Position numbers and translations under genes: made by a program. Of a stretch of DNA of 64,000 nt, positions 1-64,000 are shown piece by piece. The DNA is from Bacteroidia bacterium (GTDB lineage Bacteria > Bacteroidota > Bacteroidia > UKL13-3), in assembly GCA_020049855.1 (NCBI GenBank), contig JAGVLJ010000009.1, forward strand, positions 62,001 to 126,000, written 5' to 3'. The first letter of the stretch is position 1. Each line of letters begins with the position of its first letter. The notes below the pieces were generated by a model. It made no database searches. It saw nothing but the letters and a program-made list of their open reading frames with translations, and was not told the DNA's origin.

Positions 1-1
1 G

Positions 2-430
2 GTACTGATACCCGGATGGGGGCAGGTTTACAACAAAAGGTATTGGAAAATTCCTGTTATTTATGTGGGAGCTGCCGGTTTGATTTTTGGACTGACGTGG
101 AATCATCAAAATTATAAAGAGTTTAAACAGATTTATACTTTTCTTGAAGATAAAGACAGTTCTACTGTTCCTGTTTATCAAGGAAATGTACTTGATTCAC
201 GCTATACCAATTGGGCTGCAAGCAATCGGGATTATTTTCGTAAAAACAGAGATATGTTTGCTATTGGTTTAGGTCTTCTCTATATTCTTAATATTGTGGA
301 TGCCAATGTAGATGCACATTTATTTGAATTCAATGTGAATGATGACTTATCTTTGAGGGTAGAACCGAAAATTTTTGCCCTGAACGGAATTGCTTATAGC
401 GGATTTGGGGCTACACTAAATATAAAATAA
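2..430 (+). CDS. DUF5683 family membrane protein, C-terminal part (5' end outside window)
   Basis: The reading frame is open from the left edge, so the N-terminus, probably with a signal peptide, is missing. The visible part starts with PGWGQVYNKRYWKIP followed by a hydrophobic stretch, the recognisable signature of the DUF5683 domain (short membrane-associated proteins of Bacteroidota). A second hydrophobic segment lies near MFAIGLGLLYILNIVDANVDAHLF. The molecular role is unknown. The stop is 2 nt before the dapB start, so the two genes are co-transcribed. In many Bacteroidota this gene sits between parAB and dapB-lepB, which is the order seen here on the right side; the parAB side is outside the window. 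A GTG at 65 is internal, because the coding signal continues upstream of it. Confidence 0.8.
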   Translation, partial: VLIPGWGQVYNKRYWKIPVIYVGAAGLIFGLTWNHQNYKEFKQIYTFLEDKDSSTVPVYQGNVLDSRYTNWAASNRDYFRKNRDMFAIGLGLLYILNIVDANVDAHLFEFNVNDDLSLRVEPKIFALNGIAYSGFGATLNIK

Positions 431-432
431 AC

Positions 433-1185
433 GTGAGAATAGCATTACTTGGTTACGGAAAAATGGGCAAGGCGGTTGAACGTGTTGCGGAAGCCAAAGG
501 GCACGAAATTGTTTATAAAATTAATTTGGAGAACGCCAATAATTTTTTAGCCATTAGTTTAAAAAATGTTGATGTGGCTATCGACTTCAGTATGCCTACA
601 TCGGCTTACGACAATATTATGAAGTGTTTTGATGCCAATGTGCCTGTGGTGGTAGGTACTACCGGATGGTATGACCAGTTTGACGAAGTAAAAAAGCGCT
701 GCATAAAGGAGGGGCAAAGTATGATTTACTCTTCCAATTTTAGTTTGGGTGTAAATATATTTTTCAAAATTAATAAACTGCTTGCACGCTACATGGGACA
801 ACGCAAGGACTATGATGTGATGATTGAAGAAGTACATCATACCGAAAAAAAAGATCATCCCAGCGGAACAGCACTCTCTTTGGCCAAGCAAATACTGGAA
901 CCGAGCCAAACAAAACACAGCTGGAAGGCGAGGTTGTTTTTTGATAAAAACGAGGACGTTCCCATGCAAAGTTTGCAACCGGATGAATTATTAATTGAAT
1001 CAAAACGAATCAAGGATGTACCAGGCGACCATACGGTAATTTACAGTTCGGCCAATGACTCAATAACCATAAAGCACTCGGCTATTACCCGCAATGGATT
1101 TGCCGAGGGGGCTGTGCTGGCTGCCGAATGGATATTGGGCAAAAAGGGAATTTATACCATGGAGGATCTTTTGAAGTTAGACTGA
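433..1185 (+). CDS. dapB: 4-hydroxy-tetrahydrodipicolinate reductase (DapB)
   Basis: Catalyses the NAD(P)H-dependent reduction in the diaminopimelate/lysine pathway that feeds peptidoglycan synthesis; cytoplasmic. The 250-residue product has the nucleotide-binding loop GYGKMG at residues 7-12, GTTGW near 75-79, and the catalytic block EEVHHTEKKDHPSGTA (His-His at 135-136, Lys at 139-140). It is shorter than the E. coli enzyme (273 residues) but normal for Bacteroidota. The start is GTG, 2 nt after the stop of the DUF5683 gene; no ATG fits the conserved N-terminus. It forms one operon with the preceding gene and probably lepB, 107 nt downstream. Identification is secure. Confidence 0.96.
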   Translation: MRIALLGYGKMGKAVERVAEAKGHEIVYKINLENANNFLAISLKNVDVAIDFSMPTSAYDNIMKCFDANVPVVVGTTGWYDQFDEVKKRCIKEGQSMIYSSNFSLGVNIFFKINKLLARYMGQRKDYDVMIEEVHHTEKKDHPSGTALSLAKQILEPSQTKHSWKARLFFDKNEDVPMQSLQPDELLIESKRIKDVPGDHTVIYSSANDSITIKHSAITRNGFAEGAVLAAEWILGKKGIYTMEDLLKLD

Positions 1186-1292
1186 TAGTCGTTTCAGTTG
1201 GCCGAATAAAGTATGAGTTTCACCATAGTATTATTTTAATCGTAAACTAAATGAATAACTTAGTACGTTAAGTCATTTGCAAAAAAAAATAT

Positions 1293-2549
1293 ATGGATTT
1301 TTTAAAGAATTTTTATAGTATCCTCACCAAGCGCGAACGTTTTGGTTTTTGGTTTCTTACCGCCATGAACCTCTTTTTGTTTATCATTCTCATTGGTCCA
1401 ACATCAGCTGGTGTGTTGCTTTCCGTACTTATGTTTTTGGGTACTCAGGTTATACTAGTGGCATATTACCATTTCATTAACAAGTTGGAGCGAAAAAGCC
1501 GCAACCGCGAATGGCTGGATGCCATAGCCTTTGCTATTGTAGCAGCGAGTTTAATCAGGGGTTTGCTGCTTGAAGCCTATACCATTCCTACGCCATCTAT
1601 GGAAAAATCGTTGTTGGTGGGTGATTTTTTATTTGTGAGTAAATACCATTACGGGCCTAGGATACCCATGACTCCGATTGCATTTCCATTTGCACACCAT
1701 ACCATGCCGGTAATTGAAACCAAGGCATATTCTGAATTAATCAAATTGCCTTATTACCGCCTTCCCGGTTTTCAAAAAATAAAAAACAATGATGTAGTAG
1801 TGTTTAATTATCCGGCCGATAAAGAGGGGCGACCCGTTGACAAAAAAGAAAATTATATTAAACGATGCATTGGAATTCCTGGCGATACTTTGCGAATTGT
1901 AGATGCACAGGTGTACATCAATGAAAAACTAAATCCAAATCCTCCGGGATTACAAGCCCGTTACCTAGTGAAGGCTGATCAATACGGATTTAACCGATTA
2001 ACCATGAAAGAAATTGGTATTGAGGAGTATGCACAAATTTCAGATAGCGGAGATTTTATGATGATAATGAGCAATGTTGCCAGAGAAAAATTTGCGAAGC
2101 TGAACAATGTGAAAAATGTTCAGGTTAGTTCAGAAATGCGCGGGTTATTTTCTCCTTATATTTATCCGTATCATAAAGAGTTGAACTGGAATCTTGATCA
2201 ATTTGGGCCTTTGTATATTCCAAAATGTGGAGATGTAATTAAACTATCAGAGCAGAACTATTGGATTTACGAGCGTCCAATAAAGGAGTATGAAAACAAT
2301 CCTACCTTAGAGTGGAAAGATGGTAAGGCATGGCTTGATGGAAAACCAATAGAGAGCTATCGCTTTAAAATGAATTATTATTTTATGATGGGTGATAACC
2401 GATACAACTCGGAAGATTCGCGTTTCTGGGGCTTTGTTCCCGAAGACCATATAGTAGGGAAAGCGGTATTTATTTGGATGAGTTGGGATACCAATGGCAA
2501 ATGGTTTAATAAAATACGTTGGGGCAGGTTGTTCAACCTCATTCATTAA
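1293..2549 (+). CDS. lepB: Signal peptidase I (LepB)
   Basis: Membrane-bound serine protease that removes signal peptides from exported proteins. At 418 residues it is longer than E. coli LepB (324). Hydrophobic segments lie at about 20-60 and 77-95. The catalytic Ser is in PTPSMEKSLLVGD (Ser102), the general-base Lys in YIKRCIGIPGD (about Lys190), and box E is GDNRYNSEDSRFWGFVP near 368-384. The extra length is a segment of about 170 residues between the Lys box and box E, as is common in Bacteroidota signal peptidases. The third and last gene of the DUF5683-dapB-lepB group. No clear promoter was found in the 107-nt gap, so it probably shares the upstream transcript. Confidence 0.95.
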   Translation: MDFLKNFYSILTKRERFGFWFLTAMNLFLFIILIGPTSAGVLLSVLMFLGTQVILVAYYHFINKLERKSRNREWLDAIAFAIVAASLIRGLLLEAYTIPTPSMEKSLLVGDFLFVSKYHYGPRIPMTPIAFPFAHHTMPVIETKAYSELIKLPYYRLPGFQKIKNNDVVVFNYPADKEGRPVDKKENYIKRCIGIPGDTLRIVDAQVYINEKLNPNPPGLQARYLVKADQYGFNRLTMKEIGIEEYAQISDSGDFMMIMSNVAREKFAKLNNVKNVQVSSEMRGLFSPYIYPYHKELNWNLDQFGPLYIPKCGDVIKLSEQNYWIYERPIKEYENNPTLEWKDGKAWLDGKPIESYRFKMNYYFMMGDNRYNSEDSRFWGFVPEDHIVGKAVFIWMSWDTNGKWFNKIRWGRLFNLIH

Positions 2550-2699
2550 TTCATGGGTTCTGCTGCTTGGCGAAAGTTTGTTCAGGCTATACCCTCTGCA
2601 TAGGTATCGGTGCTAAGTTTTAATGCTCAATACAGAGTTTTATCGTTTGCATTCGTTAGGTCTTTCAATAAATCGTAACCGATTATGCAATAAACTATA

Positions 2700-3440
2700 T
2701 CACGAAAAAATCCTGAATGATCCCAATCCCCATTTTTGGAGTCGGTAAATGAAAGAAGTACGCAACACACCAAGTCCGTAGGTTACACTCCTGGAGAAAT
2801 TGATCGATGAAGCTTCTTCAAAATACTTGGTAGGGCAGGTTACTTCGGCAATTTCAAATCCGGCATAAAACACCTGAGCAGCCATTTCATTGTCGAATAC
2901 AAAATCGTCAGAGCATAACTCAAACTTTACAGTGTTCAATACTTCCCCGCTAAAGGCCCGGTATCCAGTGTGGTATTCCGATAATTTTTGCATCATCAGA
3001 ACATTTTGTGTAAGGGTAAGAATACGGTTAAAAATATATTTGTACAAGGGCATACCTCCGCGCAAGGCTCCCATTCCTAAAATGCGTGAACCGAATACAA
3101 CCGGGTACACCTCATAAGCAATAATGCTTGCCATAGCAGTAATAAGTTTGGGGGTATATTGGTAATCGGGGTGTAGCATAATCACTATATCTGCTCCAAG
3201 TTCTTTCGCTTTGTGGTAGCAGGTTTTTTGGTTTCCTCCATAGCCCTTATTTTTTTCATGTTTTATTACATGTTTAATGCCGAGGCGTTTACCCACTTCG
3301 CTTGTATGATCTTTACTGGCATCATCTACCAATACTACATCATCTACAATATCAAATGGAATTTCGCTGTATGTACGTTCAATGGTAAGTTCTGCATTAT
3401 ATGCAGGGAGTACCACCACAATTTTTTTTCCGTTAAGCAT
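2700..3440 (-). CDS. Family 2 glycosyltransferase (DPM/undecaprenyl-phosphate glycosyltransferase-like)
   Basis: A 246-residue GT-A fold transferase. Visible elements are the N-terminal VVVLPAYNAELTIERT, the nucleotide-sugar-binding DDVVLVDDASKDHT, and GADIVIMLHPDYQYTP, where the metal-binding DxD-like motif of this subgroup sits. FGSRILGMGALRGGMPLYKY follows near residue 117. The order resembles dolichyl-phosphate-mannose synthase-like enzymes that charge a lipid carrier, but it lacks C-terminal membrane helices. The acceptor cannot be told from sequence. It begins 9 nt after the nhaD stop on the same strand, so the two are probably one transcript; no functional link is obvious. It converges on lepB. 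Confidence 0.85.
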   Translation of the reverse strand: MLNGKKIVVVLPAYNAELTIERTYSEIPFDIVDDVVLVDDASKDHTSEVGKRLGIKHVIKHEKNKGYGGNQKTCYHKAKELGADIVIMLHPDYQYTPKLITAMASIIAYEVYPVVFGSRILGMGALRGGMPLYKYIFNRILTLTQNVLMMQKLSEYHTGYRAFSGEVLNTVKFELCSDDFVFDNEMAAQVFYAGFEIAEVTCPTKYFEEASSINFSRSVTYGLGVLRTSFIYRLQKWGLGSFRIFS

Positions 3441-3449
3441 GAAAAAATA

Positions 3450-4829
3450 TTAATACACTGCAAATAAAGGGTAAATGAATATATATGCCAAAGCACCGGC
3501 AAAGTAGCTTAGTAATGCCAGCAGGCTAATGCGTTTAACATACCAGATGAAATGTATTTTCTCCATACCCATTACCGCAACTCCGGCAGCCGAACCAATA
3601 ATCAATATACTTCCACCTGTTCCGGTACAATAAGCCATAAATTCCCATAGCCGAGCATCGGTTAAGTAGTAGGTAACCTGATTGAATGTAAAGTGTCCCT
3701 GATAAATAATTTCGGGATGTGTTATGGCAAATTGCCATGCCGAGGGATTAACCGTTGAAGAAGCTAACGGGTACATACCCATGGTTGCGGCAACTAATGG
3801 TACGTTATCTACCACAGCCGATAGTAATCCGATGACTCCTACAATCAGGTTTTCGTTATTAATTGTCCGGCTCATCCATTCTGATACTTCCGACAAAATA
3901 TGAGTTGACTCAAGAGCACTAATAGCCAAAAGGATACCCAGAAAGAATAAAACACTTGAGTTGTCAATACGGCTTAATGCATGCACGGCTGTATAAGGTT
4001 TACGTTCTTCTTCGTCTTTATCCTTATGGATAAACTCTGAAACCATCCAAACTACACCCAGGCCCAATAGCATACCAACATAGGGAGGCAGGTGAGTAAT
4101 GGTTTTAAATACGGGGACAAAAAGCAACATCCCTATGCCGATAAAAAACATCAAATTAGTTTCTGATATATGTTGACGGTAGTATGCTCTATCTTCATTT
4201 TCCATAGAGTGTTCTGTACTTTCCCTCCGGTATTTGTACGAAACGATTAGTAACGGAACAATTAAGCTTACGAGGCTTGGAATAAACAAGGTTTTAATAC
4301 TATTAGCTGCGGTAATTTGTCCGCCAATCCATAGCATGGTGGTAGTTATATCGCCAATTGGCGACCAAGCTCCGCCAGCATTAGCCGCTATTATTATCAT
4401 CCCCGCCATTACCTTACGGTGCTCATCATTTTTTATCAGCTTTCGGGTGATAGATACCATTACGATAGCGGTGGTAAGGTTGTCTAAAACGGCCGAGAGG
4501 AAAAATGCCAACAGGCACACTATCCAGAAAAGTTTTGATACGCTTCGGGTATTTATGAGGCGGGTTATTACCGAAAACCCCTGATGGGCATCAATAAGTT
4601 CAACAATGGTCATTGCCCCGAGTAAAAAAAACAGGATACCTGAAATATTGCTGAGGTGATGGGATAGCTGATCAAGCACTTCGGTATGTTCATGGCTGTA
4701 AAGCGCATACACGGTCCAGCAAAATACGCCTGTAAGCAAGGCACTTGCCGTTTTATTAAGTTTAATGGAATGCTCAAAAGCAATTGCCATATAACCCAAT
4801 GAAAATAAAAGAATCAGCCAGCTGTTCAT
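3450..4829 (-). CDS. nhaD: Na+/H+ antiporter, NhaD family
   Basis: Inner-membrane antiporter that exports Na+ (or Li+) in exchange for protons. The protein is almost wholly hydrophobic with about a dozen membrane segments. It has the NhaD signature ANAGGAWSPIGDITTTMLW and the acidic membrane motif FFLSAVLDNLTTAIVM, with a partner DNVP segment near the C-terminus. The frame is open upstream to a TTG at 4847, but I place the start at the ATG at 4829 (459 residues). A TATATTTG promoter element occupies 4842-4835 and ends 5 nt before this ATG, so the TTG would lie upstream of the promoter box. It is divergent from ruvB and followed by a glycosyltransferase gene 9 nt downstream. Confidence 0.92.
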   Translation of the reverse strand: MNSWLILLFSLGYMAIAFEHSIKLNKTASALLTGVFCWTVYALYSHEHTEVLDQLSHHLSNISGILFFLLGAMTIVELIDAHQGFSVITRLINTRSVSKLFWIVCLLAFFLSAVLDNLTTAIVMVSITRKLIKNDEHRKVMAGMIIIAANAGGAWSPIGDITTTMLWIGGQITAANSIKTLFIPSLVSLIVPLLIVSYKYRRESTEHSMENEDRAYYRQHISETNLMFFIGIGMLLFVPVFKTITHLPPYVGMLLGLGVVWMVSEFIHKDKDEEERKPYTAVHALSRIDNSSVLFFLGILLAISALESTHILSEVSEWMSRTINNENLIVGVIGLLSAVVDNVPLVAATMGMYPLASSTVNPSAWQFAITHPEIIYQGHFTFNQVTYYLTDARLWEFMAYCTGTGGSILIIGSAAGVAVMGMEKIHFIWYVKRISLLALLSYFAGALAYIFIYPLFAVY

Positions 4830-4834
4830 TGGTT

Positions 4835-4842
4835 CAAATATA
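4835..4842 (-). promoter_or_regulatory. Bacteroidota -7 promoter element for nhaD
   Basis: TATATTTG on the minus strand is an exact match to TAnnTTTG. It is followed by 5 nt and the ATG of nhaD, implying a leaderless or near-leaderless transcript. No convincing -33 TTG was found at the usual spacing. Confidence 0.6.
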
Positions 4843-4902
4843 GGCAACCGTCATTAACATTGCATGGTGTAAACTTCTCTCGCGTGCACAGCCAAATTAT
4901 TG

Positions 4903-4910
4903 TAACTTCG
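4903..4910 (+). promoter_or_regulatory. Bacteroidota -7 promoter element for ruvB
   Basis: TAACTTCG matches TAnnTTYG and ends 4 nt before the GTG start of ruvB. It lies about 60 nt from the divergent nhaD element, so the two genes fire back to back from an 85-nt gap. Confidence 0.55.
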
Positions 4911-4914
4911 TGCT

Positions 4915-5946
4915 GTGCGAAATCCAAATATTGACCCGGACGAAGACAACCTGAGTCCGACAGAAAAAGATATAGAGAAGGTACTGCGTCCTGCATCATT
5001 TGATGATTTTGCCGGGCAGGATAAAATTATTGAAAACCTGAGGGTATTTGTGGGTGCTGCCAAGCAACGGGGCGAGGCACTTGATCATGTGTTGCTGCAT
5101 GGCCCTCCAGGACTTGGTAAGACCACGCTGTCACATATTATAGCCAATGAACTGGGTTCAAATATAAAAATCACCTCCGGGCCGGTATTAGAAAAGCCTG
5201 GCGACTTAGCCGGATTGCTTACCAATCTGGAAGAAGGAGATGTTTTATTTATTGACGAAATACACCGGCTTAGCTCTGTTATTGAAGAGTATTTATACTC
5301 GGCAATGGAAGACTATAAAATCGATATCATGATTGATACCGGACCCAATGCCCGCTCCATACAAATTGCAGTTAATCCATTTACCTTAATCGGAGCTACT
5401 ACGCGCTCCGGATTACTTACTTCCCCCTTACGTGCCCGCTTTGGTATAAATGCCCGCTTAGAGTATTACGATGTAAAACTTCTTACCAATATTGTGCTGC
5501 GTTCGTCCGAGATTATTAAGGCGCCCATTGCCGATGAAGCCGCTTATGAAATTGCCAGACGAAGCCGCGGAACTCCGCGTATTGCCAATGCACTTTTGCG
5601 CAGAACGAGAGATTTTGCGCAAATGAAAGGAGACGGAACAATTAATATGGAAATTGCCCGATATGCTTTAAATGCGCTCAATGTAGATACCCTTGGTTTG
5701 GATGAAATGGATAATAAAATTCTGGTCACCATTATTGAAAAATTTAAAGGCGGCCCTGTAGGATTAAATACCATTGCTACGGCCATAAGCGAAGATACCG
5801 GAACAGTAGAGGAGGTGTACGAACCATACCTCATACAGGAGGGATTTTTAATGCGTACACCCCGTGGACGCGAGGTAACAGAAAAAGCCTATCGCCATTT
5901 AGGTAAACTACCCAATAAAGGCGGTGGGTTATTTGATTTGGGCTGA
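4915..5946 (+). CDS. ruvB: Holliday junction branch migration ATPase (RuvB)
   Basis: Hexameric AAA+ motor that drives Holliday-junction branch migration with RuvA. The 343-residue product has Walker [10 protein letters not shown] (63-71), Walker [10 protein letters not shown] (111-119), the sensor/arginine-finger block [19 protein letters not shown] (about 161-179), and a C-terminal winged helix with [10 protein letters not shown] and PRGREVT. The N-terminus [15 protein letters not shown] aligns with the family. The start is GTG at 4915; its position is supported by a TAACTTCG element ending 4 nt upstream. QueG follows 22 nt after the stop, so the two are probably co-transcribed. No ruvA or ruvC is in the window. 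Confidence 0.97.
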
Positions 5947-5968
5947 ACTAAAAATTTCTGTACAGTAT

Positions 5969-6898
5969 ATGCACTCATTGCATCGCTCATCCTATGCCTC
6001 CATTATAAAACAGAAATCAATTGAATTAGGGTTTAGTTTTTGTGGAATAAGCAAAGCAGTTTTTTTAGAAGAAGAAGCACCAAGGCTTGAGACCTGGCTT
6101 ACTGCAGGAATGCACGGAGAAATGAAATACATGGAAAATCATTTTGACAAGCGACTTAATCCAATTTTACTTGTTCCTGGAGCCAAATCCGTTATTTCAC
6201 TTTTGTTAAATTATTATACTTCACAAAAGCAGGCAGATGAAACAGCCCCTAAAATTTCCATGTACGCCTATGGGGAGGATTACCATCAGGTGATTAAAGA
6301 TAAACTTTTTGAATTACTACTGTACATTAACGCTGAGGTGGGAGAGGTGAATGGAAGAGCCTTTGTTGATTCGGCACCTGTACTAGACCGGGCATGGGCA
6401 CAAAAAAGCGGATTGGGATGGATAGGTAAAAATGCCAATTTAATTTCTAAACAACATGGCTCGTACTTTTTTATTGCCGAACTAATTCTTGATCTGGAGC
6501 TAGATTATGATGCACCCGTTACTGACCATTGCGGAACGTGTACAGCTTGTTTAGATGCCTGCCCCACTCAAGCTATTGTGCAGCCCAAAGTAGTAGATGG
6601 AAGTAGGTGCATTTCTTACCTTACTATTGAGTTGCACAACGAAATCCCTCAGGAATTTAAAGAAAAAATGGATAATTGGGCTTTTGGTTGTGATGTATGC
6701 CAGCAGATTTGCCCGTGGAATCGGTTTGCAAAACCGCATTCCGAAAATCATTTTTTACCTAATGCTGAAATGATGCAGATGAAACAAAATGAGTGGCTCG
6801 AACTTACCGAAGACACTTTTAACAGGCTGTTTAAAAGCAGCGCATTACTAAGGGCAGGTTATCAAGGCTTGAAAAAAAACATAAAATTTCTGAAATAG
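5969..6898 (+). CDS. queG: Epoxyqueuosine reductase (QueG)
   Basis: Cobalamin-dependent iron-sulfur enzyme performing the last step of queuosine synthesis in tRNA: epoxyqueuosine to queuosine. The 309-residue product has [13 protein letters not shown] (about 132-144, including the conserved acidic residue) and [13 protein letters not shown]. Two [4Fe-4S] motifs follow: [12 protein letters not shown] (Cys 188, 191, 194, 198) and CDVCQQICP (Cys 241, 244, 248), with another Cys at 214. The frame is open back to a GTG at 5924 inside ruvB, but the ATG at 5969 gives the length and N-terminus usual for the family. The C-terminus ends shortly after the second cluster, without the HEAT-like extension of longer homologues. 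Confidence 0.93.
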
Positions 6899-6946
6899 CT
6901 GTTACCTTTTTCGCATTTTCGCTGACTATTAAAACAATTCGTAATC

Positions 6947-8167
6947 GTGAAGCAAATCATCTCGGTTTTATCCATTCTTGTGGCATTAAATGCCCGGTCG
7001 CAAAGATCGACTGATACAACATTGAGCGGAAAGTTGTGGTATGGTGTAAAGATAAACGGTAATATGCCTGTACGTAAAAAACTTCCAGCCGATTCACTTT
7101 CTGGAATAGTTAAACCTGGTGCCGGTTTGTTTGTAGCCTATCAGATTGCTCCCTGGTTTCGGCCTCAGTTTGAACTGGAGTATAGTTCGCTTACATTTAA
7201 AAAAATAACTGACGAACGTATAACAAATAATTATCTTGATTTAGGGTTCAATTTTTTTGTTACTCCCGGCAATCAAACCAATATTACTCTTAATATCGGT
7301 TGGATGGCAAGTATTACTCAGGGAACTATTTACCGTAAGTTAAACGGAGCCAGTTTGGGTGGCTTATCAAGCAAGTACAGCAATGCAAATACCGGAAGAG
7401 TTGATTACCTTTTTTCGGCCGGTTTAGCTTTTCCTGCCAGTAGAAAAATTGATTTATTTGCCAAATACCATTTTGCACTTACGGCTATTGAAGCACCCAA
7501 TACTCTTACAGGAAAAACATCCTATCTGCAGTTCGGACTTTCGCTAAATCTTAATAAGTTTATTTCCGATAATCAACAGCCAACGGCAGAGCAATTACGC
7601 AGGCAGCAAAACAACAAGGCACTTATGGATGGAGGCGTGCTACTTGTGCGGTTGAATTATCCACTCAACACCATGAAGCGATTAACTCAAAGCGGGGATG
7701 ACCATGGGGCATTAGCTCTTAAGGTGGCTTACGACTCGCTAAATATGCAGCTCATTCGGGCGTTTAAAACGTTTTATACATTTACACCCGTTTATTTCTT
7801 TATGGACGATCAAAGTGACAAAGTGTTGAACCATAATTTTGACAGTTTGTTTGTAAACGAGCTGATGCAATATGATCCGGCCATAGTGTGTAGGGCAGAA
7901 AATTTTTTAATTGCCGAGGTGGGTTATGTGGAATTGATTGGGGGAAATATTCTGGATAATATGCTTGTGGTATTAGATCCTCAGTTCAGGCAAATGAGAT
8001 CGCCTTTCCCTTATTCTATCACCAACATGAAGCTGTTTGAAGGGTCTAAGCGTTATTTAACTGGAATAGATGGAACAAAATTATCATCATTAGAAAAAAA
8101 CGTGTTGGTGCTTAATCAGCGGCTTATCAGTTTTTACCTTGAGTATTACGGTTATATTCAAAAGTAG
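6947..8167 (+). CDS. Exported protein of unknown function (beta-barrel-like N-part plus unknown C-domain)
   Basis: I do not recognise a named family. A short signal peptide (KQIISVLSILVALNARSQ) is followed, to about residue 205, by alternating aromatic/hydrophobic strands such as PQFELEYSSLTF, YLDLGFNFFV and SYLQFGLSLNLNKF, which look like a small PorT-type outer-membrane beta-barrel. Residues of about 220-406 form a different soluble-looking domain beginning NNKALMDGGVLLVRLNY and containing FYTFTPVYFFMDDQSD and FPYSITNMKLFEGSKRYL. Similar C-domains are found, to my recollection, in uncharacterised Bacteroidota proteins. Start is GTG at 6947, 48 nt after queG. It converges on miaE with a 9-nt gap. 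Substrate and role are unknown. Confidence 0.7.
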   Translation: MKQIISVLSILVALNARSQRSTDTTLSGKLWYGVKINGNMPVRKKLPADSLSGIVKPGAGLFVAYQIAPWFRPQFELEYSSLTFKKITDERITNNYLDLGFNFFVTPGNQTNITLNIGWMASITQGTIYRKLNGASLGGLSSKYSNANTGRVDYLFSAGLAFPASRKIDLFAKYHFALTAIEAPNTLTGKTSYLQFGLSLNLNKFISDNQQPTAEQLRRQQNNKALMDGGVLLVRLNYPLNTMKRLTQSGDDHGALALKVAYDSLNMQLIRAFKTFYTFTPVYFFMDDQSDKVLNHNFDSLFVNELMQYDPAIVCRAENFLIAEVGYVELIGGNILDNMLVVLDPQFRQMRSPFPYSITNMKLFEGSKRYLTGIDGTKLSSLEKNVLVLNQRLISFYLEYYGYIQK

Positions 8168-8176
8168 TAAGTTCAC

Positions 8177-8758
8177 TTAGTGAATACGGTCACCACGCAG
8201 CTCCATTCGCGCCATTATTTTAGCTTCTTCATCAAGGAAAAATTGCCAGCGGGTCTGAACATGGTGTGACGGCATTTGGTTTTTTGCAAGGTCTAAGAAC
8301 ATGCGATAGTGCCCGGCCTCCGAAAGCATGAATTCATGGTAGAACTCCTTGAAATATTCATCTTTCAAATGAAGGGATAAGAGCCTAAACCGTTCGCAAC
8401 TTCGCGCTTCAATGAGTGCATTTACCAATAAATGTTCTACCAGTTGCTTCTCGCGCGAACCGCCTTTTTCAATTAACTGATGTAATTGCACAACGTATAA
8501 ATCTTTTCGTTGCCGGCCTAGTTTTAGGCTTCTTTTTTCAAGTTCTTTTAGCACTTTTCTAAAATGCCCCCATTCTTCTGCTACCAGTGCGTTCATTTCT
8601 GTAACCACATCTTCTTTGTCAGGGTATCTAACAATAAATGTGATTCCTGATGTGGCTGCTTTTTGTTCGCACCAAGCATGATCGGTAAGAATTTCCTGTA
8701 GGTCTTTTTCGGCTATATTTACCCACCGCGGATCGGTAGGCAGTTTTAATCCAAGCAT
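8177..8758 (-). CDS. miaE: tRNA 2-methylthio-N6-isopentenyladenosine hydroxylase (MiaE)
   Basis: Non-heme di-iron monooxygenase that hydroxylates the isopentenyl side chain of ms2i6A37 in tRNA. The 193-residue protein shows the four-helix ferritin-like ligand set: CEQKAATSG (Glu31), EEWGHFRKV (Glu/His 62 and 65), IEARSCERF (Glu117), and SEAGHYRMF (Glu147, His150). Length and motif spacing match the family. It lies 26 nt downstream of the response-regulator gene on the same strand. A TATTTTTG sequence at 8793-8786, overlapping the end of that gene, could serve as its own promoter. With queG close by, the region has two tRNA-anticodon-loop modification genes, though on opposite strands. Confidence 0.92.
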   Translation of the reverse strand: MLGLKLPTDPRWVNIAEKDLQEILTDHAWCEQKAATSGITFIVRYPDKEDVVTEMNALVAEEWGHFRKVLKELEKRSLKLGRQRKDLYVVQLHQLIEKGGSREKQLVEHLLVNALIEARSCERFRLLSLHLKDEYFKEFYHEFMLSEAGHYRMFLDLAKNQMPSHHVQTRWQFFLDEEAKIMARMELRGDRIH

Positions 8759-8784
8759 AAAAAAGGAAAAGCGTTAGGGTTTTA

Positions 8785-9186
8785 TCAAAAATATTTACGC
8801 TCTATTTCTCTTAAGGCTTCAATGGAAAGTGGTTTAATCACGTATTCTGTCACTTCTTTGTATTGGCTTGATTTATCAATATCATCCTTATAAAGCGAAG
8901 ACGAAAGCATAAATATTCGTGTTCCGGTTTTTATTTCCGGGGGTAGGTTACGGTATTGGTCAAGAAAGTCCCACCCGCTCATTCCTGGCATATTTATATC
9001 CAGAAAAAGCAAGTCGGGTAATTGTTTTTCCTTAGCCGCAGCATTTTTAATCACTTCAAGTGCTTCCTGCCCTCCCAATACACATTCTATATGATCACTT
9101 ATACCAGACAGTTTAATCATTCTGCTGCATACAAAGTTATTAATCTGATCATCGTCAACTACCAGTACAAATTTAACTTTGTTCAT
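8785..9186 (-). CDS. Single-domain (CheY-like) response regulator
   Basis: A stand-alone receiver domain of 133 residues with no output domain. The acidic pocket is VVDDDQ (residues 10-13), the phospho-acceptor Asp63 is in LFLDINMPGMSGWDFL, the switch Ser lies in MLSSSLYKDD, and the conserved Lys is in YVIKPL. It probably relays signals by protein contact. No histidine kinase is encoded nearby, so its partner is unknown. A TACCTTTA element at 9212-9205 suggests its own promoter with a leader of about 15 nt. Receiver domains of this type are common in Bacteroidota, often near hybrid kinases, which is not the case here. Confidence 0.9.
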   Translation of the reverse strand: MNKVKFVLVVDDDQINNFVCSRMIKLSGISDHIECVLGGQEALEVIKNAAAKEKQLPDLLFLDINMPGMSGWDFLDQYRNLPPEIKTGTRIFMLSSSLYKDDIDKSSQYKEVTEYVIKPLSIEALREIERKYF

Positions 9187-9204
9187 ACTTTTTCTTTTGG
9201 GGTG

Positions 9205-9212
9205 TAAAGGTA
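9205..9212 (-). promoter_or_regulatory. Candidate -7 element for the response-regulator gene
   Basis: TACCTTTA on the minus strand matches TAnnTTTG at all but the last position and ends 18 nt before the ATG. The same octamer precedes the T9SS cargo gene at 40470-40477. Confidence 0.4.
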
Positions 9213-9232
9213 GCTAATATGATTAATTTCTC

Positions 9233-10447
9233 CTAAAGTGTTTCTACATAGTCAAGATCTTTACCGAAAGTTTCCTTTACGCTCAAAATGGCAATAAGTG
9301 ATAAGATAAGACAAATACTTCCAACAATTATGGCAGACTGAATAGTTCCGAGGGTTTCCATAAGTCCTTTAAAGCTTAAAGTAATGGGTACTACAGCACC
9401 CCTTACAAAATTAGGAACTGTGTTGGTAACAGTAGAGCGAAGATTAGTGCCAAATTGCTCGGCAGCGTTGGTTACAAACAGAGCCCAAAAACCGGTTGCA
9501 GAGCCAAGCAAAAACCACATGATTTTTAGATATGGTAAATTGATATCATTGTTTGAAAGATAAATTGCTACCGTAAATGTAAGGGCAAAAAGATACCCTA
9601 TAATTACCTTTTTTCTGCTTCTGAAATATTGGCTAAAAAATCCGCTGAGTAAATCACCGAATGACAAACCAATATAAGAATACATGACAGCCTCTCTCAC
9701 TTCAATATGCATGGCGGGGTTAAGGGCTTCCACAATTCGGTCGGATAGATTAATTAGCACACCAACTACAAACCATACTGGTAAGCCAATTAAAATGCAC
9801 GCCACATATTTCAAGAAACGTTTTTTATCATTTACCAGCATAAGCAGATTGCCATTATCGGTTTTATAGTGCTGAATTTGTTTAAACATGCCACTTTCAA
9901 ATGCACCGGCTCTTAAAGCCAGCAGCAACATACCCATTCCACCGCCTATTATGTAGGCTGTTTTCCAGCTAAAATTATCTCCTACCAAATAAGCGCAAAC
10001 GGCTCCTAAAGCACCTACTGAAACAATAATCATAGTCCCGTACCCTCTTTTGTCTTTATGCATTGTTTCGGCTACCAGCGTAATTCCTGCCCCAAGTTCT
10101 CCGGCCAAACCCACACCTGCAATAAAACGCAAAACTCCATACATTTCGAGTGAGGTTACAAATGCGTTGGCAATATTGGCTAGCGAATACATTAGGATGG
10201 AGCCAAACAACACCGAAACACGTCCCTTTTTGTCGCCCAAAACCCCCCATATTAATCCTCCTATCAGCATGCCGGCCATTTGCATATTAAAAAGGGTAAT
10301 ATCATGAAGTTTGTATTGTGCTTCGGTAAATCCGAGATCCATGATACTTTGTTTTTTTACTACGTTAAATAAAATTAAATCGTAGATGTCTACAAAGTAT
10401 CCAAGAGCAGCTATGATCACCAGTTTGTTGAAAGCATTGGTTTGCAT
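9233..10447 (-). CDS. Major facilitator superfamily transporter (MHS/sugar-porter-like)
   Basis: A twelve-segment secondary transporter of the inner membrane. The MFS loop 2-3 signature appears as GVLGDKKGRVSVLFGS, and RFIAGVGLAGELGAGITLVAE is the segment 4 motif typical of metabolite:H+ symporters and sugar porters. The substrate cannot be assigned. The frame extends up to 10483, but the start is placed at the ATG at 10447 (405 residues, MQTNAFNK). A promoter with TTG at 10483-10481, a 21-nt spacer and TATATTTG at 10459-10452 ends 4 nt before this ATG, and the 12 extra upstream residues would not be on the transcript. It follows the methionine-sulfoxide-reductase gene but has this promoter of its own. 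Confidence 0.85.
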   Translation of the reverse strand: MQTNAFNKLVIIAALGYFVDIYDLILFNVVKKQSIMDLGFTEAQYKLHDITLFNMQMAGMLIGGLIWGVLGDKKGRVSVLFGSILMYSLANIANAFVTSLEMYGVLRFIAGVGLAGELGAGITLVAETMHKDKRGYGTMIIVSVGALGAVCAYLVGDNFSWKTAYIIGGGMGMLLLALRAGAFESGMFKQIQHYKTDNGNLLMLVNDKKRFLKYVACILIGLPVWFVVGVLINLSDRIVEALNPAMHIEVREAVMYSYIGLSFGDLLSGFFSQYFRSRKKVIIGYLFALTFTVAIYLSNNDINLPYLKIMWFLLGSATGFWALFVTNAAEQFGTNLRSTVTNTVPNFVRGAVVPITLSFKGLMETLGTIQSAIIVGSICLILSLIAILSVKETFGKDLDYVETL

Positions 10448-10451
10448 AGGC

Positions 10452-10483
10452 CAAATATAATAAACTTTATTTCTTTTGATCAA
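10452..10483 (-). promoter_or_regulatory. Complete Bacteroidota-type promoter for the MFS gene
   Basis: On the minus strand, ATTG (TTG at 10483-10481), 21 nt, then TATATTTG (10459-10452). This fits the TTG-N19-21-TAnnTTTG consensus. The -7 box ends 4 nt before the ATG at 10447, predicting a leaderless mRNA. The region lies directly after the stop of the upstream gene (10484). Confidence 0.65.
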
Positions 10484-10963
10484 TCAGAACAGGTGACTTG
10501 CCACTGTACATACCAATTCGAGGTATTTGCGGTCGGTTAAGTCAAAGTGATCAAGGTATTCGCTATCGGCATCCAGCACTGCAACTACTTCTCCTTTTTT
10601 TAGTATGGGAACCACAATTTCGGAACGTGAGGCACTGCTGCAGGCAATATGCCCCGGAAACTTTTCTACATCGGCTACCAGTACGGTTTCTTTTTTTTGC
10701 CAACTGCTTCCACAAACTCCTTTTCCTAAAGCAATACGGGTGCATGCTAAAGGTCCCTGAAAGGGGCCAAGCACCAGCTCATTTTCCTTCACCAGATAAA
10801 ACCCTACCCACCACCAGTTAAATGTTTCTTTCAGCACGGCCGTAATATTTGCCAAATTAGCTATTAAGTCCGTTTCATCGGTGGTTAAGGCATTCAGTTG
10901 CGGGAGTACAGCCATGTACTTCTCCTCTTTAGAGAGTAATTCGGCTAAATTAAGTTGATGCAT
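10484..10963 (-). CDS. Free methionine-(R)-sulfoxide reductase (GAF domain, fRMsr)
   Basis: Cytoplasmic repair enzyme reducing free L-methionine-(R)-sulfoxide with thioredoxin as donor. The 159-residue protein is a single GAF domain with all three family cysteines: PLACTRIALGKGVCGSSW (Cys74, Cys84) and HIACSSASRSEIVVP (Cys108). The N-terminal WWVGFYLV and the final LDADSEYLDHFDLTD strand are also conserved. It lies downstream of the dipeptidyl peptidase III gene, separated by a long hairpin at 10975-11015. Family assignment is secure because the cysteine spacing is diagnostic and excludes a mere ligand-binding GAF domain. Confidence 0.92.
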   Translation of the reverse strand: MHQLNLAELLSKEEKYMAVLPQLNALTTDETDLIANLANITAVLKETFNWWWVGFYLVKENELVLGPFQGPLACTRIALGKGVCGSSWQKKETVLVADVEKFPGHIACSSASRSEIVVPILKKGEVVAVLDADSEYLDHFDLTDRKYLELVCTVASHLF

Positions 10964-10974
10964 AAGGGATATTA

Positions 10975-11015
10975 GTTATATACAGCGGAGTAATCGGTGC
11001 TCTGCTGTATATAAC
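10975..11015 (-). terminator. Long hairpin between dipeptidyl peptidase III and fRMsr genes
   Basis: GTTATATACAGCGGAG (10975-10990) pairs with CTCTGCTGTATATAAC (11000-11015): a 16-bp stem with one G-U wobble and a 9-nt loop. It starts 7 nt after the stop of the upstream gene and ends 11 nt before the next ATG. There is no U-tract on the minus strand after it, so it may be an mRNA-processing or stabilising hairpin, or a Rho-dependent end, rather than a classical terminator. Confidence 0.55.
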
Positions 11016-11022
11016 CAATGAG

Positions 11023-13092
11023 TTAATTAGTAATTGGTAAAAATCCATACTCTTTTCCATAACCCAATTGTTCTTTCAGAAAGTCGGTTGGGTACTGCAC
11101 TTTTACATCGGTAATTTTATCTCCTTCTTTTATTGCAATCAGTTTTGGTTGAATAAACCCTTTGTAGGCAGCCACGTTGAGTTTGTTAAAACGTTCTTTT
11201 ACCTCTTTCAATAAATCCTGATCTACCTTTACTCCATATCCTTCTACGAGAGCTGTGGCAGCTTTGTAATCGCCTTCCGACTTAATGCGTTGAATTTCGC
11301 GCAGCAGGTCACCAAACAGTTTGCGTAGCATGTTGTAGTTGTTTACTTTAACGTAAGTTTTTCCATCACGTTTCACAAACTCAATTACATTTTCAGTTTT
11401 CCCTTTTTCATAGACCCATTTAGCTACTAATTGACGGTTGCGCATATGAGCTTCTTCGAGGTTTTCACCAATATTTAGTCTGGTAAGTTGGGTAATCAAT
11501 CCGTTCATTATATAATTGTCGTATTCTGCCTTGCCCACTTCAAAAGAAGGCATTACACCAATATCAACAAGTTTTTGATCCATGATGTAATACAATGCCA
11601 CCAGATCAGCGCGTGCTTCTTCAAGCGTAGAAGCATAATTCTTCAGTGTTTGGTCAGGGTCGCCCACTCCTTTGTTTATTTGGCCTGAGGCATGGCCTAT
11701 CACTTCATGCATATCTGTATGTAAATCTCCGGCCAGAGAGGCAAATTCTTTGGCACGTTTAATCTGATCTTCGCTTACGGCAAACTCTTTCAGCATTGGG
11801 CTGGTTTTATTGGCTTCGTTGTAGGAATGAACGATATTTCCCAGAGAAACCGATTTAGAGCCATATTGCTGACGAATCCAGTTGGCGTTTGGAAGGTTGA
11901 TCCCAATTGGGGTATATGGAGAGCCATCGCCCGCCTCCTGAATGACGGTAATTACTTTCGCAGTTATTCCTCTTACTTCTTTTTTCTTGTGCTCAGGTAG
12001 TATTGTGGAGTTGTCTTCAAACCATTGAGCATTGGCTGCAATGGCAGCTATCCGTTTAGTAGCTTCCATATCCTTCATACTTACTACACTTTCGTAGCTG
12101 GCTCGTTTGCCAATGGCATCTCCATAAACTTCAATAAAGCCATTCACCACATCAAGTCTTGAGTCGGTGTCAGCAACCCAGGCAATATTGTACTCATCCC
12201 ATTTTTTGAGGTCACCGGTTTTGTAATATTCAACAAGCAATTCGAGTGCATGTTTTTGTTTGTCATTCTCAGCTACGGTAATTGCCTTCTCCAGCCAAAA
12301 AACAATTTTTTCAATGGCAGCACCGTACATCCCTCCAACTTTCCAGACTTTTTCGGTGACCATGCCGTTTTCTTTCAGCATTTTCGAGTTTAAGCCCCAA
12401 GACACGGGTTTCGGATCATCTTTTTTAGCCACTTTTTCGTAGTAAGTTTCCACTTCTTTTTGCGAAACTCCTTCATAGAAATTATTGGCTGAAGCCAATA
12501 CATTGTCAATTCCGGGAGCAAGATCCACAATTTTTGCATCCACTTTTGCATCAAAAATTATTGGCTGCAAAAAGCCGAGCAACTGTTCTGGGGATTGTCC
12601 GTTTTCAAGTGGTAGTTGTGCGGCATCACATCCTTTTACTAGCTCACTTAAATACATAAAATCAAACTCAGGCATTATTTTCAGATTGCTGTAATGGTGG
12701 TGAATACCGTTGCTGAAAAATACCCGTTTGGCATATGTATCAAATTTTTTCCAGTTATCACTTTTTCTATCTGCTTTCCCATTTTCATAAATAGCTTCCA
12801 GTACTTTTCTTATCCTAAGGTTATGTTTGTATTTCTGATCCCAAATAATATCACGGCCACAGCGAGCCGCTTCATATAGGTAATAGGCCAGTTCTTTCTG
12901 TTCTGAGGAGAGTTTTTCGAATCCCGGAATTTCATAACGCAGTACTTGCAAATCGGCAAAGCGGTCGGCTGCTACCTGAAAAGTGGAATCTTCGGTTAAT
13001 TTAGTTCCCTCGGCAGGTGGTTGGGTCTTAGTACATGCACTGAACAAGGATGTTGAGCAAATGCCAATCATAAGGCTATGTTTAAATTGCAT
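11023..13092 (-). CDS. Dipeptidyl peptidase III (M49 zinc peptidase), lipoprotein
   Basis: Zinc exopeptidase releasing dipeptides from the N-terminus of short peptides. The 689-residue protein carries the M49 signature HEVIGH (462-467; this family has one more residue than HExxH) and the second zinc/catalytic motif EEARAD (491-496). The N-terminus is a lipoprotein signal with lipobox LFSAC (Cys20), so the enzyme is anchored in the envelope, probably for peptide scavenging. Bacteroides DPP III enzymes have similar size. The start at 13092 is confirmed by the signal peptide. No clear promoter was recognised upstream, and the gene is preceded by a 472-nt gap. Confidence 0.93.
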   Translation of the reverse strand: MQFKHSLMIGICSTSLFSACTKTQPPAEGTKLTEDSTFQVAADRFADLQVLRYEIPGFEKLSSEQKELAYYLYEAARCGRDIIWDQKYKHNLRIRKVLEAIYENGKADRKSDNWKKFDTYAKRVFFSNGIHHHYSNLKIMPEFDFMYLSELVKGCDAAQLPLENGQSPEQLLGFLQPIIFDAKVDAKIVDLAPGIDNVLASANNFYEGVSQKEVETYYEKVAKKDDPKPVSWGLNSKMLKENGMVTEKVWKVGGMYGAAIEKIVFWLEKAITVAENDKQKHALELLVEYYKTGDLKKWDEYNIAWVADTDSRLDVVNGFIEVYGDAIGKRASYESVVSMKDMEATKRIAAIAANAQWFEDNSTILPEHKKKEVRGITAKVITVIQEAGDGSPYTPIGINLPNANWIRQQYGSKSVSLGNIVHSYNEANKTSPMLKEFAVSEDQIKRAKEFASLAGDLHTDMHEVIGHASGQINKGVGDPDQTLKNYASTLEEARADLVALYYIMDQKLVDIGVMPSFEVGKAEYDNYIMNGLITQLTRLNIGENLEEAHMRNRQLVAKWVYEKGKTENVIEFVKRDGKTYVKVNNYNMLRKLFGDLLREIQRIKSEGDYKAATALVEGYGVKVDQDLLKEVKERFNKLNVAAYKGFIQPKLIAIKEGDKITDVKVQYPTDFLKEQLGYGKEYGFLPITN

Positions 13093-13564
13093 AATTATAA
13101 ATTTGAATTAAATACAGCGCAAATAAGTGCATTGCATTCAAAATTCATAAACTTGCCTTTGATTTAATTTATGGCCAAGCAATCAACGGCACAATTAGTT
13201 GGCGATTAGGCAAAAAATGGGAATTTTATAAAATTAAAAATTGCATTTATTGGTTCAGCATAGCAACTGACATTATTGTATTTATTTATTAAACGGATTT
13301 TGCATCCTTACAAGCAAAAAATAGGTATTCCAAAGGTCATTTTATCATTATATGTTTACTGGTTGTTTTATCTTGGGAGATAGATGCCTGATGCCGGATA
13401 ATAAAGGATAGGGTATTTGTTAACTGATATGGCGGTATTTTAAAACTTTGGAGTTTTCTAAGTTTGGTTTAAGTAACGTGGAAAAGGACTTATAGCTGAT
13501 TCAAATCAGTTTTTGAGTGGTTTTGATAATTTATCTTGCAACCGCCTGAAAGTGGCATTGAAAG
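13093..13564. other. Divergent intergenic region, no gene assigned
   Basis: 472 nt of AT-rich sequence between the M49 peptidase (minus) and the acyl-CoA synthetase (plus). I see no RNA gene, repeat or terminator. A plus-strand frame from an ATG at 13171 reads with in-frame TAGs at 13207, 13261 and 13381 and could be a decayed fragment, but nothing recognisable is encoded. A weak -7-like TATCTTG lies at 13532-13538, 26 nt before the synthetase ATG. Confidence 0.5.
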
Positions 13565-15619
13565 ATGATTGTATCCGAATTAATTAGTCCCGATTCTATT
13601 GTAGTAGTAGGTGCTTCACATGATACTTCCAAACCTGGCGGCAAGGTGTTGAAGAATATCCTTGAGCATAACTATGTTGGTAGGTTATATGCTGTTAACC
13701 CAAAGCCATTTGTTATGAAGGGCGTAGTTTGCTATGATTCTTGCGAGGTTTTGCCTGCGGTTGATATGGCAATAATTGCCATTGCGGCCCCTATGGTAGA
13801 AGAGTGTATTCGCATTCTGACAATTAAAAAAAAATGTAAAGCATTTATTATTTTTTCAGCAGGATTTGGGGAAATTGGAGAAATAGGCAAAGCACTTGAA
13901 CAACGGTGTGTGGCATTGGTACAATCAGTAGGCGGCACATTAATAGGGCCTAACTGTATTGGAGTACTTACCCCAAGTTACAAGGGTGTTTTTGCCGGGC
14001 CCATTCCCAATTTTGATCCTAAGGGGTGCGATTGTGTTTCTGCCTCGGGAGCCACTATGGTTTTTTTATTGGAGGAAGCCATCCCGCGCGGGTTAACTTT
14101 CTCCAGCATTTTTTCAGTGGGAAACAGCGCACAGATTGGCGTAGAAGAAATACTGGAGTACTGGGATGCAACTTTTGACTCAACTGCCAGTTCACGAATA
14201 AAATTATTGTATATGGAGGAAATAGCTAATCCTCTCAAGTTTTATAAACATGCCCGATCTCTAACCGATAAGGGTTGTCGCATTGCAGCTATTAAAGCCG
14301 GATCAACCGAAGCGGGGTCAAGAGCTGTTTCATCGCACACAGGTTCATTATCCGGATCTAATACGGCTGTGAATGCCTTGTTCAGAAAAGCCGGAATTCT
14401 TCGTTGTCACAGTCGCGTGGAACTAGTTTATGCTGCTGCCATATTTGCACACAAGCAATTGCATGGAAACCGCATAGCTGTAATTACCCATGCAGGAGGG
14501 CCGGGTGTGATGCTTACGGATATTCTTACTCGCGGGGGTATGCAGGTACCACATTTAGAAGGAGCCAAAGCAGATGAGTTACGAACGAAATTGTTTCCGG
14601 GTTCATCTGTTGCCAATCCCATTGATTTTTTAGCCACCGGTACGGCCGATCAGTTGGGCGTCATTCTCGATTACGTAGATCATGAATTTGATGAAATTGA
14701 CGGTTCGGTAGTGGTTTTTGGAACTACCGGTATGTGGAGTGTGAACAATGTATATGAAATGCTTCATCGGAAAATGCAAACCTGCACCAAACCTATTTTC
14801 CCCATTTTACCATCTGTTATTCTGGCGGCTGAAGAGGTAAGTAATTTTCAGGCGTTCGGCCGCATTAATTTTACCGATGAAGTAAGTTTTGGGTATGTGT
14901 TGTCGCGTGTGCAACGTATCCAAAAACCATTTCCGGAACCGGTATTGCCGGAGGTAGATGAAAAGCGTATCAGGAAAATAATTGATGAGGCGGGAAACGG
15001 ATATTTATTACCTGATTTGGTTTACCAATTATTGAATGCAGCTCATATTACGCAGGCAAGGCAATTTACCGTATACTCAAAAAACGAAGCTGTAAATACA
15101 GCCACCCAAACCGGATTTCCGTTGGTGATGAAAGTGATTGGCCCCTTGCACAAATCAGATGTAGGTGGCGTGAAACTTGGCATACAAAACAAGAGCGGGG
15201 TAGAAGATGCCTTTACGGATTTGATGAACATTGAGGGCGCTACCGGAGTGGTAGTACAGGAAATGCTTTCAGGTCATGAAATTTTTATGGGCGCCAAAAA
15301 AGAGGATAAATTCGGGCACGTAATACTTTGTGGTCTGGGTGGAATATTTGTAGAAGTATTTAAGGATGTTTCGGCCGGATTGGCTCCTATCGGAATGGAC
15401 GAATCGCTCTCCATGATTCGCCACCTTGCATCTTATCCTATTATTCAGGGAACTCGGGGTAACGAAGGGGTAAATGAACAATTGCTGGCTCAAACCATTA
15501 TGAAACTTTCAGCTATATTGAGGGTGGCTCCCGAGATAATGGAGATGGATATTAATCCATTGTTGGGAACGATGAAGCATGTGACAGCGGTTGATGCAAG
15601 AATACGGATACAGAAGTAA
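13565..15619 (+). CDS. ADP-forming acyl-CoA (acetyl-CoA) synthetase, fused alpha-beta form
   Basis: Converts acyl-CoA plus ADP and phosphate to the acid, CoA and ATP, or the reverse. The 684-residue chain has an N-terminal CoA-binding Rossmann domain (SIVVVGASHDTSKPGGKV, residues 11-28; LIGPNCIGV near 126-134) and a succinyl-CoA-ligase-like region with the phospho-accepting His258 in SSHTGSLSGS. A C-terminal ATP-grasp domain follows from about residue 475 (FPLVMKVIGPLHKSDVGGV, then EMDINPLLG). There is no acetyltransferase domain, which separates it from Pat-type protein acetylases. Substrate preference is not predictable; acetate or a branched/aryl acid are possible. It is a single-gene unit whose stop lies 6 nt from the converging rsmE stop. 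Confidence 0.88.
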   Translation: MIVSELISPDSIVVVGASHDTSKPGGKVLKNILEHNYVGRLYAVNPKPFVMKGVVCYDSCEVLPAVDMAIIAIAAPMVEECIRILTIKKKCKAFIIFSAGFGEIGEIGKALEQRCVALVQSVGGTLIGPNCIGVLTPSYKGVFAGPIPNFDPKGCDCVSASGATMVFLLEEAIPRGLTFSSIFSVGNSAQIGVEEILEYWDATFDSTASSRIKLLYMEEIANPLKFYKHARSLTDKGCRIAAIKAGSTEAGSRAVSSHTGSLSGSNTAVNALFRKAGILRCHSRVELVYAAAIFAHKQLHGNRIAVITHAGGPGVMLTDILTRGGMQVPHLEGAKADELRTKLFPGSSVANPIDFLATGTADQLGVILDYVDHEFDEIDGSVVVFGTTGMWSVNNVYEMLHRKMQTCTKPIFPILPSVILAAEEVSNFQAFGRINFTDEVSFGYVLSRVQRIQKPFPEPVLPEVDEKRIRKIIDEAGNGYLLPDLVYQLLNAAHITQARQFTVYSKNEAVNTATQTGFPLVMKVIGPLHKSDVGGVKLGIQNKSGVEDAFTDLMNIEGATGVVVQEMLSGHEIFMGAKKEDKFGHVILCGLGGIFVEVFKDVSAGLAPIGMDESLSMIRHLASYPIIQGTRGNEGVNEQLLAQTIMKLSAILRVAPEIMEMDINPLLGTMKHVTAVDARIRIQK

Positions 15620-15625
15620 GAAATC

Positions 15626-16333
15626 TTATTCTGAGATAAGTTTTACAGCAGCACATCCGAACAATGCAGCAGTTTCCGTTCTCAGTATATTTTCTCCAAG
15701 GGAAACAGGAGTGAATCCCGATTTTTTAGCGAGTTCAACTTCTTCAGCAGTAAAATCTCCTTCGGGGCCAATGAGGAAGAGAAAGTGTTTATGTGCCGAA
15801 GTGTTTAAGTGTTTAAGCAAGGATTGATCTTCATTTGTTTCGCACCAGGCCATAAGCCTAAGGGTATTTACTCCGGCCGATTCAATAAATTTCTTAAGCG
15901 GGATAATATCATGAATTTTTGGTAGCCACCATTGCTTGCTTTGTTTCATAGAGCTCACCATAACTTTTTCACAACGTTCCATATTGATCTTGTTGCGTTC
16001 ACTGTGTTCACATTCCACAAAACTGATTTCTTCAATACCCATTTCCGTGGCTTTTTCAATAAACCACTCCATGCGGTCGAAGTTTTTGGTAGGGGCAATG
16101 GCTATGTGTAAATAGTTTTTTCGAGGCTTATGGATGATGCGTTGTTTTATCTGCAGCACACATTTTTTAACATGGTCATCAGCAATGGAAGCAATGGCTT
16201 GGGTTCCTTTTCCATCGGCTATGTTTACTTCATCGCCCTTTTTTAACCGTAATACACGAATGCAGTGTTTGCTTTCTTCTTCACTTAAAACAATCTGGTC
16301 AGTAGTTAAGTCGGGTTGATAAAATACGTGCAT
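15626..16333 (-). CDS. rsmE: 16S rRNA (uracil1498-N3)-methyltransferase (RsmE)
   Basis: SAM-dependent SPOUT methyltransferase acting on U1498 of 16S rRNA. At 235 residues it has the N-terminal MHVFYQPDL typical of Bacteroidota members, the PUA-like segment HCIRVLRLKKGDEV, and the SPOUT knot FLIGPEGDFTAEEVELAKK...VSLGENILRTETAA. The start ATG (16333-16331) follows directly after the T-tract of the pckA terminator on the same strand. rsmE transcription must therefore come from read-through or from a promoter inside the pckA tail. The conserved N-terminus makes this start secure. It converges on the acyl-CoA synthetase. Confidence 0.95.
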   Translation of the reverse strand: MHVFYQPDLTTDQIVLSEEESKHCIRVLRLKKGDEVNIADGKGTQAIASIADDHVKKCVLQIKQRIIHKPRKNYLHIAIAPTKNFDRMEWFIEKATEMGIEEISFVECEHSERNKINMERCEKVMVSSMKQSKQWWLPKIHDIIPLKKFIESAGVNTLRLMAWCETNEDQSLLKHLNTSAHKHFLFLIGPEGDFTAEEVELAKKSGFTPVSLGENILRTETAALFGCAAVKLISE

Positions 16334-16366
16334 AAAAAAATAAGGACGTTGTTTTCAACGTCCTTA
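16334..16366 (-). terminator. Intrinsic terminator of pckA, abutting rsmE
   Basis: Perfect 11-bp inverted repeat: TAAGGACGTTG at 16341-16351 and CAACGTCCTTA at 16356-16366, with a 4-nt loop. On the minus strand it is followed by seven Ts (16340-16334), a classic Rho-independent terminator beginning 25 nt after the pckA stop. The T-run ends at the base before the rsmE ATG. Confidence 0.92.
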
Positions 16367-16391
16367 CAAATATAACAAAGAGAGTGGTTGC

Positions 16392-17990
16392 TTATGCGTT
16401 TTGTGAAGCTTTAGGGGCTGCACTTAAAATTTCAGCATCTACTCCGTCAGCATACTGAGCAAAATTTTTGTTAAACAACTCAGCCAGATGATTGGCCTTG
16501 GCATCATAAGCCGCTTTATCACTCCAGGTATTGCGTGGATTAAGAATATCGGCAGGAACATGAGGGCAACTTACCGGCATTTGAATACCAAATACAGGAT
16601 GAGCTTCAAATTTTACATTATTTAATTCACCTTTTAATGCAGCGGTAATCATGGCGCGGGTGTAAGAAAGTTTCATGCGCGATCCTGTTCCGTACGATCC
16701 GCCAGTCCAGCCTGTATTTACCAGCCATACATTTATTTCAGGATGTTTTTTTAATTTTTGTCCAAGCATTTTGGCGTATTTACCCGGATGCAATGGTAAA
16801 AATGCTTTACCAAAACAAGCGGAAAAAGTAGCCTGTGGTTCGGTCACTCCGGCTTCTGTTCCGGCTACTTTAGCGGTGTATCCACTAATGAAGTGGTACA
16901 TGGCTTGTTGCGGATTTAATTTAGATATTGGAGGTAATACCCCAAAAGCATCTGCCGTAAGGAAGAAAATATTTTCAGGCGTTTTACCTATTGAAGGTAC
17001 TGCGATATTATCAATGAGGTAAATGGGATAAGCAGCCCGGGTATTTTCGGTTACGCTGATATTGGTATAATCAACCGTAGTAGTTCCTCTTTGAAAACGG
17101 GTATTTTCAAGCAGTGAACCAAATGTAATAGCATCAAAAATTTGTGGTTCTTTTTCATGTGTAAGGTCAACACATTTGGCATAACAACCACCTTCAAAAT
17201 TGAATACACTGTTGTCGGCCCAACCGTGTTCATCATCACCAATTAATTTGCGGTGAGGATCGGCCGATAAGGTCGTTTTGCCTGTTCCTGAAAGTCCGAA
17301 GAAAATTGCGGTATCGCCTTTTTCGCCAATATTGGCCGAGCAGTGCATAGAGAGTACACCTTTTTCTTCCGGTAGGATGTAATTTAATACAGTGAAAATA
17401 CCTTTTTTCATTTCTCCGGTATATCCGCTTCCACCAATCAAAATAATTTTGCGGCTAAAATCAATGATTGAGAAATTGTGTTGACGGGTTCCGTCTTCTG
17501 CAGCAATGGCTTTAAAACTCGGAGCATTGATGATTAACCATTCGGGGGTGAAATTTTTAGCATCTTCGCCTTCAGGTCTTAAAAACAGGTTGTGACAAAA
17601 CAGGTTATTAAATGCCGATTCGGTAAATACGCGAATGTTCAGTTTGTAAGCAGGGTCGGCACATGCATATGCATCGCGGGCAAAAATTTCTTTTCCGTCA
17701 AAGTGGTTAATTACTTTGTTCAGGAGTTTTTCAAATTTGTTTGAATCAAATTTCTGATTGACATCCCCCCACCATACGGTATTTTCGGTTTTACTGTCGG
17801 CAACCGAAAATTTATCTTTCGGAGAACGTCCCGTAAACTCACCTGTGTCAGCCATCAAAGCTCCGGTATCAGTTAATACACCTTCGCCACGTTTAATGGC
17901 GGCAGCCACCAATTCAGCAGGTTGCAGGTTCATGTGAACCGTTCCCGCTTTACTCATAATTTTCTCAATTACTGATTGTGTAGTACTCAT
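16392..17990 (-). CDS. pckA: Phosphoenolpyruvate carboxykinase (ATP)
   Basis: Catalyses oxaloacetate plus ATP to phosphoenolpyruvate, CO2 and ADP; it acts in gluconeogenesis or, in many Bacteroidota, in the reverse CO2-fixing direction toward succinate. At 532 residues it has the normal length. It shows the substrate motif TGEFTGRSPKDKFSV, the P-loop FFGLSGTGKTTLS, the metal-binding LIGDDEHGW, and the C-terminal TRAMITAAL region. The start matches the family, and a TATTTTCG element lies at 18020-18013, giving a short leader of about 20 nt. It ends in a strong terminator. The gene appears monocistronic. Confidence 0.97.
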   Translation of the reverse strand: MSTTQSVIEKIMSKAGTVHMNLQPAELVAAAIKRGEGVLTDTGALMADTGEFTGRSPKDKFSVADSKTENTVWWGDVNQKFDSNKFEKLLNKVINHFDGKEIFARDAYACADPAYKLNIRVFTESAFNNLFCHNLFLRPEGEDAKNFTPEWLIINAPSFKAIAAEDGTRQHNFSIIDFSRKIILIGGSGYTGEMKKGIFTVLNYILPEEKGVLSMHCSANIGEKGDTAIFFGLSGTGKTTLSADPHRKLIGDDEHGWADNSVFNFEGGCYAKCVDLTHEKEPQIFDAITFGSLLENTRFQRGTTTVDYTNISVTENTRAAYPIYLIDNIAVPSIGKTPENIFFLTADAFGVLPPISKLNPQQAMYHFISGYTAKVAGTEAGVTEPQATFSACFGKAFLPLHPGKYAKMLGQKLKKHPEINVWLVNTGWTGGSYGTGSRMKLSYTRAMITAALKGELNNVKFEAHPVFGIQMPVSCPHVPADILNPRNTWSDKAAYDAKANHLAELFNKNFAQYADGVDAEILSAAPKASQNA

Positions 17991-18012
17991 TTCTTTATAT
18001 AGATGAAAGCAA

Positions 18013-18020
18013 CGAAAATA
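18013..18020 (-). promoter_or_regulatory. Candidate -7 element for pckA
   Basis: TATTTTCG on the minus strand matches TAnnTTYG and ends 22 nt before the pckA ATG. No clear -33 TTG was identified. Confidence 0.45.
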
Positions 18021-18180
18021 GTTATTCCTGCTTTATTGAATGTATGATTTAACTCAAATTTGTCCTGCTAAAACTCTAAGATTCTGTTTAACAGAAATTT
18101 AAATCTTCAACAAAATAATTTAATTCCCTGAAAATTAGGTAGCTAAGATATGATTTAGGCGGTGTACTCATAATTTGTTT

Positions 18181-21100
18181 CTAAAGTAAGTGATGCTGTT
18201 TTTTATAGAACATGTGCACAATAATTGGAAAAATAAGAAGGATTAAAATGGTGGCTGTAATCAATCCTCCAATGATAACAACTGCAAGCGGTTTTTGCGT
18301 TTCGGAGCCAATACCTGTAGAGAGCGCGGCAGGTAATAAGCCAATTGCTGCCATCAAAGCAGTCATAACTACCGGTCGAACTCTTGTTTTAACCCCTTCT
18401 TTGATTGCTTCATCCAGCGACATTTTTTTGTGAAGATTCTTGTTGAATACCGATATAAGAATTACCCCGTTTTGAATACATATCCCGAACAAAGCAATAA
18501 AACCTACACCAGCTGATATTCCAAAGTTGATTCCGGTAAGGTGCAGCGCAATGATTCCGCCAATAAGGGCAAAGGGTACATTTATCAATACCAGACCCGC
18601 ATCGCGCACATTTCCGAACAGAATAAACAAGATGATAAAAATGGCAACAAGGCTCATGGGGACTACCTGACTAAGACGGTTGGATGCCCTTACCTGATTT
18701 TCAAATTCGCCAGCCCACTGAATAGAATATCCTTTTGGAAGTTTTATATGTTGGTTCACGCGTTTCATGGCTTCTTTTATTGTTCCACCTAAATCACGTT
18801 CGCGCACAGAGAATTTTACTCCGATATATCTTTTGCCATCTCTGTAAATAAATGCAGGGCCGGTAATGGTTTTGATGCTTGCAATTTCCTGTAAAGGTAT
18901 CTTATGGCCATGAATGGTTGGAACCATTAACTGCTTAATTACATCTTCTGATTTCCTGAATTCATAAGGGTATCGTATTCTGATATCAAATTTTCGTTCG
19001 CCTTCGTACATGAGGCTTGCTGTTTTACCTCCAATGGCCATTTCTATTACCGCCTGTGCATTGGCAGTGGTTACGCCATATAATGCCATTTTACTATCAT
19101 GCAGGACGATGCTTATTTCCGGTTGCCCAATGTTGCGTAAGATACCTACATCTTTCACTCCACGCACATCTTTAATCTGATTCAGCACCTGATTGGATAA
19201 ATCATCAAGTTGTTCAAGGTCATCACCAAAAATTTTTACCGCATTTGAGGCGTTGATACCGGCTACTGCTTCGGCCACATTATCAATAATTGGTTGCGAA
19301 TAGTTGTATACGATGCCCTGATATTGTTTCAGTTTCTTATCCATTTCCTCAATGAGTTGATCCGTACTTATTTTTCGTTTCCATTCCTCTTTAGGTTTCA
19401 GGTTTACCTGCATTTGTACGTAGTAAAAACCTGAAGGGTCGGTACCATCGTTTGAGCGGCCTGTTTGTGAAAGCACTCCATTTACTTCTTTGAATTCCAT
19501 CAGCCTTGACCTAAGAACATGTACCATCTTAACGGTTTCGTTTAGTGAACTGCTCATGGGCAATTTGGCTTCAACCCATAATGCACCTTCATTTAGTTGG
19601 GGCAAGAATTCAGTACCCAGAAATTTGGCAGAGAATAAAGTAGCAAACAACAATAAAAATGCGGCAGGGAGGCTAATCTTCCGGTTTTGATACGTCCAGT
19701 TAAATGCCTTCATCACCACCCGGTTAATGAAAATTGGAATTGGATTTTCTTTTTCACGCACATTTTTCTTCAGTAAAACTGCACACAACAAAGGCACCAG
19801 TGTAAGTGAAAAGATGAGTGCTCCTACTAACGCAAAACCTAAAGTATAAGCGAGGGGGGAGAACATTTTTCCCTCTACTTTTTGGAATGAAAAAATGGGA
19901 ATAAGGGCTGTAATGATGATTAGTTTGGAGAAGAATACTGCTTTACCCATTTCTCCGCCTGTACGTTTTATCATGCCCAGTTTAGATAGTTTATTAAATC
20001 GCTCCATCCCGAATCGCAGCGCCTGATGGTCGAGGGTAACAAAAATCCCTTCTACCATTACTACTGCGCCATCTATGATAATTCCAAAGTCAACCGCTCC
20101 CATAGAGAGCAGGTTGGCTGACATCCCTTTTAGTTTCATACACAGAAATGCGAATAAAAGTGCCAATGGAATAATTATAGATACTATGAGTGTAGTACGC
20201 CAGTCGGCCATAAAAAGAAAAACAATTACCGTTACAAAAATGATTCCTTCCAGGAGATTATGCATGACAGTATGTGTACAGAAATCCATGAGGATATCTC
20301 TATCGTAAAATGTAACCATTTTTACATCGGCAGGGAGTATTTTGCTGTTTAGCTCTTCAATTTTATCTTTTACTTTTGCCAACACCTGAGATGGATTTTC
20401 TCCTTTGCGCATCACTATAATTCCTTCCACGGCATCGTCACTGTAATTTAACCCCGCTTGTCCCACCCGTGGAGCACTTGACATGGCTACGTTAGCCAGA
20501 TTTTTTACCAACACAGGATTTACTCCCATATTGTCGACAACAATGTTTTCAATATCTTCAATCTTGTTTAGTAATCCGATTCCCCTCACTACGTAAGCTT
20601 GTCCGTTCTTCTCAATAACATCTCCACCTACATTGATATTGCTTTTTGAAATTGCGTTATATACTTCAAGTGGTGTTAGGTCATATTTGTGCAGCTTGGT
20701 CGGGTCAACAGTGATTTCGTAAATTTTTTCCTGCCCCCCAAATGCTACTATATCGGCCACTCCAGGTACACTTCTCAACTGGCGGTTGATAACCCAGTTT
20801 TGTAGCGTAAGGAGTTCTCGTGTGTCTCTTGATTTGCTTTGGAGGGTATATCGGAAAATCTCACCGGTAGGTCCATAAGGAGGTTGCACATCTGGGTCAA
20901 CTCCATCAGGCAGGGATATGCTACGCAACTGGTTATTTACCTGCTGTCGTGCAAAAAAATCTTCTACATCATCTTCAAAAATGATTTTGATGACTGACAG
21001 GCCGAACATGGTAATAGATCGTACATTTGTTTTACGTTGAACGGCATTCATGGCCACTTCAATAGGAACAGTAACAAACCGCTCTACTTCTTCTGCACTA

Positions 21101-21276
21101 CGACCGTTCCATTCAGTTACAATAATAATTTGCGTATTGGTTACATCAGGGAATGCTTCAATGGGAGTATTCAAGTAGCTAATCACTCCGGCAACAGCCA
21201 AAATGATAACCATAAACACTGTAAAGAATCGGTTCTTGAGTGAAAATCCAACTACATTTCGAATAAACTTGTTCAT
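18181..21276 (-). CDS. Heavy-metal efflux RND transporter, CzcA-like
   Basis: Inner-membrane pump of a tripartite CzcCBA-type system, driven by proton motive force. At 1031 residues it has the RND layout: helix 1 at residues 10-30, two large periplasmic loops, and C-terminal GLLPAALSTGIGSETQKPLA. The helix 4 motif is DFGIIIDGAVVMVE (about residues 396-409). This DFG-x3-DGA-x4-E pattern belongs to the divalent-cation (Zn/Co/Cd/Ni) pumps, not to the Cu/Ag CusA pattern (DAAIVMIEN type). The metal is therefore probably divalent, which is an inference. It is last in the operon after the outer-membrane and adaptor genes, starting 4 nt after the adaptor stop. Confidence 0.92.
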   Translation of the reverse strand: MNKFIRNVVGFSLKNRFFTVFMVIILAVAGVISYLNTPIEAFPDVTNTQIIIVTEWNGRSAEEVERFVTVPIEVAMNAVQRKTNVRSITMFGLSVIKIIFEDDVEDFFARQQVNNQLRSISLPDGVDPDVQPPYGPTGEIFRYTLQSKSRDTRELLTLQNWVINRQLRSVPGVADIVAFGGQEKIYEITVDPTKLHKYDLTPLEVYNAISKSNINVGGDVIEKNGQAYVVRGIGLLNKIEDIENIVVDNMGVNPVLVKNLANVAMSSAPRVGQAGLNYSDDAVEGIIVMRKGENPSQVLAKVKDKIEELNSKILPADVKMVTFYDRDILMDFCTHTVMHNLLEGIIFVTVIVFLFMADWRTTLIVSIIIPLALLFAFLCMKLKGMSANLLSMGAVDFGIIIDGAVVMVEGIFVTLDHQALRFGMERFNKLSKLGMIKRTGGEMGKAVFFSKLIIITALIPIFSFQKVEGKMFSPLAYTLGFALVGALIFSLTLVPLLCAVLLKKNVREKENPIPIFINRVVMKAFNWTYQNRKISLPAAFLLLFATLFSAKFLGTEFLPQLNEGALWVEAKLPMSSSLNETVKMVHVLRSRLMEFKEVNGVLSQTGRSNDGTDPSGFYYVQMQVNLKPKEEWKRKISTDQLIEEMDKKLKQYQGIVYNYSQPIIDNVAEAVAGINASNAVKIFGDDLEQLDDLSNQVLNQIKDVRGVKDVGILRNIGQPEISIVLHDSKMALYGVTTANAQAVIEMAIGGKTASLMYEGERKFDIRIRYPYEFRKSEDVIKQLMVPTIHGHKIPLQEIASIKTITGPAFIYRDGKRYIGVKFSVRERDLGGTIKEAMKRVNQHIKLPKGYSIQWAGEFENQVRASNRLSQVVPMSLVAIFIILFILFGNVRDAGLVLINVPFALIGGIIALHLTGINFGISAGVGFIALFGICIQNGVILISVFNKNLHKKMSLDEAIKEGVKTRVRPVVMTALMAAIGLLPAALSTGIGSETQKPLAVVIIGGLITATILILLIFPIIVHMFYKKQHHLL

Positions 21277-21280
21277 TACG

Positions 21281-22357
21281 TTAATCGTTTAATGCGTCAT
21301 AAATAAGCAACTGGTTTTTGGAGATTACTTTTTCACCTTCTCTGACTCCTTGGCTTATATAGGTGCGATCATTAAGTACCCGATACAGTTCAACCTCCCT
21401 TGTCTCGATACTGTCGCGATTATAAAAAATCATTACATAGTTTTTACTTTTATCAAAAATTACAGCTGATGACGGAACGCTGGCCATTTTTTCATTTTCA
21501 CTGAAGTTGACTGTTACCGTGGCATTCATTTCAGGCTTAAGGCGATAGCCTGGATTATCGAGCTTGATACGAATCTTCATAGTTTTGGTATCGGGATCCA
21601 ATACATTATAAATTTTGTCAACTTTACCCTTAAATATATCACCTCGATAGCTGATTGTTTCAATGTCGGCATCAAAATCTTCTTTTATTTTAGAAATATC
21701 TGTTTCATTTACGTTGGCCAGTACCCAAATATCATTAATCTGAGAAATGGTAAATATGTTATCAGAATTGTCTGACCGAAGTTGCATATCGCGGTTAATT
21801 TTTTTTTCAACAATAAAACCACTGATAGGTGCTTTTACTACATATTCTGAATGAGTATTGATACCATATATGGTAAGAACTTCTTTAATCCGGTTAAGTT
21901 CTGCTTCTGCTTTTGCTTTTTCTTTTTTGGCCGCAAGTACTTCACGTTCCGAGTTAAGTTTACCCTCATACAAATCCTGTGCGACATTCAGGTTTTTTTC
22001 CGCCATCAAAAGGTCTGATTGGGCATCAACCAACTGCCGTTCAAAATCGGCAGCTTCACTACTTCGAATGGTGGCAAGTATTTCTCCTTTTTGAACATAA
22101 TCACCCAATTCTACTTTTACTTCAATCACGTTGCCTCCAACAAGTGGATATACTTCAATTACCTTGTTCTCATCAGGAGTTACTTTGCCAATTAACCGCA
22201 GTTGGTTCATTACCTGAATGTTTTTTACTTCACTCAATTCAATACGTTTCATCATAGTATCGGAAATTGAAAATTTTTCATTCACATTTTCAGTCTGTGG
22301 CTTGTTGCAGGACCCGAATGCAAGTACGGTAATCACAGCGGCATATATTAATTTCAT
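21281..22357 (-). CDS. RND efflux periplasmic adaptor (membrane fusion protein), CzcB-like lipoprotein
   Basis: Links the CzcA-like pump to the CzcC-like channel. The 358-residue chain starts with a lipoprotein signal MKLIYAAVITVLAFGSC (Cys17). A biotinyl/lipoyl-like hairpin follows (YPLVGGNVIEVKVELGDYVQKGEIL), then a helical hairpin of about residues 100-165, and then beta-barrel domains with VKAPISGFIVEKKI. The frame extends to 22411, overlapping the upstream gene by 50 nt, but the signal peptide points to the ATG at 22357, 4 nt after the upstream stop. No His-rich N-terminal metal-binding segment is present, in contrast to some CzcB proteins. Confidence 0.9.
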   Translation of the reverse strand: MKLIYAAVITVLAFGSCNKPQTENVNEKFSISDTMMKRIELSEVKNIQVMNQLRLIGKVTPDENKVIEVYPLVGGNVIEVKVELGDYVQKGEILATIRSSEAADFERQLVDAQSDLLMAEKNLNVAQDLYEGKLNSEREVLAAKKEKAKAEAELNRIKEVLTIYGINTHSEYVVKAPISGFIVEKKINRDMQLRSDNSDNIFTISQINDIWVLANVNETDISKIKEDFDADIETISYRGDIFKGKVDKIYNVLDPDTKTMKIRIKLDNPGYRLKPEMNATVTVNFSENEKMASVPSSAVIFDKSKNYVMIFYNRDSIETREVELYRVLNDRTYISQGVREGEKVISKNQLLIYDALND

Positions 22358-22361
22358 ACGT

Positions 22362-23699
22362 TTACCGATATAGTTCAATTCCAACCAAAAAACTGAGTTC
22401 TTCATATGCATTTATTCTGTTTATATTTAAACGATTCATTTCTTTAATACTATTCATGTAGGTTTCGAACAAATCAATAAATTCAATGAGTGATAGATTC
22501 CGTTTCCTGAAATTTTCAATCACCCCCTGGTTTAGCAGTTCGAACTCATTTGTAAAGGTTAAATCAAGGTGGTCATATAATTCATCAATACTTTTTATTT
22601 TATATAGGGATGAAATAATTTCATTGTTAATCTGATTTATTTTGTTATCATAAATTCTTTTTTGTGCTTCTGTCAGGTATTCCGTTGCTTTTATATTCCC
22701 TTGGTTTCTGTTCCAAACCGGAATATCCATTCCTAATGAAATTCCAGTGTATTTAGGGATATAACTTCCTGCCTGATCATAGAGGCCACCCACATGAATA
22801 TCAGGGACTGATTTTGCTTTTTGGAGGGCTGTATTGAGGTGAGCAATTTTTAGTTGAATTGCCTCGGCTTGTAAATCCGGTCGGTTGGATAAGGCCAGTT
22901 CTACCAGATTTTTCTGATTGAGTTGTTCTAAATCATAAACCTTTAGGTCTTTCTCCTCTACCTGTGGAACTACATGTTGCTTTGTTTGAAGGTAGGTTTG
23001 CAAGATGTTCTGGCGGTCGGTACGTTGAATGATCATTTCATTTTTTTCATTGATTAACTGAAAAACAAATGCCTTTAATCTGACTACTTCTTTGAGCGGA
23101 ATATTCCCTTTTTTGTATTGAACTTCAAATTGGTTAACCGTATTTTGTAAAACCCTTATTTGCTCTTCGTACATTGAAATGCTTTTCTGTAGATAATGAA
23201 CCGAATAAAAGCTTGTAACCAGATCGAATTTTAGGGTGCGTAATAAGTCAAGGAAATAATTTTCGCTAAGTTTAGCATTTTCGGATGCTATTTGTATGTT
23301 TTTATTTCGTTTTCCTGCAGTCTGTATAAGTTGGTCAATGGTAAAAATTTTTTCTCCGGTTTTTCCAATATCGACATATTTATTTTTCTGTCCGTTGTAA
23401 AAATTTCCTTCGGCTGTTACAAACGGATTATTATAAAGCCTAGCTTGTTTTACCAATGCTGTGGCTGCATCAACCTGAAACCTTGCCGCTAGTAACATGA
23501 GGTTTTTTTCGGTAAATCGGGCTTCTGATTGTTTTAGCGTAAGATACAAAGTATCTCCAGCTAGCGTATCTGTCGGGGCGAGGATAGCAGCTTGTAAATT
23601 ATTTATATTAAGAGTAAACAATAGAAACATACTAAGTCTTAGTTGCCTGTTTCTATGAAATAAATGATTTTGTTTTGTGGAATTTACGTATGTATTCAT
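22362..23699 (-). CDS. Outer-membrane efflux channel, TolC/CzcC-like
   Basis: Outer-membrane component of the metal efflux system. The 445-residue protein has a signal peptide with a long N-terminus (hydrophobic RLSMFLLFTLNINNLQAA) and two TolC-type repeats of long amphipathic helices rich in Gln, Asn and Lys, for example AARFQVDAATALVKQARLYN and LSNRPDLQAEAIQLKIAHLN, the second being the usual NRPDL motif. It starts 98 nt downstream of the small exported-protein gene and ends 4 nt before the adaptor start. The order is therefore channel, adaptor, pump. Confidence 0.9.
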   Translation of the reverse strand: MNTYVNSTKQNHLFHRNRQLRLSMFLLFTLNINNLQAAILAPTDTLAGDTLYLTLKQSEARFTEKNLMLLAARFQVDAATALVKQARLYNNPFVTAEGNFYNGQKNKYVDIGKTGEKIFTIDQLIQTAGKRNKNIQIASENAKLSENYFLDLLRTLKFDLVTSFYSVHYLQKSISMYEEQIRVLQNTVNQFEVQYKKGNIPLKEVVRLKAFVFQLINEKNEMIIQRTDRQNILQTYLQTKQHVVPQVEEKDLKVYDLEQLNQKNLVELALSNRPDLQAEAIQLKIAHLNTALQKAKSVPDIHVGGLYDQAGSYIPKYTGISLGMDIPVWNRNQGNIKATEYLTEAQKRIYDNKINQINNEIISSLYKIKSIDELYDHLDLTFTNEFELLNQGVIENFRKRNLSLIEFIDLFETYMNSIKEMNRLNINRINAYEELSFLVGIELYR

Positions 23700-23797
23700 T
23701 GATAAATTTATTTAGCTTTTTTTCGGCTATTAAAAACAGTATAACCGAAAACTAGAAAATACGTGGGGTAACAGCCCGCCAGAAGAACAGGGAGGAT

Positions 23798-24151
23798 TTA
23801 TATACGAATGCGGCTGTATCGGATAAAGAGCGGAGTATTATCTTTATCAGGTTTATCTGAACATACAATCACCTTGAGTGTCATTAGCAATATGCCTTGT
23901 TTCTCAGAAATCAGGTGTGAGATAAGGGTATATGTTTTGTTTTGTGTTTGCTCAAAATCTTCTTCTGAATTGGGCAGAAGGTTTTCGTCTAAGAGGAAAT
24001 ATGGTGACGAATTATCCTTTTGTTTGGTAGAATGAATTTTGATTGTGCTCAGATCATCAGATTGCCGATTGCCAATAACTGAGGCATAACCCAATAGTTG
24101 GGAGCCAATAAGTAAAACGGCTATAACAAGTTTTTTAAACACGGCTTTCAT
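23798..24151 (-). CDS. Small exported protein at the head of the metal efflux operon, unknown function
   Basis: 117 residues with a clear signal peptide (KKLVIAVLLIGSQLLGYAS). The mature part of about 93 residues is polar with a single Cys and only two His (IHSTK, ISHLISE), so it does not look like a metal-binding CusF or a His-rich sensor. The sequence is not recognised. Its position 98 nt before the channel gene on the same strand, and a promoter-like GAACTTTG at 24165-24158, make it the likely first gene of the czc operon. It could be an accessory periplasmic factor or an unrelated envelope peptide. Confidence 0.6.
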   Translation of the reverse strand: MKAVFKKLVIAVLLIGSQLLGYASVIGNRQSDDLSTIKIHSTKQKDNSSPYFLLDENLLPNSEEDFEQTQNKTYTLISHLISEKQGILLMTLKVIVCSDKPDKDNTPLFIRYSRIRI

Positions 24152-24157
24152 TAGCTA

Positions 24158-24165
24158 CAAAGTTC
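24158..24165 (-). promoter_or_regulatory. Candidate -7 element for the czc-type operon
   Basis: GAACTTTG on the minus strand has one mismatch to TAnnTTTG and ends 6 nt before the ATG of the small exported protein, the same near-leaderless geometry as at nhaD and ruvB. Confidence 0.4.
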
Positions 24166-24195
24166 ATGCCGCTGCGTTTCATTTCAACATTCAAC

Positions 24196-24537
24196 TTAGC
24201 CCCCAGCTTTTTTTGTTTTATATCCCTGTTGAGAAAGGTAGGCAAGTATTTTGTCTCTATGATCACCTTGTAATAGAATTTCTCCATCTTTTACCGAACC
24301 GCCAACACCACATTTTTGTTTTAAATTTTTTCCAAGTTCTATTAGGTCAGCCTCATTTCCCATAAATCCCGAAATCCTTGAAACCATTTTTCCGCCACCT
24401 AACCTTTCCAGGTAAATTTTCAAATTTTGTTTTTGTGGTGATGGGGTTTCTACCACTTTATCACCATCTTTATTGTATTCAAAGTTAGTATCTGTTGAAT
24501 ACACAATTCCGTCCCTATGTTTGTTCTTATTATTCAT
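24196..24537 (-). CDS. eIF1/SUI1-like translation factor (YciH family)
   Basis: A 113-residue protein with the SUI1 fold in its C-terminal two thirds. [20 protein letters not shown] corresponds to the first strand and loop, and [30 protein letters not shown] is the family signature (KxxxGxGGxxKxxxIxLQGDHR). YciH in bacteria resembles eukaryotic initiation factor 1 and is thought to influence start-site fidelity. The frame is open to 24651, but the ATG at 24537 gives [16 protein letters not shown], the usual N-terminus. A CATTTTTG (one mismatch to TAnnTTTG) ends 7 nt upstream. A start-selection factor is of interest in a genome with many leaderless starts, but any link is speculative. Confidence 0.9.
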
Positions 24538-24725
24538 TCGTTTGCAAAAATGAATATTAAAAAGACTATTTCCAAGATTAAGTAACTTAGGGCTAGATAT
24601 ATCATCCTTTTTGGGTATCTTGATTACTATGTTCAACTTTACCTGCTCCATTTTTTACACATCATGCTACTTACATGTGTAGTGATGGGATGCAGGAAAA
24701 AGTAAAACCCAGACTTAAGGTTTTA

Positions 24726-25616
24726 TTACCCAAAATCGGGAACTTTTGTAATTACTCTTAAGGATTTGGGTAAAACGGATACTGATAGCTCTTTGCCCAT
24801 ACGATAGGGCTCCCCGTCAATATTCACTACCTCGGCATGTTCGCGAGTTATACGAATGTGTTTTCCTTTGAGGATCTCTACATCTTTTGAGCGATTAAAT
24901 CGTTGAGTAAACATTTCAAAGGCCAATCGGGGCATGTTGGTTACTTTAACATTTTTTAATATCGCAATATCCAGCAAACCATCCTGCATATCGGCTCCGG
25001 GAGCAATAAATGCGTTGTTACCATATTGGTCGCCATTTGAGAAAGTGATCAAAAACGCGCTTTTTTCGTATATTTTCCCGTCTATTTCCAGATGATAATT
25101 TTGTGATTTATAGAGGCTGAATTCCCGCAAAGTGATTTTCGCGTAGGACCAGAAGCCCCGCTTAGGCGCGCTGGCAAATTTTGCCGCAACATGTGCGTCA
25201 AAGCCCACACCCGATACGTTTACAAAAAAACGCTCATTGACCATGGCGGTATCAATTGTTTTACTTTTTCCTACGTTTAATACGTGAATGGCTAATTCGG
25301 CAACCAACGGAATTTTAAGGTAACGTGCGAAACCATTTCCCGACCCTTGAGGAATGATGCCAAGCTCAATTGGTGTATTTACAAGGCATTTTGCTACCTG
25401 ATTGATGGTGCCATCTCCACCCACAGCTACTACAATAGCACTTGCTTCTTTAATTGCTTTAAGGGTTAATTGGTGGGTGTCATCGGCTTTTTGTGTAAAA
25501 AGAATCTCGGCATCATAAATCTGATTGTTAAGATAACGCTTTATGATATCAGGCATTGATTTTTTATTAATACCTCCCGAAATAGGATTGACAATGAATG
25601 TTATTTTTTTTCTCAC
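24726..25616 (-). CDS. Diacylglycerol kinase-like lipid kinase (DagK/YegS family)
   Basis: Phosphorylates a lipid such as diacylglycerol; cytoplasmic or peripheral membrane. It has the N-terminal ITFIVNPISGG, the nucleotide-binding VAVGGDGTINQVAK and GIIPQGSGNGFARYL, and a C-terminal beta-sandwich with INIDGEPYRMGK-like VVNIDGEPYRMG. The frame is open to an ATG at 25631, but TACTTTTG at 25628-25621 would then lie inside the coding sequence. I place the start at the GTG at 25616, 4 nt after that element, giving 296 residues beginning MRKKITFIVN. It is divergent from the methyltransferase gene. Lipid substrate not predictable. Confidence 0.88.
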   Translation of the reverse strand: MRKKITFIVNPISGGINKKSMPDIIKRYLNNQIYDAEILFTQKADDTHQLTLKAIKEASAIVVAVGGDGTINQVAKCLVNTPIELGIIPQGSGNGFARYLKIPLVAELAIHVLNVGKSKTIDTAMVNERFFVNVSGVGFDAHVAAKFASAPKRGFWSYAKITLREFSLYKSQNYHLEIDGKIYEKSAFLITFSNGDQYGNNAFIAPGADMQDGLLDIAILKNVKVTNMPRLAFEMFTQRFNRSKDVEILKGKHIRITREHAEVVNIDGEPYRMGKELSVSVLPKSLRVITKVPDFG

Positions 25617-25620
25617 ACGG

Positions 25621-25628
25621 CAAAAGTA
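25621..25628 (-). promoter_or_regulatory. -7 promoter element for the DagK-like gene
   Basis: TACTTTTG on the minus strand is an exact TAnnTTTG match, ending 4 nt before a GTG in frame. It implies a leaderless transcript with a GTG start. Confidence 0.55.
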
Positions 25629-25709
25629 CATATTGCCTGTTAATTTCTACTGTAACTTTCGGCTTTTAGTAAGAATGAATTGTTGCGGGTTACTTTAATT
25701 GAATAACCG

Positions 25710-25717
25710 TACTTTTG
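25710..25717 (+). promoter_or_regulatory. -7 promoter element for the THUMP methyltransferase gene
   Basis: TACTTTTG, an exact TAnnTTTG match, ends 16 nt before the ATG at 25734. Together with the divergent element at 25628-25621 it forms a compact two-way promoter region. Confidence 0.5.
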
Positions 25718-25733
25718 AGCCAAATAAAGAAAT

Positions 25734-26909
25734 ATGTTATCGGGGAATTATAAAATGACGGCACAAACCATGTTTGGTTTGGAAGAGGTGTTAGCTGCCG
25801 AATTACGAAAACTTGGTGCACGGGAAGTGGAGCAGCATAACCGGGCTGTAAGTTTTGTGGGAGATATTGGCTTTATGTATAAAGCCAATCTGTGTTTATA
25901 CACAGCTCTTCGCATATTGGTGCCTGTTAAAACATTTAGTGTACGCAATGAACAGGATTTATATGATGAAATAAAAAAGATAGACTGGGAAACCTATATG
26001 GGTGTGGATGACACACTCGCAGTGAATTGTTCACTGAATTCAGAATTATTTAATCACTCGCAATTCCTTTCTCAAAAAACCAAAGATGCTGTTGTGGATC
26101 AGTTTAGGGAAAAACACCAAAAGCGCCCGTCTGTTGATTTGGACCAACCCACGTTACGTATTCATTTGTTTGTATCGCAGGATACCTGTATGGTTTCTTT
26201 AGACAGTTCGGGAGAATCCCTGCATAAGCGTGGTTATCGCGATATGACCAACCTGGCACCTATAAATGAAGTGCTGGCTGCGGGGATTGTAAAACTTACA
26301 GGCTGGGATGGCTACCGCAATTTCGTAGATCCGATGTGCGGTTCCGGTACTATTTTGATTGAAGCAGCCCTTCAGGCACTAAGTATTCCGGCAGGGTATT
26401 ACCGCAAATCATTTGGTTTTATGCGCTGGAAAAACTTTGATGAAACACTCTGGAATAAAATTTTGGATGCTGCGGTAGCTAAAATAAAAGAAGGGGATAA
26501 GGTAAAATTATTAGGCGGGGAAATTTCAAAAAATGTAGCACGCAAAGCTGTGGTAAATATTCACGAAGCCAAAGTAGATGATGTGGTAACCATTCGTACT
26601 GCGGCTTTTGATGATTTGGAAGTTCCTGCAGGAGGAGGGATTCTTGTTATCAATCCACCTTATGGCGAACGTATGGATAAAGACGAGGATATTATGGCTT
26701 TGTACAAATCCATTGGGGACACGTTAAAGAAAAAATGGGCAGGCTATGAGGCCTGGATTATTACCTCCAATATGGAGGCAGCCAAAGCCATTCGCTTAGA
26801 CCCTTCGCGTAAAATCAAATTATTCAATGGTGCTTTGGAGTGTCGGTTGTTAAAATTTGAATTGTACAGCGGAACGAGAAGAAAGGATAAGCTGGCTGAG
26901 CAGTCTTAG
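25734..26909 (+). CDS. THUMP-domain class I rRNA (guanine-N2)-methyltransferase (RlmL N-terminal-like)
   Basis: SAM-dependent RNA methyltransferase related to the N-terminal half of E. coli RlmKL, which makes m2G2445 in 23S rRNA. The N-terminal ferredoxin-like/THUMP part covers about residues 8-160 (MFGLEEVLAAELRKLGA, ending LHKRGYRDMTNLAPINE). The catalytic domain has DPMCGSGTILIEAAL (about 201-215) and the base-flipping motif NPPYGERM (about 310-317). At 391 residues it lacks the RlmK half, as usual outside Gammaproteobacteria. The exact target is inferred from homology. The start could be the ATG at 25734 or the in-frame ATG seven codons later; the promoter at 25710 allows either. Confidence 0.9.
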   Translation: MLSGNYKMTAQTMFGLEEVLAAELRKLGAREVEQHNRAVSFVGDIGFMYKANLCLYTALRILVPVKTFSVRNEQDLYDEIKKIDWETYMGVDDTLAVNCSLNSELFNHSQFLSQKTKDAVVDQFREKHQKRPSVDLDQPTLRIHLFVSQDTCMVSLDSSGESLHKRGYRDMTNLAPINEVLAAGIVKLTGWDGYRNFVDPMCGSGTILIEAALQALSIPAGYYRKSFGFMRWKNFDETLWNKILDAAVAKIKEGDKVKLLGGEISKNVARKAVVNIHEAKVDDVVTIRTAAFDDLEVPAGGGILVINPPYGERMDKDEDIMALYKSIGDTLKKKWAGYEAWIITSNMEAAKAIRLDPSRKIKLFNGALECRLLKFELYSGTRRKDKLAEQS

Positions 26910-27097
26910 GGTTGTTATGCTCACGAAGGAAGCATGTTCACAAAGCGTATAGTTTATGCCCAAGGCAGGTTTACGACTATTCTTGGTTGTTGATATTACC
27001 TTTTTCGTGGGATTCGAATTTATTAGAGTAACACTCAGGTATCTTAACACATTTTTAATTACCGAGGGTAATAATTCAATCTAAATAAACGATTTCT

Positions 27098-29035
27098 TTA
27101 CTTAACAATTACAGTTCCTCTATCTCCAAATATCTCTTTACGAAGATCCAATAGGTACTTTCCGGTAGGCATTAGTGCAGTATAATCTTCCCCTTTCTCG
27201 TAAGCGTTTTTTACCTCATTTTTAAATTCAGTTAATAATTCATCAATTCTTTTCCTTTTAAAATGAAAAATGATAGCCTCAACATGTTCCTTCATGTTTC
27301 TCTGTAACAACATCTCCGAAATATGAATTCTACTTTCTGCCTGGGAGTATCTTTTTGTAAGTAAATATTTGTCGTCATCAATTAGAAAAGCCGTCATTTT
27401 TTGAGCAATATTTTCATCCTTATAATTGATAAAGTGCTCAGTCCATTTTTCAGAAGGAGTATTGTCTATAAGATGACAAAATTCAACAAAAACTTTGTTG
27501 TAAACAGGGTTTCTAAAGTTGATTTGGTCGTCAAGAATTGCTGATATAATAATTTCGGCTAAGGTTTTTTCTTCGATGCGTACGTTGCCAAATTTTATTA
27601 ATACTTCTATTACATTAGCTTCCTGATTTATATTTTCGTCTGCAAATTCAACTTTGTTTTGCTCCAGCAATTCTTCGTAATTGAGAGATTCTTCATGGGT
27701 AGGTTTAATCAGTTCTTTATCTTCTTTCTTTCGATTCCTGAAAATCTTGTTCAGTTCATTGATTAAAACCTGTTCGCTTATGTCGAGCAGTTTGCTACAC
27801 TCTTTTACAAACACCGAACGTTTAATACTATCGGGGATTTTAGAAATACTTTCAACTATATTTCTGATTACTTCGGCTCGTTTTACCGGGTCATTTGCCG
27901 CCTCGGCCAGCAGCAGATTTGATTTAAAAATGATAAAATCTTTTTCGTTTGTGCGAATGTATTTGGCAAACGCTTCTCCACCCTGCGATTTGCAGTACGA
28001 ATCGGGATCTTCTCCTTCCGGAAATGTGACCACTTTAACGTTTAGTCCCTGCTCCAGAATCATATCTACCCCGCGCAATGAAGCTTTTAATCCGGCCTGA
28101 TCTCCATCATACAGTATGGTTACATTTTCGGTAAAACGTTTAATGAGTTTAATCTGGCCTTCCGTGAGTGAAGTTCCTGATGAAGCCACTACATTTTCAA
28201 TTCCTCCCTGATGCAGAGTAATCACATCGGTGTATCCTTCTACTAAATAGCAACGGTCGTGCTTGCGTATTTCTTGTTTGGCAAAATAGTATCCGTAAAG
28301 AATATCGCTTTTGTGATAGACTTCCGTTTCGGGCGAGTTTACGTACTTAGGTGCTTTCGGATCTTTTTTCATGATGCGTCCGCCAAAAGCTACTACGCGT
28401 CCGCTCAGATCGTGCACCGGAAACATTACCCGTCCCCTGAACAAGTCAAATATTTTGCCCTGCTCAGTTACGGTAATTAGTCCTGCCCGCTTTAAAAATT
28501 CTTCTTTATAACCGGAAGCAATTGCATGGTCATAAAAATGATTCCAGCCTTCTTTGCTATAGCCTAATCCGAATTTGCGAATAATTTCATGGCGAAACCC
28601 GCGTTCCTCAAAATAAGAAAGCCCTATGGTTTGCCCTTCTTCATCTTCCCATAGTTGTTGTGTGAAATAATCAGAAGCAAACTTGAGGGCAATGAGCACA
28701 CTTTCTCGTTCGTTTTGCGATTGCAGTGCTTCATCAGTGAGTTTTATTTCTTCAACCTCAATATTGTATTTATTGGCAAGGTATTTTAGTGCATCTGGAT
28801 AGCTTAGGCTATCATGTTCCATTATAAACCTTACGCTGTCACCTGCTTTGCCGCATCCAAAACACTTATAAATCCCTTTTGCAGGAGAAACTGTGAATGA
28901 GGGTGTTTTTTCGTTATGGAAGGGGCAAAGGCCAAGTAAATTGGCTCCGCGCTTCTTCAGGTTTACGTAATCGCCCACTACCTCCTCTATGCGGGAAGCA
29001 TTAATGATTTCTTCAACTTTTGGCTGTGGTATCAT
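27098..29035 (-). CDS. dnaG: DNA primase (DnaG)
   Basis: Synthesises RNA primers for DNA replication. The 645-residue protein has the CHC2 zinc ribbon (CPFHNEKTPSF with Cys37 and His40, CFGCGKAGD with Cys58 and Cys61) and the catalytic core with FGGRIMKKDPKAPKYVNSPET. The TOPRIM domain shows YLVEGYTDVITLHQGG, SSGTSLTEGQI and ILYDGDQAGLKA. A helical C-terminal region for helicase contact follows. Length is normal for Bacteroidota. A TTAATTTG (one mismatch to the -7 consensus) ends 18 nt before the ATG. The gene stands alone rather than in the rpsU-dnaG-rpoD arrangement of E. coli. Confidence 0.97.
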   Translation of the reverse strand: MIPQPKVEEIINASRIEEVVGDYVNLKKRGANLLGLCPFHNEKTPSFTVSPAKGIYKCFGCGKAGDSVRFIMEHDSLSYPDALKYLANKYNIEVEEIKLTDEALQSQNERESVLIALKFASDYFTQQLWEDEEGQTIGLSYFEERGFRHEIIRKFGLGYSKEGWNHFYDHAIASGYKEEFLKRAGLITVTEQGKIFDLFRGRVMFPVHDLSGRVVAFGGRIMKKDPKAPKYVNSPETEVYHKSDILYGYYFAKQEIRKHDRCYLVEGYTDVITLHQGGIENVVASSGTSLTEGQIKLIKRFTENVTILYDGDQAGLKASLRGVDMILEQGLNVKVVTFPEGEDPDSYCKSQGGEAFAKYIRTNEKDFIIFKSNLLLAEAANDPVKRAEVIRNIVESISKIPDSIKRSVFVKECSKLLDISEQVLINELNKIFRNRKKEDKELIKPTHEESLNYEELLEQNKVEFADENINQEANVIEVLIKFGNVRIEEKTLAEIIISAILDDQINFRNPVYNKVFVEFCHLIDNTPSEKWTEHFINYKDENIAQKMTAFLIDDDKYLLTKRYSQAESRIHISEMLLQRNMKEHVEAIIFHFKRKRIDELLTEFKNEVKNAYEKGEDYTALMPTGKYLLDLRKEIFGDRGTVIVK

Positions 29036-29127
29036 GGGTTGCTACGGAAGGTGCAAATTAACATTTTCAAGATTACAGTAAAAGCATTAGAAGGAAAACA
29101 TTTTGTAACTGAAATTGAACGTACTAT

Positions 29128-30402
29128 CTAAAACCGAGGGATAAACTCAATTCCATTAAACATATACACAATGCCTCCAATGGTGATACTGCATGAACCA
29201 GCAGTTAAATGAATGTCGGTTATGTCTTCGCTTGAGGTATGGATAGAGCCATGTGTGGCGTAGGCCAATGCCAGATATTGTGGATTTACTCCTGCTCGCT
29301 GATTGGCAAGTAATATATGTATCGGCTTGCCAATAGTAGCTATAAAGGCGATGTCGCGCATATTGGCCAGGTTATCGGCAATCAGCACAATGTCGTCACA
29401 CTTCTGGCAGTTTTTTAATCCTTCTAAAATGGCCTCCACATCATTTTCCGGTGCATCACCACCATTTCCTTTTTGCATGGCATCGGCTACACTTTGGGCT
29501 ATATCGGCAGTGGTGGCGGCATCAAGGTGGTGAATGCCCCCTGTTGTAAGTTCTTTCTTTTGAGCGTCCCCTTTTTGATCTCCATCATTAAAAAAAACAA
29601 AATGCCTTATTTGTTTCTTTTTAAAATGTTCTTTATGCCAAATCATTAACTGTGCCGTAGACTGAGACATACTCCCTGTTACATCTACCACCATTAGCAT
29701 GTTGTTCCATTTGTTTCGGTTTAAAACATTCATTATGGTTGAATCATGCAGATTAAAAAAAGGCAAATATTTCTTTGAAAAATATACGGCAGTTGCACTG
29801 TCTGGTACAAATCCTTTCTGTTTATCCCATTTCGATTTCATGAAATACAAAATGGAATCCTGATCCACCATTTTGCTTACCTCTTTACTTACAGTATCCA
29901 GAAAAAACAATTCGGCTTCCATTAATTTTTCGTTTTGTTCAGGTCTAAGGTACACTATAAATCCATGAAATATTTTCTTGCCCTGTGCTGATGATTGGCA
30001 ATCAGTTTGCGCTATCATTTTCCATTCGATGGTGGGATTGGAAAGGAAAGTTGGTGCAATTTTGGTTAAGGCCTCTAAACGCTGTTGATTCAATAATTGT
30101 TGATTGAACGAATTGGATTCATGAAAGGTGGTGAAAACAAGTTCTATTTTTTCAATTACTCTTCCCGAAATAAGGTTGCATTGTTCAGGAAATAAAATGG
30201 TTGAGGAGGCAAAATCTACCTGAATGTAAACGGTATCATGAGCTGGTTTCACGGATACAGTTGAAACAAACACCGTTGGTTTGTTTAACACATGGGCTAT
30301 GCCTGTTTGTGCATTACCATACCCGTTAAACAAAATAAGTATAATCGTTTGGGGAAATATTCGTAATTCACATGCCCACCGATTGTACCAATCGTAAATC
30401 AT
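29128..30402 (-). CDS. Exported von Willebrand factor A domain protein, unknown function
   Basis: 424 residues. The N-terminus (IFPQTIILILFNGYGNAQ) looks like a signal peptide after a polar lead. The central VWA domain begins at about residue 230 with MLMVVDVTGSMSQSTAQ, a MIDAS metal site of the DxTxS type. DIVLIADNLANMRDI follows near the later MIDAS region. The N-terminal 200 residues are not recognised, and the C-terminus is a short beta-rich tail. It is probably a periplasmic or surface protein binding Mg2+ and a partner. A -7-like TATCTTG at 30413-30407 ends 4 nt before the ATG. Neighbours on this strand (dnaG) give no functional hint. Confidence 0.75.
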   Translation of the reverse strand: MIYDWYNRWACELRIFPQTIILILFNGYGNAQTGIAHVLNKPTVFVSTVSVKPAHDTVYIQVDFASSTILFPEQCNLISGRVIEKIELVFTTFHESNSFNQQLLNQQRLEALTKIAPTFLSNPTIEWKMIAQTDCQSSAQGKKIFHGFIVYLRPEQNEKLMEAELFFLDTVSKEVSKMVDQDSILYFMKSKWDKQKGFVPDSATAVYFSKKYLPFFNLHDSTIMNVLNRNKWNNMLMVVDVTGSMSQSTAQLMIWHKEHFKKKQIRHFVFFNDGDQKGDAQKKELTTGGIHHLDAATTADIAQSVADAMQKGNGGDAPENDVEAILEGLKNCQKCDDIVLIADNLANMRDIAFIATIGKPIHILLANQRAGVNPQYLALAYATHGSIHTSSEDITDIHLTAGSCSITIGGIVYMFNGIEFIPRF

Positions 30403-30406
30403 AAGG

Positions 30407-30413
30407 CAAGATA
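30407..30413 (-). promoter_or_regulatory. Candidate -7 element for the VWA gene
   Basis: TATCTTG on the minus strand resembles TAnnTTTG with one T missing and ends 4 nt before the ATG at 30402. Confidence 0.35.
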
Positions 30414-30488
30414 CTAATTTTTGGTATTATCAATGTCAGATACAAAGTTGATGATATGGTTTGGGATTAATTGATGGTATATTTGGTT

Positions 30489-30496
30489 TAACTTTG
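30489..30496 (+). promoter_or_regulatory. -7 promoter element for the lipoprotein gene at 30503
   Basis: TAACTTTG, an exact TAnnTTTG match, ends 6 nt before the ATG at 30503. The intergenic region to the divergent VWA gene is only 100 nt. Confidence 0.55.
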
Positions 30497-30502
30497 TAGT
30501 AA

Positions 30503-31162
30503 ATGGGCAATACTATGGCTAAAAGGGCTCTTTATTTTTCTAGTTTTCTATTTTTTTATGCCTGCTCTTTTTCTGACGAACATGGCGAAAATAAACCCTA
30601 TCCATGCCAGGATCCAACTAATATTTATTGCCTGTTGAGCAATTATTATGTACCGGAAATACGGTATCCCGATACCCCGCTGCTGCTGTTTGAGTATGGT
30701 GGGTGGTACGTTATGCATACAGAATTTGAAACTATTGTGCGGCCATTTCTTAGTGATAGTCTTAAACTGGAAGTATCCGAAATTGACTATATGGATTCTT
30801 GCCTCAATATGCATCCCGTAAATATTCATACCTCTGATGATTTCAGGAAAGCTTTTTTTGTACATGATACCACTTGGGTATGGAGTGCTGAGTTGCTAAA
30901 GGGAGTTCGAATTGTTCCGCATCAATTGGTGGATTCTGTAAATAGGATTTTTATAAGTAATGGATATCCTGCCCGACAGGAATTGGCGCACAACCTGTTT
31001 CCGCACGGATATATTGTGTTATCAAAACCTGTAATGAACAGGGAGGGGAGTGTGATTCATTTCTATGAGCAGTATTACGGTCGCGCGGAGAATGATTATA
31101 TACGGTTCATTATTTTTTATAGAGATAAAAAACTGGGTTGGCAGATGAAGATGTTGTTTTAG
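30503..31162 (+). CDS. Predicted lipoprotein of unknown function
   Basis: 219 residues with a lipoprotein signal: a basic start, hydrophobic LYFSSFLFFYAC with lipobox FYAC, then a polar mature chain. Notable parts are YYVPEIRYPDTPLLLFEYGGWYVMHTEFE and HDTTWVWSAELLKGVRIVP. The C-terminus FIIFYRDKKLGWQMKMLF has a strand-rich look. No family is recognised. The ATG at 30503 fits a TAACTTTG promoter ending 6 nt upstream; an in-frame ATG four codons later (30515) would also give the full signal peptide. Single-gene unit that converges on priA across 113 nt. Confidence 0.65.
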   Translation: MGNTMAKRALYFSSFLFFYACSFSDEHGENKPYPCQDPTNIYCLLSNYYVPEIRYPDTPLLLFEYGGWYVMHTEFETIVRPFLSDSLKLEVSEIDYMDSCLNMHPVNIHTSDDFRKAFFVHDTTWVWSAELLKGVRIVPHQLVDSVNRIFISNGYPARQELAHNLFPHGYIVLSKPVMNREGSVIHFYEQYYGRAENDYIRFIIFYRDKKLGWQMKMLF

Positions 31163-31275
31163 CAGTTATTGCCATGATATCAGGTTCGGTCTTTTTGCAG
31201 GTGGTTTAACCATTCAAAGGCAGGTTTTAGCTTTGCTCTAACTGACACCACCCGTTATAAATTTTGATATAACTT

Positions 31276-33765
31276 TTAATATGGGTCTACATCAGGTATT
31301 ACATCAATGGTTCGGAATGTTTTATCTAACTGATGCCATTGTTCTATTACATTACGAATAAGTTGTTTTACCTTGGCGGGAGATGTATTTTCTTTTTCAA
31401 ATTTAATAAGCAACTGTTGCATATACTTGTTTTTTATCTTACCCACATACGGACTTTCAGGTCCTATAATCCGTTTGCCCATTTGTAAGCGCATCAGTTT
31501 GGCTAATGCATCGGCTCCAAACTTTACCAGTTTTTCTTCTTTGTGTTTAAGGGTTAATTTAATTAGTCTGTAGTAGGGTGGATAATGAAACTGTTCCCTG
31601 TCGGGCATTTCAATTGAGAATAGCCTGAAATAATCATGATTGACAAGAAGCTGTAAAACCCTGTGCATTGGGTTAGATGTTTGAATAATTACTTTACCTT
31701 TTCGGTGTGTGCGTCCTGCTCTTCCTGCCACTTGTTCAATTAGCTGAAATGCTTTTTCATTTGCCCTAAAATCGGGGAAATTCAACAGGCTATCGGCATT
31801 TAAAATACCTACCAAATTTACTTTGGCAAAATCAAGTCCTTTTGAAATCATTTGTGTGCCAATAAGCACATCGGCTTTATGTTGCTCAAAATCGTGAAGA
31901 ATATCTGTATGGCTGTTTTTAGTTCGGGTGGCATCCAAATCAAGGCGAAGTAATCTGGCTGTTGGAATCAACATATTTAGTTCATCCTCCACGCGCTCGG
32001 TGCCAAAGCCTACCATACTTAGTTGACTGCTGCCACATTGTTTGCATTTTACCGGTGGCACTTCGCTGTAGCCGCAAAAATGGCAATGTACTTTGTGTGA
32101 TATTTTGTGATAAGTGAGGTGAATATCACAGTTTATACATTTAGGCACCCAACTGCAAATGGCACATTCAAGCATAGGAGCATAGCCTCGTCTGTTTTGA
32201 AATAGGATAGCTTGTTCGCCCGATTTCAGGCATTGTTCCAGTTCGGTGAGTAATAGTTCGCCAAACATGGCACGCATTGTTTTTTTCTTTTTATCGTGGC
32301 TCACATCGGCCAGCACCATTTCGGGTAGGTCGAGTTCGCTAAAACGTTTCATTAATTCCACTAATCCGTATTTGCCGATATTGGCATTAAAGTATGTTTC
32401 GTATGAGGGAGTTGCTGAACCTAATAGTACAGGGGCTTTCCAAATGGATGCAAGGTAAATGGCTGCATCACGGGCATGATAGCGGGGGGCTGGGTCTTGC
32501 TGCTTAAACGAGTTTTCATGCTCTTCATCTACAATTACAAGCCCCAGATTTTTATAGGGGAGAAACATGGATGAACGCGGGCCTAGCACTAATTGGGCCT
32601 TTCCACTGGAAATTCGTTGCCAATTATCAATCCGTTCACGGTCGCTTAATCGCGAGTGAAAAGTTACAATATGAGTTCCAAAATACCTTCTCAATCGCAT
32701 AATTACCTGTGCCGTTAGTGCAATTTCGGGCAGCAGGTACAACACCTGTTTTCCTTTATTCAACTCTTCTTCTATAAGTTTTACATACACATGAGTTTTT
32801 CCGCTTCCGGTAATACCATGCAGCAAAACCACTTGCTTTTCGGCAAAAAGTTGTTTAATTTTAACAACAGATGATTCTTGTTCTTCATTCAGGTCAAACT
32901 GAATATTAATTGATGACGGAATCAAAAACTCTTCTTCTTTTAACGCATAAACGTCAAAAATTTCTTTTTCACATAAAGCACGAAAAATGGCATCTGACGA
33001 GCGGCTCTGTTCTATCAATTCTTTTTTAGAGATGCGCGATTTGTTAAAACTCATTTGCATAAAAGCCATCACTAAATCCAGTTGTTTTGGAGCTTTTTTT
33101 TCCAGTTTATCAAACAACACTTTTAGCTCTGCTTCCCCCGAGTACAATTTACCCATCCTAACGCAGGTAATTGTTTTTGGTTTATACGTATTTTTTAATT
33201 CTTCCTGTATCAAAATAAGGTTTCCGGCCAGTAACTCTTTGAGCAGGTGATGCACCTGTTTTTGCTGTACTATTTCACCAATTTGTGAAATAGTAAGTTC
33301 ATTGTTTTTTTCCAATGCCTCCACAATCAGGTATTGTTTATCGCTTAGTAAACCATAGTCAATCTCAGTTTCGCGGTTTAAAAAAACTTTCGATTCGCTT
33401 TCCAGTTTTAATCCAGCTGGCAAAGCAACATTCATTACTTCACCCAGAGCGCACATGTAGTACGATGCCATCCATTCCCACAGTTGCAGTTGCTTAGCAT
33501 TTACCACCGGGTGTTCATCAATAATGGCGTGCAAAAATTTGGCTTCGTATCCTACCGGAGCTTTACTATGTATTGAGTGAACAATAGCCGAGTACAATTT
33601 TTTCTTCCCGAATTGTACTGTTACACGTATCCCTTGTTTTACAGTACTGTTCAATTCAAATGGAATTCGGTACGTAAATGTTTTAGGCAGTGCCAGCGGA
33701 AGAATTACCTCGGCAAATAAAGTTTCCCGCTCCAAGTGATTGGTATCCGTGTTCAGTTCTAGCAA
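31276..33765 (-). CDS. priA: Primosomal replication restart helicase (PriA)
   Basis: Superfamily 2 helicase that reloads the replisome at stalled forks. At about 829 residues it has the N-terminal DNA-binding domain (FAEVILPLALPKTFTYRIP), Walker A LLHGITGSGKTHVYVKL, the DEEH box in LVIVDEEHENSFKQQDPAPRYHARD, and the eight-Cys zinc region CAICSWVPKCINCDI...CHFCGYSEVPPVKCKQCG. Helicase motifs V and VI (GTQMISKGLDF, EQVAGRAGRTHRKG) complete it. The start is uncertain: no ATG is available. TTG at 33765 is used here, 2 nt after the sixA stop, while TTG at 33735 would begin just before the conserved region. It is last in a DUF423-sixA-priA operon. Confidence 0.94.
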   Translation of the reverse strand: MLELNTDTNHLERETLFAEVILPLALPKTFTYRIPFELNSTVKQGIRVTVQFGKKKLYSAIVHSIHSKAPVGYEAKFLHAIIDEHPVVNAKQLQLWEWMASYYMCALGEVMNVALPAGLKLESESKVFLNRETEIDYGLLSDKQYLIVEALEKNNELTISQIGEIVQQKQVHHLLKELLAGNLILIQEELKNTYKPKTITCVRMGKLYSGEAELKVLFDKLEKKAPKQLDLVMAFMQMSFNKSRISKKELIEQSRSSDAIFRALCEKEIFDVYALKEEEFLIPSSINIQFDLNEEQESSVVKIKQLFAEKQVVLLHGITGSGKTHVYVKLIEEELNKGKQVLYLLPEIALTAQVIMRLRRYFGTHIVTFHSRLSDRERIDNWQRISSGKAQLVLGPRSSMFLPYKNLGLVIVDEEHENSFKQQDPAPRYHARDAAIYLASIWKAPVLLGSATPSYETYFNANIGKYGLVELMKRFSELDLPEMVLADVSHDKKKKTMRAMFGELLLTELEQCLKSGEQAILFQNRRGYAPMLECAICSWVPKCINCDIHLTYHKISHKVHCHFCGYSEVPPVKCKQCGSSQLSMVGFGTERVEDELNMLIPTARLLRLDLDATRTKNSHTDILHDFEQHKADVLIGTQMISKGLDFAKVNLVGILNADSLLNFPDFRANEKAFQLIEQVAGRAGRTHRKGKVIIQTSNPMHRVLQLLVNHDYFRLFSIEMPDREQFHYPPYYRLIKLTLKHKEEKLVKFGADALAKLMRLQMGKRIIGPESPYVGKIKNKYMQQLLIKFEKENTSPAKVKQLIRNVIEQWHQLDKTFRTIDVIPDVDPY

Positions 33766-33767
33766 AA

Positions 33768-34277
33768 TTAGTTAGGGTCTTGTTGTTGTATGCGTTTAGG
33801 ATAATCAAGTTCAATTACTTTTGCACAAGCCATTTTGAGTTGTTTCCAACTGGTAATATTTAACTCCAGATAAGCCATTCCGCAGGTCGGAAAATCCATC
33901 ATAAATTCTCCGGCCAAAAAACCAAGAAAGTAGCTGATACCCGGATTATGCCCAACCATAACAATGCTCTTGGCTGTATCGGATTGCTGATGTAGTACCT
34001 CTATTAAATCATCAATCGATGCTTCATAAATGGCATGATTCAGGTCGATATCATCAGTGGCGTAATTGATTTCTTTTGCCAATAAGCGGGCAGTTTTAAG
34101 TGCACGTTTTGCCGGGCTTGATATGATTAGATCTACCGACCATTTTTTTTCGGATAGCCGTTTACCCATTTCCGGTGCATTTTGTTTTCCGCGTTCATTC
34201 AATGGTCGGTCAAAATCTTTTAATTCGGGATTTTCCCAACCTGATTTTGCATGACGAACCAGTAACAATTGTTTCAT
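33768..34277 (-). CDS. SixA-like phosphohistidine phosphatase (histidine phosphatase superfamily)
   Basis: 169 residues with the branch-1 histidine phosphatase start QLLLVRHAKSGWENPELKDFDRPLNERG, where RHA holds the phospho-accepting His. IISSPAKRALKTARLLA carries the phosphate-binding Arg, and IVMVGHNPGISYFLGFLAG the second catalytic His. This pattern matches SixA-type enzymes that dephosphorylate His-containing phosphotransfer domains, but other phosphomonoesters are possible. The frame runs up to 34424, but the ATG at 34277 is the family start and overlaps the TGA of the upstream DUF423 gene by 4 nt (ATGA), indicating translational coupling. Confidence 0.88.
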   Translation of the reverse strand: MKQLLLVRHAKSGWENPELKDFDRPLNERGKQNAPEMGKRLSEKKWSVDLIISSPAKRALKTARLLAKEINYATDDIDLNHAIYEASIDDLIEVLHQQSDTAKSIVMVGHNPGISYFLGFLAGEFMMDFPTCGMAYLELNITSWKQLKMACAKVIELDYPKRIQQQDPN

Positions 34278-34678
34278 TTTTTCGATATTTTCCCAATTGC
34301 AAACCCTGCCAGTATCCAACCGCTTATGAGACAAATGCCGCCTACGGGTGTAATGGCTCCCAGCCAACGCATATTGGTTGTAGTAAATAAAGCGGCAGTA
34401 CTCATGCCGTAAAGGCTTATGCAAAAAACAGCGAGCCCGCCCAGAATAAGCAACCGTATAACTGAGAAACGGGAAAGATTATACTGTGCATGTGCCATTC
34501 CCAGAATGAGCAAGGCAATGGCATTATACACATGATACCTTGCGGCTGTTTCAAAAATATCCAGTTCGTGTTCTCCTACTTTCCCTTCAAGGCCATGTTT
34601 TCCAAAAGCACCTAAGGCTATGCCCACACTAATTAAAAACGCGGCCAATTGCATGGTTTTGATTCCTTGTTGTTGCAT
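34274..34678 (-). CDS. DUF423 small membrane protein (YgdD/YwdK family)
   Basis: 134-residue inner-membrane protein with four hydrophobic segments. The family signature is seen in LISVGIALGAFGKHGLE and in FETAARYHVYNAIALLILGM, followed by GGLAVFCISLYGMS and LGAITPVGGICLISGWILAGF. Function of the family is unknown. The start may be the ATG at 34678 or the ATG at 34654 (MQLAAFLIS); the second is closer to the usual N-terminus. The stop overlaps the sixA-like start. Confidence 0.9.
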   Translation of the reverse strand: MQQQGIKTMQLAAFLISVGIALGAFGKHGLEGKVGEHELDIFETAARYHVYNAIALLILGMAHAQYNLSRFSVIRLLILGGLAVFCISLYGMSTAALFTTTNMRWLGAITPVGGICLISGWILAGFAIGKISKK

Positions 34679-34759
34679 TCTACTTTACTATACAGCTTGT
34701 TGACAAATAACAGCAATTTATAACCTTTTTAAAAGGAATTTTGAGAGAACATAAATTAG

Positions 34760-37492
34760 ATGAATAAGTCGCTGGTTTTAGGGGTTATAATTACCGCATC
34801 CATTATCGGGGGGCTTATCTATTATTTTTACAACACGCAGGTTAGTGTACGCGAAACTCCCGCCTTAGAGGCAGTTCCTGATGATGCTGCGATTGTTTTT
34901 GAAATTAATGATGCCTCGCAGGGGTGGGCAAATTTGTATAATACCGGCATGTGGAAGGATTTGAAAAAATCGGATGATTTCAATCAATTCAGCGCAAAAC
35001 TGGTTTCTTTCGATTCAATGGTTTTCAACAATGCCGACTTCCGAAAGGTGTTACAGAACTATAAATTGTTTTTATCTATTCATCCCTCGCCATCAGGAAA
35101 ACTGCAGTACCTATTTGTCATTGAACTTAATAAAAAACTTGACCTTACTTATATTGACAAATGGCTGAAACAAAATGCAGGTAACGGAATTTCGATAGGA
35201 AATCGCGTGTTCAACAAAGTGAAAATTCATGAGTTGGCCGATGAACAAAAGCATCCTTTGCTTTCTTTTACCATTTATGATGGGTTGTTTCTATTCTCCG
35301 AAACAGGTTCTCTGGTTGACGATGCTCTCCGAAAAATGATTTCCGGCACCACCGAACAAAAGAAAATTTTTGAACCTGTACGCATTCTTACAACACCAAA
35401 TGTGCAGGCTAATATTTACCTTAACTATGGCAACCTGCCTGCTTTTTTTCGTTGCTTTAGTAATAAACAAAATCCAACACTGTTTAATTTCATCAGCGAT
35501 TTTGCCAATACATCGGCACTTGATTTACGGGTGAATCAGGCAGGTATTTTACTTACGGGAGTAACCAATACCAGCATCAAAAAATTCAACTACCTCGATT
35601 TATTCCGGCTGCAAATGCCGCAAAAAAATACCATTACCAAAGTAGTTCCAAACTCTACCGCTTTTATGCTGCATATGGGTATAGGAGACCCAGTAGCTTT
35701 TACCAAGGATCTAAAAGAGTTTTTATCTTCAAAAGGATTAACCAATGAATACCGTAGTTTTTCCGATAGCCTTTTTAACATGTATAAAATCAGGGTGGAG
35801 GAAAACCTGATACCTATAATGGGTAATGAAGTGGCTTTGGTGATGAATGAAAATAGTTCGGCTGATTACACCCGCGATATTTATGCAGTGATCAAATCAG
35901 GAAATAAAGAAACCGTCTTACAAAATATTGGAAATCTTAAACGGGCTGTGGCTACCAAAGGAAGTGCCGATTCGGTAGCTATTTCCTATGCAGGAGTTCC
36001 AGTAAGCCGACTGCCGCTGGGCAACTACCTTAAGCTGATTTATGGAGGCATATTCAATGAAATTCAATCTCCTTTTATTGCTGTTCTGGATGAGTATGTG
36101 GTGATGGCCAATAACTATAATACCTTAAAACAGGTGATTGATGGATATAATGACGGGCAAACCCTGATAAACAGCGAGAGTTATAAAACCTATGCCGATA
36201 TCAATGCATCACCGGCTAACGTTTCAGTGATGTTTAATGTGCCTAAATGTTTGTTTTTACCTTCCGTTTGTGGTTCCGAAGGAATCATAAGCAGTATAAG
36301 CCGTAATCAGGGATTTTATAAAAAGTTTGAGTATGTAACCATTCAATACAGCAGCACCAATAATAAAATGTTTTATTCAAACATCAATTACAAATTTGCC
36401 CAGTCATTTACCGAAGAAACCCGCAAGTTGTGGAATGTGCAGTTAGATACTACCCCGGCTATTAAACCTTATGTGCTCTACGATTCGGAAACCCGCCAGT
36501 ATGTGGTGCTGGTGCAGGATGTGCTGAATACCGTTTACCTGTATGAAAATAATGGCAACTTGCGATGGGACAAAAAACTGGAAGGCCGCATTTTGGGCGA
36601 TATTGTAGAGGTCGATGCCATGAACAATGGGCAGAGGCAGTACTTGTTTAATACGGCCGACTATGTGTACTTGCTTGATGCCGCTGGCCGAAATATGCTT
36701 AATTACCCAATGAAATTGGGAGCCAAGGCCTCGGCCGGACTCACCGTTTTAAAACCTGATACCGGAGATATTCGTTATTATATACCTTGTGAAAATCAGA
36801 ATGCATATGGATATTCGGTTAAAGGAAAATTGCTTGATGGATGGAATCCCCGTACCCTTGAGTATAATGTAGCTTATCGCATTCGTACTTTCAGAATTGG
36901 GTTGCGTCAGTATCTCTATTCATCAACCGAGCGAGGCACAATATATATATGGCAGCAAAATGGATTACGGGCTCCATTTAATTATAAAAAATCAACGGTA
37001 TTTACCACGCCATATAGTATTAAAGTTCTAGACACTAGCTCGGCACGTATGTTTGCATTAGATACCAATGGATATATTTTCAGCTATATTTTTGGGGCAA
37101 AGGCCGATTCGCTTAAACCTGTTTTTGTCGGAGTTGGAAATTATATGGAAGCCATTGATGCCGATATGGACGGGCATACCGAATTTTTGGTAGGGGGTAA
37201 GGGCAATTACCGCCTCATTAGCGAACGCGGAAAAGAAATTTCACGTTTTAATGTAGATGATTCGGCAGCCAACGAGCCATTCTTTATTGAGTTGAATGGA
37301 AAACTTAAAATAGGGATTGCTTCGCCCGCCCACAATAAAGTGTATTTATTTCATAGCAATGGGACGGCCTACTCATCATTTCCGGTAAATGGAGTAACTT
37401 CATTTATGATATCTGATTTTTACCAGAATGGCAATCGTTACATGGTGGTAGGAGATAAGCACGGATATATTAACCTGTACCTGCTCAAATAA
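34760..37492 (+). CDS. Large exported/membrane-anchored protein, DUF3352-like with C-terminal propeller-like repeats
   Basis: 910 residues. A signal anchor (VLGVIITASIIGGLIYYFY, residues 6-24) precedes a region to about 560 resembling DUF3352: ALEAVPDDAAIVFEI, repeated stretches around LRVNQAGILLTGVTN, and FIAVLDEYVVMANNY. From about 570 to the end there are repeated strand units with PQQ/FG-GAP character (YLYENNGNLRWDKKLEGRI, YVYLLDAAGRNML, AIDADMDGHTEFLVGG, KVYLFHSNGT), suggesting a beta-propeller. The ligand is unknown. Single-gene unit; a GAATTTTG (one mismatch to -7 consensus) ends 18 nt before the ATG. Its stop lies 3 nt from the converging murI stop. Confidence 0.75.
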   Translation: MNKSLVLGVIITASIIGGLIYYFYNTQVSVRETPALEAVPDDAAIVFEINDASQGWANLYNTGMWKDLKKSDDFNQFSAKLVSFDSMVFNNADFRKVLQNYKLFLSIHPSPSGKLQYLFVIELNKKLDLTYIDKWLKQNAGNGISIGNRVFNKVKIHELADEQKHPLLSFTIYDGLFLFSETGSLVDDALRKMISGTTEQKKIFEPVRILTTPNVQANIYLNYGNLPAFFRCFSNKQNPTLFNFISDFANTSALDLRVNQAGILLTGVTNTSIKKFNYLDLFRLQMPQKNTITKVVPNSTAFMLHMGIGDPVAFTKDLKEFLSSKGLTNEYRSFSDSLFNMYKIRVEENLIPIMGNEVALVMNENSSADYTRDIYAVIKSGNKETVLQNIGNLKRAVATKGSADSVAISYAGVPVSRLPLGNYLKLIYGGIFNEIQSPFIAVLDEYVVMANNYNTLKQVIDGYNDGQTLINSESYKTYADINASPANVSVMFNVPKCLFLPSVCGSEGIISSISRNQGFYKKFEYVTIQYSSTNNKMFYSNINYKFAQSFTEETRKLWNVQLDTTPAIKPYVLYDSETRQYVVLVQDVLNTVYLYENNGNLRWDKKLEGRILGDIVEVDAMNNGQRQYLFNTADYVYLLDAAGRNMLNYPMKLGAKASAGLTVLKPDTGDIRYYIPCENQNAYGYSVKGKLLDGWNPRTLEYNVAYRIRTFRIGLRQYLYSSTERGTIYIWQQNGLRAPFNYKKSTVFTTPYSIKVLDTSSARMFALDTNGYIFSYIFGAKADSLKPVFVGVGNYMEAIDADMDGHTEFLVGGKGNYRLISERGKEISRFNVDDSAANEPFFIELNGKLKIGIASPAHNKVYLFHSNGTAYSSFPVNGVTSFMISDFYQNGNRYMVVGDKHGYINLYLLK

Positions 37493-37495
37493 TTG

Positions 37496-38323
37496 TTACA
37501 GCGCTATATGTTTTGATTGAACTGATTTCCCAAAAAAGAGAGCCGCATGGAGATCGAAATTTTCTGAATCATCTGTGGTTAAAAACTCACAAGTACCTTT
37601 TTTGCTGCATCGGGCTTCCATTTCCGGGTGGCGATACAAGTAACTTCTCAGGCTCTGAGCCACAATTTCTCCCTGAGAGAGAACAGATACCTGTGGGGGT
37701 AAATATTTTTTTATCTTCTCTATAAGTAGCGGATAATGCGTACAGCCCAAAATTACCGTATCGATTAAGGGTGATTGCTGCATCAGGTTGTCAATGTGTT
37801 TTTTTATAAAATAATCAGCACCGATGCTGTTAAATTCATTGTTCTCCACCAGCGGCACCCACATGGGGCAAGCCTCCTGAAATACTTGCACATCGGGAAA
37901 AAATTTGTGCAGTTCAACGGGGTATGATTGCGAAGCTATTGTACCTGCTGTACCCAATACCCCAATATGCTTGCTAGTCGAATAATTTCCGGCCAGTTCA
38001 GTCGTGGGTCTTATAACACCCAATACTCGTAATGAAGCATTTAGTTGCGGTAAATCTTTTTGCTGTATGGTACGTAGTGCTTTGGCCGAGGACGTATTAC
38101 AGGCTAAAATTACCAGACTACATCCGCGGTTAAAAAGCAAGTTTACACACTCAAGGGTGTATTGATACACCGTTTCAAAAGAACGGTTGCCATAGGGGGC
38201 GCGGGCATTATCACCCAGATACAGGTAATCATATTGCGGTAATTGCTGCCTAATTTTTTTTAGCACGGTTAGCCCACCGTAGCCTGAATCAAATACGCCT
38301 ATTGGTCCTGATTTTTCTGACAC
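37496..38323 (-). CDS. murI: Glutamate racemase (MurI)
   Basis: Makes D-glutamate for peptidoglycan by cofactor-independent two-base racemisation. The 275-residue protein has IGVFDSGYGGLTVLKKI (Asp12), the first catalytic Cys75 in ILACNTSSA and the second Cys194 in ILGCTHYPLL. Length is normal. The start codon is GTG at 38323. A CATCTTTG on the minus strand, one mismatch from the -7 consensus, ends 4 nt before it, the same geometry as ruvB and the DagK-like gene. Confidence 0.96.
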   Translation of the reverse strand: MSEKSGPIGVFDSGYGGLTVLKKIRQQLPQYDYLYLGDNARAPYGNRSFETVYQYTLECVNLLFNRGCSLVILACNTSSAKALRTIQQKDLPQLNASLRVLGVIRPTTELAGNYSTSKHIGVLGTAGTIASQSYPVELHKFFPDVQVFQEACPMWVPLVENNEFNSIGADYFIKKHIDNLMQQSPLIDTVILGCTHYPLLIEKIKKYLPPQVSVLSQGEIVAQSLRSYLYRHPEMEARCSKKGTCEFLTTDDSENFDLHAALFFGKSVQSKHIAL

Positions 38324-38327
38324 GTAC

Positions 38328-38335
38328 CAAAGATG
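38328..38335 (-). promoter_or_regulatory. Candidate -7 element for murI
   Basis: CATCTTTG on the minus strand (one mismatch to TAnnTTTG) ends 4 nt before the GTG start codon at 38323. Confidence 0.45.
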
Positions 38336-38712
38336 CGCTAAAGCAGTTTTTTTTCCAAATGCAATATTTGCGGCAGGGTTAAATATTCGGTATGATCTGG
38401 GTATCTCTAAATCTTTTTTCGATTGTAACAGCTATAGGGAGGTTTATAAATTGGTTACGGGATTATTTGGTAAGGTTGGATGTGGCACAGGGTAAATAAC
38501 AATGTCCTAACTACGTTGATTAATTATATTATCTTACGAAGGCAACCCTTCGTTCGGGTTACTGATTAAGTCTAAAAAATGTAAACTTACTCTTAATGAA
38601 GGTCAGAAATGTTAATTCCGGTACAAAAGATTTTGCTTTAGCTTACTTGATGCGTTGTATAAATATTAAGTTAATAACCTAACATTGTACTAATTATCAT
38701 TAGTAATTGAAT
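38336..38712. other. Divergent intergenic region, no gene assigned
   Basis: About 377 nt between murI (minus) and the DinB-like gene (plus). I see no gene or RNA. A small hairpin ACGAAGG-CAAC-CCTTCGT lies at 38536-38553 (7-bp stem, 4-nt loop) without a U-tract on either strand; its role is unknown. Confidence 0.45.
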
Positions 38713-39171
38713 ATGAGTATTGCAAAACAGATAGCTGGGCACTTACGTGGCATTTATTTTGGCGGCAACTGGACGGTGTCTAGCCTGAAAGAACACCTAA
38801 GTGATATTACCTGGCAACAAGCAACCACCAGGGTGCATGGTTTTAATTCAATTGTTTCACTCACATGCCATAGCACATATTATGTAAAGGCTCTTATCAA
38901 TGTGTTACAAGGCGGGACATTAGAGGCAAAAGACGAGTTTAGTTTTATCACCCCCCCCATTAACTTGCAACAGGATTGGGAACAACTGTTGGCTAACTTA
39001 TGGATAGAAGCAGAGCATGCAGCTAGTTTAATAGAGCAATTACCCGACTCCCGGTTCACTGAGAATTTTACTGACGAAAAGTACGGAAGTTATTACCGAA
39101 ACATACAGGGCATCATAGAGCATTTGCATTATCATCTTGGGCAAATGGTGCTGATAAAGAAAATACTTTAG
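38713..39171 (+). CDS. DinB-like / DUF1572 four-helix protein
   Basis: 152 residues starting MSIAKQIAGHLRGIYFGGNW. It has the DinB-like four-helix bundle with the usual His positions: SLTCHSTYYVKAL in the second helix and IEHLHYHLGQMVLIKK in the last. Members of this superfamily bind a divalent metal and many are bacillithiol- or thiol-dependent transferases, but the function of this one is unknown. The frame has an in-frame TTG two codons earlier (38707), but the ATG at 38713 is preferred. A perfect inverted repeat follows 88 nt after the stop. Confidence 0.8.
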   Translation: MSIAKQIAGHLRGIYFGGNWTVSSLKEHLSDITWQQATTRVHGFNSIVSLTCHSTYYVKALINVLQGGTLEAKDEFSFITPPINLQQDWEQLLANLWIEAEHAASLIEQLPDSRFTENFTDEKYGSYYRNIQGIIEHLHYHLGQMVLIKKIL

Positions 39172-39258
39172 GAGAGCGATCAAAGTACCTTGTTGTAAAA
39201 GGAGTCAGAATTGTTTTATGAAGTAAATTGAAACCTCAATTTCAAAGTAAGAAAAAAC

Positions 39259-39286
39259 AAAACCCCGCTTGTACAAGCGGGGTTTT
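39259..39286 (-). terminator. Perfect palindromic terminator, chiefly for the T9SS cargo gene
   Basis: AAAACCCCGCTTG (39259-39271) and CAAGCGGGGTTTT (39274-39286) form a GC-rich 13-bp arm pair around TA. On the minus strand the stem is followed by further Ts (TTTTGTTTTTT), a good U-tract; on the plus strand only TTTT follows. It is probably bidirectional but strongest for the minus-strand gene ending at 39310. Confidence 0.9.
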
Positions 39287-39309
39287 AGGTCAATGTTTTA
39301 AGGTTTAGC

Positions 39310-40449
39310 TTAATGGGTTATAATTAATTTAAGGTTGGTGATTTCGGTTCCCTGGGTCACCCGTACTAAGTACACTCCGGCTTGCAACCTGTTTGCCGGA
39401 ATCGCCCATTCATTATTTTCAAATACCATTTGCACAGGAACAACTTTTCCGTTAAGATCAGAAATCATAACAGTTGAGGATGTATTGCTGTTTACCGTGA
39501 GGCGAACGGTAGTATTGGCCGGATTTGGATAAAGAGTGAGGGGAGTTCCGGTAGCAATATTTTTTATGGAACTTGGAAGTCCTGCACTTACACAAGTGTC
39601 TTTTTTGGTAAGTTCATAATTGCCGTTGGTGTAAGTATAGCTAAAGTTAAACCCATTGTTGTTGGCAAGGTAATAGGTGCTGTCTTTCCCTGTTGGAAGC
39701 CATCCGCTACTATAAATTTCATAAAACCTCACTAATCTGCGGTTAGAAGCGTTGTAGGTAATTGTTTCGCGGTAATTGTTTACCGGACCGGGATATGAGA
39801 TACGCAGCTCCTCTATCTTGTTTCCGTTTCCGTCATAGGTAAAATCCGCCTGATTGGTTAAATCCCAGACTGATGTACCATCATTGTAGGTGTATTCTTC
39901 CTGCTTAGTTACTTTACCGTTTCCATTGTAGGTAAATACATATTTATCTCTCCATTTCATACTGCCACTGTTTTTTGAACGTCTGGTTGATGTAAGCATC
40001 TTTCCTGTACCATCGTAAGTGTAAAAATGTGCTTCAGATGAATCATATACGCCAGGGATTAATTGCATAAGCGAGGCTTCGGCAATTACATAACCGTTGC
40101 CATCATAAGTTATGCGGGAAACGCTGTTAAATGTTGAAGTTCCAACCCGTATACTGCTGGTGGCCGAGTCGGCTTTATTATTGGCATTGTAGTAAACGGT
40201 TATATTGTAAAGATCAACCCCGTTGGTGTCATACGAAATTAATTTTGAGAGAAAATTGTTTGCATTTAACTTAAAAGCTGTAGAGCCATCGTAAACCAAT
40301 TGGTTGTTTCTTACTTTCATGGTTACGGTAGAGTCGCAGGCACCTGTTAATGCTACATTAATAAAAGGCATGGTAATTTGATTTTTTTGTGCCAGCAGTA
40401 ATTGGCAACTACCAAGCATAAGCGCAATGTTGAGTATTGTTTTTTTCAT
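39310..40449 (-). CDS. T9SS-secreted protein with YD/RHS-like repeats and type A sorting domain
   Basis: 379 residues from ATG 40449 (signal peptide KKTILNIALMLGSCQLLLAQ). The centre has repeated strands of the RHS/YD type: TYDGNGYVIAEASL, YTYDGTGKMLTS, FTYNGNGKVTKQEEYTY, FTYDGNGNKIEELRISY. The C-terminal 75 residues are a T9SS type A sorting domain: LTLYPNPANTTVRLTV, VMISDLNGKVV, RLQAGVYLVRVTQG. The protein is therefore exported by Sec and then by the type IX system, which must be encoded elsewhere. The frame runs up to 40605, but the signal peptide fixes the start. A TACCTTTA element ends 20 nt upstream, and a strong terminator follows. Confidence 0.88.
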   Translation of the reverse strand: MKKTILNIALMLGSCQLLLAQKNQITMPFINVALTGACDSTVTMKVRNNQLVYDGSTAFKLNANNFLSKLISYDTNGVDLYNITVYYNANNKADSATSSIRVGTSTFNSVSRITYDGNGYVIAEASLMQLIPGVYDSSEAHFYTYDGTGKMLTSTRRSKNSGSMKWRDKYVFTYNGNGKVTKQEEYTYNDGTSVWDLTNQADFTYDGNGNKIEELRISYPGPVNNYRETITYNASNRRLVRFYEIYSSGWLPTGKDSTYYLANNNGFNFSYTYTNGNYELTKKDTCVSAGLPSSIKNIATGTPLTLYPNPANTTVRLTVNSNTSSTVMISDLNGKVVPVQMVFENNEWAIPANRLQAGVYLVRVTQGTEITNLKLIITH

Positions 40450-40469
40450 TTTGGAGTTATTTAATGGAG

Positions 40470-40477
40470 TAAAGGTA
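40470..40477 (-). promoter_or_regulatory. Candidate -7 element for the T9SS cargo gene
   Basis: TACCTTTA on the minus strand (last base differs from TAnnTTTG) ends 20 nt before the ATG at 40449. Confidence 0.4.
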
Positions 40478-40699
40478 ATGAGGATTATAATGAATGTGAA
40501 AAGCAGAGATAGGCTGTTGGGCGATAAAATCGGGGTGTTGAAAGAATTGCTCACACTGAACGGGTAAAATCTACTGGTAAATTCAGTTGTTCCCGACCAG
40601 TACAATCAAAAATGGTAGAACTTTGTTTTCTCAAATTTTATATCAAATTTTACACGCATAGATATATAGCACAAATACAGTAATCACAAGTAAGCAGCC

Positions 40700-41761
40700 G
40701 TGAAACAAAAATTACCATATTATGAGCATTTGGATGGGTTACGTGGGTTGGCTGCGCTTATGGTGCTTGTATTTCACTTTTTCCGGCATCCGGTTACGGC
40801 TTATATTTCTACCGACAGGTTTAGTAAACTCACCGAATTCACCCAGCACGGGGTTTCCTTATTTTTTATATTGTCAGGTTTTGTGATTACCCGTATTCTT
40901 ATAAATACCCAAAACGAAACAAACTATTTCAGGCAATTTTACCGGAAACGGGTGTTACGGATTTTTCCTCTTTATTATGCCTTTCTGTTAATATGGTATT
41001 TTGTTATGCCCTTTATTGTTTCAGGTAAATCAGCCATTATTACTCCGTTTTTAAATCAATTACCATTTTATACGGGGCTTCAAAATATGGAATGGCTCAC
41101 CGGATTAGTACCTTATGGTCCCGGACATTACTGGTCGCTTGCCATCGAAGAACATTTTTACCTAATGTGGCCGCTTGTGGTCTATATTACCCCAAATAAA
41201 TACCTGAAACATCTTATCATTTTATTGGTTCTGCTGGCTATTCCGTTAAAAATATTTTTTTTGTTGCATGACATTCCTGTTGACCGTAATTCCTTTGCAC
41301 GGTTTGACCAATTGCTTTTAGGAGCCTTATTAGCCTGCTACGAATTGGAAGGAGCACTTAAAAGGGATAACCAAATTTTTAAGCGACTTTTTCAATTACT
41401 GCTACAAGGTATGGTACTTTTAATTTTCTGCCTGTACATTAATCAAAATGCCATTCCTGTATTAAAAGAAACAGCGAAATATACTTTTCTTGGCTTGTTG
41501 TTCTTTTCCCTTATCGGGTTGCTTATACTGCATCCTGAAACAAATTTTTATAATGGGTGGTTACGGTTTAAATTAGTGCAATGGCTTGGTAAAATAAGTT
41601 ATGGAATATATGTATGGCATATATTGGTTTTAAATGTGGCAGCGCGTTATTTTACAACCGGAATTATAGCTTTGGATATGGGGATTTGTGTTTTTCTTAC
41701 AATAGGTATTGCTCACCTCAGTTATTTTTACTTTGAACGAAGGGTGCAAAAATACAGATGA
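40700..41761 (+). CDS. Acyltransferase 3 family membrane protein (OafA/YrhL-like)
   Basis: 353-residue integral membrane acyltransferase with about ten hydrophobic segments. It has the N-terminal HLDGLRGLAALMVLVFHFF with the catalytic His, HGVSLFFILSGFVITRIL, the Arg-rich YRKRVLRIFPLYYAF, and YWSLAIEEHFYLMWPL. It transfers acetyl or another acyl group to a surface sugar or lipid; the acceptor is not predictable. It has no SGNH hydrolase domain, unlike OatA. The start is GTG at 40700. It is a single gene that converges on the next with a 10-nt gap. Confidence 0.9.
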   Translation: MKQKLPYYEHLDGLRGLAALMVLVFHFFRHPVTAYISTDRFSKLTEFTQHGVSLFFILSGFVITRILINTQNETNYFRQFYRKRVLRIFPLYYAFLLIWYFVMPFIVSGKSAIITPFLNQLPFYTGLQNMEWLTGLVPYGPGHYWSLAIEEHFYLMWPLVVYITPNKYLKHLIILLVLLAIPLKIFFLLHDIPVDRNSFARFDQLLLGALLACYELEGALKRDNQIFKRLFQLLLQGMVLLIFCLYINQNAIPVLKETAKYTFLGLLFFSLIGLLILHPETNFYNGWLRFKLVQWLGKISYGIYVWHILVLNVAARYFTTGIIALDMGICVFLTIGIAHLSYFYFERRVQKYR

Positions 41762-41771
41762 TGTTGAGGGC

Positions 41772-42290
41772 TTAATTTACCCTTTCCACCCGTATTTCTT
41801 TCAGGTTTTTCAGGTATCGTCTTCCGCTTAGAGAATCGCTTTTGGATATGAGTAAAATCCGTTCAGGCATATCTTTAAGTTTCACCCCGTTTTTTTCGGT
41901 AATCAGATAAACATTATTCCCTACTTCGGTATTGAACAGTTCATTCCACGAGAATACCACCTGATGGGTATCGGCCGAGATACACACAATGTAAAAAGCA
42001 TTCAACTCATGAGGTTTAGTGGTGAATATGCCTGCTTTGATGAGTAAAGGCTTTAACGGAACTCCGTTTACCTGTTTAATTTCCTCTTTCACTTCGCCCC
42101 GGTGATTGGTGATTAAAACATTTCCAACCGGTTTCTCTCCAAGTGATATAAGATCAGAAAGTGTTACAGTGAGTTCATTTTTTACTTGCCCGGTTATCGA
42201 AAACGAGTTAGTGGGTTGTGGTTCGTAATGGTACCATCCGGATAACACAAGAGTAAAACACAAAAGGAGAGGATAAATCAGGTTGCGCAT
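41772..42290 (-). CDS. Small exported protein with molybdopterin-oxidoreductase-like fold
   Basis: 172 residues with a signal peptide (RNLIYPLLLCFTLVLSG). The region FSITGQVKNELTVTLSDLISLGE and VNGVPLKPLLIKAGI...NAFYIVCISADTHQVVFSWNELF resembles the sulfite-oxidase-type molybdopterin-binding fold, but it is much shorter. I do not see the pterin-binding Cys at its usual place, so catalysis is doubtful. It may be a binding or structural domain. The frame extends to a GTG at 42308 inside the upstream gene, but the ATG at 42290 fits the signal peptide. It lies 8 nt after the methyltransferase-like gene in the glyA operon. Confidence 0.65.
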   Translation of the reverse strand: MRNLIYPLLLCFTLVLSGWYHYEPQPTNSFSITGQVKNELTVTLSDLISLGEKPVGNVLITNHRGEVKEEIKQVNGVPLKPLLIKAGIFTTKPHELNAFYIVCISADTHQVVFSWNELFNTEVGNNVYLITEKNGVKLKDMPERILLISKSDSLSGRRYLKNLKEIRVERVN

Positions 42291-42298
42291 ACGATTGG

Positions 42299-42787
42299 TT
42301 ATAACCACCGCCTTGATTTCTTTAAATACGAAAGGTATTCATCTCCAAATTTTTTCTTTAGATGAGGCTCCTCTAATTTTACTACTACCCAATGAAAAAA
42401 AGCAAATACCACGATTGCATATATGAATATGAAAAGATTTTCTTCGAAGTAGGCTAGCCCTATTATAAACAAACACACACTTAAATACATAGGGTTACGG
42501 GAAAGCTTATACAACCCGCTGGTCACCGTTTTTTTAGGCTCTTCTCCCAGTAAGAAGGAAAGTTTTTTGGTAAACCATACGGCCGGAGTACCCTTTCCCT
42601 GCACCACAAATGCCAGCACGCACCACAAGTAAATGAGTAACGCAACAGCCATAAGAACAAGTGAGATGCGAAATGACCAGATGCCACAATTGAGGTAGTA
42701 GTGGGGCAATAGGTAGCGTGGTATTACTACCGCTACCGTAGCGGGTATAAGCAAAGAGAAAATAAGCGAACGGATTAGCGTTGCCAT
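42299..42787 (-). CDS. Isoprenylcysteine carboxyl methyltransferase-like (PEMT/ICMT) membrane protein
   Basis: 162-residue membrane protein with four or five hydrophobic segments. The C-terminal GLYKLSRNPMYLSVCLFIIG and EEPHLKKKFGDEYLSYLKKSRRWL form the SAM-binding signature of the ICMT/PEMT superfamily (RNPMY and the EE..L...FG..Y..Y block). In bacteria these methylate small molecules or lipids; the substrate is unknown. The frame runs to 42844 within the TPR gene, but the ATG at 42787, 4 nt after the TPR stop, is the natural start. It is part of the glyA-TPR-methyltransferase operon. Confidence 0.82.
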   Translation of the reverse strand: MATLIRSLIFSLLIPATVAVVIPRYLLPHYYLNCGIWSFRISLVLMAVALLIYLWCVLAFVVQGKGTPAVWFTKKLSFLLGEEPKKTVTSGLYKLSRNPMYLSVCLFIIGLAYFEENLFIFIYAIVVFAFFHWVVVKLEEPHLKKKFGDEYLSYLKKSRRWL

Positions 42788-42791
42788 ATAT

Positions 42792-43640
42792 TTATTTATT
42801 GAAAAAATCTTTACAATATTTCTGTAAAAAACCTTTGGCCGCACTGTTCCCGATTACTTCGGCAGTTTTGAAATCTTCACAGGCTCCTTCTCCGTCTTTT
42901 ATTGATAAACGGGCAAAAGCACGATTGATGAGGACTACAGTATTGCCCGGGTATTTTTTTAGAATAGAAGAGTAGTCATCAATGGCACCTTTTACATCTT
43001 TAAAGAATTTTTTGCAGGAGGCTCGGTTGTTAAAAGCTTTCATCTGAAACAAATCCGGATTAAGGATAATTACCGTGTCATAGTCAGCCATGGCACTGCG
43101 ATAATTGCCCATTGTTTCATAGATTAATGCGCGTTGAAAATGATATTCGGCATTTTTCTTTTCATAAAAAATGGCATTGTTTAAATCGGAGAGTGCCTCG
43201 TCATTGAATCCGTTGTTAAATAAAATTACTCCTCGATTAAAATAGCCTTTGGCATAATTAGGTTTGCTCAATACTGCTGCATTCACATCTCTAAATGCAG
43301 CTAGGGTATCGCCCATTTCGTAATAGTTTAGTCCGCGCATTAAATAGGCCTCGTGGTCTTTTGGAAAATGAGTGATTACCTGAGTAAAATGTTCATTAGC
43401 GGTTTTCAATTGTTTTAAGTTAGTGTATGCAATCCCCAACCCCATATGGCATTCAATAAAATTAGGCTCGGTTTTCAGGGCTTTATTAAACCGAACAATG
43501 CATTCATTGTATTTTCCATTATTCAATAAACCATTTGCTACATCATATTGTTGCCTAGCTACGGGGTTTATTTTATTGTTTTGGGCAATAGAATCTCCTG
43601 AAATAGCACAACAAGCAAGAATAAAAAATAGTTTACGCAT
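42792..43640 (-). CDS. Exported tetratricopeptide repeat protein
   Basis: 282 residues: a signal peptide ([19 protein letters not shown]) and about seven TPR units filling the mature chain, for example [40 protein letters not shown] and [21 protein letters not shown]. It is probably a periplasmic scaffold. The ATG overlaps the glyA stop region by 8 nt, so translation is coupled to glyA. Confidence 0.88.
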
Positions 43641-44904
43641 AGAGTGGGAAAGCTTTCATTAAAGTGTTTACTCGTTTTCGAACAGATTTGATTGTTCTTT
43701 CATTTTCATGATTCATGAGTACTTCATCAATGAACTCAACAATCAGACCCATTTGTTTTTCTTTCATCCCTCGTGTGGTGATAGCTGCTGATCCAATGCG
43801 GATTCCTGAAGTAATAAATGGGGATTTATCATCAAATGGAACCATGTTTTTGTTTAAAGTAATATCGGCCTGCACCAGCGCATTTTCAGCGGCCTTGCCC
43901 GATATATTTTTGTTGCGAAGGTCAATCAGCATTAAATGATTATCGGTTCCACCAGTGGTTAATTGGTAACCTGCATCTGTAAGTCCTTTAGCCAAAGCCT
44001 GTGCATTTTTAATTACCTGTTTGCAATATGATTCGTAATTTTTGGTTAATGCCTCGCCAAAGGCCACAGCTTTTGCGGCAATTACATGCTCTAGTGGGCC
44101 GCCTTGTGTACCCGGGAAAACAGCACCATCCAACACTGCCGACATAGATTTTATTTCGCCCTTTAAGGTTCGTTGGTTAAACGGATTGTCGAAATCCTTG
44201 CCAATCATAATCAAGCCTCCTCTGGGGCCGCGAAGGGTTTTGTGAGTAGTGGTGGTTACTATATGGCAATGGGGCATAGGGTTGTTAAGTAATTTGGTGG
44301 CGATTAAACCGGATGGGTGCGAAATATCGGCTAGTAAAATGGCTCCAACCTTATCCGCAATCTGACGCAGTTTTTTATAATCCCAGTCGCGCGGATAAGC
44401 CGAAGCACCGCAAATAATCATTTTTGGTTTTTCTTTTACGGCAATATCTTCTATCTTGTTAAAATCAATTCGTCCGGTTGATTTTTCTACTCCATAAAAA
44501 ACCGGGCGATACAATTTACCTGAAAAATTTACTGGTGAGCCATGTGTTAAATGTCCGCCATGCGAAAGATCAAAACCAAGAATGGTATCGCCAGGATTTA
44601 AACAACCAAGCATAACAGCTGCATTAGCCTGTGCACCTGAATGCGGTTGCACATTAGCCCACGTGGCTCCAAATAATTTGCACGCCCGGTCAATCGCTAA
44701 TTGTTCAATTTCGTCCACCACTTCACAACCTCCGTAATACCTGCGTCCGGGTAAACCTTCGGCATATTTGTTTGTAAGCACACTACCCATAGCTTCCATT
44801 ACCTGAGGGCTTACAAAATTTTCAGATGCAATCAGTTCAATTCCGTGCTCCTGACGTTTCGCTTCCAGATCTATGAGTTTAAAAAGAATATTATCTCGTT
44901 TCAT
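43633..44904 (-). CDS. glyA: Serine hydroxymethyltransferase (GlyA)
   Basis: PLP enzyme interconverting serine and glycine with tetrahydrofolate, supplying one-carbon units. The 423-residue protein has [37 protein letters not shown], and [20 protein letters not shown] with the PLP-binding Lys (about residue 227). [12 protein letters not shown] lies in the C-terminal domain. Length is normal. A TATATTTG element ends 20 nt before the ATG. Three small genes follow on the same transcript (TPR, methyltransferase-like, molybdopterin-fold), an unusual set of companions. Confidence 0.97.
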
Positions 44905-44924
44905 ATTTTAAATCTTAACGGGGT

Positions 44925-44932
44925 CAAATATA
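44925..44932 (-). promoter_or_regulatory. -7 promoter element for glyA
   Basis: TATATTTG on the minus strand, an exact TAnnTTTG match, ends 20 nt before the glyA ATG. Confidence 0.5.
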
Positions 44933-45163
44933 TAACTGCCTTACGGGATTCATGGCTTTGTGACGCGCTTTTTTAATGCATAGTTGCAAGTTGTCGCGTG
45001 ATTATTTTGATACGCTTAATTTGCAAGTGCTTATAAAAGTGTCTATTTTTCATAAATTTAACTCCAGTAATGTGTGCATATGTTGAAATGCCCTGTTGTA
45101 TCAAGGCTTTATATAAGATAGTTTTGAGAAAGATTTGCTAACTGATAATAATTCTTTAACGCT

Positions 45164-45319
45164 ATGCATAACAGAAGGCAGCTTCGCTACAACAGTTCTA
45201 CCGGATTCGGTTTTGCCCCGTCAAGGCAATACGGTCGAAACATCTTTAATATAAAGACATTTGTCATTTATTTAACGATGTTTTTGCTAAGTTTGCTTTA
45301 CATTGGCTTGGTGGCCTGA
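45164..45319 (+). CDS. Small membrane peptide (51 residues), unlisted short gene
   Basis: An ATG frame of 51 codons ending in TGA lies in the 544-nt gap between glyA and the DUF5686 gene. The N-terminal half is basic and rich in aromatic and small residues (NRRQLRYNSSTGFGFAPSRQ). After an Arg/Lys-containing linker (YGRNIFNIK) comes one hydrophobic segment, FVIYLTMFLLSLLYIGLVA, reaching the C-terminus. The layout is that of a single-span inner-membrane peptide with cytoplasmic N-terminus. No homologue comes to mind with certainty, and no strong -7 element was found. The amino-acid pattern is more protein-like than expected for random AT-rich DNA. Confidence 0.5.
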   Translation: MHNRRQLRYNSSTGFGFAPSRQYGRNIFNIKTFVIYLTMFLLSLLYIGLVA

Positions 45320-45433
45320 ATAATCGGTAGCATTACTTGGTTTGGGGTGAATTATTTTAACCCTATTGATAACTATCGGCCTGCATTACCAAACCCTCAC
45401 TTATTTCTTCATGCTTGTGCCCTGTTCCTGTAG

Positions 45434-45441
45434 TATATTCG
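45434..45441 (+). promoter_or_regulatory. -7 promoter element for the DUF5686 gene
   Basis: TATATTCG matches TAnnTTYG and ends 7 nt before the ATG at 45449. The same octamer precedes the TonB-receptor gene (63742-63749). Confidence 0.5.
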
Positions 45442-45448
45442 GACTTTT

Positions 45449-47977
45449 ATGTGGCGACTTCTATTATCAGGGTGCATATTATTTTTTTCGCAAAATTTTT
45501 TGTGGGCAAGACACCTGCACGGCTTAGTAACCAACGCAATTACTCACGAGCCCCTTGCCTTTGCCAATGTATATTTAAAAGAAGGACAATTGGGCACAGT
45601 TACAAACGGAGATGGGGCTTATGACTTACTTTTGCCCGAAGGAGATTACACCGTGGTATTTCGTTATCTGGGTTATCGCAGCTTAGAGAAAAATGTAAAA
45701 GTTGCACAGTTTGATGTAGAATTGAATGTGCAACTGCAAGAAGATAAAATGGAATTGAATACTATAACGGTAAAGGCAGGTGATGAAGATCCTGCTTATG
45801 CCATTATACGGGAGGCCATAAAAAAAAGGGAGTATTATCTTAGTCAGGTACAAACCTATTCGTGTCAGGTATATATAAAAGGAGTGCAGCGTTTAATTGA
45901 AATGCCCGAACGAATTATGGGCATACCAACATCGAGTATGGTAATAAACGACATGGCAGCCAACGACAGTAACCTGCAAGGAATTATTTATTTGTCGGAA
46001 TCGGTTTCAAAATTTAATTATCAAGTACCAAACAAAATTCAGGAAGAGATGGTTTCGTCAAGGGTAAGTGGTAAAAATAACGCATTTAGCTACAACAAAG
46101 CTTCGGATATGCTGTTCGATTTTTATAAGAATAAATTGCATATTGCTGCCATTAGCGAACGTGATTTTATTTCGCCTGTGGCGTACAACGCATTGTTTTA
46201 TTATCGGTATAAATTACATGGAGCTTTTGTTGATGATGGATACCTCATTAATAAAATTCAGGTTATACCAAAACGAAAACACGACCCTTGTTTTTCAGGA
46301 TTTATTTATATTGTAGAAAAGGAATGGCGACTACATAGTATTAATGTATTAATTACTTCTAATGCCCAAATTGATTTTGTAGATACGCTTCGAATTCAGC
46401 AGGTGTTTGCACCAATTTCGAAAGACGTATGGATGCCCGTATCTAACCGCTTCGATTTTTTGTTTGATGTAATGGGTATAAAGGGAAACGGATATTATCA
46501 AGGAATAAATAGCCATTATAACCTACGCCCTGAATTTACAAAAAAAACTTTCTCCGGTCCCGAATGGAAAGTATTGGAAGATTCGAACAAAAAGGATTCT
46601 GTTTATTGGGATAGTATTCGACCTTATAAATTGACGGAAGAAGAGCGAAGCAATTACAGGGAAAAAGACAGTATGCAAAAGATATTTAACTCAAAAACAT
46701 ACCTCGACTCGCTTGATAAAAGGGTTAACAAACCAAGTATTTTTTCGTTGGTTATATCGGGCTACAGATATAAAAACAGGTATCGAAAAGAGGTGTGGAG
46801 CGTTAGCGGGCTTGCCCCAAGTTTTCAGTTTAATACGGTAGAGGGTGGGGTAATCAATCTGAACATGAGTTATGATAAAATAACCGAAGGGGAACAACGA
46901 TTTTTTGTTTCTCCTACACTTAGGTATGGGTTTAGTAATGGGCATTTCAATCCAAAATTACTTGTGTACAAATTAATCAATAGCCAAAACTTTACAAGTG
47001 CTTTTGTTAATGCAGGAAGCGATGTGGTTCAATTCAATAATCTGCAACCCATAACCCCCTTCTTAAACACCTTTTATACATTGCTTAATGAGCAAAATTT
47101 TATGAAAACCTATGAGAAGGTTTTTGTGCGTGGGGGCTATCGGAAGGAATTGATAAACGGAGTATATCTGCGAAGCGAGGCCGAGTGGGCACATCGTTAT
47201 GCCTTGCAAAATACTTCTTACTATAAACTGGTAGACGATGTATATGGTGATTTTACATCAAACGACCCTGTAGATACAGCCAACTATGGGCCCTCATTTA
47301 AACCACATCAGGCTTTCACTATAGCCCTGAGTGTGGTGTTTCGCTTTAAACAAACTTATGATTTACGTCCGAATCAGAAGATTATTACAGGATCAAAATA
47401 TCCCTCCCTCACCTTGAATTATAAAAAAGGAATTTTTGGAATTGGTGGGAGCGATGTAAACTATGATTTTATCAAAGCAATGATAAAAGATAATATTCAT
47501 TTGGGCTTATGGGGTACGCTAAGTTATCAGATAACAGCTGCAGCTTTCATTAATACTCGTTATATATACTTTATGGATTACTACCATATAAATGGGAATC
47601 GCACTTTTGCACTGAATAAATTAAAAGACCCCGGAGACGTTGGTGGAGAGCAGGGTACAATATCCGGTTTTATGCTAAATGATTATTATGTATTCAGTAC
47701 CACAAAACCAGTAATTGAGACTCATGCGGAGCATCATTTTAATGGCTTTCTTGTAAATAAATTACCTTTGCTGCGCAAAACCGGGTTTCAGGAGGTGATG
47801 GGTATACATTACCTCGCAAACAATGGGCAAAGCCATTATGCTGAGTTAAGTTTAGGAATTGAGCATATTGGTTTAGGTGGGTTTATGCCCGGTTTTTTAC
47901 GCATTGATTACGTTTCTTCGTTTACCAATATCTATGGACAATTAAGACATGGAATACGTTTTGGCTTTGGATTTTAA
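45449..47977 (+). CDS. DUF5686 family outer-membrane protein with carboxypeptidase-regulatory domain
   Basis: 842 residues. A signal peptide (LLLSGCILFFSQNFLWA) precedes a carboxypeptidase-regulatory-like beta-sandwich of about 80 residues (HGLVTNAITHEPLAFANVYL, GTVTNGDGAYDLLLPEGDYTVVFRYLGY). Then comes the DUF5686 region (AYAIIREAIKKREYYLSQV, YIKGVQRL) and a C-terminal beta-barrel with many aromatic strands ending RHGIRFGFGF, a typical outer-membrane C-terminus with terminal Phe. No TonB plug domain is seen, so it is not a standard receptor. The family function is unknown. It is followed 9 nt later by the aldehyde dehydrogenase gene. Confidence 0.87.
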   Translation: MWRLLLSGCILFFSQNFLWARHLHGLVTNAITHEPLAFANVYLKEGQLGTVTNGDGAYDLLLPEGDYTVVFRYLGYRSLEKNVKVAQFDVELNVQLQEDKMELNTITVKAGDEDPAYAIIREAIKKREYYLSQVQTYSCQVYIKGVQRLIEMPERIMGIPTSSMVINDMAANDSNLQGIIYLSESVSKFNYQVPNKIQEEMVSSRVSGKNNAFSYNKASDMLFDFYKNKLHIAAISERDFISPVAYNALFYYRYKLHGAFVDDGYLINKIQVIPKRKHDPCFSGFIYIVEKEWRLHSINVLITSNAQIDFVDTLRIQQVFAPISKDVWMPVSNRFDFLFDVMGIKGNGYYQGINSHYNLRPEFTKKTFSGPEWKVLEDSNKKDSVYWDSIRPYKLTEEERSNYREKDSMQKIFNSKTYLDSLDKRVNKPSIFSLVISGYRYKNRYRKEVWSVSGLAPSFQFNTVEGGVINLNMSYDKITEGEQRFFVSPTLRYGFSNGHFNPKLLVYKLINSQNFTSAFVNAGSDVVQFNNLQPITPFLNTFYTLLNEQNFMKTYEKVFVRGGYRKELINGVYLRSEAEWAHRYALQNTSYYKLVDDVYGDFTSNDPVDTANYGPSFKPHQAFTIALSVVFRFKQTYDLRPNQKIITGSKYPSLTLNYKKGIFGIGGSDVNYDFIKAMIKDNIHLGLWGTLSYQITAAAFINTRYIYFMDYYHINGNRTFALNKLKDPGDVGGEQGTISGFMLNDYYVFSTTKPVIETHAEHHFNGFLVNKLPLLRKTGFQEVMGIHYLANNGQSHYAELSLGIEHIGLGGFMPGFLRIDYVSSFTNIYGQLRHGIRFGFGF

Positions 47978-47986
47978 TATTCACTA

Positions 47987-49429
47987 ATGAAAAAGATTTT
48001 TAATTATATCAATGGTAAACTGGTAGAGCCGATTTCGGGAAAGTACCTTGATAATTTTGATCCGTCAACCGGGAAAGCATATTCTCATTGTCCGGATAGT
48101 GACGAGAGGGATGTGGAATTGGCTACTCAAGCAGCTTTGCAGGCATTTGGGGCCTGGAGTGTACTCGCCCCCGAAAAACGCTCGCGTATTATGCTCCGTA
48201 TTGCTGAGTTGATAGAAAAAAATATTGATGAGTTGGCAGAAGCTGAAAGCATTGATCAGGGTAAACCAAAATGGCTCGCAAAAAATGGGGAAATTCCCAG
48301 AGCAATTTCCAATATCCGTTTTTTTGGTACTGCCATCGAACATTTTGCCAGCGAAGCACACCCCATGCCAGGCCATGCCATCAATTACACCTTGCGTACT
48401 CCTATTGGAGTGGTGGGTTGCATCTCCCCATGGAATCTTCCTTTATACCTCTTCACCTGGAAAATTGCTCCGGCTTTGGCTTCGGGAAATTGTGTGGTAG
48501 CCAAGCCATCTGAGATTACACCTATGACGGCTTACCTGTTGGCTCAAATTTGTATCCAAGCGGGGTTGCCTCATGGGGTGTTGAATATTGTTCACGGACT
48601 AGGTGAAAAGGTAGGTTCGGCCATTACGCTTCACTCGCAAATTAAAGCCATATCTTTTACAGGTGGAACTAAAACAGGTGCTGAAATAGCCCGCTTAGCA
48701 GCTCCCATGTTTAAAAAACTTTCTCTTGAGCTGGGGGGCAAAAATCCCAATATCATTTTTGCGGACTGTAATTTTGATAAAATGCTGGAGGAAACCCTGC
48801 GTTCATCATTTTTGAATCAAGGGGAGATTTGTCTTTGTGGGTCTCGTATTTTTATTGAACGAAGTATCTATAATAAATTTAAAAATGCGTTTATTGAAAA
48901 GGTAAAAGCACGTGTTATTGGCGATCCGCTTTTTGATACTACATTAGTTGGTGCTATTGCTTCAAAAATGCATTTCGAAAAAGTGATGAGTTATATTGAA
49001 TTGGCCAAACAGGAAGGAGGAACAGTTTTGTGTGGCGGAAATCAGGTAAATCCAGAAGGCCGTTGCAGCGCGGGATGGTTTATTGCTCCTACTGTAATTG
49101 AAGGATTAAGTTTTGATTGCCGTACCAATCAGGAGGAAATTTTTGGTCCTGTTGTTACTATAGCTCCTTTTGATACCGAAGAAGAAGTACTGATGTTTGC
49201 CAACTCAACAGAATTTGGACTTGCAGCTACAATCTGGACCGAAAATCTTACCCTCGCACACCGTATGGCTGCTGAAATTAAAAGTGGAATAGTTTGGATT
49301 AATTGCTGGCTGTTGCGTGATTTACGTACTCCATTTGGGGGTGTCAAAAATTCAGGTGTGGGGCGAGAAGGCGGCTGGGAAGCAATGCGCTTTTTTACAG
49401 AGCCTAAAAACGTTTGTATAAAACTATAA
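47987..49429 (+). CDS. Aldehyde dehydrogenase, ALDH8A1/2-aminomuconate semialdehyde dehydrogenase-like
   Basis: NAD-dependent aldehyde oxidation. The 480-residue protein has the oxyanion Asn in CISPWNLPLY (Asn150), the NAD-binding CVVAKPSEITPM (Lys173), FTGGTKTG, Glu248 in LELGGKNPN and the catalytic Cys282 in NQGEICLCGSR. The GEICLC motif and the C-terminal block SGIVWINCWLLRDLRTPFGGVKNSGVGREGG match the hydroxymuconic/aminomuconic semialdehyde group including vertebrate ALDH8A1. That suggests a role in kynurenine or aromatic meta-cleavage pathways, but no other gene of such a pathway is in the window. It starts 9 nt after the DUF5686 gene, and its stop is directly adjacent to the converging stop. 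Confidence 0.88.
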   Translation: MKKIFNYINGKLVEPISGKYLDNFDPSTGKAYSHCPDSDERDVELATQAALQAFGAWSVLAPEKRSRIMLRIAELIEKNIDELAEAESIDQGKPKWLAKNGEIPRAISNIRFFGTAIEHFASEAHPMPGHAINYTLRTPIGVVGCISPWNLPLYLFTWKIAPALASGNCVVAKPSEITPMTAYLLAQICIQAGLPHGVLNIVHGLGEKVGSAITLHSQIKAISFTGGTKTGAEIARLAAPMFKKLSLELGGKNPNIIFADCNFDKMLEETLRSSFLNQGEICLCGSRIFIERSIYNKFKNAFIEKVKARVIGDPLFDTTLVGAIASKMHFEKVMSYIELAKQEGGTVLCGGNQVNPEGRCSAGWFIAPTVIEGLSFDCRTNQEEIFGPVVTIAPFDTEEEVLMFANSTEFGLAATIWTENLTLAHRMAAEIKSGIVWINCWLLRDLRTPFGGVKNSGVGREGGWEAMRFFTEPKNVCIKL

Positions 49430-50176
49430 TTACTTACGAATGCTGTAACCTGTTCCAATTCGTGCTACTCTTTTAAATTCAAGGGGCTCGTGGTTCAGGT
49501 AAAACACATTTCCTGAATTGTAAATATAAACTTCAAGACCCTTATAGGCATCAACTTTAATATCATTTTTTCCATAGTGGTTCACAAATACGTAAGCTCC
49601 CAAAATTCCCTGTAAATTGGTTTTGCCAAATCCTTCCTGATTTACAACCAAGATATTTGCGGTTCCATCTGCTGCCACATCCCCTTGTAATTTCTGATTA
49701 ATAATGAGGTAATCAAAACTGCCATACACGTACATATCATTTGAACTTTCATTAAGTAAAGTTACCACCCCTTGTGCAAGTGAATCTGACCCAACCACCG
49801 CAGCATCCTCTATGGTATGTATCATTCCAAGTGTGTGTACATTTATTTCAACGGGGATTCTGTTTTGAAAACTCCGTACCCAGTTGCACACATTTTGGTT
49901 ATCAATATAAAGCACACCACGGTCAATATTGGTAATTATTTGGCCAAGTAAATTGCTGCCTGCGGTGATTTTTATATAGGGAGGTTTGGAAAGGTCTTGT
50001 TTTAAATAGATATCGAAATAATCGCTTGCTTTAATATCCGTAAAGTTAGCCAGATAACGAGTTACGGTCTTTGACTTACCCTTAGCGGTAATGCAATCAT
50101 CCATTTGCTCACCTGTGCAGGTACTCAGGGTGAACAAAAGAACTAAATAGAAGAATAAATTAACCCGCATTTTCAT
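49430..50176 (-). CDS. GIN-domain (DUF2807) putative auto-transporter adhesin, lipoprotein
   Basis: 248 residues with a lipoprotein signal ending LLFTLSTC, followed by the DUF2807 beta-solenoid-like 'head GIN' domain: FTDIKASDYFDIYLKQDL, PYIKITAGSNLLGQIIT, VEINVHTLGMIHTIEDA, and repeated short strands to the end. The domain is common in Bacteroidota surface or periplasmic proteins and is annotated as putative adhesin, but experimental function is lacking. The ATG overlaps the TGA of the upstream PagL-like gene by 4 nt, so the two are coupled. Its stop abuts the aldehyde dehydrogenase stop with no gap. Confidence 0.85.
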   Translation of the reverse strand: MKMRVNLFFYLVLLFTLSTCTGEQMDDCITAKGKSKTVTRYLANFTDIKASDYFDIYLKQDLSKPPYIKITAGSNLLGQIITNIDRGVLYIDNQNVCNWVRSFQNRIPVEINVHTLGMIHTIEDAAVVGSDSLAQGVVTLLNESSNDMYVYGSFDYLIINQKLQGDVAADGTANILVVNQEGFGKTNLQGILGAYVFVNHYGKNDIKVDAYKGLEVYIYNSGNVFYLNHEPLEFKRVARIGTGYSIRK

Positions 50177-51321
50177 TTATGATAAAACTGATACCCTGCT
50201 ATCCATTCTACAAAATCTGCTTGCATGAAATGTGTTTTTAGGAAACTTCCTATAAAAAAACCTTTATATATTTCCGTTTTTAATCCAATGCGTTGATAGA
50301 TTGCCTTTTTTGCCTTATATGGGTAATAGGTATATGCACCCAATTGCGTGATCATGCTTACTCTTCCTGCTTTTAACTCATGCCCCACCGTAATGCCGAC
50401 CTGTAAATTATCTTTTAGTCGGGCACTTGTGTAATTTTGTAAATCTGGTGTGCTTAGGTAAAAAAACGATTTGTCATAAAATATATCTACACCAGTAAGC
50501 CAGGTACTGCGCATACTTATCCTGTACTGAAAATTTGATGAAATGGTGAAGACATCAAATCTTCTGAATCGCTCATTTCCCTGTTCTTTATATGCCCACC
50601 CGCCAAAAAAGTAATACCCCCATTTTTTTTCGGTGTCAAATTTTTGATTCATGCTATCCATTACCGGAATTTGGCGTATGTAAGGATTGCTTAAAAAATA
50701 GCTTAACCCAACCGAAGCAGATGGATAATTAATGCCAAGGTTAGGCAATCGGATATTTCCTGAGGAGAAGTGCATAAGGCCTAAGCCAGCATTAAGTTCA
50801 ATGTTTTTATATAGGCGTTGATGATAAACCAGCATTGCCTGAAAGGATAGATTTAACGGAGAGCCTATGGTAATATTTTTATAGTTATCCTGTGCATCAA
50901 AAATTTTTGTAAGGTAGCCCAATCCGGTGCCAAGTTTAAAGTTAAATTCAGCATTCTGTTTTCTAATTATGCCGAATTCAAATTGAGGTATTATTGAATA
51001 AGCTTTTCCTGTAAGGTTGGGTTTTCCAAAATCTGTGTATAAAAATGAAACACTTATTCTGGGAAGTTTGTATTTAATCTCCCACGGTCTATTCCCGTTG
51101 GTTTTTTTAATTAGTTGCAGTTCAAAAGAATTCCCAGGCCCATAAATATTTTTATTTTTATCGCTGTGTGCCCAAATAAATCCGGGTAAGTCATTAAAGG
51201 CTATTCCCAGAGGGGCTTCGTGTATAAAATGATACAAAAAACGGCTTCTGTCCTGTGCTTTCACCACCGATATAAACGCAAAAATAATACTTAAAAGGAT
51301 GACTCCCCTTCGTTTTAACAT
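50173..51321 (-). CDS. PagL-like lipid A 3-O-deacylase / acyloxyacyl hydrolase family outer-membrane protein
   Basis: 382 residues from the ATG at 51321, with signal peptide KRRGVILLSIIFAFISVVKAQ. The frame extends to 51468, but that lead is not signal-like. The chain is a beta-barrel, and the segment LGLMHFSSGNIRLPNLGINYPSASVGLSYF fits the PagL active-site region (His-Ser followed by N-x-G), where the His/Ser pair removes the 3-O acyl chain of lipid A. It is longer than Pseudomonas PagL by an extra barrel part of about 150 residues. Assignment rests on this motif and the barrel; substrate specificity is not established. A TAAATTG element ends 6 nt before the ATG. Confidence 0.75.
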   Translation of the reverse strand: MLKRRGVILLSIIFAFISVVKAQDRSRFLYHFIHEAPLGIAFNDLPGFIWAHSDKNKNIYGPGNSFELQLIKKTNGNRPWEIKYKLPRISVSFLYTDFGKPNLTGKAYSIIPQFEFGIIRKQNAEFNFKLGTGLGYLTKIFDAQDNYKNITIGSPLNLSFQAMLVYHQRLYKNIELNAGLGLMHFSSGNIRLPNLGINYPSASVGLSYFLSNPYIRQIPVMDSMNQKFDTEKKWGYYFFGGWAYKEQGNERFRRFDVFTISSNFQYRISMRSTWLTGVDIFYDKSFFYLSTPDLQNYTSARLKDNLQVGITVGHELKAGRVSMITQLGAYTYYPYKAKKAIYQRIGLKTEIYKGFFIGSFLKTHFMQADFVEWIAGYQFYHK

Positions 51322-51327
51322 GGGTGG

Positions 51328-51334
51328 CAATTTA
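51328..51334 (-). promoter_or_regulatory. Candidate -7 element for the PagL-like gene
   Basis: TAAATTG on the minus strand (a TAnnTTTG variant lacking one T) ends 6 nt before the ATG at 51321, supporting that start over the upstream extension. Confidence 0.35.
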
Positions 51335-51829
51335 CAATTCTTTTTATCCCTTTGCTTCTCATTCTTTATTATTGCAGTAATGTTTGGGAGACTATTCAGG
51401 TATTTTAAGATATATTTGCTTCTTACAAATAGATTCGGGGATCTCTGATTGTTTAATTGTAGATGCAAAATGGTATCATTAAGGTGGCCTGATCAGCGGT
51501 TAGTGTTAATTTGTATTGGGAAGCTACTTCATGAACGATGGAAGGGCATCTTTGTGAAACATTCCATTAAATGTAACTAATAGTGTCAGGCATTTAAAGA
51601 AAAATGATTGGTAAACATTTGGTTATATTGTGGGAATAAATAATCAAAATTACCGACAGGCATTAAAACAAGGAAACAGCCGCAACATGTTTAAAACCCA
51701 TTTAATGGGCGGGTTTGATTGTATTGTTAGGGGTAACAGAAGTGCCTTACTCATGATGTTTAGGATGGGATATTTTTGAAACATGTTAGCACATTTTTCT
51801 TAGTTGCCGCTTGAAGTTTTTTGAATTTT
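51335..51829. other. Divergent intergenic region, no gene assigned
   Basis: About 495 AT-rich nt between the PagL-like and acylphosphatase genes. No RNA gene or long repeat is evident. A short inverted pair CCCATT-TA-ATGGG nested in AAACCC/GGGTTT lies near 51692-51716; it could fold as a small hairpin but has no clear U-tract. Confidence 0.45.
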
Positions 51830-51837
51830 TAAATTTA
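51830..51837 (+). promoter_or_regulatory. Candidate -7 element for the acylphosphatase gene
   Basis: TAAATTTA (last base differs from TAnnTTTG) ends 8 nt before the ATG at 51846. Confidence 0.35.
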
Positions 51838-51845
51838 GTATATCA

Positions 51846-52121
51846 ATGGGATTAAAAACAGTAACTATAGAGGTTTTTGGAAAAGTACATGGTGTTTATT
51901 ATAGGCAGAGTGCTCAAAAGAAAGCTATAGAGCTGGAGATTACGGGTAAAGTACGCAATAAGCCTAATGGTACCGTTTTTATCCGTGCTACAGGAAATGA
52001 AGAAAAAATTATGGCATTGGTAAAATGGTGTAAGGATGGTCCCATGTTGGCAAATGTAACTAAGGTAGAAGTTATTGAAACTCCCTTAACTATTTTTGAC
52101 GGATTTACCATTGAACGTTAA
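51846..52121 (+). CDS. Acylphosphatase
   Basis: 91-residue enzyme hydrolysing acyl phosphates such as carbamoyl or 1,3-bisphosphoglycerate-type anhydrides. It has the phosphate-binding loop GKVHGVYYRQSAQ with catalytic Arg20, and the second catalytic Asn38 in GKVRNKPNGTVFIRATG. KWCKDGPMLANVTKVEV completes the fold. Length and motifs match the family exactly. It stands alone and converges on rnhA 38 nt away. Confidence 0.95.
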   Translation: MGLKTVTIEVFGKVHGVYYRQSAQKKAIELEITGKVRNKPNGTVFIRATGNEEKIMALVKWCKDGPMLANVTKVEVIETPLTIFDGFTIER

Positions 52122-52159
52122 TTGCAATTTGAAAGTAAGATATTAAAACCTTCGAGATC

Positions 52160-52615
52160 TTATACGTGTGAAACAAACCCTGCGTCTGCTTTCCACGGGC
52201 CATTATCGGCCGCAAAAGTCGCTAACACATCACAGCGTTCATTTTCCTTATGCCCTGCATGACCCTTTACCCAGTGGAATTTAATATGGTGTTTTCGATA
52301 TAGTGTTAAGAATTCAATCCACAAATCCGGATTTTTTTTGTCCTTAAAATTCTTTTTTTCCCAACCAAATAACCATCCTTTTTCTACTGCTTCGCATACG
52401 TATTTTGAATCGGTATAAATATCAATATGCAATCCGGAACGGGTGAGTGCTTTTAGTGCGGAAATTACTGCAATAAGTTCCATGCGGTTATTGGTAGTTT
52501 CTTTATAACCTCCATTCAGTTCTTTTCGATGTTTACCATATATCAACACAGCTCCAAATCCACCGGGACCAGGATTTCCTCTGGAAGAGCCGTCAGTATA
52601 GATTTTAATGTTCAC
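52160..52615 (-). CDS. rnhA: Ribonuclease HI
   Basis: Degrades the RNA strand of RNA-DNA hybrids. The 151-residue protein has all four metal-binding acidic residues: Asp8 in IYTDGSSRGNPGPGG, Glu46 in NNRMELIAVISAL, Asp69 in YTDSKYV, and Asp129 in ENERCDVLA, plus His119 in WVKGHAGH. The ATG overlaps the TGA of the upstream exported-protein gene by 4 nt, so it is translationally coupled and sits at the end of the folC group. Confidence 0.96.
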   Translation of the reverse strand: MNIKIYTDGSSRGNPGPGGFGAVLIYGKHRKELNGGYKETTNNRMELIAVISALKALTRSGLHIDIYTDSKYVCEAVEKGWLFGWEKKNFKDKKNPDLWIEFLTLYRKHHIKFHWVKGHAGHKENERCDVLATFAADNGPWKADAGFVSHV

Positions 52616-53130
52616 TTGGATTTCCTTTTTTGTTTAATTGCTTTCGGACGTATAAAGCTGACTGGTTTTTTAGTTTCGCTCTTCCAGTTGTTTCCTTCAC
52701 TTTCCGGAACTGTTTTGGTTTCCAGTTGCCATTTTACTTTCCAGCCTTTACAGGTTTTTTCTCCCGATACATAACCCGAAACAATACGATGATACCCCCT
52801 GTCGCTACAAAAACAACCTTTCATCAATACAATTTTAATGTCTTTAGCTTCATACCTAAAGCTTGTGCCCCCAAGCGGTACTTCAAAAATAATGTGCATG
52901 ATGTACTCATCATCGGCAATAGCGGGGTTGTCTTTTTTGCTAAATTCATAGGTAAACACCAAGTTTTTACCGCGCTCCACATTTACACTCAGGCGTCCAT
53001 CTTCCAACTCTTCAATTCGCAGTGACGATTCGGGAGTATAAGTGTAGGTATGAGTACCTGAAATGGTTTCTTGGGCACGTGCAACTCCTAAGAATATAAT
53101 AAGAGCTAGTGCTAATGCAATTTTCTTCAT
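52612..53130 (-). CDS. Small exported protein of unknown function
   Basis: 172 residues from the ATG at 53130, with signal peptide KKIALALALIIFLGVARAQ. The frame runs to 53229 inside folC, but that lead is not signal-like. The mature part is beta-rich, with ISGTHTYTYTPESSLRIEELE near the start. KIVLMKGCFCSDRGYHRIVSGYVSGEKTCKGWKV contains three Cys (C-x-C and a later C). The tail RPKAIKQKRKSK is very basic. No family recognised. It starts 10 nt after folC and overlaps rnhA by 4 nt. Confidence 0.65.
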   Translation of the reverse strand: MKKIALALALIIFLGVARAQETISGTHTYTYTPESSLRIEELEDGRLSVNVERGKNLVFTYEFSKKDNPAIADDEYIMHIIFEVPLGGTSFRYEAKDIKIVLMKGCFCSDRGYHRIVSGYVSGEKTCKGWKVKWQLETKTVPESEGNNWKSETKKPVSFIRPKAIKQKRKSK

Positions 53131-53140
53131 AAGTTTCAAA

Positions 53141-54427
53141 TTAAATGATTTCTGCGACAACAAAGGTGCTTCCTCCGATAAAAATGCAATCTTCTGGGGT
53201 AGAATTGTTTTTAGCAGTTTGCAAGGCATCGCTTACTTTTGTAACTACTACACCTTTCAGGTCATGTTTTAGTGCTTCCTGCCGTAGCACGTTTGCATCT
53301 AAAGCACGGGGTAAATTGGCTTGAGTAAAATAATAGCACGCGTCTTGCGGTAGAATAGCCAATACTTTGGCAATGTCTTTATCTTTTACCATTCCAAATA
53401 CCATATGCAGTTTTTGGTAAGGCAACTGTTTTAGCTGTTTTACCACGTATTCTATTCCGTTTACATTATGACCGGTGTCGCAAATAATGAGGGGATTATT
53501 TCCTAATTGATGCCAGCGTCCGGCAAGGCCGGTTTGTTTTTTTACATTGGCAAGTCCTTTGTATAAATCATCGCTTGTAATCTGAAAGCCCTTTTGCTTT
53601 AGCTGATGAATTGCTTCAATAACTGTCAGTATGTTTTTTTGTTGGTAGAATCCGCCTAATTCGCAAAATATACTCTGATACTTTGTGTTGCCTTTTGCCG
53701 AAACTGTACAGGAAATTCCGGACAGCGAGAATGAAATTTGGGTACAACTATTTTGTTCATCAGCAAAAACAAGTGGTGCATGTTCCTGTTTCGCTTTTTC
53801 AATAAAAATTTGTTTTGTTTCAGGCTGTGTTTCTCCGATTACTACTGGAACATGAGGTTTAATAATGCCTGCTTTTTCAATGGCAATTTTGGCCAGAGTA
53901 TCGCCCAGTAAATCTGTGTGATCCCAACCTATATTAGTAATAATGCTTAGTTCGGGTTGAATGATATTGGTTGAATCAAGTCGTCCGCCAAGTCCGGTTT
54001 CAATAATGGCTATTTCAACTTTTTCACTGGCAAAATAATTAAAACATAACGCAACGGTCATTTCAAAAAAAGACGGATGTATCAGTTCAAATTCGGATTT
54101 GTATTTTTGAACAAAATCCATAACAACTTGTTGGGGGATCATGACCCCGTTTATACGGATTCGTTCTCTGAAGTCTTTCAGATGAGGCGAGGTATAGAGC
54201 CCGGTTTTGTATCCAGCGCTTTGAAGTACCGATGCAAGCATATGAGAAACCGATCCTTTCCCGTTGGTACCAGCCACATGAATGGTTTTAAATTTATGTT
54301 GCGGGTTGTTAAGTAAATCGCATAGAGCGATCGTATTGGAAAGATTGGGTTTTATTGCAGCTACCCCAATACGGGTGAACATGGGTAGGTGACTGAACAA
54401 ATATTCGAGTGTTTCAGAATAATTCAT
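53141..54427 (-). CDS. folC: Folylpolyglutamate/dihydrofolate synthase (FolC)
   Basis: Adds glutamate to folates, and in bacteria often also to dihydropteroate. The 428-residue protein has the Mur-ligase P-loop HVAGTNGKGSVSHML, YTSPHLKDFRERIRING, the ALCFNYFASEKVEIAIIETGLGGRLDSTN block, ITNIGWDHTDLLGDTLAKIAIEKAGI, and a C-terminal domain with ICDTGHNVNGI. Length is normal. A TTTCTTTG (one mismatch to -7) ends 7 nt before the ATG. It follows tonB by 74 nt; tonB-folC adjacency is common in Bacteroidota, often with exbBD, which is absent here. Confidence 0.95.
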   Translation of the reverse strand: MNYSETLEYLFSHLPMFTRIGVAAIKPNLSNTIALCDLLNNPQHKFKTIHVAGTNGKGSVSHMLASVLQSAGYKTGLYTSPHLKDFRERIRINGVMIPQQVVMDFVQKYKSEFELIHPSFFEMTVALCFNYFASEKVEIAIIETGLGGRLDSTNIIQPELSIITNIGWDHTDLLGDTLAKIAIEKAGIIKPHVPVVIGETQPETKQIFIEKAKQEHAPLVFADEQNSCTQISFSLSGISCTVSAKGNTKYQSIFCELGGFYQQKNILTVIEAIHQLKQKGFQITSDDLYKGLANVKKQTGLAGRWHQLGNNPLIICDTGHNVNGIEYVVKQLKQLPYQKLHMVFGMVKDKDIAKVLAILPQDACYYFTQANLPRALDANVLRQEALKHDLKGVVVTKVSDALQTAKNNSTPEDCIFIGGSTFVVAEII

Positions 54428-54501
54428 TTAAGTGCAAAGAAAATACTCTTTGTACGGAAAGCAGCTTCTCTCAAAAAAGTTTTATAAAAAAGCAGTAAAA
54501 A

Positions 54502-55287
54502 CTATGGTTTGTAGTTAAAGGTAACCGGAATAGTACCAACTTGAAGTGCTGGAGCATCTGGTTTTGGGGAGTATTTCGTATCCATAGCTACTCTGCGCGC
54601 TATTTGCCACAACTCAGGATCGGTGGTAGTAGTGCCGCGAGCACCGGGTTCGGCTTTTGTTACGTTACCATTTCGGTCAACATAAATTGTTACGTAAACG
54701 GTTCCGGTGGTTTTTGATTTACTGTCGTAATTGGGTTTGTACTTTATTACACGCCCCTTTAAATGACCTTCACCACCTACTATTCCATGCGGGTCTCCGT
54801 TTTCCGAGCCATCAGGGTCTCCCTGATTTCCGGGTACATCACCATCGCCCATGCCTTGTGAATTTGGATCGCCATTGGTACGATTTCCTTTAAACAAGGC
54901 TTTATCATTTACTTTTGGTTGCGCCTCTTCGGTTTTGGTGTTAGTTTGTATTTTTTCAGTTGTATTTTTTTTCTCAGGGTTGGTTTTAACAACAGGAGCT
55001 TCTTCGGCATCGCTGGTTAAAATATTTTCTTCATTGCTATTTTCGGGGTTACTTGCTACTACTTCCGGTTGTTCGGCAGCAGGGGTATTGTCGGGGCCTC
55101 CTTGGTCGGGTTCACCAAGGCTTATAGCCATCATGGTTTCTTCCTGCCCCAATGGTGGATTTGGCGGACGCAAAAACAAGGTAAGCAATAGACCAATAAG
55201 TAGGGCATGAAACACAATGGTAATAACCATACTGGTAACCTTGTGGGTTTTCTCGGCATTTTGCTGTTGGGTGCTTAGTGTATTCAT
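54502..55287 (-). CDS. TonB energy transducer
   Basis: Couples inner-membrane proton motive force to outer-membrane receptors. The 261-residue protein has an N-terminal membrane anchor (VTSMVITIVFHALLIGLLLTLFL, about residues 17-39), then a Pro/Glu/Asn-rich periplasmic spacer and a Gly/Asp-rich stretch (SQGMGDGDVPGNQGDPDG). The C-terminal domain is GTVYVTIYVDRNGNVTKAEPGARGTTTTDPELWQIARRVA and ends IPVTFNYKP. No exbB or exbD lies beside it in the window. It starts 42 nt after the HU/SPOR gene, so it may belong to that transcript. Confidence 0.92.
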   Translation of the reverse strand: MNTLSTQQQNAEKTHKVTSMVITIVFHALLIGLLLTLFLRPPNPPLGQEETMMAISLGEPDQGGPDNTPAAEQPEVVASNPENSNEENILTSDAEEAPVVKTNPEKKNTTEKIQTNTKTEEAQPKVNDKALFKGNRTNGDPNSQGMGDGDVPGNQGDPDGSENGDPHGIVGGEGHLKGRVIKYKPNYDSKSKTTGTVYVTIYVDRNGNVTKAEPGARGTTTTDPELWQIARRVAMDTKYSPKPDAPALQVGTIPVTFNYKP

Positions 55288-55329
55288 ACTCTTGGGTTAA
55301 CGTGTTATACGTTGTTTTGGTATTTTATT

Positions 55330-56514
55330 CTATCGGTGACGAAGATGTAAAACCCATGCATCCTGATTTTTTTCTCCACGTATTTTAGTCAATTCCCGCT
55401 CTGCCTCCAGTCTTGAGTCCACCCGAAGGTAAGCCACGCGCAACAGTTGTGTCTCTGTGGTTTTTCCTGCAAACAGAGCTTCGGTGTACCCATTATTTTT
55501 GAGTTTATCGAGCATTTTTAAAGCATTTTTTTCGTAGTAAAACGCACCGGCAATTACATAGTAGCCTTCAGCCAAATCTTCTTTCAGGGTAAGAGGTAAT
55601 TGGTCGGCACTACTTTCAGTTGGGTTGCTACTCTTCTCTTTTTTTACTTCTTGAGTTTTTATCGGTTCAATCTCTTTAGATGAAGCGGTTTCTGCTACAT
55701 TTTTTTCAGTTAATGATTCATGAACTGTTTGGGGCGTATGCGTTTCCTCTTCAGTAAGCGTTGCTTTAGATTCTGTTTTTACCTCCGTCACAGGCTTGGT
55801 ATGAACATAGGTGGTATTGGCAAATGAGGATGTTTGGCTACTGTCGTTTTGCAAGAAAGGTAACTGAATATTATAACTGGCTAAAAACATGGTGAAGAAT
55901 GAAAACACCACCACCACTGATGAGGCAATGATAAATGGTGCACCAAGTTTTTTCTTCCTGATTTTTTCGGCTTTTTCTGCAGGAGTATCAGCTATTACAG
56001 GTTTGCTTGCTTCTGATATGAGCAGAGGGGCAACCGTATCGGCTCGTACAAAGATTTTAGGGGCTTTGTTTTCTTTCTCAGCAGCAACAGCAATAGGAAT
56101 CGCAGCAACTGGTTTCAGCCCGAAACTCTCATAAAAAAATGTATCAGTTTTTTCGGGCGAGAAAATTAATTTTTCTGCGGCATCAATTCTAAAGGAACCT
56201 ACACCGTTAATTACAATATTTTGGTTTGCGTGTAGAAGTTTTTGAATTTCTTCGGTAAAGCGGTTAGCAGCAAGTAGAGCTTCGGCATACGAGCAGGCTT
56301 TTTTTCTGCTGATATAACTTGTGAGTAATCCATCATTATGTTGCAGATTTTGATTAAAAGCTATTTTTTTTGATGGTGGAAATAATTGTTTGGATACCGG
56401 ATTAACGGTAGCTGCCTGTGGTTGGCCAATAAGGCCACCAAATCCGGGAATGATTACACAGTCATAATCATAAAGCAGTTCGCGTATAAAAGTACTTATC
56501 TCAGAATTCGCCAT
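55330..56514 (-). CDS. HU-CCDC81 and SPOR domain protein
   Basis: 394 residues in the layout known from Bacteroidota envelope proteins. The N-terminal CCDC81-like HU domains 1 and 2 (about residues 1-130) include STFIRELLYDYDCVIIPGFGGLIG and VVINGVGSFRID-like INGVGSFRID. A basic patch (KIRKKKLG) and one membrane segment (APFIIASSVVVVFSFFTMFLA, about 193-213) follow. A long Thr/Glu/Lys-rich spacer leads to a C-terminal SPOR domain (LAEGYYVIAGAFYYEKNALKMLDKLKNNGY) that binds denuded peptidoglycan. The protein may connect nucleoid or cytoplasm to septal wall. A -7-like TATTTTTA ends 21 nt upstream. Confidence 0.9.
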   Translation of the reverse strand: MANSEISTFIRELLYDYDCVIIPGFGGLIGQPQAATVNPVSKQLFPPSKKIAFNQNLQHNDGLLTSYISRKKACSYAEALLAANRFTEEIQKLLHANQNIVINGVGSFRIDAAEKLIFSPEKTDTFFYESFGLKPVAAIPIAVAAEKENKAPKIFVRADTVAPLLISEASKPVIADTPAEKAEKIRKKKLGAPFIIASSVVVVFSFFTMFLASYNIQLPFLQNDSSQTSSFANTTYVHTKPVTEVKTESKATLTEEETHTPQTVHESLTEKNVAETASSKEIEPIKTQEVKKEKSSNPTESSADQLPLTLKEDLAEGYYVIAGAFYYEKNALKMLDKLKNNGYTEALFAGKTTETQLLRVAYLRVDSRLEAERELTKIRGEKNQDAWVLHLRHR

Positions 56515-56609
56515 TTTTCAGTGTACTGAACGAGGTAAAAATATCTGAAAACTAATTGACAAACAATTTTGCTTTTCCAGTTTATATCAAAGTTTTGAAC
56601 ATGTGAGGC

Positions 56610-58325
56610 TTATAATGTAAAGGCAAGCCCTCCATGAACGTTTATACCATATACCCGATAATTGTACCAACGCATATACCTGTTTGCTGTTATATTGTTG
56701 ACATTCAGGAATAGAGACACCGTTTTGCTGTACCTGTAATCAATTCCCAGATTCAAGTCGAGCAGGCTTTTCATTTTCTCAAACTTACCGATGGGTGAGG
56801 CTATGGGGTCAGCAATATATGCGTACCGTTGGTTCATAAAATAAATATCTGTTTTAAGCAAAAACTTATCCCCTATATTGTAGGTTCCATTTATGCGAAG
56901 GTCGGTGGTAGGTAATTGTGGAGCTTTACTTAGTCCCGATACTTTATAACCATAAATATTTCCGGTGGCCGCCAGTCGTATTTTTTCCGAAAACTGGTAA
57001 TTTATTTCTCCCGTCAAGGTAGTCACTTTTGCATCTGCGGCAATAGCCATAAAATTGGCTCCCCGGCTATTGGTGTAATCATTTATAAAAAACACCATGT
57101 TTTTTGCAGTGCGGTAGTTATAGCGGATTAAGTAACCGAGTGTTGATGATAAGTTACCTTTTAGCCCAAAGTACATTTGGGTGTAACGGGTGTTGGCGAA
57201 CGCGGGTTGAGCTACGTTTCCTGTTAATGCCGCATTTACACTACCTGCAGGGTCAGTAAATCGGTTTTCACCCAGTATGGTTCTATTGGTATTTTTTATC
57301 ATGTCTCCGGTAATTCCAATAAATGAGATGGTTTTTTTAGGAATCAGTTCATAGCGGGTATCCATTACAATAAACGGGTAAAATCCACTGGAGGCATCGT
57401 CTTTATAGTAAGTAGAATTTATTCCCAGTTTCATATGTAAATTTGATTGAATAGAGAGGTTATACACCGGATTAAACCGGAAATAAGTGCGGGTAAAAGG
57501 ATAACTGTTGCTCACTACGTTTAATCCTGTATATAACTCCACATGGTGTATGCCCTGAATAAGTTTTGAAAAATTTCCGTCAATTAGCAAATCATGTTCT
57601 TTAGGGTCTGCAATAAAAGTGGAACCATTGAACAAATAGTAGGTTAAACCTATATCATATCGGGTAGATGCACTGTCATATGGTACATTGCTCATCCTTC
57701 CGCTAAGGCTAAAGGTGCTCAATATGCGTTTAGCAGGGTCAATAAAAAAGGGGTTATTTCTATCGGTTAAGCTGTCTGGAAGACCATAAGCATGGAATGC
57801 GTTACGCTGATACCCTCCCTGCATGCTAATGGTACTCTTTTTAAAGAATCGTTTAACTTCCCCACCCAATTGATTATCGCTAAAATTATTGTAGGCTTCA
57901 TCGCCCTTGGCCGAATAGTGTTTGAAAAATACATTTCCGTGGTAACTGCGGGAGCGAAGGCTGTTCAAGTAAAACTCAATCAAGGGAGAGCTGTAATTGC
58001 CAAACCCAAGTTTGGTATAATTGTTTTTGAGTTTTGCGTAAGAATTACTGCCAATCAATATGGGTTTAACCTGATTAATACCTGGTTTAATTCCCAACCG
58101 AATCTCAGGCACATTTGAATACGACAAGTTGGGGGCTTTGGTGGAGGGTATTTCCGGATTTGGGAGTGTTTTTTCTTTAATGGCATTGGCTATTACTACC
58201 GATGGGGTAGAGATAAGCACAATATTGTCTGACCTCAACGTATCTTGTGCCGCAACTTTGTTTAAACTACCCAGCAGGCACAACACAAAAGCAAAAATAC
58301 CGATTTGACTAGTACTATATTTCAT
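56610..58325 (-). CDS. Outer-membrane beta-barrel protein, TonB-receptor-like but without plug
   Basis: 571 residues: signal peptide (IGIFAFVLCLLGSLNKVAAQ), a short N-terminal stretch with PNLSYSNVPEIRLGIKPG, and then about 16-18 alternating strands with aromatic girdle residues, such as KLGFGNYSSPLIEFYLNSL, YDIGLTYYLFNG and KFLLKTDIYFMNQRY. The end LNVNNITANRYMRWYNYRVYGINVHGGLAFTL is like that of TonB-dependent receptors, with a final aromatic/hydrophobic strand. No recognisable plug or TonB box is present, so ligand import is uncertain. It starts 6 nt after the TPR protein, so it is strictly co-transcribed with it and probably works with it. Confidence 0.8.
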   Translation of the reverse strand: MKYSTSQIGIFAFVLCLLGSLNKVAAQDTLRSDNIVLISTPSVVIANAIKEKTLPNPEIPSTKAPNLSYSNVPEIRLGIKPGINQVKPILIGSNSYAKLKNNYTKLGFGNYSSPLIEFYLNSLRSRSYHGNVFFKHYSAKGDEAYNNFSDNQLGGEVKRFFKKSTISMQGGYQRNAFHAYGLPDSLTDRNNPFFIDPAKRILSTFSLSGRMSNVPYDSASTRYDIGLTYYLFNGSTFIADPKEHDLLIDGNFSKLIQGIHHVELYTGLNVVSNSYPFTRTYFRFNPVYNLSIQSNLHMKLGINSTYYKDDASSGFYPFIVMDTRYELIPKKTISFIGITGDMIKNTNRTILGENRFTDPAGSVNAALTGNVAQPAFANTRYTQMYFGLKGNLSSTLGYLIRYNYRTAKNMVFFINDYTNSRGANFMAIAADAKVTTLTGEINYQFSEKIRLAATGNIYGYKVSGLSKAPQLPTTDLRINGTYNIGDKFLLKTDIYFMNQRYAYIADPIASPIGKFEKMKSLLDLNLGIDYRYSKTVSLFLNVNNITANRYMRWYNYRVYGINVHGGLAFTL

Positions 58326-58331
58326 ACCTAA

Positions 58332-61300
58332 TTATTCCTCTGTTTGATTTTGTTGTTTGTCCTTTACTTCTTTTTCCGCTTTCTCTTTTGCTTCGATGGC
58401 GGCCAGTTTATCGGTGGCTATTTTTTTCAAATCCTCGCCTTTGTAGTTTTCAATAATACTTCGCAGGGTTGCTTTAGATTGAAAGGTGTCGTTTTTCTGC
58501 AAGTAAATATCGGCTAATAACAAATAGCCTTTTGCAACCCAATACTCGTAGGTAGAAAAGTCTTCAGACAACTGGAATATGATTTTTTCAGAGGATTTTA
58601 AATCATTTTTCCGGTAGGCTATATACGCCAGATTGTATTTAGCCTCAGCCGCGTTTACATTTCTGGTTTCCTTCAGCACGTATTCAAACTCGGCTTGAGC
58701 CGAGTCGGGCTGATTGTAATTCTCAAGAAAAATTCTTCCAAGAATTAAATGACTTTCAATTAAAGCTTCTTTGGTGCTTTCGGCAAAGTTCACCAATTTT
58801 TTTGCTGCTAAAAAGCTGGTATCAAATTTAAGAAGCCGGTAGCTGCTGCGTAACTCCCCAAGGTAAGCCACCATTTGATTTTCTTTGTTCTGAGCTAATT
58901 CTTCAAGCAGCATATAGTAGCTTAGTGCGTAGGTGTAATCCTTTTTAAGGTATTGAATAACCGCAGCTTTTCTGGCAGATATTTCACTGAATTCATTTCT
59001 GGGTTGTTGTAAAATGTATTGATAATCGGCAAAGGCCGAATCGTATGACTTATCTTTGTACAGGCATTCGGCTCTGTAAAAACTGGCCTGACTTCGAAAA
59101 TAGCCATCTTGAAAACTACGCAGGTATTTAGAGAAGGCGGCAACAGATTTGGTGCAATTTCCCTTTTGATACATTGCCAGAGCCGACTGGAAAGAAACGG
59201 AATCTTCTTCAGATAAACTGGCAGCTGCACCGGGGATAGTTTTTAAATAATCGAAATATAAATCTGCTTCTCCGCGTGCCACATAAATGGCTCGAATGGT
59301 GTTTAATGCTTCTTTACCTTCATCGGTTTTTGAATATAGTTCTGCAACTTTTTTAAATTGCTCTAGGGCTTTGTCGTCTTCGTGCTTGTTGTAATAAACC
59401 AAACCCAAGCTCAATCTGGCTCTTCGGGTATGAATGCTGTTTGGGTATTCAGAGAGTATATACTCAAACTCCCTGATAGCACTTGGATAATCTTCTTGTT
59501 GCAGGCGTGTATTGGCTATTTCAAACAAGGCATCGTCAATAAATCCGGAGCGGGGATATTTACTGGTGATGGTACGCATGGATTTTACCTTGTCGTCAGG
59601 CTTATTCAAAATTCCTTCAATCATTCCTTTCTGGTACAAGGCATAATCACTTGCTGCTGCATTTTTGGATACCGCATAGTCATAGGCATCCATTGCTTTG
59701 GTATAGCTCTTCGTTTGGAAATAACAATCGCCAATACGCACACAGGCATCAAGAAATAATTGCGGTTGCTTGCCAAAAGCACTTTCCATATCTTTAAACT
59801 TTTCAAAGTTATTGGCAGCCGTTTCATAATGTTCGGCTTTAAATTCGCAATAGGCAATATTGTAATAACAAAGGGAAAGATACTTGGTGTCTTTAATCTC
59901 GCTTGGGTAGTAATTTAAACAGATATTAAATTTATTTTCAGCCTCGGCATATTTGCTTTCTTTGTAAAGCATTTCGCCCAGCCAAAAATTTGCCAGTGAG
60001 TACAACTTTTTATCAAAATTGTATTCGGCAGATTTGGCAAATAAACGGTTTGCTTCGGCAATATTATTATCAAGGTATTCCTGTTCGCCCTGATAGTAGG
60101 TTGCCCGCTGGTATGCCATTTTAATATCGTTATTCTTTACTTTAATACTCTCTAAAACCGGAATAGCTTGTTTGTAATTTTTTGTATTTAGCAACAGTTC
60201 ACTTAGTACTTTTTTGGCTTCATCGGCATTTTTATGTTCGGGATAAGTATTAATGAATTCAACAAGTTGTTTACTTCCTTGCTGATGGAAGGACAATTCG
60301 TACGATAATTTACCTGCATTAAACAAAGCCTCAGAAGTTACATCTTCTATAAATCCAAGATGATGGGCGCGTTCAAAGGCAAGTCGTGCATTTTGTTTTT
60401 TACCAAGTTTAAGGTAACAATCGGCCAAGTTAAAACTGGCATATTGGGCAAGGGTATCATTGCCGTCAGCTACTTTTTGAAATTCAAGGTAGGCTTTATC
60501 GAAGTTTTTGTTTTGGTAAAAGGTATATGCCATCTTATACAGCTCTTGCTTATTCATGGGTTTATTGCTGGCTTTATACTTTTCGAAGTATATTTGAGCT
60601 TTTTCAAAGTTGCCTGATTCATAGTGTGCCTGAGCCAGCACTAATGCCAGATCGTTCACAATTTCTTTATTTGTAATTGTATCGGCATACGAGATAAGTG
60701 TATTGTATTGCCCTTTGATGTAATAAATTTGAGCAATGTAAAGTGGGACTACCGGGCCGTAAATTTTAGAAATAGTTACCCGTTCAAAATGTTTCAGCGA
60801 ATTATCCCAATCCGACTCGTTGTAAAGCAAAAAGCCATAGTAGTAGTTGGCTGGAAAATAATACTTGTTTTTTATTTCGGTAGTTTTAGCCAAAGCTATT
60901 TTGGCTTGAGCATAATTATCTTTTCTAAAATTGCAGTAGCCTACAATAAAGTTATATTCCGACACTTCTTCCGGAGAAAGAAAGCCGGTATCAACTGTTT
61001 CCATTTTATCAAGCGCATTGCTATATTCTTTTTGCCTAAAATAGTACCGCCCTAATTGGTATGCAGATGCTTTTGCCTTGGGGCTTTCGGGGTATTTTTC
61101 CATGATGCGCGTAAACATGGTTAAGGCATCAGGATTCATTAATTCTAAAGCGCAGGTGGCTATGTAATATTCGGTATTTATTTTTAACAAAGGGTCAGTG
61201 CAATAGTCAATGAAAATACTGAACTGCCTTTGTGCAGCACCAAATTTTTCCTTATCAAATAGTTCGATTCCTTTGTTATAAAATCGGATTGAGTTATCTT

Positions 61301-61382
61301 GAGTTTGGGTTATTTGTGCTTTGGAGGCTCCAAAAGCCAAAATAAGCAGCAAGGGTAACAGCCTTTTGAAACGTATAAGCAT
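58332..61382 (-). CDS. Large exported tetratricopeptide repeat protein (YbgF/BamD-type TPRs)
   Basis: 1016 residues, signal peptide KRLLPLLLILAFGASKAQ, and then a nearly continuous array of about 24 TPR units. Examples are NSIRFYNKGIELFDKEKFGAAQRQF, KAKASAYQLGRYYFRQKEYSNAL, and IDDALFEIANTRLQQEDYPSAIREFEYILSEYPNS, a classical outer-membrane-lipoprotein type repeat. It ends with a short Lys/Glu/Gln-rich tail. It is probably a periplasmic scaffold that assembles partners at the envelope. A TACTTTTG element ends 23 nt before the ATG. The beta-barrel gene follows after 6 nt. Confidence 0.9.
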   Translation of the reverse strand: MLIRFKRLLPLLLILAFGASKAQITQTQDNSIRFYNKGIELFDKEKFGAAQRQFSIFIDYCTDPLLKINTEYYIATCALELMNPDALTMFTRIMEKYPESPKAKASAYQLGRYYFRQKEYSNALDKMETVDTGFLSPEEVSEYNFIVGYCNFRKDNYAQAKIALAKTTEIKNKYYFPANYYYGFLLYNESDWDNSLKHFERVTISKIYGPVVPLYIAQIYYIKGQYNTLISYADTITNKEIVNDLALVLAQAHYESGNFEKAQIYFEKYKASNKPMNKQELYKMAYTFYQNKNFDKAYLEFQKVADGNDTLAQYASFNLADCYLKLGKKQNARLAFERAHHLGFIEDVTSEALFNAGKLSYELSFHQQGSKQLVEFINTYPEHKNADEAKKVLSELLLNTKNYKQAIPVLESIKVKNNDIKMAYQRATYYQGEQEYLDNNIAEANRLFAKSAEYNFDKKLYSLANFWLGEMLYKESKYAEAENKFNICLNYYPSEIKDTKYLSLCYYNIAYCEFKAEHYETAANNFEKFKDMESAFGKQPQLFLDACVRIGDCYFQTKSYTKAMDAYDYAVSKNAAASDYALYQKGMIEGILNKPDDKVKSMRTITSKYPRSGFIDDALFEIANTRLQQEDYPSAIREFEYILSEYPNSIHTRRARLSLGLVYYNKHEDDKALEQFKKVAELYSKTDEGKEALNTIRAIYVARGEADLYFDYLKTIPGAAASLSEEDSVSFQSALAMYQKGNCTKSVAAFSKYLRSFQDGYFRSQASFYRAECLYKDKSYDSAFADYQYILQQPRNEFSEISARKAAVIQYLKKDYTYALSYYMLLEELAQNKENQMVAYLGELRSSYRLLKFDTSFLAAKKLVNFAESTKEALIESHLILGRIFLENYNQPDSAQAEFEYVLKETRNVNAAEAKYNLAYIAYRKNDLKSSEKIIFQLSEDFSTYEYWVAKGYLLLADIYLQKNDTFQSKATLRSIIENYKGEDLKKIATDKLAAIEAKEKAEKEVKDKQQNQTEE

Positions 61383-61405
61383 GAAACGGATTGATTACTA
61401 CTTAT

Positions 61406-61413
61406 CAAAAGTA
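61406..61413 (-). promoter_or_regulatory. -7 promoter element for the TPR/beta-barrel operon
   Basis: TACTTTTG on the minus strand, an exact TAnnTTTG match, ends 23 nt before the ATG at 61382 and lies in the 47-nt gap after the TonB-receptor gene. Confidence 0.5.
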
Positions 61414-61429
61414 GCAATTTCCAATTCGC

Positions 61430-63724
61430 TTAAAAGGTGTAATTTATCCCCAGACTGGGCATAATTGGTAGTTGATTGATGCGTCTGTTGGTCACACGTT
61501 CAAAGTAAAAAATGTTTTCCCGATTGTAAACGTTAGTTGCGCTGGCAATAATGGCCATTTTGGTTTTATTTTTAAAAGTTATTCTTTTCTCGGCCGAAGC
61601 ATCTAATCGGTGATAATAGGGAAGTCGTCCTTTGTTGTAATTTGCGTAGTTAATTCCAAGATTTCCATTTTGATTGGTATAATCTGTAGAAATACCGCCA
61701 AACGGAATTTGCATATAGTAACCCTGTGTTTGGGTAAATGGAAAACCGGATGCCAGATTCCACCGCAGGTTTACAGTGTACTGCTTTTCTTTTCCAAAGG
61801 TGTAGGAGCCCACCAGATTTACATTGTGTCTGCGGTCGAAGCTTGGAAAGTAGGTTCTTATTTCATCCGTGCGTTCTACGAATGTGAGGGAGTAAACAGC
61901 CCAAAGGTAAAGTTTCTTATATTCGTATCGGTAGCTTATATCACCCCCATAGGCATTTCCTGTTTCAACAATAAAATCGGTACGCAAATAAGCGGGTTTG
62001 TTAATATATTGAGGAACGTCATCATAGATTTTATCCCGGTTTACATTAATGAGTTGAGGATAACGTTTCCAAAATCCTTCTACATTCATCAACCCATGTT
62101 TTCCTATCTCTACCTCGGCACCTAAAACCCCCTGTTGAGACCATTGCAGGTAGTTTTTTACCGGTTTTCCTTTAAAGGTGGTGGGTAGGTTATCGGGTCC
62201 TGAAAGAAAGCCATAGAATAGGTTTACTACATCACGATCAGAAACTGCTGCAATAAGATTTTGAGAGTAAATTCCTGCACCGGCCTTAATTCGGATACGG
62301 CTGGTTACATTCCATTTTAAACCTAAACGTGGCTCTATTGCTTTATTACCCAGTGATGCGTAATAATTAAAACGTACCCCAGGCTCTACTAAAACTCTTC
62401 CTGCGGTAAGTTTATATTTCAAGTAGGCTGCCAGTTGACTGGTATTCTCGTATTGCTCAACCAATTTGTTTGCGGTAGAATAGGTTTTGTAGCTGGTGCG
62501 AAATCCTTCCATTTCAATTCCGTATTTCAAATCATCCCTACCTAAGTAATAGGTAAAATTTAAGGAGGCGTTAAATCCGCTAATATCACTGAAGCGCGGC
62601 CTTAAATCGGCCTCTTTCTGATCCATTCCGTATTTGGAATACGCTACCACCGCATTAATCAGGGTGCTGCTTCCTTCCGGAATAATGGAAAAATTGCCGC
62701 CCATTCCAAATGCGTTCCAGCCATAATTGGTGGTTGAGAAATTTACTCTGTCTTTAAAATTAAAACCAAAAAAATTTGTTTTACTTCCATTCGGTGCAAC
62801 AAATGAAATTTTACTGTAAAAATCATCGAAATGGTAGGGTAATCCGTTTGTATCGGCATAGTTATAAAACATTCGTGAGGTTTTATCGAGGTAGGAGGTT
62901 TTATACGACAATATGTAGGATGCAGTTGCTTCTCCTTCTTTATATTCTTTTAGGGGGCCTTCAAGCAACACTTTAGAGGTAAACGGGTTGATGGAAAATT
63001 TGCCCGATGGTTTTATTTTATTTCCTTCCCTTGTTTGCACATCAACTACTGCCGATACTCTTCCGCCATACTGTGAGTTGAAACCACCGGCATATACATC
63101 AGCGCTTCGGATGATATCAGCATCATAAACTGAAAAAAGACCGATAGAATGGAAAGGATTGTATATAACCATTCCGTCAAGAAGCATTTTGTTTTGAATA
63201 GGAGGCCCGCCTCTTATGTAAAGTTGCCCACCTTGGTCTCCGCTGAAAGTAACTCCTGGTAAAACCTGTAGGTACTGAATTAAGTCAGGTTCGCCTCCAA
63301 CTGTTGGAATATACTTTAAATCCTTTGGCGTTATGGTAATCTTTGAAATCTCTACCTGTGTTTGGCGTTTTTGCTTATCGGCTGATATGCTAACTTCTTT
63401 TAATTGCCTAGACCGAGCTGTAATATAGAAGGAGGTATTAATTACTTTTTTATCCGTTAAATCAAAACGTTGGCTAAGAGTATCATAACCCATAGCAATG
63501 ATAACCAATGTATAAGAACCTGGCTTTAATTTGCTAAGGCTAAAAAAACCAGTAAGATCGGTTGCTGTTCCGTTTGATGTTCCCTGTATAAATACGGTTA
63601 TAAATCCCATAGGTTCTGCGGTAGCTTTATCATACACAAAACCTCTTATTTCTCCCGACTGGGAAAATCCGCACAAGTTGGCAAATAGGAAAAAAATAAA
63701 AGGATAATATTGTTTAAATTTCAT
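61430..63724 (-). CDS. TonB-dependent receptor with carboxypeptidase-regulatory N-domain
   Basis: Outer-membrane active-transport receptor. 764 residues from the ATG at 63724, with signal peptide KFKQYYPFIFFLFANLCGFSQ. The frame extends 16 codons further up without signal character. An N-terminal carboxypeptidase-regulatory-like domain (GEIRGFVYDKATAEPMGFITVFIQG, GFFSLSKLKPGSYTLVIIAMGY) precedes the plug (about residues 110-235: PDLIQYLQVLPGVTFSGDQGG, LYIRGGPPIQNKMLLDG, YGGRVSAVVDVQTREG). A 22-strand-type barrel ends PSLGINYTF with terminal Phe. The substrate is not predictable; no SusD partner is adjacent, so it is not a standard glycan pair. A TATATTCG element ends 17 nt upstream of the ATG. 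Confidence 0.93.
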   Translation of the reverse strand: MKFKQYYPFIFFLFANLCGFSQSGEIRGFVYDKATAEPMGFITVFIQGTSNGTATDLTGFFSLSKLKPGSYTLVIIAMGYDTLSQRFDLTDKKVINTSFYITARSRQLKEVSISADKQKRQTQVEISKITITPKDLKYIPTVGGEPDLIQYLQVLPGVTFSGDQGGQLYIRGGPPIQNKMLLDGMVIYNPFHSIGLFSVYDADIIRSADVYAGGFNSQYGGRVSAVVDVQTREGNKIKPSGKFSINPFTSKVLLEGPLKEYKEGEATASYILSYKTSYLDKTSRMFYNYADTNGLPYHFDDFYSKISFVAPNGSKTNFFGFNFKDRVNFSTTNYGWNAFGMGGNFSIIPEGSSTLINAVVAYSKYGMDQKEADLRPRFSDISGFNASLNFTYYLGRDDLKYGIEMEGFRTSYKTYSTANKLVEQYENTSQLAAYLKYKLTAGRVLVEPGVRFNYYASLGNKAIEPRLGLKWNVTSRIRIKAGAGIYSQNLIAAVSDRDVVNLFYGFLSGPDNLPTTFKGKPVKNYLQWSQQGVLGAEVEIGKHGLMNVEGFWKRYPQLINVNRDKIYDDVPQYINKPAYLRTDFIVETGNAYGGDISYRYEYKKLYLWAVYSLTFVERTDEIRTYFPSFDRRHNVNLVGSYTFGKEKQYTVNLRWNLASGFPFTQTQGYYMQIPFGGISTDYTNQNGNLGINYANYNKGRLPYYHRLDASAEKRITFKNKTKMAIIASATNVYNRENIFYFERVTNRRINQLPIMPSLGINYTF

Positions 63725-63741
63725 AAATTTTTTGAGTGGCA

Positions 63742-63749
63742 CGAATATA
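63742..63749 (-). promoter_or_regulatory. -7 promoter element for the TonB-dependent receptor gene
   Basis: TATATTCG on the minus strand (TAnnTTYG) ends 17 nt before the ATG at 63724 and supports the shorter start. Confidence 0.45.
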
Positions 63750-63796
63750 GTCTTTTCGGAAATTAATAGCACAGACAGTTAATTGAGGTTTTAAGT

Positions 63797-64000
63797 TCAT
63801 TTTTTGGGTAAATATTTTTCAACTTCCTGAGGGTTAATGTCAATTTTGTTTACTCTTTGTTTTTTCCCCAGCAAAATGCCCATAGGGAAATGTCCTACTC
63901 CCAACAATTTATTGATCTTGCGGTTTGAGTAGGCACAGTACCAGTTTACATTTGGTAATCTGGAAATTATTTGCAACGATTTGGGATTTCCTCCGTAGTG
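63797..64000 (-). CDS. C-terminal end of a protein of unknown function, possibly thioredoxin-fold (5' end outside window)
   Basis: An open minus-strand frame enters from the right edge and ends with TGA at 63799-63797, giving 67 visible residues: HYGGNPKSLQIISRLPNVNW, then YCAYSNRKINKLLGVGHFPM, GILLGKKQRV and a tail ending EVEKYLPKK. The VGHFPMGILLGKKQRVNKI part could be the cis-Pro strand and following strand of a TlpA/thioredoxin-like domain, but the redox motif would lie outside the window. This is a weak inference. It lies 72 nt upstream of the TonB-receptor ATG on the same strand. Confidence 0.55.
   Translation of the reverse strand, partial: HYGGNPKSLQIISRLPNVNWYCAYSNRKINKLLGVGHFPMGILLGKKQRVNKIDINPQEVEKYLPKK

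Follow-up and report, generated by a model that had tools for sequence, protein, structure and literature searches.

A conserved 51-codon frame between glyA and a DUF5686 gene, predicted to encode a small membrane protein in one genus of Bacteroidia

Introduction

Small membrane proteins form a familiar class of gene products, many members of which are still to be found. YohP and DinQ of E. coli are very short, consist of essentially one transmembrane helix and are easily overlooked in annotation, as described in parts of PMC7549839 and PMC3567139. In the tail-anchored proteins SciP, DjlC and Flk, treated in a section of PMC7549839, the helix is located at the extreme C-terminus and the N-terminus is inside.

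The 51-residue peptide described here is encoded in a 64,000-nt stretch of DNA from an environmental Bacteroidia bacterium, the whole of which is referred to as the window. It is similar to YohP and DinQ in its shortness and single predicted helix, but carries a 32-residue basic segment before the helix, the conservation of this segment equalling or exceeding that of the helix itself; the likeness is one of layout, no sequence relation being shown. Its predicted arrangement corresponds to that of SciP, DjlC and Flk, but a recognisable cytoplasmic domain is absent and homology to these proteins was not found. The peptide is also much shorter than all three. SecE (PF00584) is of similar length, while the peptide itself has no PF00584 match.

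Location and conservation of the frame

The gap between glyA and the DUF5686 gene is 544 nt long and contains the 51-residue ATG frame that an earlier note on this DNA had reported there:

45164..45319, plus strand: 51-codon gene of a small predicted single-pass membrane protein (open reading frame from ATG to TGA, orthologous frames, dN/dS)
L021, 6001-6156, and L022, 6001-6156: orthologous frames of the 51-codon gene

The gene glyA (43633-44904, minus strand; PF00464) starts at 44904, and the DUF5686 gene (45449-47977, plus strand), encoding PF18939 together with an N-terminal carboxypeptidase-regulatory-like domain, follows the frame on the same strand, 129 nt further on in the window. When the gap was shuffled 2000 times with its dinucleotides preserved, an ATG frame of at least 51 aa turned up on one or the other strand in 33% of the shuffles; the frame by itself is therefore little evidence. 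Frames of this length with an 18-residue stretch of hydropathy of at least 2.4 were present in 1.6% of 2000 gap shuffles.

The genus was represented by three genomes, two of them close to each other: that of the window and the Bacteroidia MAG records SSF48 (JAIBAK010000011.1) and Gw_SlAct_bin_253 (JAGPCK010000033.1; hereafter Gw253). The frame was found in all three, in the same place between glyA and the DUF5686 gene, intact and free of indels; the missing homologues or frameshifts that the earlier note had named as grounds for rejecting it were not encountered. The peptides of the two relatives are of equal length, align without a gap and are 98% and 88% identical to that of the window. Residues 5-36 are invariant across the alignment of the three species, and variable residues number 3 of 32 before the helix and 3 of 18 inside it.

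Excluding start and stop codons, the three pairs of frames differ at 10, 29 and 27 positions, leading to 1, 6 and 5 residue changes, and third codon positions account for 9/10, 21/30 and 20/28 of the differences when the stop codon is included. The dN/dS values, a check proposed in advance, are 0.029, 0.062 and 0.070. When the changes outside the start and stop codons were placed at random, an equally conservative outcome arose in 1, 0 and 0 of 5000 trials, and internal stops appeared in 26%, 67% and 68% of cases. Between the window and Gw253, 126 of 156 positions are identical within the frame, compared to 64 of 160 alignment columns in the region 44905-45063 and 53 of 130 after the stop codon. 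Judged by these substitution patterns, the 51-codon frame is well supported as a real protein-coding gene under purifying selection, which is presumably translated in the cell.

Comparison with neighbouring genes showed window-Gw253 dN values of 0.071 for the peptide, 0.138 for glyA, 0.178 for ALDH, 0.294 for TPR and 0.367 for DUF5686. Between the window and SSF48 the dN of the peptide (0.009) is likewise the lowest of the five genes, the next being glyA (0.025). For the same pair, dS of the peptide is 0.30, based on 9 changes in approximately 37 sites, versus 0.76-1.25 in the four neighbours; this low value may reflect high expression or an extra constraint at the nucleotide level.

Predicted membrane topology

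Two segments were distinguished in the peptide:

45164..45259, plus strand: basic, aromatic segment, codons 1-32, predicted to be cytoplasmic (alignment, charge, low-confidence model)
45260..45313, plus strand: predicted transmembrane helix, codons 33-50, ending one residue short of the C-terminus (Kyte-Doolittle, AlphaFold)

The peptide contains six K/R residues and no D/E (pI 11.0); all of its charges are located within residues 1-32 and none afterwards, in agreement with the basic N-terminus described earlier. The single hydrophobic C-terminal segment was likewise recovered: the 18-residue stretch of highest hydropathy starts at residue 33, with a mean Kyte-Doolittle value of 2.4, and AlphaFold, applied to the three sequences, predicted a helix over residues 20-50 (mean pLDDT 70.8, pTM 0.38). 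Mean pLDDT is 50 for residues 1-10, 52 for 11-20, 69 for 21-30, 93 for 31-40 and 90 for 41-50, the confidence being highest over the hydrophobic part and low in the N-terminal part. According to the positive-inside rule, such a distribution of charges places the N-terminus in the cytoplasm and the helix at the C-terminus. The peptide is thus predicted to be a single-pass, tail-anchored inner-membrane protein with the N-terminus inside.

Size and a single hydrophobic helix are also compatible with a membrane toxin or stress peptide of the type I kind, which would harm the membrane when over-produced and be held down by an antisense RNA; part of PMC3567139 describes DinQ of E. coli as a toxic inner-membrane peptide with one transmembrane helix and antisense RNAs. 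Such a role is unlikely, since the basic segment varies no more than the helix, each genome contains one strong match in a fixed place, and PADLOC gave no match. In addition, on the opposite strand the motif TAnnTTTG, scanned in its exact form alone, occurs over or beside the frame in none of the three species and is found only near glyA.

Upstream region

Promoters of the -33/-7 type in Bacteroidota have the form TTTG/TAnnTTTG; in Flavobacterium johnsoniae the -7 element is TAHHTTTG, the distance from it to the transcription start is 4-5 nt, the leader has a mean length of 33 nt, and G at position -10 is nearly absent, according to passages of PMC6847099. Two features were recognised upstream of the peptide gene:

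45096..45126, plus strand: promoter-like site TTG-N20-TAGTTTTG of the -33/-7 type of Bacteroidota (pattern match)
45121..45153, plus strand: 33-nt conserved block, which takes in six bases at the end of the -7 element and 23 nt at the start of the implied leader

The site 45096-45126 is the sole exact match of TTG-N20-TAnnTTTG in the window, where 1.97 would be expected by chance over 64 kb; TTG-N19-TAnnTTTG is matched at 63925 only, far from the peptide gene. It lies on the strand of the peptide gene and implies a transcription start at about 45131 and a leader of 33 nt. SSF48 contains an equivalent site with the -7 element TAGCTTTG and a spacing of 20, while Gw253 has GAATTTTG at the -7 position, one base off, the first T of the element being missing. 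The sites of the window and SSF48 both have G at -10, which counts against a promoter. On the basis of the pattern, the peptide gene is predicted to have its own promoter at 45096-45126. An E. coli-type promoter was also considered, but its 10-of-12 match over the block (45124-45152) carries little weight, as 6 such sites were found versus 4.2 expected in shuffles. All three species carry a TATATTTG element just upstream of glyA (44925-44932, minus strand), which is likely the glyA promoter.

Pairwise identity within the block is 32/33, 30/33 and 29/33, compared to 42/57, 34/57 and 30/57 just upstream of it, and the block is longer than a promoter box requires. With up to three mismatches, a 28-nt pattern from the block occurs once in the window's own genome, and a 27-nt pattern was found in 3 of 97 genomes, namely, the own genome and the two others of the genus.

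Conservation of this block, as strong as that of the frame, together with the window-SSF48 dS below the values of all four neighbours, could indicate that the conserved entity is an RNA, either a small RNA or a 5' regulatory element, and that the frame is incidental. This is extremely unlikely: the substitutions track the codon frame, nothing in the window matches Rfam at the gathering score, and the leader region folds no better than its shuffles (z-scores of 1.38, -0.48 and 0.92 in the three species). An RNA role on top of coding is possible.

Downstream region and neighbouring genes

One feature was annotated after the stop codon:

45343..45365, plus strand: hairpin, a possible weak and poorly supported transcription end, at an equal offset in SSF48

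The hairpin is absent from Gw253, the third species. As a whole, the stretches after the stop codon have folding z-scores of -0.66, -1.86 and -1.49, slightly better than shuffles in two species. The terminator scan listed no site after the peptide frame, which leaves room for co-transcription with the DUF5686 gene.

The position of the DUF5686 gene on the same strand, 129 nt downstream in the window, and the hairpin shared by two species would suit a leader peptide, the translation of which controls DUF5686 by attenuation. This function has a low probability: the stretch between the frame and DUF5686 is the poorly conserved region with 53 of 130 identical columns between the window and Gw253, its length changes from 129 nt to 238 nt in Gw253, and the hairpin is weak and missing from one species. 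Moreover, selection spans the entire amino-acid sequence of the peptide, in which no run of one regulatory residue is present.

A search with the first 350 residues of the DUF5686 protein placed its closest counterparts beyond the genus in different families of the class (G074, 51% identity; G063, 49%); within its own family, identity reaches 45-46% at best (G010 and G021). This pattern hints at transfer or unequal loss of the gene. Beside the closest DUF5686 match beyond the genus, L073 contains a 38-codon ATG frame (1270-1386, minus strand) with a hydrophobic end and no evident similarity to the peptide. Further along the window, a DUF2807 gene (49430-50176, minus strand) and a PagL-like gene (50173-51468, minus strand) overlap by 4 nt; L021 and L022 contain overlapping open reading frames in a similar position, matched by placement only.

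Distribution of the gene

Beyond the genus, relatives of the peptide were sought in several overlapping samples of genomes; in the class and phylum samples, first-look candidates were scored in part in some genomes. Among 97 genomes, 94 of them outside the genus, the outside matches were weak (34 of 94, at E 0.028-10) and taken as chance. The order sample of 64 genomes gave matches in 48 of the 61 outside the genus, at E 0.0024-1, likewise taken as chance; the best of them (G044, E 0.0024) covers 17 residues within a frame of 642 aa. In the class sample (395 genomes, 394 besides the own one) 10 genomes had matches at E 2.1e-4 to 0.01, which were also judged to be chance. The strongest of these (G197, E 2.1e-4) lies in a frame that runs antisense to the gene of an efflux pump, which we take to be CusA; the second (G266, E 2.9e-4) has stop codons inside, and the remaining eight are partial alignments, are interrupted by stops or fall within long frames. 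The phylum sample (395 genomes, 394 besides the own one) gave no matches at E 0.001. An exact peptide-pattern scan of genome contigs, which detects close relatives only, returned SSF48 and Gw_SlAct_bin_253 alone.

Peptide matches were absent from 102 candidate stretches of viral contigs, from phage records and from PADLOC, and the best matches in PHROGs (E 0.024, a family of unknown function) and PDB (E 1.2) were weak. Pfam and NCBIfam listed no match at E up to 10. Word searches of the literature, made by topic and not by sequence, returned nothing on this gene and nothing on DUF5686.

These database results also bear on the idea that the peptide is a known small membrane subunit, e.g., SecE, drifted past recognition. 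SecE is comparably short (PF00584 has 55 positions) and has a C-terminal helix, but a separate SecE above the Pfam cut-off is encoded elsewhere in all three genomes, and the peptide matches no Pfam or NCBIfam family. SecE identity is ruled out by this separate SecE and by the failure of the peptide to match PF00584, and drift from some known subunit, of which SecE was the one examined individually, is very improbable.

The glyA and DUF5686 searches matched 57 and 56 of 58 genomes, respectively. A partial set of 60 loci (30 of the places found by glyA and 30 of those found by DUF5686, with flanks up to 1500 nt; 54 outside the genus) was searched by profile for stop-to-stop frames of 25-150 residues, the best outside match having E 0.09. 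At 11 DUF5686 loci outside the genus, the upstream sequence was surveyed for short hydrophobic ATG frames, none of which is peptide-like by eye. Among the loci read, the glyA-DUF5686 neighbourhood itself is confined to the genus, glyA being present within flanks of at most 1500 nt at 3 of 30 DUF5686 loci. Of the conserved synteny across Bacteroidota for which the earlier note proposed a search, the part within the genus stood (three of three genomes), while beyond it the gene was not found.

In other genera of the family glyA is 70-78% identical, and the peptide evolves more slowly than GlyA; the peptide gene would therefore be easily findable in these genera if present. As convincing relatives were not found elsewhere in the genomes searched, the gene appears to be restricted to this genus, and the absence of any trace in other genera points to a gain in this genus or a loss elsewhere.

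Discussion

Taken together, the sequence comparisons and predictions are best explained by a real, single-copy, genus-restricted gene with its own promoter, encoding a tail-anchored inner-membrane protein that probably assists or regulates a larger membrane complex as its partner. The promoter, divergent from glyA, would drive synthesis of the 51-residue protein, which a single C-terminal helix would hold in the inner membrane, its N-terminus lying in the cytoplasm. The extramembrane segment would bind a fixed partner, and the role of the peptide would be that of a small subunit, accessory or regulatory, within a larger membrane protein or complex, and not that of a bulk membrane peptide. We infer partner binding and the subunit role because the part outside the membrane varies no more than the helix does. 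Readings of the locus as a toxin, a leader peptide, an RNA only or a drifted subunit are each less well supported than the accessory subunit.

A further proposal is more doubtful, though conceivable: that the gene arose or was acquired in the genus, that its product, a lineage-specific membrane microprotein evolving more slowly than serine hydroxymethyltransferase, came to rank among the most constrained proteins encoded nearby, and that a conserved mRNA leader regulates the gene.

The peptide represents a clean new case of a small membrane protein with strong comparative evidence of coding. It is uncommon for a protein to evolve so slowly within a genus and yet leave no trace in sibling genera, and this makes the gene a case on which to test how microproteins that are young or bound to one lineage acquire a fixed role.
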